DNA of 49,213 nt from an uncultured Lentisphaerota bacterium (GTDB lineage: Bacteria > Verrucomicrobiota > Kiritimatiellia > CAIQIC01): the NCBI GenBank assembly GCA_903889245.1, contig CAISWQ010000047.1:115546-164758 (forward strand). The letters run 5' to 3'. This document shows positions 1-49,213 of this stretch, piece by piece. Position numbers and translations under genes: made by a program. The notes under the pieces were generated by a model that was not told where the DNA came from, did not search any database, and was given only the letters and a program-made list of their open reading frames with translations. Every line of letters begins with the position of its first letter. The stretch's first letter is position 1.

Positions 1-1
1 C

Positions 2-337
2 GCGAAGGAGGAGGACGTCACGGTCATCTGGGTGCCGGGCTCCTACGAGATTCCGCTCGCGGTGCAGCAACTCGCCCGCGGCGGCAAGGTCAACGCGATC
101 GTCGCGCTCGGCGCGGTGATCCAGGGCGCGACGCCGCACGCCGGGCTGATCAACGCGCAGGTGGCGCGCGCGCTCGGCGGCATCGCCCTGCAGACCGGCG
201 TGCCGGTCATTGATGGCGTGGTCGCCGCCGAAAATCTCGAGCAGGCGATCGAGCGCAGCGGCACGAAGGCCGGCAACCGCGGCTGGAGCGCGGCGCAGTC
301 GGCCATCGAGATGGCGAACCTCGCCAGGATCCTGTGA
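2..337 (+). CDS. ribH: 6,7-dimethyl-8-ribityllumazine synthase, 5' truncated
   Basis: Condenses 5-amino-6-ribitylaminouracil with 3,4-dihydroxy-2-butanone 4-phosphate to make lumazine, the penultimate step of riboflavin synthesis. The reading frame is open from base 2, so the N-terminus lies outside the window. Visible family signatures are VPGSYEIPLA, GATPHAGLI (with the catalytic His) and the C-terminal TKAGNRGW...SAIEMANL block. The visible part is about 111 residues of a protein normally near 155. It is followed after 7 bp by nusB, a common pairing, and ribD and ribE lie 1.5 kb downstream, so this is part of a riboflavin gene group. The assignment is secure. Confidence 0.95.
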   Translation, partial: AKEEDVTVIWVPGSYEIPLAVQQLARGGKVNAIVALGAVIQGATPHAGLINAQVARALGGIALQTGVPVIDGVVAAENLEQAIERSGTKAGNRGWSAAQSAIEMANLARIL

Positions 338-344
338 GCGCGCG

Positions 345-842
345 ATGAGCAGCCGGCACGATGCCCGCCTGTGGGCGGCCCAGTTTTTATTCCAGCGCGA
401 CTTCAACGACACCGAGGTGGAAGCCGCGCTCGATGAGTTCTGGGCCGAGCGCAAGGCCAACCCCAACGCGCGCGTCTTCTGCGAGGCGCTGATCCGCGGC
501 GTGGAACTCTACCGCGACGAGATTGATGAGCGGCTGCGGCAGTATGCCGAGCATTGGAGCCTCGAACGCATGGGCGCGGTGGACCGCAACATCATGCGCG
601 TCGCGCTGTTCGAGATGCTCTTCTGCAAGGAGATTCCGCCGGTCGTCTCCATCAACGAGGCCGTGGACCTCGCCAAGGAGTTGAGCGGGCGCGAATCCGG
701 CAAGTTCGTCAACGGCATCCTCGACCGCGCGCGCAAGGACCTCGACCGCCCCGCGCGCGTCTCCGCCAAGAAGAAGGTCATGCCGCCCAAGCGGGAGCCG
801 GCCTTTGAGGACGACGAGGAGCCCAAGGACGACGACGAGTGA
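345..842 (+). CDS. nusB: Transcription antitermination factor NusB
   Basis: RNA-binding antitermination factor that acts with NusE/S10 at boxA in rRNA operons. The 165-residue protein starts MSSRHDARLWAAQFLFQRDF. It carries the NusB core: an R-x(4)-A-x-Q-x-L-(F/Y)-Q N-terminal helix, WSLERMGAVDRNIMRVALFEML and INEAVDLAKELSGRESGKFVNGILD. The ATG at 345 was chosen because the longer frame reading through ribH gives no family sequence and this ATG sits just after the ribH stop. The C-terminus carries an acidic tail (EDDEEPKDDDE) beyond the usual NusB end. It is probably cotranscribed with ribH. Confidence 0.95.
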   Translation: MSSRHDARLWAAQFLFQRDFNDTEVEAALDEFWAERKANPNARVFCEALIRGVELYRDEIDERLRQYAEHWSLERMGAVDRNIMRVALFEMLFCKEIPPVVSINEAVDLAKELSGRESGKFVNGILDRARKDLDRPARVSAKKKVMPPKREPAFEDDEEPKDDDE

Positions 843-890
843 CCGTCGCGCCTTCATCCGCCATCCACCTTTCACCATCTCCCATGTCCC

Positions 891-1802
891 ATGGCTAGCT
901 GGCTGTCAGCTCTTGCGCGCACGCGCAAACTTTTCTCCGACGCGCTTTCCAAGCTTTGGAAAGGCGGCGCGCCGGAGGGCGTCACGCTCGACGAGTTGGA
1001 GGAAAATCTCGTGCGCGCCGACGTGCCCGTGCCGTTGGTTGGCGAACTGATGGCGCACCTGCATCGTGAGGCGCGGCGCGGTGGCCCGGAGGCCGTGGCC
1101 GTATTACGCAAACAGTTGCGCGCCGCGCTTGGCCATCACGCCGACTTTGCCTGGGCTTCCGCGACCAGGCCGCGCGCGATCCTGATCGTCGGCGTCAACG
1201 GCTCCGGCAAGACCACCACCTGTGCGAAGCTCGCGCATCTCGCCAAGCACAGCGGCCAGCGCGTATTGCTCGCCGCGGGCGATACCTTCCGCGCCGCCGG
1301 CGTCGAGCAGCTCAAATGGTGGGCGAACCATCTCAAGTGCGAGATCGTCGCCGGGGCGACCGGCGCGGACGCGGCGGCCGTTGCGTTCGATGCCGCCGCC
1401 GCCGCGCAGGCGCGCGGCAGCGACGTGCTGCTGCTCGATACCGCCGGGCGCATGCACACCAAGACACCGCTGATGCAGGAACTCCAGAAGGTCGCCACTG
1501 CGCTCGCCAAGAAGATGCCCGGTGCGCCGCACGAGGTCTGGCTCGTACTCGATGCCACGCTCGGCCAGAACGCGCTCGTCCAGGCACGCCAGTTTCACGC
1601 CGCGATTCCGCTGACCGGCGCGATCATCGCCAAGGTGGATGGCTCCTCGAAGGCCGGCTTTGTGTTCGCGGTCGCCAGGGAACTCGGCGTACCGATCCGC
1701 TTCATCGGCCTCGGCGAAGGCGAAGACGATTTGCAGCCGTTCGACGCCGGACATTTCGTGGCGGCGCTTCTCGGCGACGAAGAAAAATCTGCGGCCTCCT
1801 GA
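891..1802 (+). CDS. ftsY: Signal recognition particle receptor FtsY
   Basis: SRP-receptor GTPase that docks ribosome-SRP complexes at the inner membrane. Length 303 residues. A short helical N domain (about 1-85) is followed by the NG GTPase: P-loop GVNGSGKTTT (101-110), DTFRAAGVEQL (131-141), DTAGR (183-187) and the closing GLGEGEDDLQPFDAGHFVAALL. There is no long acidic A domain. The G4 motif, normally TKLD, reads AKVD (247-250), and the following GxxKGG reads GSSKAG; this is unusual but keeps Lys and Asp. Codons 19-25 contain a perfect copy of the TTTCCAA/TTGGAAA dyad. It lies between nusB and ribD, all on the plus strand. Confidence 0.93.
   Translation: MASWLSALARTRKLFSDALSKLWKGGAPEGVTLDELEENLVRADVPVPLVGELMAHLHREARRGGPEAVAVLRKQLRAALGHHADFAWASATRPRAILIVGVNGSGKTTTCAKLAHLAKHSGQRVLLAAGDTFRAAGVEQLKWWANHLKCEIVAGATGADAAAVAFDAAAAAQARGSDVLLLDTAGRMHTKTPLMQELQKVATALAKKMPGAPHEVWLVLDATLGQNALVQARQFHAAIPLTGAIIAKVDGSSKAGFVFAVARELGVPIRFIGLGEGEDDLQPFDAGHFVAALLGDEEKSAAS
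945..963. repeat. Dyad-family unit inside ftsY
   Basis: Perfect palindrome: CTTTCCAA (945-952), spacer GCT, TTGGAAAG (956-963). It encodes part of LSKLWKG in the FtsY N domain. This is a single unit without a partner 31 bp away, so chance resemblance is possible here. Confidence 0.55.
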
Positions 1803-1804
1803 AC

Positions 1805-1823
1805 TTTTCCAAGGTTTGGAAAA
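1805..1823. repeat. Dyad-family unit abutting the ribD start codon
   Basis: TTTTCCAA (1805-1812), GGT, TTGGAAAA (1816-1823), an 8-bp perfect palindrome whose last base is directly followed by the ribD ATG at 1824. The unit fills nearly all of the 21-bp ftsY-ribD gap. In RNA it would place a hairpin exactly where a ribosome binding site would lie, and no Shine-Dalgarno sequence is visible apart from TTGGAAAA. Confidence 0.8.
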
Positions 1824-2936
1824 ATGAAGATGCAGACCAACGACGAACAATGGATGCGGCGTGCGCTGGAACTGGCGCGGCGCGGCGAGGGGCTGACGCG
1901 GCCCAATCCGCCGGTCGGCGCCGTGTTGGTCAAGCGCGGCCAAAAAATCGGCGAGGGCTTTCACCGCATCGCCGGCGGCCCGCACGCCGAAGTGGTCGCG
2001 CTGATTGACGCGGGCAAGGCGGCGCGCGGCGCCACGCTCTACGTCACGCTCGAACCCTGCTCCACGTGGGGGCGCACGCCGCCCTGCACTGATGCGCTTC
2101 TCGCCGCCGGCCTTGCGCGCGTGGTCGTCGGCGCGACCGACCCGAATCCGAAACACGCCGGGCGCGGGCTGGAGTTGCTGCGTCGCAAAGGCCTGAAAGT
2201 TTCCGCCGGTATCTGTCGTGCTGAAGCCGAGGAACTCATCGCGCCGTTTGCCAAACACCAGCGCACGGGCCGGCCGTTCGTCACACTCAAGCTAGGCCAG
2301 ACGCTCGATGGCCGCATCGCCGATGCGCGCGGTTCATCGCGCTGGATCACGTCGCCCGCCGCGCGCGAGCGCGTTCAGGCGTTGCGCCGCCGCGCCGATG
2401 TCATCCTGGTCGGCGGCGGAACCATCCGCGCCGATGATCCCAGTCTGATGCCACGACCGAGCGAGGAGCGCTGTCCGCTACGCGTAGTCGTCACCGCGAG
2501 CGGCAAGCTGCCCCCGCGCAGCCAGGTGCTGCGCGATGCGTTTGCTGGTTGTACGCTGATCGCGACAACACCCGCCGGTGCGCGGCGGCTGAAAAAAATC
2601 AAGACCAAGGCCAGCCTGTGGTTGCCGCCGGCGCGTGGCAGCAAGGTTGATTTGGAAAAGCTTTTGATGACACTGGGCGGGCGCGGCTGTCTCCATGTTC
2701 TTTGCGAGGGCGGCGGTGCGCTCGCGGCGGGTTTGCTGCGCGCGGGCTTGGTGGATGAGCTGCTGCTTTTCATCGCGCCCAAAATCCTCGGCGGTGACGC
2801 GCGGCCCGCCATCGGTGACGGCTGGTTGCTCGCCCAGGCGCCGCAGTTTGAAATTCGTGACACGGCGCGCATTGGTTCCGACGTTCTGATTCGTGCCACT
2901 GTCACCAATGGCAAAGGACCAATGACCAAGGACTAA
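1824..2936 (+). CDS. ribD: Bifunctional pyrimidine deaminase / 5-amino-6-(5-phosphoribosylamino)uracil reductase RibD
   Basis: Carries out the second and third steps of riboflavin synthesis. The 370-residue protein has an N-terminal zinc-dependent deaminase domain (NPPVGAVLV near 28-36, HAE at 54-56, PCSTWGRTPPC at 78-88) and a C-terminal NADPH-dependent reductase domain (FVTLKLGQTLDGRIAD, GGGTIRADDPSL, CEGGGALAAGLL). The start is either ATG 1824 or ATG 1830. The last 11 residues (TNGKGPMTKD) are encoded by a heptamer-like repeat string, so the C-terminal tail looks overwritten by a minisatellite. It is followed after 3 bp by ribE. Confidence 0.95.
   Translation: MKMQTNDEQWMRRALELARRGEGLTRPNPPVGAVLVKRGQKIGEGFHRIAGGPHAEVVALIDAGKAARGATLYVTLEPCSTWGRTPPCTDALLAAGLARVVVGATDPNPKHAGRGLELLRRKGLKVSAGICRAEAEELIAPFAKHQRTGRPFVTLKLGQTLDGRIADARGSSRWITSPAARERVQALRRRADVILVGGGTIRADDPSLMPRPSEERCPLRVVVTASGKLPPRSQVLRDAFAGCTLIATTPAGARRLKKIKTKASLWLPPARGSKVDLEKLLMTLGGRGCLHVLCEGGGALAAGLLRAGLVDELLLFIAPKILGGDARPAIGDGWLLAQAPQFEIRDTARIGSDVLIRATVTNGKGPMTKD
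2903..2936. repeat. Minisatellite-like string forming the ribD 3' end
   Basis: Imperfect short direct repeats (ccaatggcaaagga / ccaatgaccaagga) cover the last codons and stop of ribD. Similar sentence-like strings recur upstream of ftsY (about 855-893, ccatc/cccatg words) and inside the kinase gene (48228-48261). They look like slippage-type repeats and not conserved protein sequence. Confidence 0.5.
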
Positions 2937-2939
2937 GTC

Positions 2940-3584
2940 ATGTTCACCGGCATCATCCAAAAAGTCGGCGAGGTGGCGGCGTTACAGCGCAGCGGTGGTG
3001 CGGGCCGGCTCGCGCTGAAGGCGGGCGCTTGGACGCCGCCGGTCGCGCCCGGCGAGAGCCTCGCCATCGAGGGCGTCTGCCTGACCGTCGCGCAGATTTC
3101 CGGCGAGGTGCTGCACTTCGACGTGCTTGAGGAGACGCTCGCCAAGACCACGCTCGGCGGGAAGAAGGCCGGCGACGGCGTCAATTTGGAACGCGCCGTG
3201 CGCGCCGGCGATTTTCTCGGCGGGCATATCGTCAGCGGTCACGTGGATGGCCCTGGCGAGATCGCGCGCCTCGGCCACGCGGGCGCCGACCGCGTCGTGG
3301 AAGTCCGCTGCGGCGCGGAAATCCTGCACGGCGTAGTGCCCAAGGGCTCTATCGCCATCAACGGCATCAGCCTGACGGTGGTCGCGGTCGCGGCGAACAC
3401 CTTCACGGTCCACATCATCCCGCATACCTGGGAGCACACCTCGCTCCGCGTCGCGCGCGCCGGCGACGCGGTGAACCTGGAGACCGACATCCTCGGCAAG
3501 TATGTGGAGCGCCAACTCGCCGCGCGTGGAAAAAAATCCAGCGTCACGCTCGACCAACTCCGCGCCGCCGGCTTCGCGGATTAG
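2940..3584 (+). CDS. ribE: Riboflavin synthase alpha chain
   Basis: Dismutates two lumazine molecules into riboflavin and the ribitylaminouracil precursor. The 214 residues form the expected tandem of two lumazine-binding repeats: MFTGIIQKVGEV with GESLAIEGVCLTV in the first, FLGGHIVSGHVDG linking, and GSIAINGISLTVV with IIPHTWEHTSL in the second. Length is typical (about 200-220). It starts 3 bp after ribD and is almost certainly in the same transcript; ribH at the window start supplies its substrate. Confidence 0.95.
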   Translation: MFTGIIQKVGEVAALQRSGGAGRLALKAGAWTPPVAPGESLAIEGVCLTVAQISGEVLHFDVLEETLAKTTLGGKKAGDGVNLERAVRAGDFLGGHIVSGHVDGPGEIARLGHAGADRVVEVRCGAEILHGVVPKGSIAINGISLTVVAVAANTFTVHIIPHTWEHTSLRVARAGDAVNLETDILGKYVERQLAARGKKSSVTLDQLRAAGFAD

Positions 3585-3595
3585 CGTGTCATGGC

Positions 3596-3624
3596 TTGAC
3601 ATTGCAGGCCGGCCTGCGTAAACG
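3596..3624 (+). promoter_or_regulatory. Predicted promoter with palindromic operator for the GH16 gene
   Basis: TTGACA (3596-3601), 17-bp spacer, TAAACG (3619-3624). The spacer is almost filled by a perfect 14-bp palindrome, GCAGGCC/GGCCTGC (3604-3617), a likely repressor site. The ATG at 3630 is 5 bp after the -10 box, so the transcript would start at or next to the start codon. The -35 is a perfect match; the -10 is poor. Confidence 0.5.
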
Positions 3625-3629
3625 CGCGC

Positions 3630-4523
3630 ATGTTGTTTCCTTCCAAGGGTGCCTCGTTGGGTCGGCAGGTTGGCGTGCTGCTCTGCATGGCTGGGGCTTG
3701 CCTGTCCCTGCGGGCCGACCTGCCGCCGGGCGAATTCAAGATGGTCTGGTCCGATGAGTTCAACGGGACGACGCTCACCTCTTCCAACTGGAGCTACCGC
3801 TATCTGGGCGCGCGCAACGACGCCTACAACGTCAGCAACGCCGTGGCGGTGGGTGGCGGCGCGCTGATCATCACCACCTACACGCAGAACGGGACCAACT
3901 TTACGGGCATGATTGGCTCGCAAAATAAATTCGAGCACACCTATGGGTATTATGAGGCGCGCATTGATTTCGACAGCTCGCCCAGCATGTGGTCGGCCTT
4001 CTGGTTGCAGTCGCCCACCTACGGCAACCCCATCGGCGAGCCCGCCACGGCAGGCATGGAGATTGACGTGATGGAACACCGGGCGCGCAATTCAGCCAAC
4101 ACGGATATCTCCGGCACGGCGCACGCGGCCATCCATTGGGACGGCTACGCTGCCGACCACAAGTCCATGAGCTTCGACACCGGCAACCTCGGCTTGGCCG
4201 CCGGCTTCCACACCTATGGCGTGCTGTGGACGCCGACCTCCTACGCCTTTTTCATTGACGGCCTGGCGGTGTGGACCAACGTCACGCCCGTCTCGCAGCG
4301 CTCGGAGTACCTGATCTTGAGCTCCGAGGTGCGCAGCAACAACTGGGCGGGCACCTTCCCCGTGGGCGGCTATGGCGACCTCGGCAGCAGCACCACCAAG
4401 ATGACCGTGGACTATGTGCGCGTCTACGAGGCTGTGCCGGAACCCACCACGCTATGGCTGCTGGGCTTGGGTGTCGGCGGTCTGTGGCTTTGGCGTCGCC
4501 ACCGCCGCTGGATGGGGGCCTGA
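3630..4523 (+). CDS. Secreted glycoside hydrolase family 16 protein with PEP-CTERM anchor
   Basis: Probable endo-acting beta-glucanase or galactanase (laminarinase/carrageenase type). Signal peptide at about 1-29 (VGVLLCMAGACLSL), then a GH16 jelly-roll fold: VWSDEFNGTTL near 39, YGYYEARIDF, SAFWLQ and the catalytic ExDxxE as EIDVME (Glu144 nucleophile, Asp146, Glu149 acid/base). From residue 269 it ends with a PEP-CTERM signal: VPEPTTLW, a hydrophobic helix and an Arg-rich tail. This predicts processing by an exosortase, which is not encoded in this window. Substrate cannot be read from sequence. It is followed after 5 bp by the DUF6807 gene. Confidence 0.88.
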   Translation: MLFPSKGASLGRQVGVLLCMAGACLSLRADLPPGEFKMVWSDEFNGTTLTSSNWSYRYLGARNDAYNVSNAVAVGGGALIITTYTQNGTNFTGMIGSQNKFEHTYGYYEARIDFDSSPSMWSAFWLQSPTYGNPIGEPATAGMEIDVMEHRARNSANTDISGTAHAAIHWDGYAADHKSMSFDTGNLGLAAGFHTYGVLWTPTSYAFFIDGLAVWTNVTPVSQRSEYLILSSEVRSNNWAGTFPVGGYGDLGSSTTKMTVDYVRVYEAVPEPTTLWLLGLGVGGLWLWRRHRRWMGA

Positions 4524-4528
4524 ACACC

Positions 4529-5425
4529 ATGCACAACATAAAAAGCCAACGGGCCGCGGTGCTGGTGAATCTGCTGGGCGTGTTGGCGGCGCTGACTCCG
4601 GCCCGCGCCTTCGAGGTCGCCCAGGACGTCTCGAACCTGACGTTCACCGCTGGCGGCAAGCCCGTGCTGGCCTATCGCCACGCCGGCTATCCCTGCAAGC
4701 CCTATGCGGCGCAACTCTGGACGCCCGCTGGCGTCGCCGTGCTGCGCGACGCGCCGCACGACCACAAGCATCACCACGCGCTGATGTTCGCACTCTCCGC
4801 CGCCGGCACGAGCTTCTGGGAAGAGACCGCGAAGGGCGGCTTCCAGATCGTGCGCCAGCTTTCACAACGCGCCGATGGCCTGACGCAACAACTCGACTGG
4901 CAGACGCCCGCGAGCAACCTCGTCCTCAAGGAAACGCGCACCCTGCAACTGCACGCCTGCGCCGGTGCGACGCTGCTCACCTGGCGCACCAAGCTGGAAA
5001 CACCGCCGGGCTGCGCCGCCGTCGAACTGACCGGCCACCACTATTACGGCCTCGGCGCGCGCTTCCTCCAGAGCCTGGATGGACAGGGCGTGTTCCAGAA
5101 CGCGACTGGAAAACCGGGCGACGTGGTGCGCGGTGATGAGCGGCTCGTAGCCGCGCGCTGGGCCGCCTTCTCTGCGGCTACCGCGGGCCGGACCATCACC
5201 TTCGCCCTCTTCGATCATCCCGAAAACCCGCGGCATCCGAACCAGCTCTTCTCAATGGCCAAACCCTTTGGTTATCTCGCATGCACCCTGAACCTCTGGA
5301 AGGCGCCGCTCCTCCTCAAGGCCGGCGCGCCCCTCGACCTGCGCTACGGCGTGGCCTTGCTCGATGGCACCGCCGACGCCGCCCGGCTGGAAAAACTCCA
5401 GCGCCACTGGCTCGGTTTCCAATGA
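4529..5425 (+). CDS. Secreted DUF6807 (PmoA-type) protein
   Basis: 298 residues with a signal peptide at 1-27 (AAVLVNLLGVLAALTPARA). The rest matches the DUF6807/PmoA family, common in PVC bacteria and Bacteroidota and often next to sugar oxidoreductases or glycoside hydrolases. Signatures: GKPVLAYRH, RDAPHDHKHHHALMFAL (a His-rich cluster) and the C-terminal LRYGVALLDG. Biochemical function is unknown; a role in carbohydrate metabolism is inferred from context with the GH16 gene 5 bp upstream. ATG 4529 was chosen because it begins the signal peptide. The TGA stop (5423-5425) is the 3-bp spacer of a palindromic repeat. Confidence 0.8.
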   Translation: MHNIKSQRAAVLVNLLGVLAALTPARAFEVAQDVSNLTFTAGGKPVLAYRHAGYPCKPYAAQLWTPAGVAVLRDAPHDHKHHHALMFALSAAGTSFWEETAKGGFQIVRQLSQRADGLTQQLDWQTPASNLVLKETRTLQLHACAGATLLTWRTKLETPPGCAAVELTGHHYYGLGARFLQSLDGQGVFQNATGKPGDVVRGDERLVAARWAAFSAATAGRTITFALFDHPENPRHPNQLFSMAKPFGYLACTLNLWKAPLLLKAGAPLDLRYGVALLDGTADAARLEKLQRHWLGFQ

Positions 5426-5527
5426 TTGGAAAACGTCTGACGTAACATTTCCAAGGATTGGAAGGGGAGGTCGTGCTTTTTTCCAGGCTTGGACTTTTCT
5501 TCGCCGGCTTTTCCAGTCCCTGGAAAA
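5416..5527. repeat. Array of four TTTCCAA/TTGGAAA dyads
   Basis: Four units centred at about 5424, 5456, 5487 and 5518, spacing 31-32 bp. Unit 1: TTTCCAA-TGA-TTGGAAA (the TGA is the stop of the upstream gene). Unit 2: TTTCCAA-GGA-TTGGAAG. Unit 3 is imperfect. Unit 4: TTTTCCAG-TCC-CTGGAAAA. The compensating A-to-G and T-to-C change in both arms of unit 4 suggests selection for pairing. The array lies between convergent genes. Confidence 0.85.
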
Positions 5528-5529
5528 CA

Positions 5530-5560
5530 GCACGGCCAGCAGCCCTGCTGCTGGCCGTGC
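5530..5560 (-). terminator. Strong hairpin at the end of secDF
   Basis: Perfect 13-bp stem, GCACGGCCAGCAG (5530-5542) with CTGCTGGCCGTGC (5548-5560), 5-nt loop. Read on the minus strand it is followed by TGTTTTCC, a U-rich tail contributed by the adjoining dyad repeat, so it can act as an intrinsic terminator of the tgt-yajC-secDF transcript. On the plus strand no U tract follows. Confidence 0.65.
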
Positions 5561-5581
5561 GCCGGAAAGTCTGACGAGCCG

Positions 5582-8080
5582 TCAGATGGAGGTGACCTTC
5601 TTCTCGCGGTGGAAGAGCAGGACGAACGGCGTGGCGACGTAGATGGTCGAGTACACGCCGGCGGTCATGCCGATCAGCAGGCAGAGCGTCAGGCTGCGCA
5701 GCTCGCCGCCGCCGAAGAGGAAGAGCGCAAGCACGCTCAACATCGTGACGCCGCTGGTCAGGATCGTGCGGCTGAGCGAGAGGTTGATCGCCTCGTTGGC
5801 GATCTCGCGATAGCTCTTGCCGCGGGCCAGCTTCACGTTCTCGCGAATCCGGTCGAAGATGACGATGGTGTCGTTGACCGAGTAGCCGATGATGGTCAGC
5901 ACGGCGGCGACGATGCTCATGTTCAACTGTTCGCCAAGGACGCAATAGACGCCGACCGCGACGAGCACGTCGTGCAGCAGCGACATGATTGCGCCGACGG
6001 CGTAGGGGAACTCGAAGCGGATGGCGATGTAGATGGCCATCAGGACCAGCGAGATCAGGACCGCGTAGAGGGAGCGCTGCGCAAGCTCATAGCTCATCTT
6101 CGGGCCGATGCTGTCGCGCTTGACGAGCTGGTAACCCTGCTGCTTGAAGGCGTCCTGCACGGTGCTGATGACCTTGTCGCTCTCCTCGACGCTGGTGTTG
6201 ATCTGCAGGCGCTTGGCGGCGACGCCGGCCTGCACGGTGGTCTCGGCCTGGTACTGGATGACGGCATCCTTGATGCCGGCGGCGGCGACGGCGGCGCGGA
6301 TCTTGTCGGTGGGCACTTCCTGTTTGAACTGGAAGCCCAGGGTGGCGCCGCCGGCGAACTCGACGCCGAGCACTTTCCTGCCCTGGTGCAGGGTGACGGC
6401 CCAACTGCCGAGGATGACGACGCCGGAGAGGATCGCGCAGTATTTCCAGGCGCCAATGAAGTTGATGCTGGGCACCTTCTTGAAGAGCTCCAGCATGTGG
6501 ATCCGCTTCAGGTTGGTGTATTCCGCCAGGACGTTGAAGACCATGCGGGTGACGACCAGCGCGGTGTACATGCTCAACACGATGCCGGCGGCGAGCGTGA
6601 CCGCAAAGCCGCGGATGGCGCCCGAGCCCAGCCAGAACAGGATGAAGGCCGAGAACAGGGTGGTGACGTTGGAGTCGAAGATCGCGCTGAAGGCCTTGTG
6701 GTAGCCGGCGGTGATCACGCTCTTGAGGTCCTTGCCCAGGTTCTGTTCCTCGCGCATGCGCTCGTAGATCAGCACGTTGGCATCCACCGCCATGCCGATG
6801 GTCAGCACGATGCCGGCGATGCCGGGCAGGGTGAGCGTGGGCAGGTGGAGGCCGCCGCTGGCGGTGGAGGGGTCGAACATCTGCAGCACCGCGCCGATGA
6901 GCAGCAGCGCCGAGGGCAGCAGCACCACGTTCCAGATCAGCGCGAAGTTGGCGATCAGGCCGGCGAGGAAATAATAGCCGGCCATGAAGATCACGACCGC
7001 GAGGCAGCCGATGATGGTCGCGGTCTTGCCGGCGGCGATGGAGTCGGCGCCGAGCGCGGGATCCACCACGCGTTCCTCGATCACCTTGACGCGCGCGGGC
7101 AGCGCGCCGGACCGCAGCACGAGCGAGAGGTCCTGGGCTTCCGCGAACGTGAAGTTGCCGCGGATGATCGCCTGCCCGTTCGGGATTTCGTCCTCGAGGT
7201 GCGGCGCGGAGATGACGTTGCCATCGAGCACGATCGCCAGGTAGCGCGGGATATTCTGGTCCACGTTCTCGCTGCCGCGCGCGGAGTAGCGCTTGGTCAG
7301 GTTCCAGAACTTGCGGGCGGAATCCTTGTCGAGTTGCAACGTCACATAGGGCCGGTTCAACTGGTCATATTCATAACCGGCGCTGCGCAGGTTGCTGCCC
7401 TCGATCTCCGCCTTCTTGCTGATGTAATAGGGCTGATAGAGGGTCTGGCCGTTGATGACGTTCTTCTCCAGCAGCATCTCGTAGCCGGGTGGCACCTTGA
7501 AGGTGGTGACGGCCGCGCGCACGGCTTCCTCGGTATTGGTGCCGTCCTTCGTCCGGTCGCGCAGCAGATATTCGCCGCCGCGGTAATGGCCGCCGGCGCC
7601 GGGATCTTCCACGGTGATCGGCTTGAAACCGTCCGGCAACTGGTGCCGCTCAAAAAGCTGGCGGATCAACGCGGTGTTGTCCTTGTGCACCATGCGGAAT
7701 TCGAGGTAGGCCACGCCCTGGATGTTGCCCAGCGCGCGGTCGCGGTCCTTCGAGCCCAAGCCGGGCAGTTCGACGACGATGCGGTCTGCGCCCTCGGCCT
7801 GGATGTTCGGCTCCGCCACGCCCATCGAGTCAATACGGTTGCGGATGACCTCGATCGCCTGCTCCTGGGCCTTCTTGAGGCTCAACGTGCCCAGCTTGCT
7901 CTGGTCCACTTCCAGCACATAGCGCAGGCCGCCGGCGAGGTCGAGGCCGAGCGTGATCTTCTTCTTGTCGGTCGGCAGGGGCTGGCGCATTTTCAGCACA
8001 TGATCCGGCAGGACCACCCAGAGCGAGAGCGCGGTCAGCACGAGCAAAAGCAGCCATTTCATCTTTTCTTTGTTAGCCAT
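5582..8080 (-). CDS. secDF: Protein translocase subunit SecDF (fused SecD and SecF)
   Basis: Membrane RND-type factor that uses proton-motive force to help SecYEG export. Length 832 residues, a natural fusion. SecD part: first membrane helix at 9-25, LGLDLAGGLRYVLEVD, a large periplasmic P1 domain, then LPGIAGIVLTIGMAVDANVLIYERMREE. SecF part: VLGVEFAGGATLGF and LTIIGYSVNDTIVIFDRIRENV, ending in a basic tail. The ATG at 8080 (MANKEKMKW) was chosen over the longer frame because GGAGG lies 9 bp upstream and the 38 extra residues are not SecD-like. It is third in a minus-strand operon after tgt and yajC, the classical order. Confidence 0.95.
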   Translation of the reverse strand: MANKEKMKWLLLLVLTALSLWVVLPDHVLKMRQPLPTDKKKITLGLDLAGGLRYVLEVDQSKLGTLSLKKAQEQAIEVIRNRIDSMGVAEPNIQAEGADRIVVELPGLGSKDRDRALGNIQGVAYLEFRMVHKDNTALIRQLFERHQLPDGFKPITVEDPGAGGHYRGGEYLLRDRTKDGTNTEEAVRAAVTTFKVPPGYEMLLEKNVINGQTLYQPYYISKKAEIEGSNLRSAGYEYDQLNRPYVTLQLDKDSARKFWNLTKRYSARGSENVDQNIPRYLAIVLDGNVISAPHLEDEIPNGQAIIRGNFTFAEAQDLSLVLRSGALPARVKVIEERVVDPALGADSIAAGKTATIIGCLAVVIFMAGYYFLAGLIANFALIWNVVLLPSALLLIGAVLQMFDPSTASGGLHLPTLTLPGIAGIVLTIGMAVDANVLIYERMREEQNLGKDLKSVITAGYHKAFSAIFDSNVTTLFSAFILFWLGSGAIRGFAVTLAAGIVLSMYTALVVTRMVFNVLAEYTNLKRIHMLELFKKVPSINFIGAWKYCAILSGVVILGSWAVTLHQGRKVLGVEFAGGATLGFQFKQEVPTDKIRAAVAAAGIKDAVIQYQAETTVQAGVAAKRLQINTSVEESDKVISTVQDAFKQQGYQLVKRDSIGPKMSYELAQRSLYAVLISLVLMAIYIAIRFEFPYAVGAIMSLLHDVLVAVGVYCVLGEQLNMSIVAAVLTIIGYSVNDTIVIFDRIRENVKLARGKSYREIANEAINLSLSRTILTSGVTMLSVLALFLFGGGELRSLTLCLLIGMTAGVYSTIYVATPFVLLFHREKKVTSI

Positions 8081-8120
8081 GAACGTAGTCCTCCGGAAAT
8101 CAAAAACGGTCGGCGGGGCC

Positions 8121-8474
8121 TTATTTCTTCTCGTCGGCGGCCGGTTCCTCGTCCTTCGCGAGCACCTGCGAAACCGCGCCGCGGATGACATCAATCTTCA
8201 CGTTGTCGGCGATCTTCACCACGAGGATCTTCTCCTTGACGTTGGTGACGATGCCGATGATGCCGCCGGAGAAGATCACGCGGTCGCCGCTCTTGACGTT
8301 TTCGAGCATCGCGCGGCGCTCCTTGGCCTGTCGCTGCTGCGGGCGGATCAGCATGAAGTAGAAGATGCCGACCATCAGCACGAGCCAGCCGATCATGAAC
8401 GCGGGCGAACCCTGACTGCCACCCGAGCCGCCAGCCGGCGGCGCCATTGCCACGGTCATCAAACTCTCGATCAT
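8121..8474 (-). CDS. yajC: Preprotein translocase subunit YajC
   Basis: Small single-span membrane protein of the SecDF-YajC complex. It has 117 residues: a Gly/Ser-rich N-terminus, one helix (MIGWLVLMVGIFYFMLI), the diagnostic IRPQQRQAKERRAMLENVKSGDRVIFSGGIIGIV, and an acidic-lysine tail. The start MIESLMTVAM at 8474 directly follows the tgt stop (2-bp gap), supporting cotranscription. The remaining upstream frame is a shadow of tgt. Confidence 0.95.
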   Translation of the reverse strand: MIESLMTVAMAPPAGGSGGSQGSPAFMIGWLVLMVGIFYFMLIRPQQRQAKERRAMLENVKSGDRVIFSGGIIGIVTNVKEKILVVKIADNVKIDVIRGAVSQVLAKDEEPAADEKK

Positions 8475-8476
8475 AG

Positions 8477-9622
8477 TTATTCCTTCGTTTCCTTTTCCAG
8501 CGCCTCGCCGGTCGGGATGACGCGGTCCGCGTCGCGGTGCGCCGCGCGGAACTCCGCGAACGTCCCCGCCCGGATCGCCGCGCGCATTTCGCCGACGAAT
8601 TCCCGAAACCGAAACAGATTGTGCAACGTCAGCAGCCGCAGCCCCAGCACCTCGTTGGCGTTGTGCAGGTGCCGCACATAGGCCCGCGAGAAGTGGCGGC
8701 AGGCATAGCAGCCGCAGCCGTCCTCGATCGGGCGCAGATCGTCCTTGAACGCGCCGGCCTTGATCGCCACGCGCCCCGCGCGTGTGAACGCCGTGCCGTG
8801 CCGCGCCAGTCGCGTCGGCAGGACGCAATCGAACATGTCCACGCCGTGGGCGACCGCCTCGACGATCTGGCCGAGCAGGCCCACGCCCATCAGGTAGCGC
8901 GGCTGCTCCCACGGCAGGTGCGCGACGCTGTCGGCGACGCCCTGCGCGATCAGCTCCGGGCCTTCGCCCACGCTGACGCCGCCGATGGCATAGCCATCGA
9001 AGCCCAGCTTCACCAGCTCCGTCGCGCACTGCCCGCGCAGGTCGCGATGGACGCCGCCTTGCACAATGCCAAAGACCAATTGCCCGGCGGCTCTGGGCTG
9101 CCGGGCGCAAAAGGCCGCCCAAGATAGGGTTCGACCCACCGCTTGGCAAGCGTATTCGCGCTCGCACGGAAACGGCGGACATTCGTCCAAAACCATCGCG
9201 ATGTCGGAGCCCAGCCGCCGCTGGATATCCATCGCCTCCTTCGGCCCGAGGAACAGCCGCGTGCCGTCCAGATGCGACTGAAATTCCACGCCGTCATCCG
9301 TCACCTTGCGCAGTTTCGCGAGGCTCATCACCTGGAAGCCGCCGCTATCGGTCAGGATCGCGCGGTCCCAGCCCATGAACCGGTGCAGCCCGCCTGCCTG
9401 CTCGATCAACTCCACGCCCGGCCGCACGAACAGGTGATAGGTGTTCGAGAGGATGATCTGGAAATCCTGCTCGACCAGTTCCGCCGGTGTCATCGCCTTG
9501 ACCGTGGCCTGTGTGCCGACCGGCATGAAGACCGGCGTTTCCACCGGCCCGTGCGCCGTCTGCAACACACCGCAGCGCGCCTGGGTCGCGCTGTCCCGGC
9601 ACGAAAGCTCAAAAATATTCAA
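8477..9622 (-). CDS. tgt: tRNA-guanine transglycosylase
   Basis: Exchanges guanine-34 for a queuosine precursor in tRNAs with GUN anticodons. 381 residues. Visible motifs: TPVFMPVGTQATVK, the DSGGFQVMS block (catalytic Asp92), GGVSVGEGPE, LMGVG, PTRLARHG and the zinc site CGCYACRHF near the C-terminus. The start codon is TTG (9620-9622), with AAGGGG about 8 bp upstream. It heads the tgt-yajC-secDF operon, an arrangement known in many bacteria. Confidence 0.95.
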   Translation of the reverse strand: MNIFELSCRDSATQARCGVLQTAHGPVETPVFMPVGTQATVKAMTPAELVEQDFQIILSNTYHLFVRPGVELIEQAGGLHRFMGWDRAILTDSGGFQVMSLAKLRKVTDDGVEFQSHLDGTRLFLGPKEAMDIQRRLGSDIAMVLDECPPFPCEREYACQAVGRTLSWAAFCARQPRAAGQLVFGIVQGGVHRDLRGQCATELVKLGFDGYAIGGVSVGEGPELIAQGVADSVAHLPWEQPRYLMGVGLLGQIVEAVAHGVDMFDCVLPTRLARHGTAFTRAGRVAIKAGAFKDDLRPIEDGCGCYACRHFSRAYVRHLHNANEVLGLRLLTLHNLFRFREFVGEMRAAIRAGTFAEFRAAHRDADRVIPTGEALEKETKE

Positions 9623-9678
9623 CGTGTATCCCCTTTTGACCGCTGGCTGCCCGCCTTGAAAAAGAAGCGGGCCGCGCT

Positions 9679-9707
9679 ATTTTAGCCGCGAGGGACGCCG
9701 CGTGCAA
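9679..9707 (-). promoter_or_regulatory. Predicted promoter of the tgt-yajC-secDF operon
   Basis: On the minus strand: TTGCAC (9707-9702), 17-bp spacer, TAAAAT (9684-9679). The -10 is 5 of 6 to consensus, the -35 only 3 of 6. Predicted start is near 9672, about 50 nt before the TTG start codon. The rest of the 214-bp gap to the rhomboid gene shows nothing clear. Confidence 0.45.
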
Positions 9708-9836
9708 CCTATGGGGTTCCTCACCCCGACCTCCTTGGCGCGCGGCGCCCTCCTTTTTTATGGCAGTTGCGACCGGCTTGTGATCCCTCCATGTTCGCGA
9801 CCTTGCAAAACGGCGACAAGTGGTTAGGCTCGGCCC

Positions 9837-10793
9837 ATGGATTGGAAAAACTTTTTTAACCGCCTCGGTCTGAACGGTACGGCCTGGCAGTGGCGGATCA
9901 TACGCTGGCAGAATGTCTGGGAGCAACGCAAGGCGCGCTGGCGCAGCGGGCGGCAGCATGTGGTCTATCAGCACAAGGTCTGCTCCCATTGCGGCGCACT
10001 GGTGGATCGTGGCGATAGCCACTGTATGCGTTGTGGCACGGCCGTGGGCTCGTGGCGCGGCCAGGCGCTGATGCGGGCGATGGGGCTCGTGCTGCCGGCG
10101 TGGTGCCCCCTGACCGCGCTGCTGTTGGTGGCCAACCTGGCGTGGTTCACCCTGACCCTGTTGCTCTATGGCCTGCACGGGTTGATCGCGCCGGAGCCCT
10201 TGGCCCTGATGCAAATGGGAGCACTGGTGCCCCCGCTCTTTTGGGCTGGCGACTATTGGCAGTTGATCACCTACGGCTATCAGCACGGCGGCCTGCTGCA
10301 TATCCTCTTCAACCTGCTGACGCTCTCGCAGGTCGGTCCTTTCCTCGAACGCGAGTTTGGCGGCAGACGTTTCTTCTCCGCCTACACGCTCGCCCTGCTC
10401 GGCGGCGGCCTGGCGGATGTTTTCGTTCGCGGTCACGCACTGACTACAATCGTCGGCGCGTCCGGTGCGCTGTTCGGCCTGATCGGGCTGGGTCTGGCCT
10501 ATGCGCATTTCCGGGGCGGCGTCCTCGGCCATGAGCAGCGGAACTTTTTCCTGAAGTGGGCGCTCTACGGTTTCCTGTTCGGCTACATGATTGGCGCCGA
10601 CAATGTGGCGCACGCCGGCGGCTTCGTCGTGGGCCTGGCGCTCGGCTGGCTGCTGGAGCGCGAGCAGCGCGGCCGCGGCCTGCGCCTCGACGCGCTCTGG
10701 ACCGTGCTCGCCTATGCGCTGGCCGTGCTGACGCTCGCCGCCTTTCTCTGGCTGGGCTTGCAGCGGCTCGGGGTGGGCGGACAGGTCATTTGA
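9837..10793 (+). CDS. Rhomboid intramembrane serine protease with N-terminal zinc ribbon
   Basis: 318 residues. N-terminal cytoplasmic part with two CxxC pairs (Cys49/52 and Cys63/66), a zinc-ribbon like those of other rhomboid fusions. Then a membrane core of six or seven helices from about 84: the conserved YQHGGLLHILFNLL (His150, His155, Asn159), catalytic GASGALFG (Ser209) and NVAHAGGFVVG (His259). Ser and His are both present, so it should be active. Substrates are unknown. The start MDWKNFF uses ATG 9837; the bases over the start resemble half a dyad unit but no left arm exists. Confidence 0.9.
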   Translation: MDWKNFFNRLGLNGTAWQWRIIRWQNVWEQRKARWRSGRQHVVYQHKVCSHCGALVDRGDSHCMRCGTAVGSWRGQALMRAMGLVLPAWCPLTALLLVANLAWFTLTLLLYGLHGLIAPEPLALMQMGALVPPLFWAGDYWQLITYGYQHGGLLHILFNLLTLSQVGPFLEREFGGRRFFSAYTLALLGGGLADVFVRGHALTTIVGASGALFGLIGLGLAYAHFRGGVLGHEQRNFFLKWALYGFLFGYMIGADNVAHAGGFVVGLALGWLLEREQRGRGLRLDALWTVLAYALAVLTLAAFLWLGLQRLGVGGQVI

Positions 10794-10818
10794 CACGTCC
10801 AAGGGTGCATGTTAGTTT
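10790..10818 (+). promoter_or_regulatory. Predicted promoter of the PilZ-like/pilT pair
   Basis: TTGACA (10790-10795), 17-bp spacer, TAGTTT (10813-10818). The -35 overlaps the rhomboid stop codon. Predicted start is near 10825, about 11 nt before the ATG at 10836. The -10 is a weak match. Confidence 0.45.
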
Positions 10819-10835
10819 CGCGCGGGATTTTCGCT

Positions 10836-11231
10836 ATGAACAAAAGTAGTCGGTCGGCAGGGGTAAAAAAAGCGCGGGGACAGCAAGGGCGGAGCAAGGG
10901 CAAGACTCCCATTCACGTCAAGCTGGGCAAGCATAACCTCGTCCAGCCGAGCGAGACCTTCCGTGTTTGTCCGCTGGGGCTGCAATTTTATTCCCCGAAA
11001 AAAGTCGCCGATTTCCGCGTAATGGATTTCAAGATGCAGGTGGCCGCGGCCGGCGGCGGCACCACCGAGGTCGCCTGCGCCGGCGTCGTCGTGCATTGCC
11101 AGAAGGAGAAGGCCTCCAACCTGTATCGCGTGTGGGTGAAATTCATGGACCTCGCCAAGGAGAAGAGCGACCGGCTCCATTGCGTGGCCAAGCATGCGGA
11201 TGCGATATGTCCTCATTGCGAGAACTATTGA
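10836..11231 (+). CDS. Small PilZ-like protein upstream of pilT
   Basis: 131 residues from MNKSSRS. A very basic N-terminus (KKARGQQGRSKGKT) is followed by a beta-rich core whose pattern (ACAGVVVHCQ...YRVWVKFMDL...DRLHCVAKH) resembles a PilZ domain, but the canonical RxxxR and D/NxSxxG c-di-GMP motifs are not evident, so any nucleotide binding is doubtful. It ends CPHCENY. The last 25 bp overlap the pilT start, indicating translational coupling and a possible role in type IV pilus control. The upstream ATG at 10809 is an alternative start but lies before the predicted transcription start. Family call is tentative. Confidence 0.55.
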   Translation: MNKSSRSAGVKKARGQQGRSKGKTPIHVKLGKHNLVQPSETFRVCPLGLQFYSPKKVADFRVMDFKMQVAAAGGGTTEVACAGVVVHCQKEKASNLYRVWVKFMDLAKEKSDRLHCVAKHADAICPHCENY

Positions 11232-12298
11232 CAGCAGCGGTGGCGCAGGGCGCGGCGGATATCCACCTCAAGCCCGGCCAGCCCCCGATCTTCCGCATCC
11301 ACGGCGAACTCGTCCCGCAAAACTACCAGCCGCTGACTCCCGCCAACCTCGAGGCCATTGCCGGCGACATCATCCCGCTCCACATCCGCAAGCAGTACGA
11401 GGCCAACCACGAGGCCGACTTCTCGCACCAGGAGGACCGCGTCGGCCGCTTCCGCGCCACAGTCTTCAACACCCAGATGGTGCCCTCCTTCGCGTTGCGC
11501 TACGTCAAGACGAAGATCCCCTCTTTCAGCGACCTCGGCCTGCCGCCGATTCTCCAGAAGATCGCCATGTTCCCGCGCGGCATCGTCCTCGCCGCCGGCA
11601 CCACCGGCAGCGGCAAATCCACCACGCTCGCCGCGCTCATCCAGAGCATCAACCAAACCGTCCGCCGCCGCATCATCACCATCGAGGATCCGGTTGAATT
11701 TCTTTTCTCCGACGACCAATCCATCCTCTCGCAGCGCGAAGTCGGCCTCGACACCCCCAGCTTTGGCGACGGCCTGCGCCACGTCTTGCGGCAGGACCCC
11801 GACGTCATCATGATTGGCGAAATGCGCGACGCCGAAAGCTTCACCGCCGCGCTCCAAGCCTCGGAAACCGGTCACCTCATCTTCAGTACCCTGCACACCG
11901 ACAACGCCGGCCAATCCGTCGCGCGCATCCTGAATTTCTTTCCGCCCAGCCAGCGCGACCAGATACGCATGAGCCTGGCCACCAACCTGCAGGCGGTCAT
12001 CTGCCAGCGCCTCGTTCCCGCTATCCAGGGCGGCGTGCTGCCCGCCGTCGAGATCATGCTCACTACCCCGACCGTGCGGAAGCTGATGGAGAAGAACGTC
12101 CTCGAAAAACTCCCCGCTGCCATCGAGACCGGCGTTGAGGATGGCATGCAGACCTTCAACCAGGCCGTCTACGCCCTCATCAAAGGCGGCCTCATCTCTG
12201 AGCAGAACGGCCTCCAGTACGCCAGCAACCCCGAGGCCCTCAAGATGAACCTCAAAGGCATCTTCCTCGACGAAGCCCGCCGTATCTTGAGCACCTGA
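11207..12298 (+). CDS. pilT: Type IV pilus retraction ATPase PilT
   Basis: Hexameric ATPase powering pilus retraction and twitching motility. 363 residues from MSSLRELLTAAV. Features: N-terminal ADIHLKPGQPPIFRIHG, Walker A GTTGSGKST (131-139), Asp box ITIEDPVEF (157-165), Walker B VIMIGEMRD (200-208) and His box TGHLIFSTLHTD (221-232). The C-terminal AIRNLIRE-like motif of classical PilT is replaced by MNLKGIFLDEARRIL, so a PilU-like or divergent role is possible. ATG 11207 gives the standard PilT N-terminus; the longer frame upstream is a shadow of the PilZ-like gene. No other pilus genes are in the window. Confidence 0.9.
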   Translation: MSSLRELLTAAVAQGAADIHLKPGQPPIFRIHGELVPQNYQPLTPANLEAIAGDIIPLHIRKQYEANHEADFSHQEDRVGRFRATVFNTQMVPSFALRYVKTKIPSFSDLGLPPILQKIAMFPRGIVLAAGTTGSGKSTTLAALIQSINQTVRRRIITIEDPVEFLFSDDQSILSQREVGLDTPSFGDGLRHVLRQDPDVIMIGEMRDAESFTAALQASETGHLIFSTLHTDNAGQSVARILNFFPPSQRDQIRMSLATNLQAVICQRLVPAIQGGVLPAVEIMLTTPTVRKLMEKNVLEKLPAAIETGVEDGMQTFNQAVYALIKGGLISEQNGLQYASNPEALKMNLKGIFLDEARRILST

Positions 12299-12306
12299 CT
12301 CGCGCT

Positions 12307-12355
12307 CTTCCAACGCTTGGAAACCCGCGCGCCGTTTTTTTCGGGGATTGGAAAA
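12307..12355. repeat. Pair of dyad-family units after pilT
   Basis: CTTCCAA-CGC-TTGGAAA (12307-12323) and a degraded TTTTCGG-GGA-TTGGAAAA (12338-12355), centres 31 bp apart. More decayed look-alikes (TTCCGG near 12434 and TTTCCGG-GCC-TTGG at 12461) may be remnants of a longer array. The pair lies between convergent pilT and the GNAT gene; nothing else is seen in this 180-bp gap. Confidence 0.7.
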
Positions 12356-12478
12356 TTTCGCCACCGAGACGTAGCGCACACGGGCCCGGATGGCAGACTG
12401 TGCAGCGGTCTCTGCGACGCTGTGGTGAACTTGTTCCGGGCCTCAAAAAAAGCACAGGAATTTCCGGGCCTTGGCGAA

Positions 12479-12949
12479 CTACGGCGTGGGGCAGGGCTTG
12501 GCGACGAAGGCGAGTTCGGCGCCACTGCGGAAGCCGACGGCGCGGTAAAGGTCGTGCGCGCCGGTGCGCTGCGCGCCGGAGAGGAGCATGACTTTGTAAC
12601 AGCCGCGCCGCCACGCCAGCGCGAGCGCGAACTCCATGACCAACTTTCCCAAACCGCGTCGCCGGAAGTTCGCCGCGGTGATCACGTGCTCGATGATGCC
12701 GAACGGGCGCCCACCGACGGCGAGAGTGGGGACGATGCCGAGCTGGCACGTCGCCGCGAGGACGCCGCCGACCTCGGCCACGACGAGACAGGTGTTGGTC
12801 TGGGCGAGTACACGCCGGAGCGCGCGTGCGGTTTGCGCGTTCGTCAGCACCGGGTCGTGCGGGCGCAGTTCGCGGTAGAGCGCAGCCAATCCATTGAGGT
12901 CGCGGAGCTGAGCGCGGCGTATGTGCGGTTTCTTTAGAGCAGTTTTCAT
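12479..12949 (-). CDS. GNAT family N-acetyltransferase
   Basis: 156 residues. The GNAT fold is visible: IRRAQLRDLNGLAALYREL at the N-terminus, the central strand CLVVAEVGGVLAATCQLGIVPTL, the acetyl-CoA binding motif A as RRRGLGKLVMEFAL, and motif B YKVMLLSGAQRTGAHDLYRAVGF. The substrate cannot be predicted. It is codirectional with the larger secreted-protein gene upstream (44-bp gap). Confidence 0.85.
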   Translation of the reverse strand: MKTALKKPHIRRAQLRDLNGLAALYRELRPHDPVLTNAQTARALRRVLAQTNTCLVVAEVGGVLAATCQLGIVPTLAVGGRPFGIIEHVITAANFRRRGLGKLVMEFALALAWRRGCYKVMLLSGAQRTGAHDLYRAVGFRSGAELAFVAKPCPTP

Positions 12950-12993
12950 TGTCCATCATTTTTCATCAGCTTTGTGATTCTTCCGCGATCACA

Positions 12994-15078
12994 TCAACGT
13001 CCGGCGGCTTTGAGTTTCCAGCCGCCGGTGGGCCACCAGAAGCTGGCGGCGCGCGCCGTACCGTTCGTGGTCATGAACCATCCACCTGTCCGGCTGTCCG
13101 GCGTCTGCCAGATCAGGTCGCACACGCCGTCAAAATCCACATCGGCCACGCCACATAGCACCCATTCGCCGGTACCGAACGGCACCGTGCCGCGGATGGA
13201 GTCATCGGGGTTGTGCCACCAGATCGCTACCATGCCAGCGTTATTCTGCCAGAACAGTTCCGCTTTGCGGTCGCCATCAAGGTCGCCCGCCCCACGCAGT
13301 TTCCAGGTGCCCATGTTGCCCAACTGTACAGCCGCGAGGAAGGTGCCGTTGGTATCGAGCCGCCAGTAGGCCGCGCTACCCGCGGCAGTCTGGAAGAAAA
13401 TCTGTGCGCGGCCGATGTTCTCGTAATCTCCGGCGGCCTTGATCTCCCAGCCGCCGATGTTGAACCAGAAGCGCGCATCGCGCACAGAACCATCAGCGTT
13501 CAAGAACCAGCCGCCGGTGTTTCTGGTGGCATCCTGAAAGAGCAGATCGCTAACGCCATCGCCATCAATATCGCCGGCAGATTGCAGCCGCCAGCCACCT
13601 GCAGCCCCCAGTAGACGCGCGGCCTGAAAGCTCCCATTCGTAGCCAGTAACCAACTAGCCACCTGACCGCCGCCCTCTTGGAAAAAGAGCTGCGAGGGCC
13701 TCGGTGCGAAGTTGGCGGTATAGGTGACATTTGTGGTGGGTGCCGTGATCATTCGAGGATTGTTTGTTACGCTGTCACTCCACTGGCTGAACAACCAGTT
13801 GTTGGAGGCGAGCGCCGTGAGCACCACGTTCGTGCCTAGAGGATAAATGCCACCACCAGCAACGCTACCTCCGTTCGTTGGATTTGCGGTCACAGTAATC
13901 AAGACCGGTTGCCCGAAATCGTCGCCGAGAGGCGAGGTTCCGACCCATCCGCCATAGCGCAAAAACAATGGTGAGGTAGCGCCCGATACATAGTCAGGGT
14001 CTTTTCCATACACCACGGCAAACATGCTTGTTGAAGTTTCAACAACGGAAGAATATTGCGGCGTATAGGCACCCGAATCCATCCATCGCTCCGCGAGCCA
14101 TGTATAGCCAAGGTCTCTGCTCACGCGATAAAGCGCGCCCGAACCATACGGCGTTGCCCTGTAAGTTGCCAAAAGCAGGCCGCTGGAGGTAAGCAGTACA
14201 TCTGTCTTGGACAACGACTCAAAAGTATTTGAGGCTGCTCCCCAAGTAGCACCGGCATCGAAACTGCGCGCAAAATAGTTGCTTGTTCCTCCCGCGTGCT
14301 GAACACGAATTGATACGAGAACGTTTGACCCGCCAATCTTGGTAAGGCTTGGTTCGTAGGCATGCATGGATTCAGGATTGGCATTATAGATTGTGGTGAT
14401 GCCTCCCCACGTCAGACCATCATCGGTAGATGACTGAAGGAGCGACGTGTAATACGCTCCATCAGCTGTGATGCCAGAGTAATAGGGCAACAAAATCTTT
14501 GTCCCTACCTGCGCCATCGTGCCACTGGTGGTTGGTCCTTTTGTATAAGCTGTAAGCTCTGGGTCATCCACTGAAAAGCCCTGTAACATATTTGTGCTTG
14601 ACCAGGTGGTACAGTTATCGGTCGAACGCAGAATGCGTATGCTGTTTGTGGGTTGGCCGCGGGAAACATAGAAGATGTTGAACGCGTAAAGCACGCTGTT
14701 GCTCGCTGTCCTAAAAATCGTGGTATTGCGGCATCCATACGCGGGGTTTGAAAACACAGTATTTGTTGCCAGGAGGGTACCGTCATGGGTCAGTTCCAGA
14801 AGGATCGCATCTCCGCGCCCATCGTGGCCCGTGGAGGCATAGCAAGCAACAAATAACGTTCCTCGTCCACTATCAATCATGCATGGCGCAGAAAAATAAT
14901 CATAATTCACCCCGAGTTGCGATATCACCTGTTTAACCGTTTGAGTGTCACTTGTGAAATAGATGTCCTGCTCATTGCTTCCTCGCACAACATTGAATCC
15001 TGGCCATAGCAGGCAGGAATAAAAGGCTGCTAGATAGCTCGGTCGCAGCCGCCCAAATATTTTCATGTGACGTTTCAA
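12994..15078 (-). CDS. Large secreted sialidase-like BNR/VCBS-repeat protein
   Basis: 694 residues. Signal-peptide-like N-terminus (SYLAAFYSCLLWPGF). First half: a sialidase-type six-bladed propeller with at least four Asp boxes (STDNCTTW, STDDGLTW, SFDAGATW, SRDLGYTW). Middle: a Listeria-Bacteroides (InlB B-type) repeat, ITVTANPTNGGSVAGGG...YTANFA. C-terminal third: tandem FG-GAP/VCBS-like units (AGDIDGDGVSDLLFQ, AGDLDGDRKAELFWQ, VADVDFDGVCDLIWQ) with GGW motifs. It may be an exo-sialidase-like glycosidase or an adhesin; catalytic residues could not be assigned. Base composition is clearly less GC-rich than its neighbours, suggesting recent acquisition. No PEP-CTERM. Confidence 0.75.
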   Translation of the reverse strand: MKRHMKIFGRLRPSYLAAFYSCLLWPGFNVVRGSNEQDIYFTSDTQTVKQVISQLGVNYDYFSAPCMIDSGRGTLFVACYASTGHDGRGDAILLELTHDGTLLATNTVFSNPAYGCRNTTIFRTASNSVLYAFNIFYVSRGQPTNSIRILRSTDNCTTWSSTNMLQGFSVDDPELTAYTKGPTTSGTMAQVGTKILLPYYSGITADGAYYTSLLQSSTDDGLTWGGITTIYNANPESMHAYEPSLTKIGGSNVLVSIRVQHAGGTSNYFARSFDAGATWGAASNTFESLSKTDVLLTSSGLLLATYRATPYGSGALYRVSRDLGYTWLAERWMDSGAYTPQYSSVVETSTSMFAVVYGKDPDYVSGATSPLFLRYGGWVGTSPLGDDFGQPVLITVTANPTNGGSVAGGGIYPLGTNVVLTALASNNWLFSQWSDSVTNNPRMITAPTTNVTYTANFAPRPSQLFFQEGGGQVASWLLATNGSFQAARLLGAAGGWRLQSAGDIDGDGVSDLLFQDATRNTGGWFLNADGSVRDARFWFNIGGWEIKAAGDYENIGRAQIFFQTAAGSAAYWRLDTNGTFLAAVQLGNMGTWKLRGAGDLDGDRKAELFWQNNAGMVAIWWHNPDDSIRGTVPFGTGEWVLCGVADVDFDGVCDLIWQTPDSRTGGWFMTTNGTARAASFWWPTGGWKLKAAGR

Positions 15079-15088
15079 TGTTTAGATG

Positions 15089-16486
15089 TTAGGCAAGCGC
15101 CGCGATCACGTCGTAGTCCAAGGCTTGGACAATCTGGGCACGGGCGAAGGTGCCGGGCGCGAGGCGGGCGGCAGCGCTGCCGCGGAGCATAACGACGCCA
15201 TCCACTTCCGGGGCTTCGTATTGGCTGCGGGCGAGGGCGCGTACACCTTTGGGCACCTTGGCGCCGCGCTCGACCGGCGCCTCCACGAGCACAGAAATTT
15301 CGCGACCAACGCGCGCAGCCTGGCGGCGGCGCGAGACCTCGAGCTGCGCGGCCATGAGCGCATCGCGGCGCGCCTGCTTGACCGCGAGCGGCAGGTCGTC
15401 GGCGAGTTGCGCGGCGGGGGTTTTGGCTTCATGCGAGTAGAGGAAGACGCCGGCGTGGGTGAAGCGGCCCTCGCGGACGAACGCGAGCAGCTCCGCGAAA
15501 TCCTGCTCGGTCTCGCCGGGGTAGCCGACGATGAAGGAGGTGCGCAGCGCAAGATTCGGCAGCTTCTGCGGCAGGCGGTCGAGCAGGGCGAGCGTGTCGG
15601 CCTTGGTCATGCCGCGACCCATCGCGGCGAGCATGGCATCGGAGATGTGCTGGAGCGGGAGATCGAGGTAAGGGCAGAAGCGGCTGTCGCTGGCGAGCGT
15701 TGCGAGCATGGCATCGGTCAGGTGCAGCGGGTAGGCGTACATCAGGCGGAACCAGACGGCGTCAGGGATTTCGTCGCGGAGTGTGGCGAGCAGGTCGGGC
15801 AGCAAAAATTTGCCGGCGAGATCGCGGCCGTAGCTGGTGGTGTCCTGCGCGATCAGGCACAGCTCGCGCGCGCCGAGGGCAAGCAGCTCGCGCGCCTCGC
15901 GGACGAGGTCGGCGATGGGGCGGCTGACCTGTCGGCCGCGGATGCGCGGGATGGCGCAGAAGCGGCAGGGGTTGGAGCAGCCCTCGGAAATTTTCAGGTA
16001 GGCGGTGTGCGCGGCGCCAATGCGCAGGCGCGGGAAATTCTGGAAGGTCTGGTGATAGTCGCCGCCGGTTGCGGCGGCCGGTGGCCGCCGATTTTTTTCG
16101 GCGTGTCGGGCCAGCAGCCCGCGGCAGATTTCCGCGAGGCGCGGGTAATCGCTGAAGCGGACGGTGGCGTCGGCGGGCGCGAGCGTATTGGCGACCTCCG
16201 GCACGTCGAGCGCGCGCTCGGCGAGGCAGCCGAGCGCGACGAGCGCCTTGAGCTGTCCGCTTTTGCGCAGCTTGGCCAGCTCGCGCAGTGTCGCGGCCGA
16301 TTCCTCGCGCGCGTCGTGGATGAAGCCGCAGGTGTTCACGAGGCAGATATCGGCCTGCGCGGGATCCTCCGAGAGCAGGAAGCCGGACTCGACGAGGCGG
16401 CCGAGGATGCGCTCGGAGTCCACGGTGTTCTTCGCGCAGCCGAGGCTGACGAGACTGACGACGGGTGCTTCTTGGTTGTGCTTCAT
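15089..16486 (-). CDS. rimO: Ribosomal protein S12 methylthiotransferase RimO
   Basis: Radical SAM enzyme with two 4Fe-4S clusters that methylthiolates an aspartate of ribosomal protein S12. 465 residues from MKHNQEAPVV. N-terminal UPF0004 domain with three cluster cysteines (LGCAKNTVDSE, NTCGFI, LGCLAER), radical SAM core with SEGCSNPCRFCAIP, then DLPLQHISDAML, FIVGYPGETEQDF and a C-terminal TRAM domain. The SLGCAKN and IPRIRGRQ motifs favour RimO over MiaB. The start at 16486 overlaps the upstream radical SAM stop by ATGA; the longer frame is not conserved-looking. Confidence 0.93.
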   Translation of the reverse strand: MKHNQEAPVVSLVSLGCAKNTVDSERILGRLVESGFLLSEDPAQADICLVNTCGFIHDAREESAATLRELAKLRKSGQLKALVALGCLAERALDVPEVANTLAPADATVRFSDYPRLAEICRGLLARHAEKNRRPPAAATGGDYHQTFQNFPRLRIGAAHTAYLKISEGCSNPCRFCAIPRIRGRQVSRPIADLVREARELLALGARELCLIAQDTTSYGRDLAGKFLLPDLLATLRDEIPDAVWFRLMYAYPLHLTDAMLATLASDSRFCPYLDLPLQHISDAMLAAMGRGMTKADTLALLDRLPQKLPNLALRTSFIVGYPGETEQDFAELLAFVREGRFTHAGVFLYSHEAKTPAAQLADDLPLAVKQARRDALMAAQLEVSRRRQAARVGREISVLVEAPVERGAKVPKGVRALARSQYEAPEVDGVVMLRGSAAARLAPGTFARAQIVQALDYDVIAALA

Positions 16487-17937
16487 GGTTGGCCGAGCCA
16501 GTTTGGCAGATGGAGCGCGCCGAGGCGCGATAAATCCGCGCGCAGCGCCGCCAGCACGGCGGCGCGGTCGCGGCCGAGGGTGGTGATGAGGTGCTCGGCC
16601 AGCGCGTAGGCGAGTTCGAGCAGCGGGATGCCGTGGACTTTTCCAAACCTTGGAAAAAGGTGGGCGCAAAGTTTCCAAACCTTGGGAAATGGCGAGTCAC
16701 CCGGCGCGCACCAGAGCAGCGGCAGGGTCTGCGAAAAGCGGCCGCGATTGCCGAGCAGTTCCCAGAAGCGCGCGAAGCGTTTGAGCGCCGCGAGGGTCGC
16801 GGCGTCGAGCAACTTGTTTTCCAGGATGTCGTAGGGCGGTTCGGGATTCCAGCGCACTTGCCACTCGGTATCGTGCCGCGCAATGGCGGTGCCGCGCAGG
16901 CGCTTGAGGATGCCGATCTGCAATTCGTGCGGCTGGAGGCGGATCATGCGGTCGAAGTCGGCGGCGAAATTTTCCAGCGTCTGGCCCGGCAGTCCGGCGA
17001 TCAGGTCGGCGTGGATCAGCGCGGTGGTTTCCTGACGCAAGAAGCGCAGCGCGTCCTCGGCCGCGGCGGCGGACTGTGGCCGGCCGATGCGCGCGGAAAT
17101 TTCTTCATCGAACGTTTGTACGCCGACTTCCAGCCGCAGCAGGTCCGGCGGCGCACGCTGGAGCAGCTCGCGCCATGGCGGCGTAAGACAGGAAGGAGTG
17201 ATCTCCAGATGAACCTGTAACTCCGGCGTCGCATGCGCGTAGAAGAAATCCAGCACTTCGCGGCCGCGCTCGAGGTCGAGGTTGAACGTGCGGTCCACGA
17301 GCTTGACGCGGCGCATCCCGCGCGCGAGCAGGCGCTCGAATTCCGGCTGCAGCCGCGCCCAGTCGAACGCGCGCACGCCGCGCTCGATGGAGGACAGGCA
17401 GTACTCGCAGCCGAACGGGCAGCCGCGCGAGGTTTCGAGGTAGGTGAAGCGCGTGGCGAGGTCGCGGTCGGAATAGAGCGGGTAGGGCAGGGCCAGATGC
17501 GCGGGGTCGGGCGGCGGCGCGCGCAGGATTTTTTCGCGCGGCGGCGTACCGGCGAGCACGTCGCGGCAGAAGCCGGCGAAGGCGAGGTCGGCCTCGCCAC
17601 AGATGATGTGGTCGGCGAGCGGCGTCAGCGGATGCGTGGCGGTTTCGTAGCTGATCTCCGGCCCGCCGAGTACGGTGACAAGTTGCGGGGCGGCGTGGCG
17701 CAGCGCAACGAGCAGCGCGGCGGTTTGTGCGACGTTCCAGCTGTAGACGCCAAGCCCAACGATACGCGGTGCGTGAGCGAGGATTTGCTCCGCGGCCTGC
17801 GCGGGCGGCTTCTGGAGATCGAACTCCAGCAGCGCGGCAGCGGGCTGGAGCGCGCCGAGGTTGGCCTGCAAATAGCGCAGACCGAACGCGGCGTGCTGGT
17901 AGCGTGCCGAAAAAGTTGCTAGAACAAGGGCCGACAC
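16483..17937 (-). CDS. B12-binding-domain radical SAM protein
   Basis: 484 residues. N-terminal cobalamin-binding-like fold (ALVLATFSARYQHAAFGLRYL, IVGLGVYSWN, VTVLGGPEISYE, ADHIICGEADLAF), radical SAM core with SRGCPFGCEYCLSS (Cys173, 177, 180), then a C-terminal DUF4080-type region. Such proteins are common, but their substrates are mostly unknown. Residues about 417-433 (FPKVWKLCAHLFPRFGK) are encoded by two dyad repeats in tandem, an in-frame insertion. Translationally coupled to rimO (4-bp overlap) and divergent from yhcH with a 14-bp gap. Confidence 0.82.
   Translation of the reverse strand: MSALVLATFSARYQHAAFGLRYLQANLGALQPAAALLEFDLQKPPAQAAEQILAHAPRIVGLGVYSWNVAQTAALLVALRHAAPQLVTVLGGPEISYETATHPLTPLADHIICGEADLAFAGFCRDVLAGTPPREKILRAPPPDPAHLALPYPLYSDRDLATRFTYLETSRGCPFGCEYCLSSIERGVRAFDWARLQPEFERLLARGMRRVKLVDRTFNLDLERGREVLDFFYAHATPELQVHLEITPSCLTPPWRELLQRAPPDLLRLEVGVQTFDEEISARIGRPQSAAAAEDALRFLRQETTALIHADLIAGLPGQTLENFAADFDRMIRLQPHELQIGILKRLRGTAIARHDTEWQVRWNPEPPYDILENKLLDAATLAALKRFARFWELLGNRGRFSQTLPLLWCAPGDSPFPKVWKLCAHLFPRFGKVHGIPLLELAYALAEHLITTLGRDRAAVLAALRADLSRLGALHLPNWLGQP
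16639..16689. repeat. Two dyad units inside the radical SAM gene
   Basis: TTTTCCAA-ACC-TTGGAAAA (16639-16657) and TTTCCAA-ACC-TTGGGAAA (16672-16689), centres about 32 bp apart. They keep the frame open and encode F-P-K-V-W-K...F-P-R-F-G-K in the C-terminal region of the protein. Confidence 0.88.
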
Positions 17938-17951
17938 GCGGAGACGATAAC

Positions 17952-18398
17952 ATGATTCTCGATTACTTGGGAAATGCGGAGCGGTATTTTGGTGCGCACC
18001 CGGCCTTCCTGGCGGCGTTCGCTTTTTTGCGGCGGGCGGATCTGGCCTCGTTGCCGGAGGGTAAGATCGAACTTGATGGCGACAAGCTGTTCGCGCTCGT
18101 GCAGCGGCCGGAGGGTCGCGGCCGCGCCGGCGCGCGGCTGGAGGCGCACCGGCAATATACGGACCTCCAGTTTGTGATCGCCGGTCACGAGGAATATGGC
18201 TGGCGCGCCCGCGCCGACGCGCCAGTGGTGACCGAGCCTTATGTGGAGGCCAAGGATGTGGAGTTTTTTGGTGGCGTGCCGGCGGTCTGGTTGCCTGCGC
18301 CGCCGCGCAGCTTCGCGATTTTCTTCCCAGAGGATCTGCATGCGCCGCTGGCCGGATGCGGTCCCCTGCATAAAGTGGTTTTGAAGCTGCGAGTCTGA
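17952..18398 (+). CDS. YhcH/YjgK/YiaL family protein
   Basis: 148 residues matching the DUF386 beta-barrel family (EbgC/NanQ type; some members are sialic acid anomerases or beta-galactosidase small subunits). Signatures: LEAHRQYTDLQFVIAGHEEYGW (metal-site His and polar residues), FAIFFPEDLHAPL and the closing HKVVLKLRV. Cytoplasmic, probably sugar-related. ATG 17952 has GGAG 9 bp upstream. The sialidase-like gene about 3 kb away makes a sialic-acid link possible, but this is inference. Confidence 0.85.
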   Translation: MILDYLGNAERYFGAHPAFLAAFAFLRRADLASLPEGKIELDGDKLFALVQRPEGRGRAGARLEAHRQYTDLQFVIAGHEEYGWRARADAPVVTEPYVEAKDVEFFGGVPAVWLPAPPRSFAIFFPEDLHAPLAGCGPLHKVVLKLRV

Positions 18399-18475
18399 AG
18401 ATGGACGTCCGCTACAATAGACTTGCGCCTTGGGACTCAATCAACGAACATCCGCGTAAAGCAAGAGGTGAGTAT

Positions 18476-21400
18476 ATGGGGCTTATCAACGGGTTGGGTA
18501 TCAAAGTAACTACTGGGGTGGTGTGTTTGTTCCTGGCAGGTGTTGTGGTCCATGCGGCGCCACCGGCCGCGAAGCCTGATCCAGCCGGCAAAGCGTCCCC
18601 GCCAGCGAAAACAGCAGTCCCGATAAAGCAAGAGGGGCCCAGACCCTTCATCTTGGGTGGAACCAATGTCGCGGCCAACATTGCCGCCTCCGCTTTGAGT
18701 TCCGGCCGGCAGGATTTGATGTCGGCGCACGAGGACCTGCTGGCCGGCCGGCGCGAGGCCGCCATCCTCAAACTGGAAGGCATCCTGCGGCGTGATCCGG
18801 GGTTGCCGGCCGCGTGGGAGACCCTGGGGTGGGCCTACTGGCAGGCGGGCCGTTCGGAGGACTCGATCAAGCTGTGGCTCCGCTGGCAGAGTTTGGATCC
18901 CACCTTGTCGAATCCCTGCAACTTGCTGGGACAAGCCTATGTGGCGCGCAACGACACAGCCCAGGCGATTTCCTACTACTCCAAGAGCTTGAGTCTTAAT
19001 CCCGACCAGTATGAAATCTCATTCGCCCTGGCGCGTATCTACCGCTGGGTTGGAGAACTGGACCGGGCGGGGGAGATGTTCCGTGCGCTACTGGCCAAGG
19101 ATCCCGCCCGTAACGATGTGAAGGTGGAACTGGCGCGCGCACTGGTGGATAACCGGCAATATGAGGAAGCAGGGCCCATGTGGGTGGATATGCTGAAGCT
19201 GGCACCCACCAACCTTGAATATATGGTGCGGCAGGCGGCCGTTCTCCTGCATACCGGCAAGGTCAAGGAGAGCAAGGAACTGACCGATAAGATTCTGGAA
19301 CTGGATGCCACCAATGTCCAAGTGTACCAGATGCAGGCTGACATGGCGGAGGCAGGCGAGCATCCCGAGGAAGCTATTCCGCCATTGCGCAAGATGATCG
19401 CGAACGCGCGCGACATGCAGCAGAAAATGCAGTTTCGTACAAGGCTGGTGCGCTTGTTGATCCGCCTCAACCAGAAGGCGCCCTTGAGCTTCGCACTGAA
19501 CGAGCCTTTATCCATCGTGCGGGACATGTTGCGCGATGAGCCGAACAATGTGGATATCAACCTGATGCTGGCGGAGCTGTTGTTGATGGAGCACAAATTC
19601 TCCGACGCCGAACGCCAGTTCGTCCATGTGCTCAAGAATTATAATCCCAACAACCAGCGGGCGCGCCGTGGCCTGTTTGAAACCTACCTTGCCATGCGAC
19701 GTTTCTCGGATGCGAAAAAGCAGTATGACATCATTGCGGCCTTCAATCCGCTGGATCCCTATCTCCATCTGCGGCAGGCCAAGTTGGAAGAATCACGCGG
19801 AAACTATGCGGGCGCGGACAAGGCCCTGCAAAATCTGCAGCGCGTGGCCAGCCGCGGTTCGGTCGCGGTGCTGATCTATCACGGCTTGACCACGAGCGAG
19901 TGGCTGGAGATTCATTCGGTGCGGCTGTTTCAGGAACATCTGGCGGCCTTGAAGAAGGCTGGGTTCAAGTTCATCACACCGGACGAAATCCCCGCCTATC
20001 TGGCCAAGGTGCAAAAGGCCAATCTCGAGGCGACGGTTCCTGAACGCGTGGTCTGTGTCACGTTCGATGATGCGCGGCGCGACGCGATGCGCTATGGCAC
20101 CGAGGTGGCCAAACAGATGGGCGTCAAGCTGGCCATGCACGTGCCGGTGGGCAACGTCGAACGTGGCGATGCGTTCATTTGCTCCTGGGATATGCTTAAG
20201 CAGTATCAGGACTCCGGCGCTTGGGTGATGGGCAGTCACCTGATGTATGCCAGCGACATCTTGCCGGTGGCCGCTGACCGGCAGACGGGTTATCCGTTGG
20301 CCAACCGTCTGTGGCTGGAGCAGGAAGGGCGGCTGGAGACCGATGAGGAGTACGCCGCGCGCATCAAGGCCGAGTACCGGCGCAGCCGCGAACTGATGGA
20401 ACAACATCTGGGGCAGAAGGTGACGTTCATGGCCTATCCGATGGGCGACATCGGTCAGGAGACCGCTGGCAACGCGACAGCGGCGATCCTCAACAACCTC
20501 TCCGAGGCCAGCACAAATTACATGGTGGGCTTTATTCAGAGCCCGTTCGGCCACGCGGTCAACGGCGACAATCCACTGCTTTATCAGCGGTATGAGGTGG
20601 AGCGCGGGGTGACGGGTGAGGAAGTGGTCCAGCATATTTTCGAAAACCACCCGTATTATCTGGGCCTGATGATGCGCGCCCAGATGGCGGCATTGCAGGG
20701 CAAGCTGCACCGCGCCAAGGAACTGGTGCAGCAACTAAAGCAGAGCGGGTATCCCGAGACGTTGCAGGAGAAACTGACCGGCTATGTCAACGATCATCTT
20801 TCCGGTCAGTACGCCGCTGCCCCCAAGGCGGGCAGCGTGATCAAGGGCCCTCTGCATCTCACGCTCTCCGATCCCTACCTCGGCGCGCGCGCCGAGTATT
20901 TCCAGGACAACCTGGATTCGCGTAACTGGCGGGTGTTGGGCTACGGCGGCCTGAACCTGACGCCCAACCTGATTGTGGAAGGCCGCGCGGGTTTGGGCCA
21001 GATGAAGCAGCCGATGACCAACAGCCTCCCGCCGTTTCCCACGCCACCGCCGATTCCCGATATCACGCTGGATGAACGGACCGCTGGCCTGACCACCTCC
21101 TTCACCTTCCCCAACGGTTGGTTGCTGCTCGGCGAACTCTCGGTGCGCCAGTTTTCCGGCAATGTGCCGACCAATCTGAACGGACAGACCAGTGCCTTTG
21201 ACAAGCAATTCCTGCACTATGCGATCGAGGGCCAGATGAAGCCGCTGCTGCCGCTGGATGTAGCCCTGCGCTGGGACCATGATGTGCAACCCAACGCGCG
21301 CGAGGTGGTGAAGGAAACCACCTACAATCTCGCCTCGCTGCATGCCGCTTACAGCGTTTTCGACTGGTGGGATGTGTGGGGCAGCGGACAGCACTATGCC

Positions 21401-21886
21401 TTCTCCGACGGCAACAAGCGCGATCATGCCATGCTGACCTCCGACTGGTTGGTGTGGGAAAACCCGGGCATTCACGTCGGTATCGGGTACGCCTATGCCA
21501 ATGCCGCCGAGGCCAACACGGATTACTGGACGCCGTACAAACTCAACCGCTACTTCGCCGAGGCCGCCTTCCGGGGCAACTATTTGCGCGCCTATTATAA
21601 CCTGCGCCTGCGCTATGGCATCGGCAAGCAGAGTGTCCGACCCGAGGCCGAGGCGCGTTACCAGGATTTGCTGGCCCAGGCGCAGCGCGAACGCTGGCCA
21701 CAGAGCGCCCTTGATCAATTGAAGGCCACCGAACCGCAGGAAGACTGGCAGACCACCCTGGGGGCCAGTTTCTCCACCAACGTCAAGTTGGGCGGCAACT
21801 GGGAGGCGATGGGCGAGATTGCCTACAACAAGGTGCCGGACTACAACGAACTCAACATCACTGGCGGCGTGAAATACAGGTTCTGA
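18476..21886 (+). CDS. TPR - polysaccharide deacetylase - outer-membrane barrel fusion (PgaA/PgaB-like)
   Basis: 1136 residues. Signal peptide 1-27. Residues about 80-455: tandem TPRs. Residues about 462-700: NodB-type deacetylase resembling PgaB (VAVLIYHGLTT, VCVTFDDAR with Asp531/Asp532, GSHLMYAS with His588, MAYPMGD). From about 783 to the end: beta-barrel strands like the PgaA/HmsH porin, closing GGVKYRF with the terminal Phe typical of outer-membrane barrels. This joins in one chain the functions that PgaA (TPR plus porin) and PgaB (deacetylase) perform for poly-N-acetylglucosamine export. The second metal-binding His of the NodB H-x3/4-H motif is absent, so activity is uncertain. ATG 18476 has AAGAGGTG upstream; a TACAAT at 18413 may be its -10. 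No glycosyltransferase of Pga type lies nearby. Confidence 0.8.
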   Translation: MGLINGLGIKVTTGVVCLFLAGVVVHAAPPAAKPDPAGKASPPAKTAVPIKQEGPRPFILGGTNVAANIAASALSSGRQDLMSAHEDLLAGRREAAILKLEGILRRDPGLPAAWETLGWAYWQAGRSEDSIKLWLRWQSLDPTLSNPCNLLGQAYVARNDTAQAISYYSKSLSLNPDQYEISFALARIYRWVGELDRAGEMFRALLAKDPARNDVKVELARALVDNRQYEEAGPMWVDMLKLAPTNLEYMVRQAAVLLHTGKVKESKELTDKILELDATNVQVYQMQADMAEAGEHPEEAIPPLRKMIANARDMQQKMQFRTRLVRLLIRLNQKAPLSFALNEPLSIVRDMLRDEPNNVDINLMLAELLLMEHKFSDAERQFVHVLKNYNPNNQRARRGLFETYLAMRRFSDAKKQYDIIAAFNPLDPYLHLRQAKLEESRGNYAGADKALQNLQRVASRGSVAVLIYHGLTTSEWLEIHSVRLFQEHLAALKKAGFKFITPDEIPAYLAKVQKANLEATVPERVVCVTFDDARRDAMRYGTEVAKQMGVKLAMHVPVGNVERGDAFICSWDMLKQYQDSGAWVMGSHLMYASDILPVAADRQTGYPLANRLWLEQEGRLETDEEYAARIKAEYRRSRELMEQHLGQKVTFMAYPMGDIGQETAGNATAAILNNLSEASTNYMVGFIQSPFGHAVNGDNPLLYQRYEVERGVTGEEVVQHIFENHPYYLGLMMRAQMAALQGKLHRAKELVQQLKQSGYPETLQEKLTGYVNDHLSGQYAAAPKAGSVIKGPLHLTLSDPYLGARAEYFQDNLDSRNWRVLGYGGLNLTPNLIVEGRAGLGQMKQPMTNSLPPFPTPPPIPDITLDERTAGLTTSFTFPNGWLLLGELSVRQFSGNVPTNLNGQTSAFDKQFLHYAIEGQMKPLLPLDVALRWDHDVQPNAREVVKETTYNLASLHAAYSVFDWWDVWGSGQHYAFSDGNKRDHAMLTSDWLVWENPGIHVGIGYAYANAAEANTDYWTPYKLNRYFAEAAFRGNYLRAYYNLRLRYGIGKQSVRPEAEARYQDLLAQAQRERWPQSALDQLKATEPQEDWQTTLGASFSTNVKLGGNWEAMGEIAYNKVPDYNELNITGGVKYRF

Positions 21887-21895
21887 ACTGGCAGC

Positions 21896-22915
21896 CTACG
21901 CCAACTGCGCGAGGAACCGCACATCGTTCTCGTAGAGATGGCGGATGTCGCCGATACCGAACAAAATCATCGCGATGCGCTCCACCCCCATGCCGAAGGC
22001 ATAACCCTGCCATTCATTCGGATCAATGCCGACCTGTTCGAAGACGCGTGGATTGACGAGGCCCGCGCCGGAGATTTCGATCCAGCCGCTCTGCTTGCAC
22101 ACGCGGCAGCCCTGGCCGCCACAGACGTGGCAGGAAAAATCATATTCCACGCTTGGCTCGGTGAACGGGAAGAAGTGCGGGCGGAAGCGGACCTTCACGT
22201 CCGGCCCCATCATCTGTTTCGCAAAATGGCTGACGTCACCCTTGAGGTCGGCGAGCGAGACCTTGCGGTCCACGTAGAGCCCCTCGATCTGGTGGAAGTT
22301 CGCGCTATGCGTCGCGTCGGTCGTGTCGCGGCGGTAGCAGCGGCCGGGAGCGATGATGCGGATCGGCGGCTGCTGGTTCAGCATCACGCGAATCTGCACC
22401 GGTGAGGTCTGCGTGCGCAGGATGAGGTCGTCCTGGAGATAGAACGTATCGCTCGGCGAGCGCGAGGGATGGCTCGCCGGCGTGTTCAGCGCCGTGAAGT
22501 TGTTGAAGACCGTCTCGATATCCGGCCCGCTGGCGACCGTGAAGCCCATCGTACGGAAAATCGCGGTGGCGCGCTCGATGACCTGCGTGATCGGGTGCAG
22601 CGAGCCGGACGCGCGCCAGCGGCCGGGCAGTGTGGCATCGAAGCTGGCGGTGGCGGCGCGCGCGCCGGCGGACTCGAACGCGGTCTTGCGCTCATCGAGC
22701 AGCGCGGTCAGTTCGTTCTTGAGTTCGTTCGCGGCGCGGCCGGCCTCGCGGCGCACGTCGGGCGCGAGCGCGCCGAGGCCCTTCATGATCGCGGGCAACT
22801 GCCCGCTGCGGCCGAGCCACTTGATGCGGACGGCTTCCAGCGCGGCGGCGTCGGCCGCGGTACGGGCCTCGTCGAGCGCTTGCTGTTTCAACCCTACGAT
22901 TTCATTGACATTCAT
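21896..22915 (-). CDS. pheS: Phenylalanyl-tRNA synthetase alpha subunit
   Basis: Charges tRNA-Phe as part of an alpha2beta2 enzyme. 339 residues from MNVNEIVGLKQQALDEA. N-terminal coiled coil, then class II core: HPITQVIERATAIFRTMGF (motif 1), RTQTSPVQIRVM, GRCYRRDTTDATHSANFHQIEG (motif 2), RPHFFPFTEPSVEYDFSC, a Cys cluster CxxCxxxxCxxC, GWIEISGAGLVNPRVFE and GMGVERIAMILFGIGD (motif 3). pheT is not adjacent: the next gene downstream is convergent. ATG 22915 was chosen over the ORF start at 22966 because the PheS N-terminus begins there. Confidence 0.95.
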   Translation of the reverse strand: MNVNEIVGLKQQALDEARTAADAAALEAVRIKWLGRSGQLPAIMKGLGALAPDVRREAGRAANELKNELTALLDERKTAFESAGARAATASFDATLPGRWRASGSLHPITQVIERATAIFRTMGFTVASGPDIETVFNNFTALNTPASHPSRSPSDTFYLQDDLILRTQTSPVQIRVMLNQQPPIRIIAPGRCYRRDTTDATHSANFHQIEGLYVDRKVSLADLKGDVSHFAKQMMGPDVKVRFRPHFFPFTEPSVEYDFSCHVCGGQGCRVCKQSGWIEISGAGLVNPRVFEQVGIDPNEWQGYAFGMGVERIAMILFGIGDIRHLYENDVRFLAQLA

Positions 22916-22977
22916 GGGTATCTGGTCAGGCGGGCGTTTAATAACATGCAAGCGCGCGGATGTCACGCGGGCAGCGG

Positions 22978-22996
22978 TTTTCCGGGGCTTGGAAAA
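22978..22996. repeat. Single dyad-family unit upstream of dapB
   Basis: TTTTCCGG-GGC-TTGGAAAA (22978-22996), with the inner arm diverged in one half. It lies in the divergent pheS-dapB gap, and its right arm supplies a -35-like TTGGAA. Confidence 0.75.
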
Positions 22997-23017
22997 GCGG
23001 CGCCGCGCCGCTACACT
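22989..23017 (+). promoter_or_regulatory. Predicted dapB promoter using the repeat as -35
   Basis: TTGGAA (22989-22994, inside the dyad repeat), 17-bp spacer, TACACT (23012-23017). Predicted start near 23024, with GGAG at about 23030 as ribosome binding site for ATG 23041. Confidence 0.4.
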
Positions 23018-23040
23018 CGCGCCGCTTTCGGAGAATCAAC

Positions 23041-23859
23041 ATGCAAAAAGTCGTCATCGTTGGCGCCGCGGGCCGGATGGGCCGCGCGCTGGTCCGGCTG
23101 GTGCAGGGCCAGGCCGTACCGGGGTTGCAACTGGGCGGCGCGGTGGACCTCTGGGATTGCCCGGAGCGCGGGCAGGACGCGGGCCTCGTCGCCGGCGTGG
23201 GCGCGGCCGGCATCAAAATCGCCAGTGACCTCGCCGAGGTTGCACCGGCGTGCGACGTGGTCGTGGATTTTTCCTCGCACCAAGGCGCATCTGGCAATGC
23301 CGCGCGCCTCGCCGGGTGGCGCAAGCCGGTGGTCATCGGCGCGACGGGTTTGAGCGCCGTGGAAAAACAACTGATTGCTGATGCAGCCAAACAAATCCCG
23401 GTCGTCATGTCGCCGAACATGAGCCTCGGCGTCAACCTGCTGTTCGCGCTGGTGCAGGAAGCCGCCGCCGCGCTCAAGGATAAAGGCTACGACATCGAGA
23501 TCATCGAGCGCCACCATCGCCGTAAAAAAGATTCGCCGAGCGGCACGGCGCTCGGCCTCGGCGAGGCGGCTGCCGCCGGCGCCGGCTGGAATTTGCAGAA
23601 GGTCGCCGTCCACGGCCGCGACGGCATCGTCGGCGAGCGTCCGGCGGAACAAATTGGATTCCACGCGGTACGCGGCGGCGATTTCGTCGGTGACCACACG
23701 GTACTCTTTGCCGCCGATGGCGAAAGCCTCGAGCTGAGCCATCGCGCCACGAGTCGCGACACCTTTGCGCTCGGCGCGCTCCGCGCCGCGCGCTGGCTCG
23801 CCGGCAAACCCGCCGGTCTCTACACGATGCAGGACGTCCTCGGCCTGAAGCGCGCGTGA
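23041..23859 (+). CDS. dapB: 4-hydroxy-tetrahydrodipicolinate reductase
   Basis: NAD(P)H-dependent step of the diaminopimelate/lysine pathway, supplying peptidoglycan. 272 residues. N-terminal Rossmann motif VVIVGAAGRMGRAL, DVVVDFSSH, VIGATGLS, MSPNMSLGVNLL, the DapB signature EIIERHHRRKKDSPSGTAL with the catalytic His/Lys, and the C-terminal SHRATSRDTFALGALRAARWL. Length is typical. The start ATG 23041 has a GGAG box. It is a single gene flanked on both sides by dyad repeats. Confidence 0.95.
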   Translation: MQKVVIVGAAGRMGRALVRLVQGQAVPGLQLGGAVDLWDCPERGQDAGLVAGVGAAGIKIASDLAEVAPACDVVVDFSSHQGASGNAARLAGWRKPVVIGATGLSAVEKQLIADAAKQIPVVMSPNMSLGVNLLFALVQEAAAALKDKGYDIEIIERHHRRKKDSPSGTALGLGEAAAAGAGWNLQKVAVHGRDGIVGERPAEQIGFHAVRGGDFVGDHTVLFAADGESLELSHRATSRDTFALGALRAARWLAGKPAGLYTMQDVLGLKRA

Positions 23860-23874
23860 TGCCATAGCGCGCGG

Positions 23875-23987
23875 TTTCCAGGGATTGGAAAACGCCGGGG
23901 CTGATTTTTCCAGGGTTTGGAAAATTTCACCGCTGACCGTTCCAAGCCTTGGAAAAATTCCCGCAGGTTTTTCCAAGGCTTGGAAAA
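23875..23987. repeat. Array of four dyad-family units between dapB and pdxB
   Basis: Centres at about 23883, 23915, 23947 and 23978 (spacing 32, 32, 31 bp). Units: TTTCCAG-GGA-TTGGAAAA, TTTTCCAG-GGT-TTGGAAAA, GTTCCAA-GCC-TTGGAAAA, TTTTCCAA-GGC-TTGGAAAA. Spacers of 12-14 bp are unrelated and mostly GC-rich. The array fills the gap between two convergent genes (dapB ends 23859, pdxB stop at 23989). Confidence 0.92.
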
Positions 23988-23988
23988 C

Positions 23989-25143
23989 TCACGCCACCTC
24001 GGCCTGGAAGCCGAAGCCGCGCAGGAGCGCGAGCAGCAGCGGCGAGGCGTTCTGGATGCGCGCGGTGCGGGCGGCGAATTCGCGGCGTTCGGGATAGTTC
24101 TTGCGCAGCGCGTCGAAGTGCTTACCCCAGGCCTTGTCATCCAACTGCGCGCCGCCGCGCAGGTTGCGGTCGTCGGCGGTGATGTCGTAGGCGGCGAGGA
24201 TGACGCGGGCGAGCGCGGTCTCCAGCGCGACGCCGGTGGCATCGGTCTCGATGGCGGGCAGGGTGGGGTGGGTGACGGAGCGCGGCGGCGTCCACTGGGG
24301 CGCCAGGCCGAAGTGGCGGCAGAGCGCGGCGTGGCACTGGACGGTGCCGTTGTAGAGGCCCTCGTAGGAATAACCGGCGATGTGCGGCGAGCCGAGCACC
24401 GCGGCGGCGAGCAGTTCGCGCGAGATCACGGGTTCGTTTTCCCACACGTCGCAGATGGCGCGGCGGACCTTGCCGGACTGGAGCGCGGCGAGCACCGCCG
24501 CCGTGTCCATCACTTCGCCGCGCGAGGCGTTGAGGAAGATGGCGCCGGGCTTGAGCTGCTGGAAGAATTTTTCATCGGCGAGGTGGAAGGTCGGATGCGC
24601 GCTCTTGCGCTCAAGCGGCGTGTGCAGGGTGAGCAGGTCGCACTGCGGCAGGATTTCCTCGAGCGGGCGGTAGAGCGGATCACCGGTTTTTTCGGCGAGC
24701 GGCGGATCGTTGAGCAGCACGCGCAGGCCGAGGAGCCGCGCCTTCTGGGCCACGCGGCTGCCGACCTGGCCGACGCCGACAATGCCGAGCGTCAGGCCCG
24801 CCAGCTTGAAGCCGTCGCGCTGCGCAAGGTGGAGCAGCGCGGTGGCGATATACTCGGCGACGGAGTTGGCGTTGCAGCCGGCGGCGTTGTACCAGGTCAC
24901 GCCGGCCTGCTCCAGCCAGTCGGTCTCGAAGTGATCAAAGCCGGCAGTCGCGGTGCCGACGAAGCGGACGCTGCTGCCTGCGAGCAGCGCACGGTTGACC
25001 GTGGTCTTGGAACGGGTGATGAGCGCGTCGGCGTCGCGTACGATGGCGGCGTTGATCTCGCGGTCAGGCGCGATGACTACCTCGCCGAGTGGGGCAAACG
25101 CTTCGCGGCCGAGCACGACACTGGCAGCACAAACTGTTTTCAT
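23989..25143 (-). CDS. pdxB: Erythronate-4-phosphate dehydrogenase
   Basis: Second step of the deoxyxylulose-phosphate-dependent route to pyridoxal phosphate. 384 residues of the D-2-hydroxyacid dehydrogenase fold: LITRSKTTVNRALL, FVGTATAGFDHFETDWL, nucleotide motif GIVGVGQVGSRVA, DLLTLHTPL, LNASRGEVMDTAAV, WENEPVI and the PdxB-specific HIAGYSYEGLYNGT, plus a C-terminal dimerisation region. The start overlaps the stop of the upstream GT39 gene by ATGA. pdxH lies 5.5 kb away on the other strand, giving two PLP genes in the window. Confidence 0.92.
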   Translation of the reverse strand: MKTVCAASVVLGREAFAPLGEVVIAPDREINAAIVRDADALITRSKTTVNRALLAGSSVRFVGTATAGFDHFETDWLEQAGVTWYNAAGCNANSVAEYIATALLHLAQRDGFKLAGLTLGIVGVGQVGSRVAQKARLLGLRVLLNDPPLAEKTGDPLYRPLEEILPQCDLLTLHTPLERKSAHPTFHLADEKFFQQLKPGAIFLNASRGEVMDTAAVLAALQSGKVRRAICDVWENEPVISRELLAAAVLGSPHIAGYSYEGLYNGTVQCHAALCRHFGLAPQWTPPRSVTHPTLPAIETDATGVALETALARVILAAYDITADDRNLRGGAQLDDKAWGKHFDALRKNYPERREFAARTARIQNASPLLLALLRGFGFQAEVA

Positions 25144-26744
25144 TTCGTCGGGTTCCTCGGATTGTCGGGGGCGGGTGGAAAGTTATCACGCGTGCCGCTT
25201 AAAAGCAGCAAGGTCCGCCGCTGGCCCATGCGGACAGCGGTTTCTTGTGAGGCGGCGAATGCGGAGGGCAGGGGTTCAGCAGTCTTCTGCAACACAATGA
25301 CGGCGTTGAACAGGGCGTGCTGGCCGGCCAGCACGGCGGCAACCTCGGCGCGGTTGGTCAGTACCGGTATTTCGCGGTCGGCATACCAGCAAAATCCGGC
25401 GAGCGTGGTCTCGTCGAGTTGCCAGCCTGCGGCGCGGATGGTGGAGCGGGCGGCGAGCTGGCGGTTGAACTCGCGGAAGGCGTCGCCGTAGTTCTTATGG
25501 CGGTCCACGAAGGGTTCGGCCACCAGCAGACCAAGCAGGTAGAGGACGACCAAGGCGATGAGGTAACGGCGGCTGGCGCACCAGGCGAGGGCACGGGGTA
25601 GTTCGGTCTGTAGCGCTCGTGCGGTGAGCAGGGCAAACGCCGGCAGCAGTGGCGCCAGATAGATTTCGCGCTTTGTGGCGGAGAGCGAGAGCAACAGCGT
25701 GCCCCCGAGTCCCCACAGCAGCGGCGCGAGCAGGGGTCGTGGCCACTGGCGTTCGCGCAGGGCGCGCCAGAACCACCAGAGGATAAGCGGCAACCACGGC
25801 AGGAGATAGAGTGGCAGGGCACCAAGGTAAAACAACGGACCTTTGAGATGGCCCAGTTGTATGGCCGCGCCGCTGAAGCGGCCAAAGTGATTGGTCCAGA
25901 ACCACTCCATGAACAGTTCGCGACCGCCGGTGTGCCAGAAGGCCGCCGCCCACGCGGCCACTGGCAACGCGAAGGAAACCAGCGCGGCCAGATGATAGCT
26001 GCTCCAGACGCCCAGGCTGGACGGAGCGGTGTTGCCGCTGGCGGGCAGGTTTGCGGTCTGACGTTGGGCGTCGGTTTCCAGGCCTTGGAAAAGCGCGCCG
26101 GATTTTTTCCAAGGCTTGGAAATCAGCAGCAGAGGCAACCCGCCCAGCGCGATGAAGATGGGGCCGACCAGCCCTTTCGTCAGGAAAGCGGCGGCGGCGA
26201 GCATACCCGCCAGCGCCAGCAACGCGGGACGCTGGCCCAGATAAGCTCCGGATAACGCGGCGAGTGCGGCAGTGACAAAAAACATCAAGGCGACATCGGT
26301 TAGCAGCCAGTGTGACACATGGACAAAACCCGGCAACGTGGCCAGCACGAGTATGGCGGGCAGCGCCTGATCGCGACCTAGCAACCGTCGGGCAAGCAGC
26401 CAAGTCATGAGGAGTGTGCCCAGCCCGAAGAAAGCGCTGGTCAGTCGCAACCAGCCTGCTTGGGGCGTATCAAAGGGGCTTAGTCGTAACCAGAGCGCGG
26501 TCAGATCATAGTAGAGCGGGGGTTTTTCCACGAACGGTTCGCCGGCGAGGTGGGGAATAATCCAGTCTCCACTGCGACTCATCTCCAAGGTCAACGCGGC
26601 TTCACGTGGTTCATCCGGCGTCCAGAGTTCATGAAAGCCGAGGCCAGCGATGGAGATGAAGAGTGCCCCCGCCAGGAGCCAGCGTGGAATGGATGGGTTG
26701 GTTGCCACGGCGGTGACCCTAGCTTGCAGCCTACGGAGCGTCAA
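25140..26744 (-). CDS. GT39-type (ArnT-like) membrane glycosyltransferase 1
   Basis: 534 residues with about 12 predicted membrane helices. It is a polyprenyl-phosphate-sugar-dependent GT-C enzyme; the first periplasmic loop carries the acidic motif LWTPDEPREAA and EPFVEKPPLYY typical of the PMT/ArnT superfamily. Residues about 208-224 (SKPWKKSGALFQGLETD), in a loop after a membrane helix, are encoded by two dyad repeats and look like an in-frame insertion. It is cotranscribed with pdxB (4-bp overlap) and divergent from a second GT39 gene. Donor and acceptor are unknown; lipid A or cell-surface glycan modification is a fair guess. Confidence 0.82.
   Translation of the reverse strand: MTLRRLQARVTAVATNPSIPRWLLAGALFISIAGLGFHELWTPDEPREAALTLEMSRSGDWIIPHLAGEPFVEKPPLYYDLTALWLRLSPFDTPQAGWLRLTSAFFGLGTLLMTWLLARRLLGRDQALPAILVLATLPGFVHVSHWLLTDVALMFFVTAALAALSGAYLGQRPALLALAGMLAAAAFLTKGLVGPIFIALGGLPLLLISKPWKKSGALFQGLETDAQRQTANLPASGNTAPSSLGVWSSYHLAALVSFALPVAAWAAAFWHTGGRELFMEWFWTNHFGRFSGAAIQLGHLKGPLFYLGALPLYLLPWLPLILWWFWRALRERQWPRPLLAPLLWGLGGTLLLSLSATKREIYLAPLLPAFALLTARALQTELPRALAWCASRRYLIALVVLYLLGLLVAEPFVDRHKNYGDAFREFNRQLAARSTIRAAGWQLDETTLAGFCWYADREIPVLTNRAEVAAVLAGQHALFNAVIVLQKTAEPLPSAFAASQETAVRMGQRRTLLLLSGTRDNFPPAPDNPRNPTK
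26075..26123. repeat. Two dyad units inside GT39 gene 1
   Basis: TTTCCAG-GCC-TTGGAAAA (26075-26092) and TTTTCCAA-GGC-TTGGAAAT (26105-26123), centres 31 bp apart. The reading frame stays open through both units on the minus strand. Confidence 0.9.
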
Positions 26745-26767
26745 GCCGGGCGCGTGTCACCAGCGTT

Positions 26768-26797
26768 CTAGGACAGAGTCCTAGCGTGGTTTAGGAC
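26768..26797. promoter_or_regulatory. Candidate operator between divergent GT39 genes
   Basis: Inverted repeat CTAGGAC (26768-26774), AGA, GTCCTAG (26778-26784), followed by a third half-site TTAGGAC (26791-26797). The site starts 24 bp upstream of GT39 gene 1 and could regulate either or both divergent genes. No protein is assigned to it. Confidence 0.45.
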
Positions 26798-26883
26798 GGT
26801 AAAAGCGCGCCGTTTGCTTGCCCCCGGCAGCGGCTCTACTAGCATAGCGCGCGACGGAAGGCTGTTGGCTGTAGGTGAGGAGT

Positions 26884-27006
26884 AGCGGTCTTCCGCTGAT
26901 GCTTTTGCCGCATTACCCCGTGCGGCGAAGAACAGCGCGGATGCACCCACCGCGCTGGCACACACCCGCGAGGGCCGGGTCCCAATCCCGGCCCTCGCCC
27001 CTTTTT
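26884..27006 (+). ncRNA. Candidate structured RNA or 5' leader ending in a terminator
   Basis: The 315-bp gap between the divergent GT39 genes contains four consecutive hairpins on the plus strand: AGCGG/CCGCT (26884-26897), GCCGCA/TGCGGC (26907-26926), CAGCGCGG/CCGCGCTG (26933-26957) and a 12-bp terminator stem (26968-26998) followed by CCC and TTTTT. No ORF is credible here. It could be a small RNA ended by its own terminator, or an attenuator/riboswitch leader of GT39 gene 2, whose ATG is 53 bp beyond the T run. It matches no RNA family I can recognise (not 6S, SRP, tmRNA or RNase P by key motifs). Confidence 0.35.
26968..27006 (+). terminator. Intrinsic terminator upstream of GT39 gene 2
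   Basis: Perfect 12-bp GC-rich stem GCGAGGGCCGGG (26968-26979) with CCCGGCCCTCGC (26987-26998), 7-nt loop, then CCC and TTTTT (27002-27006). There is no plus-strand gene immediately upstream, which points to attenuation or a small RNA. Confidence 0.7.
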
Positions 27007-27059
27007 CAGGTGACAATTTTCGTGCATTTTTTTTCCGCGTTGCTAGAGTGTCGCGCACC

Positions 27060-28757
27060 ATGTTTAGCACCTTTCAACCCAAGGAACGCAGGCTGATGCT
27101 CATCGCCTTGGTCTTGCTGGTGGCAGCCTACGGCCTGTTCCTGTTCTGGCGCGGATGCTTCGACCCGGACGAGGGGCGCTATGCCGAGATTCCGCGCGAA
27201 ATGATTGAAAAGGGCAACTGGATGGAAATGCGCATGATGGGTTTTCGCTATTACGAAAAACCCATTTTGAGTTATTGGCTGACGGCACCCGCCCTCGTCC
27301 TCTTCGGCCCGTCGGACTGGGCGTCACGGTTGCCGTTGCTGCTGCCGCTGGGCGGGACCCTGTTGCTGCTGCGCTGGCTGGTGCGGCGACACTGGTCGCG
27401 CGCGGTGGCCACACCGGCGTTGATGACGATGCTCACGTTGGCGGGTGTTTTCACCGGTCTTGGGCTGTTGATGACCGATACGTTCCTCGTGTTCTGGTTC
27501 GCCCTGGTCTGCGTGGCGTTGTTTCATGCCTATGCCGCCGGGGCGACACCCGTGCAGCGACGTAACGGTTTGTTACTGGCGGCGGGCGCCGGTGTGCTCG
27601 GTTTTATGACCAAGGGCGCGGTGGCCATCGTTCTGCCGGGCGCGGCAGTATTTTGCTGGCTGCTCTGGGAACGCCGCCTGCGCCAGCTTTGGACTTGGTG
27701 GTTACTGGTGGCTGGCGCACTGTTCGTGGGTGTACTCATTCCCTGGTTATGGTGGCTGGAGCAACATAATCCGGGTTTCATCAAATACTTCGTGATTGAT
27801 GAGCATCTCCAGCGTTTTACCGGCACGCGTTCCATTCAGGGCCACCCGGAACCATGGTGGTTCTTCCTCGCGTTGACGCCGGTGATGCTGTTGCCGTGGA
27901 CCTTGTTCGGTGTCCGCGCCCTCGCGCGCGGCTGGGGCCGCCACGACAGTCTGACGCGCTTCCTCGTGTGCTGGTCCGTGATCGTAATCGTCTTCTTCTC
28001 CATCAGCAGCGGGAAGTTGATGAGTTATATCCTGCCGGCTTTCCCCGCCTTGGGCCTGTTGATCGGCCGCTGGGGCTTGGGTGAGCCGTTGCGTGATGAA
28101 CCGCGTGATCGCCGTCTCTGGAGCATCGGCTTGGCGGCTCCGTTTGTGGTCGTCCTGATGCTGGCGCTGCTGTGGGCGGGTAGCTGGTTTCAACTGGTAC
28201 CGGCGCGCGTGCCGCAGATCGCCGGTGTGAGCGTGCTGCTGTTCCTGCCGGTCGCGCTGGCGCTCTGGCTGGCGCGTCGCGCCCTGCGCACCTTTGCCGG
28301 CGTCTGGCTGTTCGTCAGCAGCCTGATGCTGGCCTTGGCGCTGCTCTGCTCCCCGCTGGCCGGTTTGAACTTCAACGTCTTTCTGCATCTGAACAATTCG
28401 CAGCTCTACAAGCAGATCGCACAACGCCTGCAACCGCACGACCAGTTGGTGATGTTCTTCGACTACCGCCCGGCGTTGCTCTACTACACTCAACGCGATG
28501 CCATTGCCTTCCAGATGCGAAATGAACTCGCCTATGGCATGGATGCCGAACCGCAGCGGCGCGGTAGCCTCGATTCGTTTGCACAACTCCGGGCGGTGGC
28601 CAGGGAATGCCGCGGCAAGCTCTATGGCTTCGTGGATCCGCCAGATTTCACCAGGCGCCTGGGGGAGATTCGCGATGCGCTGTTGCCAACTGATTTCCCG
28701 CAGACACCCGACACGATCGTAGTGGAGGTGAAATTTCCAGCCGAATCGCGCCCGTGA
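27060..28757 (+). CDS. GT39-type (ArnT-like) membrane glycosyltransferase 2
   Basis: 565 residues from ATG 27060 (GTG 27048 is an alternative). About 12 membrane helices. The first loop has the canonical CFDPDEGRYAEIPREM with the catalytic acidic pair, then FRYYEKPILSYWL; further ArnT-like blocks include GPSDWASRLP, HNPGFIKYFVIDEHLQRF and WSVIVIVFFSISSGKLMSYILPAFPALGLL. Of the three paralogues it is closest to classic ArnT/PMT_2. An extended -10 (TGCTAGAGT, 27041-27049) lies 10 bp before the ATG. Probably transfers a sugar from undecaprenyl phosphate to an envelope acceptor. Confidence 0.88.
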   Translation: MFSTFQPKERRLMLIALVLLVAAYGLFLFWRGCFDPDEGRYAEIPREMIEKGNWMEMRMMGFRYYEKPILSYWLTAPALVLFGPSDWASRLPLLLPLGGTLLLLRWLVRRHWSRAVATPALMTMLTLAGVFTGLGLLMTDTFLVFWFALVCVALFHAYAAGATPVQRRNGLLLAAGAGVLGFMTKGAVAIVLPGAAVFCWLLWERRLRQLWTWWLLVAGALFVGVLIPWLWWLEQHNPGFIKYFVIDEHLQRFTGTRSIQGHPEPWWFFLALTPVMLLPWTLFGVRALARGWGRHDSLTRFLVCWSVIVIVFFSISSGKLMSYILPAFPALGLLIGRWGLGEPLRDEPRDRRLWSIGLAAPFVVVLMLALLWAGSWFQLVPARVPQIAGVSVLLFLPVALALWLARRALRTFAGVWLFVSSLMLALALLCSPLAGLNFNVFLHLNNSQLYKQIAQRLQPHDQLVMFFDYRPALLYYTQRDAIAFQMRNELAYGMDAEPQRRGSLDSFAQLRAVARECRGKLYGFVDPPDFTRRLGEIRDALLPTDFPQTPDTIVVEVKFPAESRP

Positions 28758-28765
28758 GCGCGCGG

Positions 28766-28815
28766 TTGTCCAAGTCTTGGAAAAAACGCACGTTTGGTTT
28801 CCAACCCTTGGGAAG
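28766..28815. repeat. Two dyad units between GT39 genes 2 and 3
   Basis: TTGTCCAA-GTC-TTGGAAAA (28766-28784) and TTTCCAA-CCC-TTGGGAAG (28798-28815), centres 31 bp apart, in a codirectional 87-bp gap. Confidence 0.85.
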
Positions 28816-28844
28816 TGAGCGCCTGCCCTTGAAGGAACTGCCCG

Positions 28845-30563
28845 ATGGCAACAGAGGCCCAGTTGAGTTCGCGTGAACGCAACGCGATGCTGGCGTTGCT
28901 CGGCCTTTTCTTTGTGTTCGGTCTGGCCGATCACTCGCTGTGGTCGGCCAATGACACGCGCGAAGGCGCCATGATTGCCGCCATGGCTCGCGGCGAGTCC
29001 TGGACACTGCCGGCGCTCAACGGCACGCCCTACCTCGAGAAACCGCCGCTGCTCCATTGGACCGGCGCCATCCTGTGCCGGTTGTTTGGCACGGTCAATG
29101 AAGGCTTGGTGCGCTTGCCTGCGGCGCTCTACGGTCTGGGCAGCGTCCTCTTGCTCTGGCTGTTTGGCCGCGCACTGGGCCGTGAACGCGCCGGGTTGAT
29201 CGCTGCCGCACTCTGTGCCACCACCTTGTTGATGGCGGAATATGCCAGGATTGTACTCACCGATACGGCCCTGGCCTTTATGGTTCTGGTGTCGCTCTGG
29301 CTCTTCTGGCGCGCATACATCGCGACCGCCTACCGCCTGTTGCGCTTTTTTATGTTCCTGTTGGCGACCGCGGTGGCCTTTTATGCCAAGGGGCTGCTCG
29401 GTCCCGGTTTGGTCTGGGTAGCCGTCGGATTGTTTCTGCTCTGGCGGCGCGAGTGGACGTTGTTGTGCGTGCTGTCGCTGGCGTACCTGCCGTTGCTGGC
29501 GCTCGTGCTGGCGCCATGGGTGGCCGCCTTATGGGAAGCAGGCGGGCGCGCCTACCTGGTCAGCGTTTTCTGGGACAACCAGTTTGGCCGCTTCCTCGCC
29601 TTCAGTGACCCCGCGTTGCCGCACGATCCCTACTTCGTGCACAAAGAACCGCTTTGGTATTACCTCAAGAGTGCGCCCGTGCGCCTGCTGCCGTGGACGC
29701 TGCTCGTGGCGGCGGCGTTGGTGCAGTGGTTCCGCCGTGGCAGCGCCTACCGCGGTGAGCTTGCGCTGTTCCTGCGCCTCGCGCTCGTGGCGATGACAGC
29801 GGTGCTACATGTGTCCTCGGCAAAAACAGCCTGCTATCTCCTGCCGTTGTTTCCACTGGCCTTGCTGATGACCGGCCTCTGGCTGGAGGATACGTTACGG
29901 CGTGATGCGGTACGCGGTTGGGAATTGGCTCTTCTGGATCTCACCACTGGCTTCCTGATGGCCGTCGCGCTGCTTGCGCCTGCAGGTGTGTTGGTCGGAA
30001 ACCTGATGCGCTGGAGTTGGCGGGACTACAACTGCTGGCCGGGTCTGTCCCTGACCATCTATAGCGCGGTGCTGGCCGTTCTGGCACTGGGCTTGGCGCT
30101 GCTCTTTCTGCGGCATCTCTTGCGGCTGCGGCGCCGAGGCTTGCTGTCCTCCGTTGTCTGGCTTGGGCCGCAGATGTTCATGGTGTTAATCATGGTCAAT
30201 CTGGCCGCTGTGCTGCCGGTCTGCGACGCGGCGAAATCCTACCGGCCGCTGGCCGATCTGGTGGCGCAGCGACTGGGACCCACCGGCCGCGTCGGCTTCG
30301 CCAGCGATGATGAGCGTGATACGGGCGCGCTGGTCTTCTATCTAGGTCATTCTGTGGGCGCCCTGGCCAATGCGGACGAGGTCATCCGCTACTTGCGCGC
30401 CACCCCGGCGCCAGCCGGCGTCATTGTGCCGGAGGCGCGGGTGGGGGAGTTGCGGCAGCGCCTGGCTGGTTCGTCAGTGGAATTTCTCCAGGCCCGGCAG
30501 GGTGGCTATAAAGCGAGAGGCTTCTGGTTGTTGGTGGCGCCGCCACCCCCGCCGCGCACTTGA
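28845..30563 (+). CDS. GT39-type (ArnT-like) membrane glycosyltransferase 3
   Basis: 572 residues, about 12 membrane helices, with GTPYLEKPPLLHWTGA, FGTVNEGLVRLPAALYG and FWDNQFGRFLAF typical of the family. The first-loop acidic motif, DE in paralogues 1 and 2, reads SANDTREGA here, so the aligned pair is Asn-Asp. This could change or weaken catalysis. It lies 87 bp after GT39 gene 2 on the same strand. Function beyond the GT-C class cannot be stated. Confidence 0.85.
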   Translation: MATEAQLSSRERNAMLALLGLFFVFGLADHSLWSANDTREGAMIAAMARGESWTLPALNGTPYLEKPPLLHWTGAILCRLFGTVNEGLVRLPAALYGLGSVLLLWLFGRALGRERAGLIAAALCATTLLMAEYARIVLTDTALAFMVLVSLWLFWRAYIATAYRLLRFFMFLLATAVAFYAKGLLGPGLVWVAVGLFLLWRREWTLLCVLSLAYLPLLALVLAPWVAALWEAGGRAYLVSVFWDNQFGRFLAFSDPALPHDPYFVHKEPLWYYLKSAPVRLLPWTLLVAAALVQWFRRGSAYRGELALFLRLALVAMTAVLHVSSAKTACYLLPLFPLALLMTGLWLEDTLRRDAVRGWELALLDLTTGFLMAVALLAPAGVLVGNLMRWSWRDYNCWPGLSLTIYSAVLAVLALGLALLFLRHLLRLRRRGLLSSVVWLGPQMFMVLIMVNLAAVLPVCDAAKSYRPLADLVAQRLGPTGRVGFASDDERDTGALVFYLGHSVGALANADEVIRYLRATPAPAGVIVPEARVGELRQRLAGSSVEFLQARQGGYKARGFWLLVAPPPPPRT

Positions 30564-30588
30564 CTTTGCAGTCGCCTCCGGCAAACCT
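30560..30588 (+). promoter_or_regulatory. Possible pdxH promoter
   Basis: TTGACT (30560-30565) overlaps the stop codon of GT39 gene 3 and lies 35 bp before the pdxH ATG. With a 17-bp spacer the -10 would be AAACCT, a poor match. The geometry matches two other predicted near-leaderless genes (3596 and 39092). Confidence 0.3.
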
Positions 30589-30594
30589 CCGCCC

Positions 30595-31236
30595 ATGTCC
30601 ATTATCACCAAGCTATGTGCGCTGCCCGGCATCTATCGCGGCTTGCATCTGGAAAATCTTGATCCGGATCCGTTGCGGCAGTTTCGGCGCTGGTACAGTT
30701 TTGCGCGCCGCGCCGGTTGCTATTGGCCGGACTCCGTCAGCCTCGCCACGGCCACTCCCGAGGGCCTGCCGTCTTCCCGCCTGATGCTGCTCAAAGGGGT
30801 GGACGAGCGTGGCTTCGTCTTTTACACCAATTATGAAAGTCGCAAGGCGCATGAATTGGAGGCCAATCCACGCGCAGCGCTCGCCTTTCACTGGGTCGAA
30901 TTGATCCGGCAGGTGCGGGTCGAGGGTGCGGTCACGCGTGTCAGCCACGAGGAGTCCGAGCGCTATTTCCATTCGCGACTCCACAGTAGTCAGATTGGCG
31001 CTTGGGCCTCCAAGCAGAGCAGCGTGCTTGCCAGCCGTGATGAGTTCGAGCGCCAATGCGATGAGTATGAGGCGAAGTTCAGGGGTGGCCCGGTGCCGCT
31101 CCCGCCTTTCTGGGGTGGCTATCGCGTCGTGCCCACCGTGATCGAGTTCTGGCAAGGGCGGCGTTTCCGCTGGCATGATCGTTTCCGCTTCACCCGGGTT
31201 GCCTCCGGCTGGCGCATCGAGCGGCTCGCGCCCTGA
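30595..31236 (+). CDS. pdxH: Pyridoxamine/pyridoxine 5'-phosphate oxidase
   Basis: FMN enzyme that makes pyridoxal 5'-phosphate from PNP or PMP. 213 residues from MSIITKLCALPGIYRGL. Signatures: DPDPLRQFRRWY, PSSRLMLLKGVDERGFVFYTNYESRKAHELEANPRAAL (FMN site), QVRVEGAVTRVSHEESERYFHSR, SQIGAWASKQSSVL, PPFWGGYRVVPTVIEFWQGR and a shortened C-terminal end (RIERLAP). ATG 30595 fits the family N-terminus. It could depend on riboflavin genes of the same window for FMN. Confidence 0.95.
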   Translation: MSIITKLCALPGIYRGLHLENLDPDPLRQFRRWYSFARRAGCYWPDSVSLATATPEGLPSSRLMLLKGVDERGFVFYTNYESRKAHELEANPRAALAFHWVELIRQVRVEGAVTRVSHEESERYFHSRLHSSQIGAWASKQSSVLASRDEFERQCDEYEAKFRGGPVPLPPFWGGYRVVPTVIEFWQGRRFRWHDRFRFTRVASGWRIERLAP

Positions 31237-31263
31237 TGGTCTTCTGGCCGGGGACGGCCCCTC

Positions 31264-31295
31264 TTGACATTCCACCGCACCGGTGTAGGGTGCGG
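31264..31295 (+). promoter_or_regulatory. SUF operon promoter with inverted repeat over the -10
   Basis: TTGACA (31264-31269), 16-bp spacer, TAGGGT (31286-31291). A perfect 7-bp inverted repeat, CCGCACC (31275-31281) and GGTGCGG (31289-31295), straddles the -10. A dyad here would block RNA polymerase when bound and is the obvious candidate for autoregulation by the Rrf2 protein encoded next. Confidence 0.6.
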
Positions 31296-31323
31296 CGCAA
31301 CGCGGATAAGAAAGGTCTCTGTT

Positions 31324-31761
31324 ATGATACTGCTAAGCAAACGGGCGGAGTACGGGTTGATGGCGCTGCTGCACCTGGCGGGCGCGGCGGTGCGCGGCCG
31401 GCCGGTCAGCGCGGCCAGCATCGCGGCGCGGCACCGCATCCCGGCGGCGCTGCTGGGCAAGGTGATGCAGGACCTGGCGCGTAACGGCCTGGTGGAGTCG
31501 GTCAAGGGCGTCGCCGGCGGCTACCAGTTGCGGCAGGCGCCGGCGAAGGTGACCCTCGGTGACGTGGTGGCCGCGATGGATGGGCCCATCCAACTCGCGG
31601 GCTGCCAGAGCGGCTGCGACTGCGATCAGCGCCGGGACTGCACCGTGCGCGCGCCGCTGCTGCGGCTCAACGACGCGGTGGTCGCACCGTTCGAGCGCAT
31701 CACCCTGGCGGATCTGAAGGCGGGCGGACATGGACGCGGCCAAGCCAGAGCCCGACGCTGA
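31324..31761 (+). CDS. Rrf2 family Fe-S-type regulator heading the SUF operon
   Basis: 145-residue winged-helix repressor. N-terminal ILLSKRAEYGLMALLHLA, recognition helix region IPAALLGKVMQDLARNGLVESVKGVAGGYQL, and a C-terminal cysteine cluster (Cys94, 98, 100, 106 in CQSGCDCDQRRDC) suited to a 2Fe-2S cluster as in IscR/SufR. It probably senses Fe-S status and controls the downstream suf genes. ATG 31324 follows AAAGG. Its 3' end overlaps the next gene by 32 bp. Whether it is an IscR or SufR orthologue cannot be decided from sequence alone. Confidence 0.88.
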   Translation: MILLSKRAEYGLMALLHLAGAAVRGRPVSAASIAARHRIPAALLGKVMQDLARNGLVESVKGVAGGYQLRQAPAKVTLGDVVAAMDGPIQLAGCQSGCDCDQRRDCTVRAPLLRLNDAVVAPFERITLADLKAGGHGRGQARARR

Positions 31762-32128
31762 CCAGCGGCGGGCGTTCGGCTTCACCGGCGAACCGCCGGC
31801 GGGCGGCTGGACCGAGGAGCACGTCCGCGAAGCCCTGCGCTGGGTCGTCGATCCGGATCTCCAGATCAACATCGTGGACCTCGGGTTGATCTATGGTGTC
31901 GAGGTCGGCGTTGGCTGCGTGAAGGTGCTGATGACGCTGACCTCACCGGGCTGTCCCTATGGGGACCTGCTGATTTCCAACGCGCGCGACATGGTGAAGC
32001 TGCTGCGCGGCGTGAAGACCGTGGAGGTCGAGCTGGTCTGGGAGCCGGCCTGGAACCCGATGATGATGGACGAGGATCTGCGGATCGAACTGGGTTTTGA
32101 TGTGACGGCAAAAGGAACGACAACATGA
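31730..32128 (+). CDS. sufT: SufT-type MIP18/DUF59 Fe-S assembly protein
   Basis: 132 residues. The DUF59 core is clear: DPDLQINIVDLGLIYGVEV (about 41-59), LMTLTSPGCPYGDLL with the conserved Cys75, and VEVELVWEPAWNPMMMDEDLRIELG. Members of this family help mature Fe-S proteins and are often found in SUF operons. It overlaps the Rrf2 gene by 32 bp and sufC by 4 bp (ATGA), indicating tight translational coupling. Confidence 0.85.
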   Translation: MDAAKPEPDADQRRAFGFTGEPPAGGWTEEHVREALRWVVDPDLQINIVDLGLIYGVEVGVGCVKVLMTLTSPGCPYGDLLISNARDMVKLLRGVKTVEVELVWEPAWNPMMMDEDLRIELGFDVTAKGTTT

Positions 32129-32892
32129 GCGGCGAAGTGGAATTTGAACTGCGCGACCTGCGCGTGCGGAACGGCGCGAAGGACATCCTCAAGGGCGTGG
32201 ATCTGGTCCTGCGGCGCGGCGAGACGCACGCGCTGATGGGGCCGAACGGCTCCGGCAAGAGCACGCTCGCGAACGTCATCATGGGCCATCCCGACTACGC
32301 CGTCACTGGCGGCGACCTGCTGTTCCGCAGCCAGAGCCTGCTCGGCCTCGCGCCGGAAGAGCGCGCGAAGCGCGGCGTCTTCCTCGCGTTCCAATATCCC
32401 GTGGCGGTACCCGGCGTCAGCGTCGCGCGCTTCCTCAAGGCGGCGGTCGAGGCCGTGCGCGGCAAGACCACCGGCGCCGGCAGCTTCCTCAAGGGCGTCC
32501 GCGAGCAGATGAAATCTTTGGAGATGAGCGAGGCTTTTCTCGACCGCGGCTTGAACGATGGCTTTTCCGGCGGCGAAAAAAAGCGGTTGGAAATTCTGCA
32601 GATGCTGCTGCTCAAGCCCGCGCTCGGCGTACTCGACGAGACCGATTCCGGCCTCGACATCGATGCGCTCCGGATTGTCGCGGAGGGCGTCAACCGCCTG
32701 CGCGGCCCGGACCTGACGCTGCTGGTGATCACGCACTACGAGCGGCTGCTCACCTTGATCAAGCCCGACCATCTCCACGTGCTGATGGAGGGCCGCATCG
32801 TGTTCTCCGGCGGCCCGGAGGCGGTGAAGAATCTCGAACAGCACGGCTACGACTGGATTCGCGGGCAGGTCGGCGCGGAGGCGGTCGCGTGA
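32125..32892 (+). CDS. sufC: Fe-S cluster assembly ATPase SufC
   Basis: ABC-type ATPase of the SufBCD scaffold. 255 residues: Walker [10 protein letters not shown] (39-47), Q-loop [11 protein letters not shown], signature [13 protein letters not shown] near 148, Walker [16 protein letters not shown], and THYERLL. SufC-specific features include FQYP and the DETDSGLD box. The stop overlaps the sufB GTG start by 4 bp. Confidence 0.96.
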
Positions 32893-34322
32893 GCGGAGCG
32901 CTCCAGACCGATAGCAAGCTGGTGCAGGACTACCGCTACGGCTTCGTCACCGACATTGCCGAGGATGCGGTGCCCAAGGGCCTGAACGAGGACATCGTCC
33001 GTCTGATCAGCGCCAAGAAGGGCGAGCCGGCCTGGATGACCGAGTGGCGGCTCAAGGCGTTCCGCCACTGGCAGACGCTCAAGGAGCCGCACTGGGCGCG
33101 CGCCGAGTATCCGCCGATTGATTACCAGGACATCCGCTACTACAGCGCCCCGCGCCAGAGCGCGAAACCGGGCGAGGTGGATCCCGAACTGGCGAAGACC
33201 TTCGAGAAGCTCGGCGTGCCGCTGCACGAGCGCGGCGCGCTCGCCGGCATCGCCGTGGACGCGGTCTTCGACAGCGTCTCCGTGGCCACCACACAGTGCG
33301 AGCGGCTCAAGAAGCTCGGCATCATCTTCTGCTCGATGTCGGAGGCGCTCCGCGAGCACGGCGACCTGGTGCGCCGGTATCTCGGCAGCGTCGTGCCGCC
33401 GACCGACAACTTCTATGCCGCGCTGAACTCCGCGGTCTTCACCGATGGTTCGTTCTGTTTCATCCCGCGCGGCGTGCGCTGCCCGGTCGAGCTTTCGACC
33501 TACTTCCGCATCAACGCCATCCGCACCGGCCAGTTCGAGCGGACGCTGATCGTCGCCGAGCCGGAGAGCTACGTCTCCTACATCGAAGGCTGCACCGCGC
33601 CGGCGCGCGACGAAAACCAACTCCACGCCGCCATTGTCGAGCTCGTCGCGCTCGATGGCGCGCAGATCAAATATTCCACAGTGCAGAACTGGTTCGCAGG
33701 CGACGCGGGAGGAAAAGGCGGCATCTATAACTTCGTCACCAAGCGCGGCCACTGCCGCGGCGCGCGGTCGCACATCTCGTGGACGCAGGTCGAGGTCGGC
33801 GCGGCCATCACGTGGAAATATCCGAGCGTGATTTTGGAAGGCGCGGATTCGGTCGGCGAATTCTATTCGGTCGCCTTCACGAACAACAAGATGCAGGCCG
33901 ATACCGGCACGAAGATGATTCACCTCGGGCCGCGCACGCGCAGCACGATCGTCTCGAAGGGCATCTCCGGCGGGCAGTCGGCGAACACCTACCGCGGGCT
34001 GGTCAAGGTTCTGCCGCAGGCCGCCGGCGCGCGCAACCACACCTGCTGCGACTCGATGCTGCTCGGGCCGCATTGCAGCGCGAATACGTTCCCGGTGATC
34101 GAGTCGCGCAACGCGACGGCGGTCACCGAGCACGAGGCCACCACCTCGCGCATCAGCGAGGAGCAGCTTTTCTATCTGCGCAGCCGCGGGCTCGACGAGG
34201 AGACCGCGACGGCGCTGATCGTCCACGGCTTCTGCAAGGAAGTGCTCAAGGAACTGCCGCTGGAGTTCGCCGTCGAGGCGGTGAAGCTGCTGGAACTCAA
34301 ACTCGAACATAGCGTGGGCTGA
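32889..34322 (+). CDS. sufB: Fe-S cluster assembly scaffold SufB
   Basis: 477 residues, GTG start (32889) in a GTGA overlap with sufC. Family blocks: [153 protein letters not shown] and [11 protein letters not shown]. Full length with no internal insertion. It forms the scaffold with SufC and SufD. Confidence 0.97.
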
Positions 34323-34324
34323 TC

Positions 34325-35677
34325 ATGCAAACGTTGGAACAGACAGGCTTTGAGCTGGCGACTTTCGACGACGCCGCGCTCGCGCGGCTCGGCGCGGAGC
34401 CGCACCGCGCCGCGGCGTTCGAGCTGTTCAACGCGCTGCCGGCGCCGGGCGCGCGCGACGAGGAATGGCGGCACTCGCCGGCGAAGCTCTTCCCCCTGGG
34501 CGGACTGCAGCCCGCCGTACCGCAGCGTGCCAACCCTATGCTGCCGGAGGCGGAGTGGCAGGATGAATTCGACGCGGTCGTGGAAGTGGGCGATGGAACC
34601 TTCAGCATCCTGAACCGGTCCGGCGCGCTCGACGTCTATCCGCTCGCGGAGGCGCTGGCGCGCCTGCCCGTGAGCAAGCCGCAGCACCGTCGCAAATTCG
34701 CGGCGCTGGGCCAGGCGTTCTGGAACGCCGGCTTCTTCGTGCGCGCCAGCACCGGCGCGCCAACGCGCCTGCTGGTGAACTGGCGGTTTTCCGCGAGCGG
34801 CCAGTTGCAAATTCCGCGGCTGGTCGTCGCCGTCGAACCCGGTGCCCGCCTGACGCTGGTGGAACGTTTCCAAACCTTGGAAACCGGCAGGGGCGATTTT
34901 TCCAAGCCTTGGAAAAACGGCCACGACGGAGTGTGGCCCTCCACGAAGAATGACGTTGCGACTGGAGGGACGCGCTTCGTCGCGTCCGCTCCCAAGCTGG
35001 CGGTGATCGGCGCGCACGAATTCCACGTGGGCGCCGGCGCCACGCTGGAGCGCGTCGCGCTGCACGAATGGAACAGGGCCACGCTTTGCATCGCCGAGGA
35101 TGCAGTGCAGGTGGCCGGGCGCGGCCGCGCCGACTGGGTGACGGCGGTGCTCGGCGGGCGCGCGGTCAAGCTGACCGCAGGCTGCGATGTGGCCGGCGCG
35201 CGCGCCGAGGCGCATTTGAGCGGCCTCTATTTTGCCGATGGCGCGCAACACGTGGACCAGCGCACCATCCAGCGGCATTCCTCGCCGGACACGACCAGCC
35301 ATCTGCTGTATAAGGGGGCCGTGCGCGATCAAAGTCATACGATCTATCAGGGCCTGATCCAGGCGGCGCGCGGCGCGGTCCGCGTGGATGCCTTTCAGAT
35401 GAACCGCAACCTCGTGCTGACCGAGGGCGCGCGCGCCGACTCGCTGCCGGGGCTGGAGATCGATGCCGATGACCTCAAGTGCAGCCACGGCTCGGCCACC
35501 GGCAGCCTCGATCCGGAACAGCTTTTTTACCTGCGCGCCCGCGGCGTGCCGGAAGCCGAGGCGCGGCGGCTGCTCGTGGACGCCTTCTTCGAGGAAGTGA
35601 GCGCCAAGGCCTCGCCCGCGTGCGTGCAGGAGCATCTGCGCGCGGCAGTGGCGCGGAAGATGGAGGCGGCGTCATGA
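34325..35677 (+). CDS. sufD: Fe-S cluster assembly protein SufD with repeat insertion
   Basis: 450 residues, two bases after sufB. The C-terminal half shows the SufB/D beta-helix signatures: GAGATLERVALHEWN, CDVAGARAEAHLSGLYFADGAQHVDQRTIQRHSSPDTTSHLLYKGAVRD, VDAFQMNRNLVL, LEIDADDLKCSHGSATGSLDPEQLFYLRARGVPEAEAR. The N-terminal half is divergent, as usual. Residues about 181-221 (RFQTLETG...SKPWKNGHDG...) do not resemble SufD and are wholly encoded by two dyad repeats plus a second bipartite repeat, a composite in-frame insertion of about 120 bp located before the beta-helix strands. Overlaps sufS by ATGA. Confidence 0.9.
   Translation: MQTLEQTGFELATFDDAALARLGAEPHRAAAFELFNALPAPGARDEEWRHSPAKLFPLGGLQPAVPQRANPMLPEAEWQDEFDAVVEVGDGTFSILNRSGALDVYPLAEALARLPVSKPQHRRKFAALGQAFWNAGFFVRASTGAPTRLLVNWRFSASGQLQIPRLVVAVEPGARLTLVERFQTLETGRGDFSKPWKNGHDGVWPSTKNDVATGGTRFVASAPKLAVIGAHEFHVGAGATLERVALHEWNRATLCIAEDAVQVAGRGRADWVTAVLGGRAVKLTAGCDVAGARAEAHLSGLYFADGAQHVDQRTIQRHSSPDTTSHLLYKGAVRDQSHTIYQGLIQAARGAVRVDAFQMNRNLVLTEGARADSLPGLEIDADDLKCSHGSATGSLDPEQLFYLRARGVPEAEARRLLVDAFFEEVSAKASPACVQEHLRAAVARKMEAAS
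34867..34916. repeat. Two dyad units inside sufD
   Basis: TTTCCAA-ACC-TTGGAAA (34867-34883) and TTTTCCAA-GCC-TTGGAAAA (34898-34916), centres 32 bp apart, both perfect palindromes, in frame within the gene. They are followed within 5 bp by the bipartite element at 34921. Confidence 0.93.
34921..34987. repeat. Bipartite hairpin element inside sufD
   Basis: Left part 34921-34942 (CCACGACGGAGTGTGG then CCCTCC), 21-bp centre, right part 34964-34987 (GGAGGG then ACGCGCTTCGTCGCGT, CC). Both parts, in the same order, match the reverse complement of the intergenic element at 47268-47333 with one mismatch each. The frame remains open across the whole element. Confidence 0.88.
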
Positions 35678-36903
35678 GTTTTGAGCCCCTCAAGCTGCGC
35701 GCCGACTTTCCTGCGCTGGGCCGCGTCTTCGACGACGGCCGGCGGCTGGTCTATCTCGACAACGCGGCGACCACGCAGAAGCCGCGCGACGTGCTCAAGG
35801 CGACGCGCCGCTACTACGAGGAGAGCGCCGGCAACGTCCACCGCGCCGTCCACCGGCTCGCGGCGGAGGCGACCGGCCTCTATGAGGAGGCACGGCAGAA
35901 GATCGCCGCCTTCATCGGCGCGCCGTCGCCAAAGCAAATCGTGTTCACGCACGGCGCAACGGAAGGCATCAACCTCGTTGCCCACGGCTGGGCGCGGAAA
36001 TTTCTGAACGCCGGCGATGAACTGCTCGTCACCGAGATGGAGCACCACAGCAACCTGATCCCGTGGCAGCAGGCCGCGCGCGCAAAGGGCGCCACGCTGC
36101 GGCTCGTCCCGGTGCTGGCGGATGGCACGCTGGACCGCGAGGCGTTCCGCCGCCTGCTGACGCCGCGCGTCAAGCTGCTCGCCGTGACGCACGCCTCGAA
36201 CGTGCTCGGCACGATCAATCCCATCGCGGAGCTGATCCGCGAGGCGCACGCCGCCGGCGCGCGCGTGCTGGTGGATGGCGCGCAGAGCGTGCCGCATCTG
36301 CCGCTCAACGTGGCGGCGCTCGACGCCGACTTCCTGGTTTTCTCCGGCCACAAAATGCTCGGCCCGACCGGCATCGGTGTCCTCTATGCCAAGCCGGAGC
36401 TGCTCGACGCGATGGACCCGCTGCTGACCGGCGGCGAGATGATCAGCCGCGTCTGGGACGACCACGCGACGTGGGCCGAGCCGCCGCAGAAATTCGAGGC
36501 CGGCACACCGCATATCGCCGGCGCCATCGGGCTGGGGGCGGCGGTGGACTATCTCGCGAAGCTCGGCCACGACGCGCTGCGGCAGCACGAGCTGGCGCTG
36601 ACCGCCTACGCGCTGGAAAAACTCGGCGCGGTGCCGGACCTGAAGATTTTCGGCCGCGCGCCGGAGCGGCTCGGCGTCGTCTCGTTCGCGCTCGAGGGCG
36701 TGCATCCGCACGACGTCGCGCAGTTCCTCGACCGCGATGGCCTTGCGATCCGCGCGGGCCATATGTGCGCGCAACCGCTGCTGCGCCGGCTCGGCGTGCC
36801 GGCGGTCAGCCGCGCGAGCTTCTACCTCTATAACGACCGCGACGACGTGGACCGCCTGGCCGCGGCGCTGCTCGCCGTCAGGAAATTCTTCCATGCAACT
36901 TGA
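35674..36903 (+). CDS. sufS: Cysteine desulfurase SufS
   Basis: PLP enzyme that removes sulfur from cysteine for cluster assembly. 409 residues from MSFEPLKLRADFPALGR. Motifs: YLDNAATTQKP, GNVHRAVHRLA, FTHGATEGINLVAHGW, EMEHHSNLIPW, VDGAQSVPHLP, FSGHKMLGPTGIGVLY with PLP Lys227, and catalytic Cys365 in RAGHMCAQPLL. This is a group II (SufS/CsdB) enzyme, consistent with a SufU partner downstream. Start overlaps the sufD stop (ATGA) and its end overlaps sufU by 11 bp. PLP would come from the pdxB/pdxH pathway. Confidence 0.96.
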   Translation: MSFEPLKLRADFPALGRVFDDGRRLVYLDNAATTQKPRDVLKATRRYYEESAGNVHRAVHRLAAEATGLYEEARQKIAAFIGAPSPKQIVFTHGATEGINLVAHGWARKFLNAGDELLVTEMEHHSNLIPWQQAARAKGATLRLVPVLADGTLDREAFRRLLTPRVKLLAVTHASNVLGTINPIAELIREAHAAGARVLVDGAQSVPHLPLNVAALDADFLVFSGHKMLGPTGIGVLYAKPELLDAMDPLLTGGEMISRVWDDHATWAEPPQKFEAGTPHIAGAIGLGAAVDYLAKLGHDALRQHELALTAYALEKLGAVPDLKIFGRAPERLGVVSFALEGVHPHDVAQFLDRDGLAIRAGHMCAQPLLRRLGVPAVSRASFYLYNDRDDVDRLAAALLAVRKFFHAT

Positions 36904-37321
36904 CGACCTCTATCAGGAAGTGATCCTCGACCATTACCGCCATCCGCGCTGCAGTGGCGAGCTGGCGGAGGGCGAGGCGCTGGTGGACGAGGAGAATCCG
37001 CTCTGCGGCGACCACCTCAAGCTGGCGGCGCACATCGCCGGTGACAAACTGACCGGCGTGAAGATCCAGTGCCAGGGCTGCGCGATCTGCACGGCCTCGG
37101 CCTCGATGATGGCGGAAGCCGTCAACGACCTGCCGCTGGCCGACATCCGCAAAAAATCCGCCGCGTTCCTCGCGGTGCTGCGCGGCGAGCGCGCCGCGAG
37201 CGAGGAGGAGCTCGGCGACCTCGTGGCACTGCGCGGCGTCGCCGAGTTCCCGCTGCGGGTGAAGTGCGCCACGATGCCGTGGCACGCGCTTGAAGCCGCG
37301 CTCAAGCGCCTCACTCCGTAA
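36893..37321 (+). CDS. sufU: SufU sulfur-relay protein
   Basis: 142 residues. The zinc/sulfur acceptor ligands of SufU are all in place with family spacing: Cys38 and Asp40 in NPLCGD, Cys63 in GCAICTASASMMAEAV, and Cys125 in RVKCATMPWHAL. It accepts persulfide sulfur from SufS and passes it to SufBCD. An insert between Cys63 and Cys125 is of normal SufU length, which separates it from IscU. It is the last gene of the operon and is followed 2 bp after the stop by dyad repeats. Confidence 0.94.
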   Translation: MQLDDLYQEVILDHYRHPRCSGELAEGEALVDEENPLCGDHLKLAAHIAGDKLTGVKIQCQGCAICTASASMMAEAVNDLPLADIRKKSAAFLAVLRGERAASEEELGDLVALRGVAEFPLRVKCATMPWHALEAALKRLTP

Positions 37322-37323
37322 AC

Positions 37324-37371
37324 TTTCCAAGCCTTGGAAAATTCGCGCGGCTTTTTTCCAAGGCCTGGAAA
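37324..37371. repeat. Two dyad units after the SUF operon
   Basis: TTTCCAA-GCC-TTGGAAAA (37324-37341) and TTTCCAA-GGC-CTGGAAA (37355-37371), centres 31 bp apart, filling the 59-bp gap between convergent sufU and the oxidoreductase gene. Confidence 0.92.
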
Positions 37372-37380
37372 CCGCGCGTG

Positions 37381-38727
37381 TCAGCCGGCGAAGCTGTAGT
37401 CGTAGGGCTTGCGCATTTCGCGGGCGATATGCTTGTTGGCCTCGGCAGCGCCTTCGCCGGTGAAGGTTTCCGCGGCCGGGTCCCACTGGAGTTTGCGGCC
37501 GGTGCGCAGCGCGATGATGATGAGATGGCCGATACTCGCCGAGCGGTGCGCGGTCTCGACGCTGGCGATGGGATCCTTGCGCGAACTCATGCTGGTGATG
37601 AAGTTCGTCATGTGATCCTTGCTATATTCCAACTTGATGGCGCTCTCCGGCAGCGGGTCGATCAGGAGCTGCTTGTCGCTGGCGGTGATTTCCTCGCGGT
37701 TGACCCAGATCCAGCCGTTTGTGCCGATGAACTTGAGGCCGTTGCGCTGGCCGTTCTCCTTGAGGTGCTGGCCGAACGGGCTGTCATCGAGCGTGGTCTT
37801 CACGATCTGTTTCACGCCGTTGGCCCACGTGAGCGTGGCCTCGAACTCGCTCGGCGTCGTGTAGCCGTTCGGCAACGGCGGCGTGACGACGCGCGCCTCG
37901 ATAGCCGTCGGGCCTTCGAGTCCGATCGCCCAGCGCGCGATGTCGTTGTGGTGCGCACCCCAGTCGGTGACGGGTCCGCCGGCATAATCCCACCACCAGC
38001 GGAACGTGCGGTGGCAGCGCTCGGTGAAATATTCCTCCTTCGGTGCCTGGCCGAGCCAGAAGTCGTAGTTGAGCTCCTGCGGCACGGGCACGCTCTTGAA
38101 GTTATTGCCGAGGATGCCGCCGGGGACGAACACATGGACTTCCTTGAGCTGGCCGATGCGCCCGTTGCGCACAAGCTCGCACGTGAGGTGGAACCGCTTG
38201 CTGCTGCGCTGCTGTGTGCCGCACTGGAACACCACCTTGTTCTCGCGCACGGCCTTGATGACGTGCCGGCCCTCGTCGAGCGTCAGCGTCAGCGGCTTCT
38301 CGCCGTAGATATCCTTCTTCGCCTTCGCCGCCGCGATGTTGACGAGCGTATGCCAGTGATCCGGCGTCCCCTGCACGATGGCGTTGATCTCGCCACGCTC
38401 GAGCAGCTTGCGGAAATCGCCATAGACCGCGGGCTTCTTGCCGTTCTTGGTGAATTTCTTCGCCGCACCCTCGGCGTGGTTGCGGTCCACATCGCAGACG
38501 GCGACGACCTCGCCGAAGCGCGATGCGTTGCTGGCATCGCCTGTACCCATGCCGCCGCAGCCGATGAGCCCGATGGTGGGCCGCGCGTTGGGACTGGCGC
38601 TGGGCTTGGGCGCCTCGGCGGCGGAGAGGTCGCGCTCGACGAACCAGAGCGGCAGCCCCGAGGCCGCGGCAGCCAGCGAACAACGTTGGAGGAACATCCG
38701 GCGCGAGACGTGGAAGGTTTTGTTCAT
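37381..38727 (-). CDS. Tat-exported Gfo/Idh/MocA family oxidoreductase
   Basis: 448 residues. Twin-arginine signal at the N-terminus (SRRMFLQRCSLAAAASGLPL), then an NAD(P)-binding Rossmann domain (IGLIGCGGMGTGDA, VVAVCDVDRNHA, IVQGTPDHWHTLVNIAA, YGEKPLTLTLDEG) and the GFO_IDH_MocA C-terminal domain with GGPVTDWGAHHNDIARWAIG. This exported subgroup is expanded in Planctomycetota and Verrucomicrobiota and usually acts on sugars or glycosides; the substrate is unknown. Confidence 0.9.
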   Translation of the reverse strand: MNKTFHVSRRMFLQRCSLAAAASGLPLWFVERDLSAAEAPKPSASPNARPTIGLIGCGGMGTGDASNASRFGEVVAVCDVDRNHAEGAAKKFTKNGKKPAVYGDFRKLLERGEINAIVQGTPDHWHTLVNIAAAKAKKDIYGEKPLTLTLDEGRHVIKAVRENKVVFQCGTQQRSSKRFHLTCELVRNGRIGQLKEVHVFVPGGILGNNFKSVPVPQELNYDFWLGQAPKEEYFTERCHRTFRWWWDYAGGPVTDWGAHHNDIARWAIGLEGPTAIEARVVTPPLPNGYTTPSEFEATLTWANGVKQIVKTTLDDSPFGQHLKENGQRNGLKFIGTNGWIWVNREEITASDKQLLIDPLPESAIKLEYSKDHMTNFITSMSSRKDPIASVETAHRSASIGHLIIIALRTGRKLQWDPAAETFTGEGAAEANKHIAREMRKPYDYSFAG

Positions 38728-39091
38728 GCGGCAGCTTTAGCAGAGCAGGTTTGGTTTTCAAGCGCAAAGCGGGCGACAGCGCAAAGCGGGCGACAGCGCA
38801 AAGCGGGCGCGGCGCGCCGCAGAGATCAGAAGTCAGAGGTCAGGCAAAGGTGAGGTCGCCGTGAAAAGGCGGAGACCGCTCCTGTAGCCGCGTGCGTGAG
38901 AACGCGGCCAACTTCCAAGTCTAGGTGTGAGTGGAGTTGCGTCCCTGCGAGGGGTTGCAGTTGAGTGGTGACGGGTTTGGGTTCGCGGGGCTGGAAGCCC
39001 CGCCCACGAAGAAGAGGAGCGGGTTTGGGGAGCGCGCTTGTTGTGGTTCCGGCGCGTCCACACGCACGTTGGAAACAGTCCGAATCGGGGC
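38728..39091. other. Non-coding gap with repeats
   Basis: No credible gene in this region. It holds a 17-bp tandem repeat (38761-38811), a short tcag-rich string (38824-38844), a hairpin preceded by TGTAGCCGCGT (38883-38909) related to the TGTAGCGGC family, and a degraded half dyad (CTTCCAA-GTC at about 38912). Confidence 0.5.
38761..38811. repeat. 17-bp tandem repeat, three copies
   Basis: Unit AGCGCAAAGCGGGCGAC occurs at 38761, 38778 and 38795, the last copy diverging after 15 bases. Located just upstream of the minus-strand oxidoreductase gene, so it could affect its promoter. Confidence 0.85.
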
Positions 39092-39119
39092 TTGACTAGG
39101 TCGGGCGGCGCGTGAGAAT
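39092..39119 (+). promoter_or_regulatory. Predicted promoter of the LamG-like gene
   Basis: TTGACT (39092-39097), 16-bp spacer, GAGAAT (39114-39119). The ATG at 39126 is 6 bp after the -10, predicting a leaderless transcript. Confidence 0.45.
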
Positions 39120-39125
39120 GCGCCC

Positions 39126-40196
39126 ATGAAAAATCACCACACTGACCGGGTTGGGATACGACGCGTTTCGTTGGGTTGGATTCCCGTGGCCATGTTCCTT
39201 GGCGTGGCGACGGCCTTGGCGGGCGAGGTGCAGCCGCTGATGGTGCAGCGCGGCTCGTGCTGGCTGGAGGAAGCGTTCAGCGGCGCGCTCGACACCAACA
39301 AGTGGAAGGTGGCCATCGGCTCATGGAAGATTGAAAACGGCGTACTCGCCGGCACCGAGCGCCCCGATGATCATCACGCTGCCGTGATCAAGACGCCGTT
39401 CAGCAACATCACGGCGGTGGCGCAGTTCTCCTTCATGTGCAAGGGCGACGCCCGCCTGCACATCGGTCTCAACGATGTCGGCGGCCACAACAGTTCCATC
39501 CAGATACGCCCGGACGCGATGGTCATGCTTAAGAACGCCGACCGCAAGAATCCCCGCACCTACGCGCCTATCCTCGACGAGACAGGCGCCACGCTCGCGC
39601 CGGATACCTGGCACACGATGGTCGTGGAGCTCAACGGCGCGGAGATGCTGGCCCGCGTGGACGACAAATTCTTTTTGTGCGGCACGCATCCCGGCCTCAA
39701 CCGGGCGAAAACAGATCTGGCTTTCGCGGTGAGCGGGGCCGCGTTGTTTCGCGAGGTGAAGCTGTGGCACGCCATACCCAACCCGGACTGGGCGGCGGAG
39801 AAGGGCAAGCTGCTCGCGCGCCAGACCGCGCGGCCCGCCCTCGATCGCTCGGGTAATCTGCAGGAAGCCTATGCCGCGGCCGAGGTGAAGGTTCGCGACC
39901 GCCTGATGAAGGCCGACGAGAAATTCCAGGCGCTGGTCGATGTGCGTGCCTGCGCGATGGAAGCCCTCGCGAAGGCGTTCCCCGTCGTCAACCGCAAAGG
40001 CGCGAAGGCCGATGCGGAAAAGAAACGGCTCGCCCAGGAAGACGCGAAATTCAAACAGCTCCAGAAAACCGTGCAGGCGGCGCAGAAGAACGAGCGCGAT
40101 TATCTCCTGGCCCAGGCGCCGGAGGTCAAGGCCGCTTGGGCCGCCCTGCTGGCCGCGAACCAGGCCAAAGCCAAGGCCGCCGCCGCGAAAAAATAG
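39126..40196 (+). CDS. Secreted LamG/DUF1080-like protein with coiled-coil tail
   Basis: 356 residues. Signal peptide near 15-33 (LGWIPVAMFLGVATALAG). Residues about 45-215 look like a concanavalin-type jelly roll as in 3-keto-disaccharide hydrolase (DUF1080) proteins: FSGALDTNKWKVAIGSWKIENGVLAG, DTWHTMVVELNGAEMLARVDD, LAFAVSGAALFREVKLW. The C-terminal 130 residues are Ala/Lys-rich helices with coiled-coil character (DAEKKRLAQEDAKFKQLQKT). Role probably carbohydrate binding or hydrolysis, not proven. A family match needs a profile search. Confidence 0.65.
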   Translation: MKNHHTDRVGIRRVSLGWIPVAMFLGVATALAGEVQPLMVQRGSCWLEEAFSGALDTNKWKVAIGSWKIENGVLAGTERPDDHHAAVIKTPFSNITAVAQFSFMCKGDARLHIGLNDVGGHNSSIQIRPDAMVMLKNADRKNPRTYAPILDETGATLAPDTWHTMVVELNGAEMLARVDDKFFLCGTHPGLNRAKTDLAFAVSGAALFREVKLWHAIPNPDWAAEKGKLLARQTARPALDRSGNLQEAYAAAEVKVRDRLMKADEKFQALVDVRACAMEALAKAFPVVNRKGAKADAEKKRLAQEDAKFKQLQKTVQAAQKNERDYLLAQAPEVKAAWAALLAANQAKAKAAAAKK

Positions 40197-40271
40197 GCTG
40201 CAAGCTTCTGCCCTGTTGCTTGGCGTCGTGAGCTACCCGTGTTTTCACTAAAGACGAAAAAGGAAATGCTG

Positions 40272-41561
40272 ATGAAGAAAATGCTGCTGGGGTTGTGTGC
40301 GTTGGCGCCCGGGCTGGCGCTGGCGCAGTCAATCGAGATCACGACGGATCACGCCAACGCGCTCTATGCGTGCGAGGCACCCGCGACCTTCACGGTGCGC
40401 GTGCTCGGCGCCGATAAGCAGCCGCTCAAGGCCGGTCGCCTCTCCGTGAACCTCTCGAACTTCGGCCCGCAGGTCATCAAAAATGAGGTCTTCGATCTCG
40501 CCAAGGGCAATCCGGTGACGTGTACCGGCCAACTCGACAAGCCCGGCATCCTCAAGTGTGTGGCTTCGATCAAGATCGACAAGAAGGACGTGCGCGGCGT
40601 CTATGGCGCGGCCTACTGCCCCGGCGAGATCACCGCCGGCTCCGCGCGCCCCGCCGACTTCGACGCGTTCTGGGACGCGGCAGTGAAGAAACTCGATGTC
40701 CAGGTGCCCGCCGACGCGCGCGTCGAGCGCCTCGAAAAAGCGTGCAACGACAAGCACGAAGCCTTCCGCGTCAGCTTCGCCACGTTCGATGGCCTGCGCG
40801 TCTATGGCTTCCTCGCCGTTCCGAAAGGGAAGGGCCCGTTCCCGGTCACGGTCAATGTGCCGGGCGCCGGGCCGGGTGTGATCGGCCCGAACACCGGCGC
40901 GGCCGACCGCGGCTACATCAGCCTCGTGATGAACGTCCATCCCTTCGCGCCGGCGACGAACACCAACGAGCAGAGCCGCCTCTATGCGGAACAGGATAAG
41001 CGCCTCACCGCGCAGTTCGGCGCGCCGCGCTACTGCCAGTCCGGCGCGGCCAGCCGCGAGACCTATTTCTATTACCGCATCATCCTCGGTATCAACCGCG
41101 CCGTGAATTTCGTCGCTGCGCGGCCGGATGTGGACCAGGCGCGCTTCTTTTATAGCGGCACCAGCCAGGGCGGCGGCTTCGGCTTCATCCTGTGCGGGCT
41201 CAATCCGCACTTCACGCGCGGCGCCATCTACGTGCCGGCAATCACCGATCTGCTCGGCTGCCAGGCGGGCCGCGACTCCGGCTGGCCCAAGCTGACCGAG
41301 AACGTGAAGGCCGAGGACAAAGCCGCCGCGACGAAGGTCGCGCCCTACTTCGATGGCGCGCATTTTGCCGCGCGCATCAAGTGCCCCGTCCGCGTCGCCG
41401 TGGGCTTTGCCGACGAGACGTGCCCGCCCGCCGCCGTCTACGCCGGCTACAACGCCCTGCGCGTCGAGGATAAGAAAATCGTCCACGGCCTCGGCATGCC
41501 GCACAAAGTCTTCCCGGGAATCTACGACCAGATAGATGGCAAGTGGCTCTACGCAAAGTGA
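40272..41561 (+). CDS. Secreted acetyl xylan esterase-like (AXE1) hydrolase
   Basis: 429 residues with signal peptide MKKMLLGLCALAPGLALAQ. N-terminal beta domain (about 21-115), then an alpha/beta-hydrolase of the AXE1/cephalosporin C deacetylase type: ADFDAFWDAA, FDGLRVYGFLAVPKG, nucleophile Ser298 in YSGTSQGGGFGF, the acid in VGFADETCPPAAVYAGYNAL and His in GMPHKVFPG. It probably removes acetyl groups from plant or algal polysaccharides. ATG 40272 was preferred to 40239 and 40266 because AAGGA lies 8 bp upstream. 75-bp gap after the LamG-like gene. Confidence 0.85.
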   Translation: MKKMLLGLCALAPGLALAQSIEITTDHANALYACEAPATFTVRVLGADKQPLKAGRLSVNLSNFGPQVIKNEVFDLAKGNPVTCTGQLDKPGILKCVASIKIDKKDVRGVYGAAYCPGEITAGSARPADFDAFWDAAVKKLDVQVPADARVERLEKACNDKHEAFRVSFATFDGLRVYGFLAVPKGKGPFPVTVNVPGAGPGVIGPNTGAADRGYISLVMNVHPFAPATNTNEQSRLYAEQDKRLTAQFGAPRYCQSGAASRETYFYYRIILGINRAVNFVAARPDVDQARFFYSGTSQGGGFGFILCGLNPHFTRGAIYVPAITDLLGCQAGRDSGWPKLTENVKAEDKAAATKVAPYFDGAHFAARIKCPVRVAVGFADETCPPAAVYAGYNALRVEDKKIVHGLGMPHKVFPGIYDQIDGKWLYAK

Positions 41562-41587
41562 CAAGGTGCGAGTGTGGCGGCAGCGGG

Positions 41588-41634
41588 TTTTCCAGGGATT
41601 GGAAAAAGAAAACGCGATTTTTCCAAACCTGGGA
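41588..41634. repeat. Two dyad units upstream of the TPR gene
   Basis: TTTTCCAG-GGA-TTGGAAAA (41588-41606) and TTTTCCAA-ACC-TGGGA (41619-41634, right arm decayed), centres 31 bp apart, codirectional gap. Confidence 0.85.
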
Positions 41635-41654
41635 CGCGCCCGCCGCAAAACTGC

Positions 41655-41682
41655 TTGACCGCGCGGCGTGGCGGCGGTACAC
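41655..41682 (+). promoter_or_regulatory. Possible promoter of the TPR gene
   Basis: TTGACC (41655-41660), 16-bp spacer, CACGAT (41677-41682), start near 41690; GAAGG at about 41697 serves ATG 41713. The -10 is weak. Confidence 0.35.
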
Positions 41683-41712
41683 GATGCCGACGACAACGAA
41701 GGGATCAGCACT

Positions 41713-43089
41713 ATGGCCGAAGTGAAACTCGATGATGTCTCGCGCCGCTTGCGGGATTCGTTCACGAAGGCGCTCTCCGCCTATGAGCGCGACAATCTGG
41801 ATTACGCGATCAGCATGCTGGAAGTGGTGCTGGAACAGGAGCCGCGGCTGCTGGAGGCTCGTAAGTATCTGCGCGCTGCCGAGGTGAAGAAGTTCAACGC
41901 GGGCGGCGGCGGGGCCAGCAAGCACGCGACGGCGCTGCTGGGCAACCTGCCGGGCGTCCTCGGCGTGCAACTCTCGCTCAAGAAGAAGCCGGACGAGGCG
42001 CTCAAGAAGGCCGAGAAGCTGCTCAAGGCCGATCCGCTCCAGCCGAAATTCGTCATGCTCTTCGCGCAGGCGGCGGTCGCCGCCGGGCTGCCGGAGGCGG
42101 CGGTGCAGACGCTGGAAGTGGCGCGCGAGTATGACCCCGAAAACATCGAGCTGCTGCGCTGGCTGGGCCAGCTCTACCGCGAGATCGGCCAGACGCACGA
42201 GTCGCGCCTGTGCTACGAGGTCGTCGCGCGGCTGAAGCCCAACGACCCGCTCTCCGTCAAGAACTACAAGGACTCCATCGCCCTCGACACGATGAAGAAG
42301 GGCGGCTGGGAGGAGGCCAAGGATCACCGCGACCTCATCAAGGACAAGAAGGAGGCCGAGGAGCTCGAACGCGCGGCCAAGGCGGTGCAGTCATCGTCGG
42401 ACCTCGACCAGTTGATCACGGAGTTCCAGCAGCGCGTGCAGCGCGAGCCGGAGAACATCAACTACCGCCGTGTGCTGGCCGAGCACTGCGCGCGCGCCAA
42501 GCGCTTCGACGAGGCGCTCGAGGTGCTGCGCGAGGCGCAGAAGATCGCCGGCCGCGCCGACCCGCAGGTGGACCGCGCCATCAGCAACATCACCATCCAG
42601 AAGTTCGAGACCGCGATCGAGGCCGCGCAGACCGCCGGCGACGAGGCGAGCGTGGCGGCGCAGCAGCAGGCCAAGGCCGACTTCGTGTTCGAGAATGCCA
42701 AGGACCTGGTGACGCGCTACCCGAACGATCTGCAGTTCAAGTATGACCTCGGCGTGCTCTACTACGAGCGCAGCATGATCATGGAGGCGCTCGAGGAATT
42801 CCAACTGGCGCAGCGCAACCCGCAGCGACGCACGCGCGCGCTCTACTACCTCGCGCTCTGCTTCAAGAGCAAGCAGCAGTTCGATATCGCGCTCGAGCAG
42901 CTCGAGAAGGCGGCGTCGGAACTGTCCCTGATGGACGACACGAAGAAGGACATCGTCTATGAGATGGGCCTGTTGCACGAGGCGATAGGCCAGAACGACA
43001 AGGCCGTCGAGCGCTTCAAAGAAATTTATGGAACGGACATCCGCTACAAGGATGTGGCGCAGCGGATCGAGAAGGCCTACAAGCGCTGA
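41713..43089 (+). CDS. Cytoplasmic TPR-repeat protein
   Basis: 458 residues from MAEVKLDDVSRRL with no signal peptide or membrane segment. Tetratricopeptide repeats cover most of the chain, for example AYERDNLDYAISMLEVVLEQEP, AAVQTLEVAREYDPENIELLRWLGQLY, EALEEFQLAQRNPQRRTRALYYLALC and DIALEQLEKAASEL; the middle (about 200-260) is a charged helical region. Probably a protein-interaction scaffold; no specific function can be assigned. The end overlaps the next gene's possible start. Confidence 0.85.
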   Translation: MAEVKLDDVSRRLRDSFTKALSAYERDNLDYAISMLEVVLEQEPRLLEARKYLRAAEVKKFNAGGGGASKHATALLGNLPGVLGVQLSLKKKPDEALKKAEKLLKADPLQPKFVMLFAQAAVAAGLPEAAVQTLEVAREYDPENIELLRWLGQLYREIGQTHESRLCYEVVARLKPNDPLSVKNYKDSIALDTMKKGGWEEAKDHRDLIKDKKEAEELERAAKAVQSSSDLDQLITEFQQRVQREPENINYRRVLAEHCARAKRFDEALEVLREAQKIAGRADPQVDRAISNITIQKFETAIEAAQTAGDEASVAAQQQAKADFVFENAKDLVTRYPNDLQFKYDLGVLYYERSMIMEALEEFQLAQRNPQRRTRALYYLALCFKSKQQFDIALEQLEKAASELSLMDDTKKDIVYEMGLLHEAIGQNDKAVERFKEIYGTDIRYKDVAQRIEKAYKR

Positions 43090-44071
43090 CCTTGCGCGCG
43101 GCTGGCTGGCCGGGGTGGCCTTGGCGGGACTGCTCGCCGCAGGGTGTTCGCCCCGCGCTCCCGAAACTGTCGCCGCGGCGGCGCTGGCGCCCGCGCGCCC
43201 GGCGTCTGGCGAATTCTCCGTGATGACCTATAACCTGCGGCTCTACGGCAACGAGGACCGTGACGGCGGCGGCAAGGATGATGATCCCAAGCCCGAAGCC
43301 GAGCGCAGCGCCATCATCGAAGTGCTGGCCACCGCCCGGCCCGACGTGCTCGCGGTGCAGGAGATGGGCGCGCCGGAATTCTTTGCCAGCTTCCGCGAGG
43401 AACTGAAAGGGCGGGGGCTCGCTTATCCGCACGTCGAGTATCTGCACCGCGGGCGGCGGCAGGCGAACCTCGCGTTGTTGAGCCGCTTCCCGATCGTGGA
43501 GCGTAACCCCCACACCAACGACCTGTATCGCATTGGCCCGGCGCAGGTGCCGGTCGCCCGTGGTTTCCTCGATGTGACCATCCAGGTGAATCCGGCGTAC
43601 AAATGCCGCATCCTGGTGGCGCATCTCAAGAGCAAGGTCTTTCACCAGCTCGGCCAGACCGAGATGCGGCGCAACGAGGCGCGCCTGCTCAACAACCACG
43701 TCCGCGCCGCGCTCAAGGAGCAGCCCGACCTGAACCTCGTGGTGCTCGGCGATTTCAACGACACACCCAGCTCCGCCGCGCTGCACGAGGTCAAGGGCGA
43801 GCGCACCGTCTATCTGGAGGACGTGCGCCCGGCCGATCCGTTCGGCGACGCGTGGACGCACTTCACCGCTGCGTGGGATGAATATGAGCGGCTCGACTAC
43901 ATCCTCGTCAGCCGCGGCATGAAGCCCGAACTCGTGCGCGCCAAGACCACGGCCATCCGGCATCCGCTGATGTTGCAGGCCTCCGACCACCGTCCGCTCA
44001 TGGCGGTGTTCAAGGCGGTGGACGAACGCGCGGCCACCAACAGCGTGCCGACGGCCGGCGGCGGTGGGTGA
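43028..44071 (+). CDS. Endonuclease/exonuclease/phosphatase-family lipoprotein
   Basis: 347 residues from ATG 43028; ATG 43052 would shorten the overlap with the TPR gene. The N-terminus is basic, then WLAGVALAGLLAAGC forms a lipoprotein signal with lipobox LAAGC. The EEP fold follows: VMTYNLRLYG, LAVQEMG with the metal-binding Glu, ANLALLSRFPIVE, VAHLKSKVF, VVLGDFNDTPSS, ERLDYILVSRG and ASDHRPLMAVF. All catalytic motifs are present, so it should be an active Mg-dependent phosphoesterase or nuclease outside the cytoplasm. Confidence 0.85.
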   Translation: MERTSATRMWRSGSRRPTSADLARGWLAGVALAGLLAAGCSPRAPETVAAAALAPARPASGEFSVMTYNLRLYGNEDRDGGGKDDDPKPEAERSAIIEVLATARPDVLAVQEMGAPEFFASFREELKGRGLAYPHVEYLHRGRRQANLALLSRFPIVERNPHTNDLYRIGPAQVPVARGFLDVTIQVNPAYKCRILVAHLKSKVFHQLGQTEMRRNEARLLNNHVRAALKEQPDLNLVVLGDFNDTPSSAALHEVKGERTVYLEDVRPADPFGDAWTHFTAAWDEYERLDYILVSRGMKPELVRAKTTAIRHPLMLQASDHRPLMAVFKAVDERAATNSVPTAGGGG

Positions 44072-44096
44072 CGGCAAGTACGGTCTTCAAGATCAC

Positions 44097-44160
44097 TGTA
44101 GCGGCGGCCTATGGCCGCCGAACTCATAACCCGCCACGGCGCGCATAGCGCGCCGCTACA
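44097..44160. repeat. BIME-like double hairpin (TGTAGC family), copy A
   Basis: TGTAGCGGCGGCC-TAT-GGCCGCCG (44097-44120) and, inverted, CGGCGCGC-ATA-GCGCGCCGCTACA (44137-44160). Two hairpins facing each other and bounded by TGTAG and CTACA, the layout of bacterial interspersed mosaic elements. The rest of the 44072-44294 gap shows nothing else. Confidence 0.85.
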
Positions 44161-44294
44161 GCAGCCGCGTGCGAAAAGGTAGAGACGATGTTGTTTGCCG
44201 AGGGGCGCGGTCGTTCCGCCCGTGCTGGTACCGCCATTGTTCACGGGCAAGCTGCTCGTCCACGTGGCGGGTTTCTGAAAAGCGAAAGCCGCCG

Positions 44295-44669
44295 TCAGCG
44301 TTTGCTGCTGGTGGGTCGTGGCACGGCGAGCAGCTTGTAGGTGCGCGGACGGTTGGGGTCTTCGGGAATTTTCAACTCGATCGGTTCGCCGGTGCCGCGC
44401 AGCTTGATCGCGTTCTCCAGTGGCTTCCACTCCGCCGCCGTGAAGCGGCTGGCCCAGAGCACGGTGTACTCCAGACCCGGGCGCGTCTCCCAGCGCAGCA
44501 GCGTCTGGCCGTTGGCCGTGGCGGTGATCAGGCGGGTGACGATCTTGCTCTGCTCCTCGGCGGTCGGCACGCGCACGCAGCCGGCCGCCGCGCCAAGCAG
44601 AAGCGCGGCCAGCGCCGCGCTTAAACCGCTGGAACGAGGATGAGAGATGCCGCGCATGGCCCGGTTCAC
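44295..44669 (-). CDS. Small lipoprotein of unknown function
   Basis: 124 residues. Lipoprotein signal with lipobox LGAAAGC; about 90 residues of mature protein with a beta-rich pattern (TLLRWETRPGLEYTVLWASRF, PIELKIPEDPNRPRTYKLLAVP) reminiscent of a fibronectin-like strand set. I do not recognise the family. Its ATG overlaps the stop of the upstream secreted protein by 4 bp, so the two are a translationally coupled pair. Confidence 0.65.
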   Translation of the reverse strand: MNRAMRGISHPRSSGLSAALAALLLGAAAGCVRVPTAEEQSKIVTRLITATANGQTLLRWETRPGLEYTVLWASRFTAAEWKPLENAIKLRGTGEPIELKIPEDPNRPRTYKLLAVPRPTSSKR

Positions 44670-45301
44670 TTCACGGCAGGCGTATCGGTGGCCGGCTTTT
44701 CGGTCTTCTTTTCTTCCGTCGTGTCGAGGAGGGCCGGCGGCGGCGTGCTGCCCGTGGTGGCGAGCGGTCCCTCGCGGCGCAGCATGATCGGCTTGCCGAT
44801 CTTGTGGTCATAGACGCTGCCCTTGCGCAGCTCCGCGTTGAGATCCTCGGCCTTCATGTTGTAGCGGGTGGCGAACCACTGCCAGTCCTCGGCGCGGAAT
44901 TTCAGCGCGGCGCCCACGCTGTTGAGCAACTCCGGCGTGGCCAGGTTCGTGATCTTCTGCAGCTTGCCCGCCCAGGCCGACATCGGCGCGAGCACCTCCG
45001 GCACCAGCTTCTCATCGCCGATGACCAGCGTCTGCGTGGGCTTCGCAGGCAGGAACGCGCCCGACTGAAACGCGTCGAGCGGCACGAAGTCCCATTCCTT
45101 GCCGTTCCAGACGTGGATGAGCGGCTTGGCCGTCGCGGCTTCGCCCTGATAACTGACCAGCGTCACGCCGTGGCGCGCGACCAGGTCCATGCCCACTTGG
45201 ATCAGGTTGATGCGCGCCGGCGCAACCACGACCGTGCCGCCCGCCCACGCCACCTGCGCCGCCACCGCCACGCCCGCCAGACCCGCGAAAAGTTTTTTCA
45301 T
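44666..45301 (-). CDS. Secreted protein of unknown function
   Basis: 211 residues. Signal peptide MKKLFAGLAGVAVAAQVAWAG. The mature part starts with VVVAPARINLIQVGMDLVARHGVTLVSYQGE, then LIHVWNGKEWDFVPLDAFQSGAF, and ends in a Pro/Thr/Lys-rich disordered tail (EEKKTEKPATDTP). No family is recognised. It has the best promoter in the window and a clear GGAG ribosome binding site 8 bp before ATG 45301. It is coupled to the downstream lipoprotein gene, so the pair probably acts together in the envelope. Confidence 0.7.
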   Translation of the reverse strand: MKKLFAGLAGVAVAAQVAWAGGTVVVAPARINLIQVGMDLVARHGVTLVSYQGEAATAKPLIHVWNGKEWDFVPLDAFQSGAFLPAKPTQTLVIGDEKLVPEVLAPMSAWAGKLQKITNLATPELLNSVGAALKFRAEDWQWFATRYNMKAEDLNAELRKGSVYDHKIGKPIMLRREGPLATTGSTPPPALLDTTEEKKTEKPATDTPAVK

Positions 45302-45329
45302 CGTGCACTCCTGAATTGAAAGCGCGCGG

Positions 45330-45359
45330 ACTATAGCACGCGCCCCGCGGAATGTTCAA
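45330..45359 (-). promoter_or_regulatory. Predicted promoter of the secreted protein/lipoprotein pair
   Basis: Minus strand: TTGAAC (45359-45354), 18-bp spacer, TATAGT (45335-45330). The -10 is 5 of 6 and the -35 is 4 of 6 to consensus; start expected near 45323. Confidence 0.6.
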
Positions 45360-45458
45360 CCCCGCGTCAGGGCCGGCGATGGGGCGACGAGGGGCGCAGC
45401 CAGCCAGCTCTCCGAAAATAATCTGGCAGGCGGGGGCGGCAGATGTTACACGCGGCGC

Positions 45459-46994
45459 ATGTGGCGTTGCTTGTCCATCCTTCTGCTGCTGCGTTGGGCC
45501 GTCGCCGGCGAGCCGGTGATCCGCTGGGGTGGGGGCACGCAGGCGAACATGGTGAGCGCGGCGTCGAAGTTGCCCGCCGATCCCGGCGCGCTCGAACCGC
45601 TCTGGGAAATCAAGCTGGGCGTCCACCAGTACAGCATCCCGACTCTCGACCGCGGCCGGATTTTTCTCGGCACCGATGATCGGGCGATCAACCGGCCGGG
45701 CTACACGCCCTCCGGCGGCGGCGCGGTGCTGTGCCTCGAACAGGCGACGGGCAAATTGCTGTGGCAGTTGGCGAGCCCGCGGTTCATGGCGGGCGTCAAG
45801 CCGCCGTTCCACTTCGATCAGTGGCGCTGCGGCATCTGCTCCGGCCCGGTCGTGGATGGCGACCGCGTCTATGTGGTCGGCAACCGCGGCGAGATCCTGT
45901 GCCTGGCGCGCGATGGTCAGGCGCGCGGCAACACCGGGCCGTTCCGCGACGAGCTCGGCTACATGGGCCTTTCCTCCAGCAACGCCGCCGACCAGGTGCT
46001 GGGCCCGACCGATGGCGATATCGTCTGGCGCTATGACCTGCTGACCGAACTTGGCGTGATCCCGCACGATGTCTGTGGCAGCACGCTCCTGCTCGTCGGC
46101 GACCTGCTGTTCGCCTGCACCTCCAACGGACTCGATGATCGCCACGCGAAAATGCCTGCGCCGCAGGCGCCGACCCTGATCGTGCTCGATAAACACACCG
46201 GCCGCCTTGTCGCCAAGGACAATGAACAGATTGGCGAACGGACGTTGCACTGCAACTGGTCATCGCCGGTCGCCGGTCACGTCGGCGGGCGCACGCTGAT
46301 TTTCTTCGGCGCGGGCGACGGCGTACTCTACGCCTTCGAGGTCCCGCAGCCGTCCGCGGAGGTGCAGGCGCTGAAAAAGGTCTGGTCAAGCGATGGCAAT
46401 CCGCCGGACTTCCGGTTCCGCGATGGCCGGCCGCTGCCCTATTCGATGCACAACCGCACGCGGCCGGATGGCCCCAGCGAAATCATCGGCACGCCGGTGT
46501 TCGAGGGCGGCCGGCTCTATGTGGCGCTGGGCCAGAGCCCGATACACGGCGTCGGGCGCGGCTGCCTCTCGTGCATGGACGCCGCGACCGGCAAGAAAAT
46601 CTGGGAGTCGCGGGAGCTCGGCCGCAGTTTGGCGACGGCGGCGATCAGCGACAGCTTGCTTTATATTCCCGACAACGGCGGCGACCTGCATTGCTTTGAG
46701 TCTGCCACTGGCCGGCGCGTCTGGACGCATCCACTGGGCGCGAAGGTCTGGGGTTCCTCGGCCTTCGTCGCCGATGGCAAAATTTATATTGGCACCGAGG
46801 CCGGTGTGCTGTGGGTGCTGAAAGCCGGACGGCAGCCGGAAGTGCTCTCGCGTACGCGGCTCGCCTCAATCCCGATTACGCCAGCCGTGGCGGAGGGCGT
46901 GCTCTACCTGCCCACGCAGCGGCACCTGACCGCCATCCCCGTCAACGGCGCGCCGCGTACCGCCACGCGTCCCGACACCAACGCTTCACGATAA
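45459..46994 (+). CDS. Exported PQQ-type beta-propeller protein
   Basis: 511 residues with a signal peptide (CLSILLLLRWAVAGEP). Repeated PQQ/WD-like blades: GGAVLCLEQATGKLLWQLAS, PVVDGDRVYVVGNRGEILCLARDG, PTLIVLDKHTGRLVAKD, CLSCMDAATGKKIWESREL, SLLYIPDNGGDLHCFESATGRRVWTHPL, KIYIGTEAGVLWVLK. It resembles the outer-membrane BamB/PQQ-like proteins expanded in planctomycetes and verrucomicrobia; enzymatic dehydrogenase motifs are not evident. Function unknown. Confidence 0.82.
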   Translation: MWRCLSILLLLRWAVAGEPVIRWGGGTQANMVSAASKLPADPGALEPLWEIKLGVHQYSIPTLDRGRIFLGTDDRAINRPGYTPSGGGAVLCLEQATGKLLWQLASPRFMAGVKPPFHFDQWRCGICSGPVVDGDRVYVVGNRGEILCLARDGQARGNTGPFRDELGYMGLSSSNAADQVLGPTDGDIVWRYDLLTELGVIPHDVCGSTLLLVGDLLFACTSNGLDDRHAKMPAPQAPTLIVLDKHTGRLVAKDNEQIGERTLHCNWSSPVAGHVGGRTLIFFGAGDGVLYAFEVPQPSAEVQALKKVWSSDGNPPDFRFRDGRPLPYSMHNRTRPDGPSEIIGTPVFEGGRLYVALGQSPIHGVGRGCLSCMDAATGKKIWESRELGRSLATAAISDSLLYIPDNGGDLHCFESATGRRVWTHPLGAKVWGSSAFVADGKIYIGTEAGVLWVLKAGRQPEVLSRTRLASIPITPAVAEGVLYLPTQRHLTAIPVNGAPRTATRPDTNASR

Positions 46995-47034
46995 AGAAGC
47001 CGGAATCGGTCCAAGTGATTAGTTTCCAAGGGAG

Positions 47035-47066
47035 GGAATTGCACACTTGAACAAGTGTGCAATTCC
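47035..47066. repeat. 32-bp perfect palindrome
   Basis: GGAATTGCACACTTG (47035-47049), AA, CAAGTGTGCAATTCC (47052-47066): 15-bp arms without mismatch. No U tract follows on either strand, so it is more likely a protein-binding or cruciform site than an intrinsic terminator of the propeller gene 40 bp upstream. Confidence 0.8.
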
Positions 47067-47143
47067 GCAGAAAGATGGGGAGGGGAAAGGCGCGATGGAT
47101 TGGCTGCTGAATTTTTCTGCCCATTATTTTTCTGCCAGCCTGC

Positions 47144-47167
47144 TGTAGCGGCGGGCTATGCCCGCCG
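47144..47167. repeat. TGTAGC-family hairpin, single copy B
   Basis: TGTAG followed by CGGCGGGC-TAT-GCCCGCCG (47144-47167). Identical over its 24 bp to the left half of copy C. Confidence 0.85.
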
Positions 47168-47193
47168 TTGGTCGTCAACGATAGGCCGGCCGA

Positions 47194-47257
47194 CAAGGGA
47201 ATGAAGACAAAGGAATGAGCCAGCCATGCTCCGCATTCCTTTGTCTCCATTCCTTTG
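47194..47257. repeat. Long imperfect inverted repeat
   Basis: Core arms GACAAAGGAATG (47206-47217) and CATTCCTTTGTC (47234-47245), 16-nt loop, extended outward to 24-nt arms with a few mismatches (47194 to 47257). It would form a long RNA hairpin on either strand. Confidence 0.75.
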
Positions 47258-47267
47258 ATAAACAGGC

Positions 47268-47333
47268 GGACGCGACGGAGCGCGTCCCTCCACACACAGG
47301 TAAAAAACTGGAGGGCCACGCTCCGTCGTGGCC
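47268..47333. repeat. Bipartite hairpin element, intergenic copy
   Basis: Left hairpin GGACGCG-ACGGAG-CGCGTC then CCTCC (47268-47291), 18-bp centre, right hairpin GGAGG-GCCACG-CTCCGT-CGTGGC (47310-47333). Inverted relative to the copy inside sufD (34921-34987). Confidence 0.88.
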
Positions 47334-47340
47334 GGCAGCG

Positions 47341-47377
47341 AACAACGAACATTGAACACCGAATATCGAACATCGAG
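47341..47377. repeat. gaacatcgaa-type minisatellite
   Basis: A run of diverged units of the type gaacaac/gaacattgaacacc/gaatatc/gaacatc. On the minus strand it gives the spurious MFDIRCSMF peptide often mis-annotated in repeat-rich genomes. Confidence 0.7.
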
Positions 47378-47469
47378 GGTGTACGCGGCGGGGTGAAAAG
47401 ATGGCGGAGGATTTGAACAGGGAAGGCGCGAAGGAGGGAAGGGGCTTCTTCCCGTCTTCGCTGTTCACC

Positions 47470-47518
47470 TGTAGCGGCGGGCTATGCCCGCCGACGGCGA
47501 CCATAGGTCGCCGCTACA
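47470..47518. repeat. BIME-like double hairpin (TGTAGC family), copy C
   Basis: TGTAG then CGGCGGGC-TAT-GCCCGCCG (47470-47493), one base, then inverted CGGCGACC-ATA-GGTCGCCG then CTACA (47495-47518). Same architecture as copy A with a shorter centre. Confidence 0.88.
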
Positions 47519-47675
47519 GAAGCGTGGAAGGACCGCTTCTTTTTCCTGCCTTCCTGCTTTCCTCATTCAAAAAGTACTCTGGCGGGCGCGCTACAAACGG
47601 CGCCGCCAGAAGATTCTGGCGGTGAGGGGGGCGCATGGGCTACACTCGCCGCACGCTGACGGGGATGGACGGGCT

Positions 47676-49213
<1,538 letters not shown>

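Follow-up and report, generated by a model that had tools for sequence, protein, structure and literature searches.

The window analysed here, a stretch of 49,213 nucleotides from the draft genome (5.26 Mb in 125 contigs, 96.6% complete) of a freshwater Lentisphaerae bacterium, contains a complete suf operon on the forward strand with the gene order sufC-sufB-sufD-sufS-sufU. It encodes the ABC ATPase SufC (32125–32892, PF00005), SufB (32889–34322, PF01458 and PF19295), SufD (34325–35677), the cysteine desulfurase SufS (35674–36903, PF00266) and the SufU/NifU_N scaffold (36893–37321, PF01592). SufD is a SUFBD_core protein of 450 aa (Pfam PF01458, E = 7.9e-66) with an assumed essential role in the host organism, and its gene carries two insertions. 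The KCSHG motif of SufD is kept among relatives, and the best match to a solved structure is E. coli SufD. An AlphaFold model made from an input of four sequences had a mean pLDDT of 41, with the insert at low confidence, and a PDB fold search with this pLDDT-41 model returned no match.

The upstream insertion is a pair of 17-bp dyads, TTTCCAA-ACC-TTGGAAA (34867–34883) and TTTCCAA-GCC-TTGGAAA (34899–34915), the second starting 32 bp after the first. The other insertion begins 3 bp past dyad 2 and consists of two facing hairpins of the repetitive extragenic palindrome (REP) type, occupying 34919–34987. Its left unit (type Y, reverse strand, 34919–34942) has the CTCC/GGAG head toward the linker and one mismatch to the commonest copy, whereas the right unit (type Z, forward strand, 34964–34987) has the variant loop CTTCGT; the 21-nt linker between them (34943–34963, ACGAAGAATGACGTTGCGACT) is not common to other dimers. 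The preliminary description had reported such a bipartite element here with a length of 67 bp; the element is indeed present, and it measures 69 bp. As was also claimed there, its hairpins match the reverse complement of an intergenic element at 47268–47333 with one mismatch each, where shuffled sequences would lead one to expect no match at all. This reference dimer of 66 bp comprises a type Z unit on the reverse strand (47268–47291), a linker of 18 nt and a type Y unit on the forward strand (47310–47333). The order of the parts and the CCCTCC/GGAGGG borders are common to both copies, while the linkers (21 vs. 18 nt) are unrelated. The same intergenic region also holds two GTAGCGGCGGGCTATGCCCGCCG palindromes (47145 and 47471) of a GTAG-headed REP-like family.

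Comparison with close relatives, including three genomes of the host's genus (G001, G002 and G003; the host genome is G000), gave a nested series of sufD genes with no insert, with dyads only, and with dyads plus the REP dimer. In the SufD alignment, G001 and the more distant proteins have a short stretch without an insert between LVER and VIGAHEF, and G002 and G003 have 12 additional residues made by the dyad pair, without a REP dimer. In the host SufD, another 23 residues are present, corresponding exactly to the 69-bp hairpin pair. The total is thus 35 aa (12 from the dyads and 23 from the dimer) rather than the roughly 40 residues first proposed, and the gain without stop codons was correctly described. 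The alignment shows two growth steps, the dyads coming first (G000, G002 and G003) and the REP dimer second (G000 only). Since the net gain matches the span from hairpin to hairpin, a target duplication is unnecessary; the flanks have diverged, so the exact insertion joint is unreadable base by base.

The similarity reaches far past the two copies from which the element was first recognized. The REP unit of 24 bp has 98 matches with up to two mismatches on either strand of the 5.26-Mb genome, and it belongs to a family found class-wide, an exact copy of the unit being present in 57 of 146 class genomes. The family signature is T-GGAG-GGNNNNG-CTCCGT-CNNNNCC-G, with the T preceding the head in 88% and the G following the tail in 97% of the cases and with a near-fixed loop CTCCGT. 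The matches form about 74 loci, 51 with single units and 23 with several, the latter nearly all head-to-head; the linkers are mostly 11–32 nt long and unrelated to one another. According to a home-made gene finder, applied to a 1.08-Mb sample chosen around REP matches (about 86% coding), 58 of the 74 loci are clearly intergenic, 10 lie at contig ends and 6 in or at a gene. For the class-wide search, the head and loop were fixed and the four variable stem pairs were left free, and covariation was tested at these: 95.1% were paired, with a score of 0.595 against 0.139 for shuffled stems (0 of 500) and at most 0.128 for slid ones. Overall, this is a short, dispersed and mainly extragenic palindrome with a pairing-conserved stem, arranged in opposed pairs with variable linkers. 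Judged by layout, copy number and location, the sufD element is therefore a REP dimer (BIME), which the preliminary description had not identified. The family falls outside both named superfamilies. Its head is GGAG and not GTAG or GTRG (the two preceding bases are GT in about 44%), and its stem base is GG/CC, as opposed to the A/T first stem pairs and the CGTC, TGTC or CCTC head of the CGTC superfamily (PMC3733652). The GGAG head is complementary to CTCC in the loop, and guide pairing between them is possible.

The genome-wide search, with coding status judged in the 1.08-Mb sample, found the element to be mostly intergenic, with sufD and at least three further genes, detected by reading each REP inside predicted genes, carrying it in frame. 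In a topoisomerase IV A-like protein, a REP dimer lies in the variable N-terminal linker in a different reading frame; this region is unalignable, and hence a net gain is not demonstrated there. An HZS_alpha-like protein contains a single REP unit which is missing in G002 and G003. In an FAD oxidoreductase (L086, 8410–8470), a REP dimer coincides in part with the predicted signal peptide, whose end it possibly supplies. Direct reading of the consensus of either REP unit revealed no stop codon in any frame, so that insertions of suitable length survive. In L113 (9700–9850), a palindrome GGCGGGGTTTCCAACCCCGC adjoins an in-frame REP. The pattern GCGGGGTT-N-AACCCCGC was matched 26 times in the 1.08-Mb sample, both strands counted.

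The TTTCCAANNNTTGGAAA dyads form a separate family, with 546 in the same sample (about 0.5 per kb) and 24 in the window between 946 and 48740, and they were found in 9 of 39 genera sampled. Of 313 close neighbours, 291 are spaced at 31 or 32 bp. Most dyad arrays (195 of 245) lie outside genes, at a median distance of 32 bp from gene 3′ ends as opposed to 72 bp from gene starts. A dyad pair directly past sufU (37324–37371) has no counterpart at this position in G001, G002 or G003, and dyads thus seem to have been gained recently. Complementary centres in paired dyads were considered and rejected (77 observed against 69.9 expected). A general fixation of the dyads at the DNA level received mixed support, as other orthologous positions lack them or have changed versions. 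A tentative and rather doubtful reading treats the arrays as an undescribed system of chromosomal sites in its own right, in which the 31/32-bp spacing keeps neighbouring palindromes about three helical turns from each other. Such sites might be read by a DNA-binding protein terminating or phasing transcription or organizing the nucleoid, and might be kept as DNA sites even within sufD, the REP dimer then being a second element that landed beside one of them.

One question is whether the dyads and the REP dimer entered sufD together as one composite mobile element. They are only 3 bp apart, and a gene in L113 likewise holds both families; there, however, they are about 600 bp from each other, and of about 74 REP loci, the sufD dimer alone has a dyad within 25 bp. 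Moreover, G002 and G003 have the dyads at the same site and no dimer, and joint insertion could be rescued only by a precise loss of the dimer alone in both, which makes it very unlikely. The dyads standing alone in these relatives and the rarity of REP loci near dyads bear out the earlier claim that two unrelated repeat families adjoin within this gene. Even less credible is an assembly or binning artefact in which a repeat-driven misjoin placed the element in sufD: the assembly is a draft of 125 contigs and the element is repetitive, but the REP units are just 24 bp long and the linker is unique, the frame and the sufD sequence run on normally on either side, and the insert length is exactly divisible by three.

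The gain of 35 residues could also be taken as junk tolerated by a decaying pseudogene. This has hardly any probability, as no stop codon or frameshift was found in sufD, the KCSHG region is conserved and the operon is intact. A search for a second sufD across the genome, which the preliminary description had named as evidence against its reading, found none, the sole other match being the adjacent SufB paralogue. Purifying selection is strong on either side of the inserts, the dN/dS values between the host and G002 being 0.194/0.722 before and 0.085/0.552 after the insert; sufD looks like a functional gene with a tolerated insertion. It is more conceivable, yet still improbable, that the insert persists because it has a function, either as an exposed SufD loop or as a hairpin in the suf mRNA tuning sufD-sufS-sufU expression. 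A role at the RNA level is suspected for REPs located close to gene ends (PMC3733652), and the 69 nt of the sufD dimer fold better than shuffled sequence does (z = −2.4, as DNA), as does the intergenic dimer (z = −5.5); every REP dimer folds, however, and folding is thus no sign of use in sufD. Similarly, the arms of the sufD dyads appear identical in the host and G002 despite a widely different spacer, but in another gene the arms differ among congeners, and the dyad-derived stretch of SufD diverges fast (dN 0.44, dS 0.23, at few sites). The REP dimer is, furthermore, present in the sufD of one species only, being known from one draft genome.

We therefore strongly favour the explanation that a GGAG-headed REP dimer was inserted in frame, 3 bp past an older TTTCCAANNNTTGGAAA dyad pair, into a part of the SufD core that tolerates it. 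The insert is most likely near-neutral passenger DNA rather than an adaptive peptide. In mechanistic terms, the dimer would move as folded single-stranded DNA, with the head and loop recognized, at roughly even chances, by a trans-acting enzyme of the TnpA-REP (RAYT) type. It would have been retained because 69 is a multiple of three, the sequence is stop-free and the protein stretch is tolerant.

The host genome has two RAYT genes, each flanked by different, non-GGAG REPs. The one at L047 (1153–1893) lies between GTAG-GCCRCGTGA-CC-TCACGYGGC units as in a typical REPtron, and the other (L046, 1327–2001) is flanked by GGAACGCGACC REPs, inverted GGTGGAACGCGACCTCCGGGCGCG units with a GTGG head. 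A search with PF01797 and NF047646 in the host genome and relatives found no RAYT flanked by a GGAG REP. At the RAYT loci checked in relatives, the GGAG unit did not closely flank any, and two RAYTs of G007 are roughly 0.4–1.3 kb from REP clusters without being flanked by them. The arrangement of a RAYT-mobilized REPtron, a transposase between inverted copies of the same REP, was thus not found for the GGAG family in this 96.6%-complete genome or at the relatives' loci checked, and RAYT mobilization in trans stays inferential. Tested TnpA-REP enzymes recognize the REP head and loop (PMC8266576), and the conserved head and loop of the GGAG family fit what these enzymes read. CGTC REPs have also been reported without a dedicated transposase (PMC3733652).

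Intragenic in-frame REPs, single or dimeric, have already been described, with many in O. terrae and Rickettsia (PMC3733652). Like the GGAG units, the GTAG/CGTC REPs (Di Nocera et al., 2013, PMC3733652) are palindromes (20–40 bp) with an unpaired tetranucleotide and many head-to-head dimers, mostly intergenic and in some cases in frame, adding 20–30 residues; the in-frame cases include the Verrucomicrobium O. terrae and DNA-metabolism genes. In comparison, the present family differs in its GGAG head, near-fixed CTCCGT loop, Lentisphaerae host and adjoining unrelated dyad family. It shares a head plus hairpin, with conserved head and loop and a variable stem, with the RAYT/TnpA-REP REPtrons (Nunvar, 2010, PMC2817692; PMC8266576), whose described heads are GT(A/G)G and which contain a flanked RAYT such as was not found here for the GGAG REPs. 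The E. coli BIMEs likewise join REP units of different types in inverted orientation through short linkers, but their heads are GTAG, their stems bulged (PMC8266576) and their location usually extragenic. The Rickettsia RPEs, compared by published head and stem features only, are palindromic repeats in frame in many protein genes, and in-frame insertion absent from orthologues was found here for sufD and the HZS_alpha-like gene. Two of these elements, RPE-4 and RPE-6, count among the CGTC REPs (PMC3733652) and a third, RPE-1, has a greater length, whereas the copies described here are mostly intergenic.

In-frame intragenic REPs are thus known but uncommon, and sufD offers a clear stepwise example; new here are the GGAG head, the Lentisphaerae phylum and the stepwise record. 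A literature search for the REP and dyad sequences found no paper with either, and the case also draws attention to the large dyad family. With the clear head-loop signature of the GGAG family and no transposase found for it, the question of what mobilizes RAYT-less REPs becomes directly testable. With this finding, intragenic REPs are now known from the Lentisphaerae, here with a new head, and a single conserved gene records in two steps how unrelated repeat families have added new stretches to a protein.
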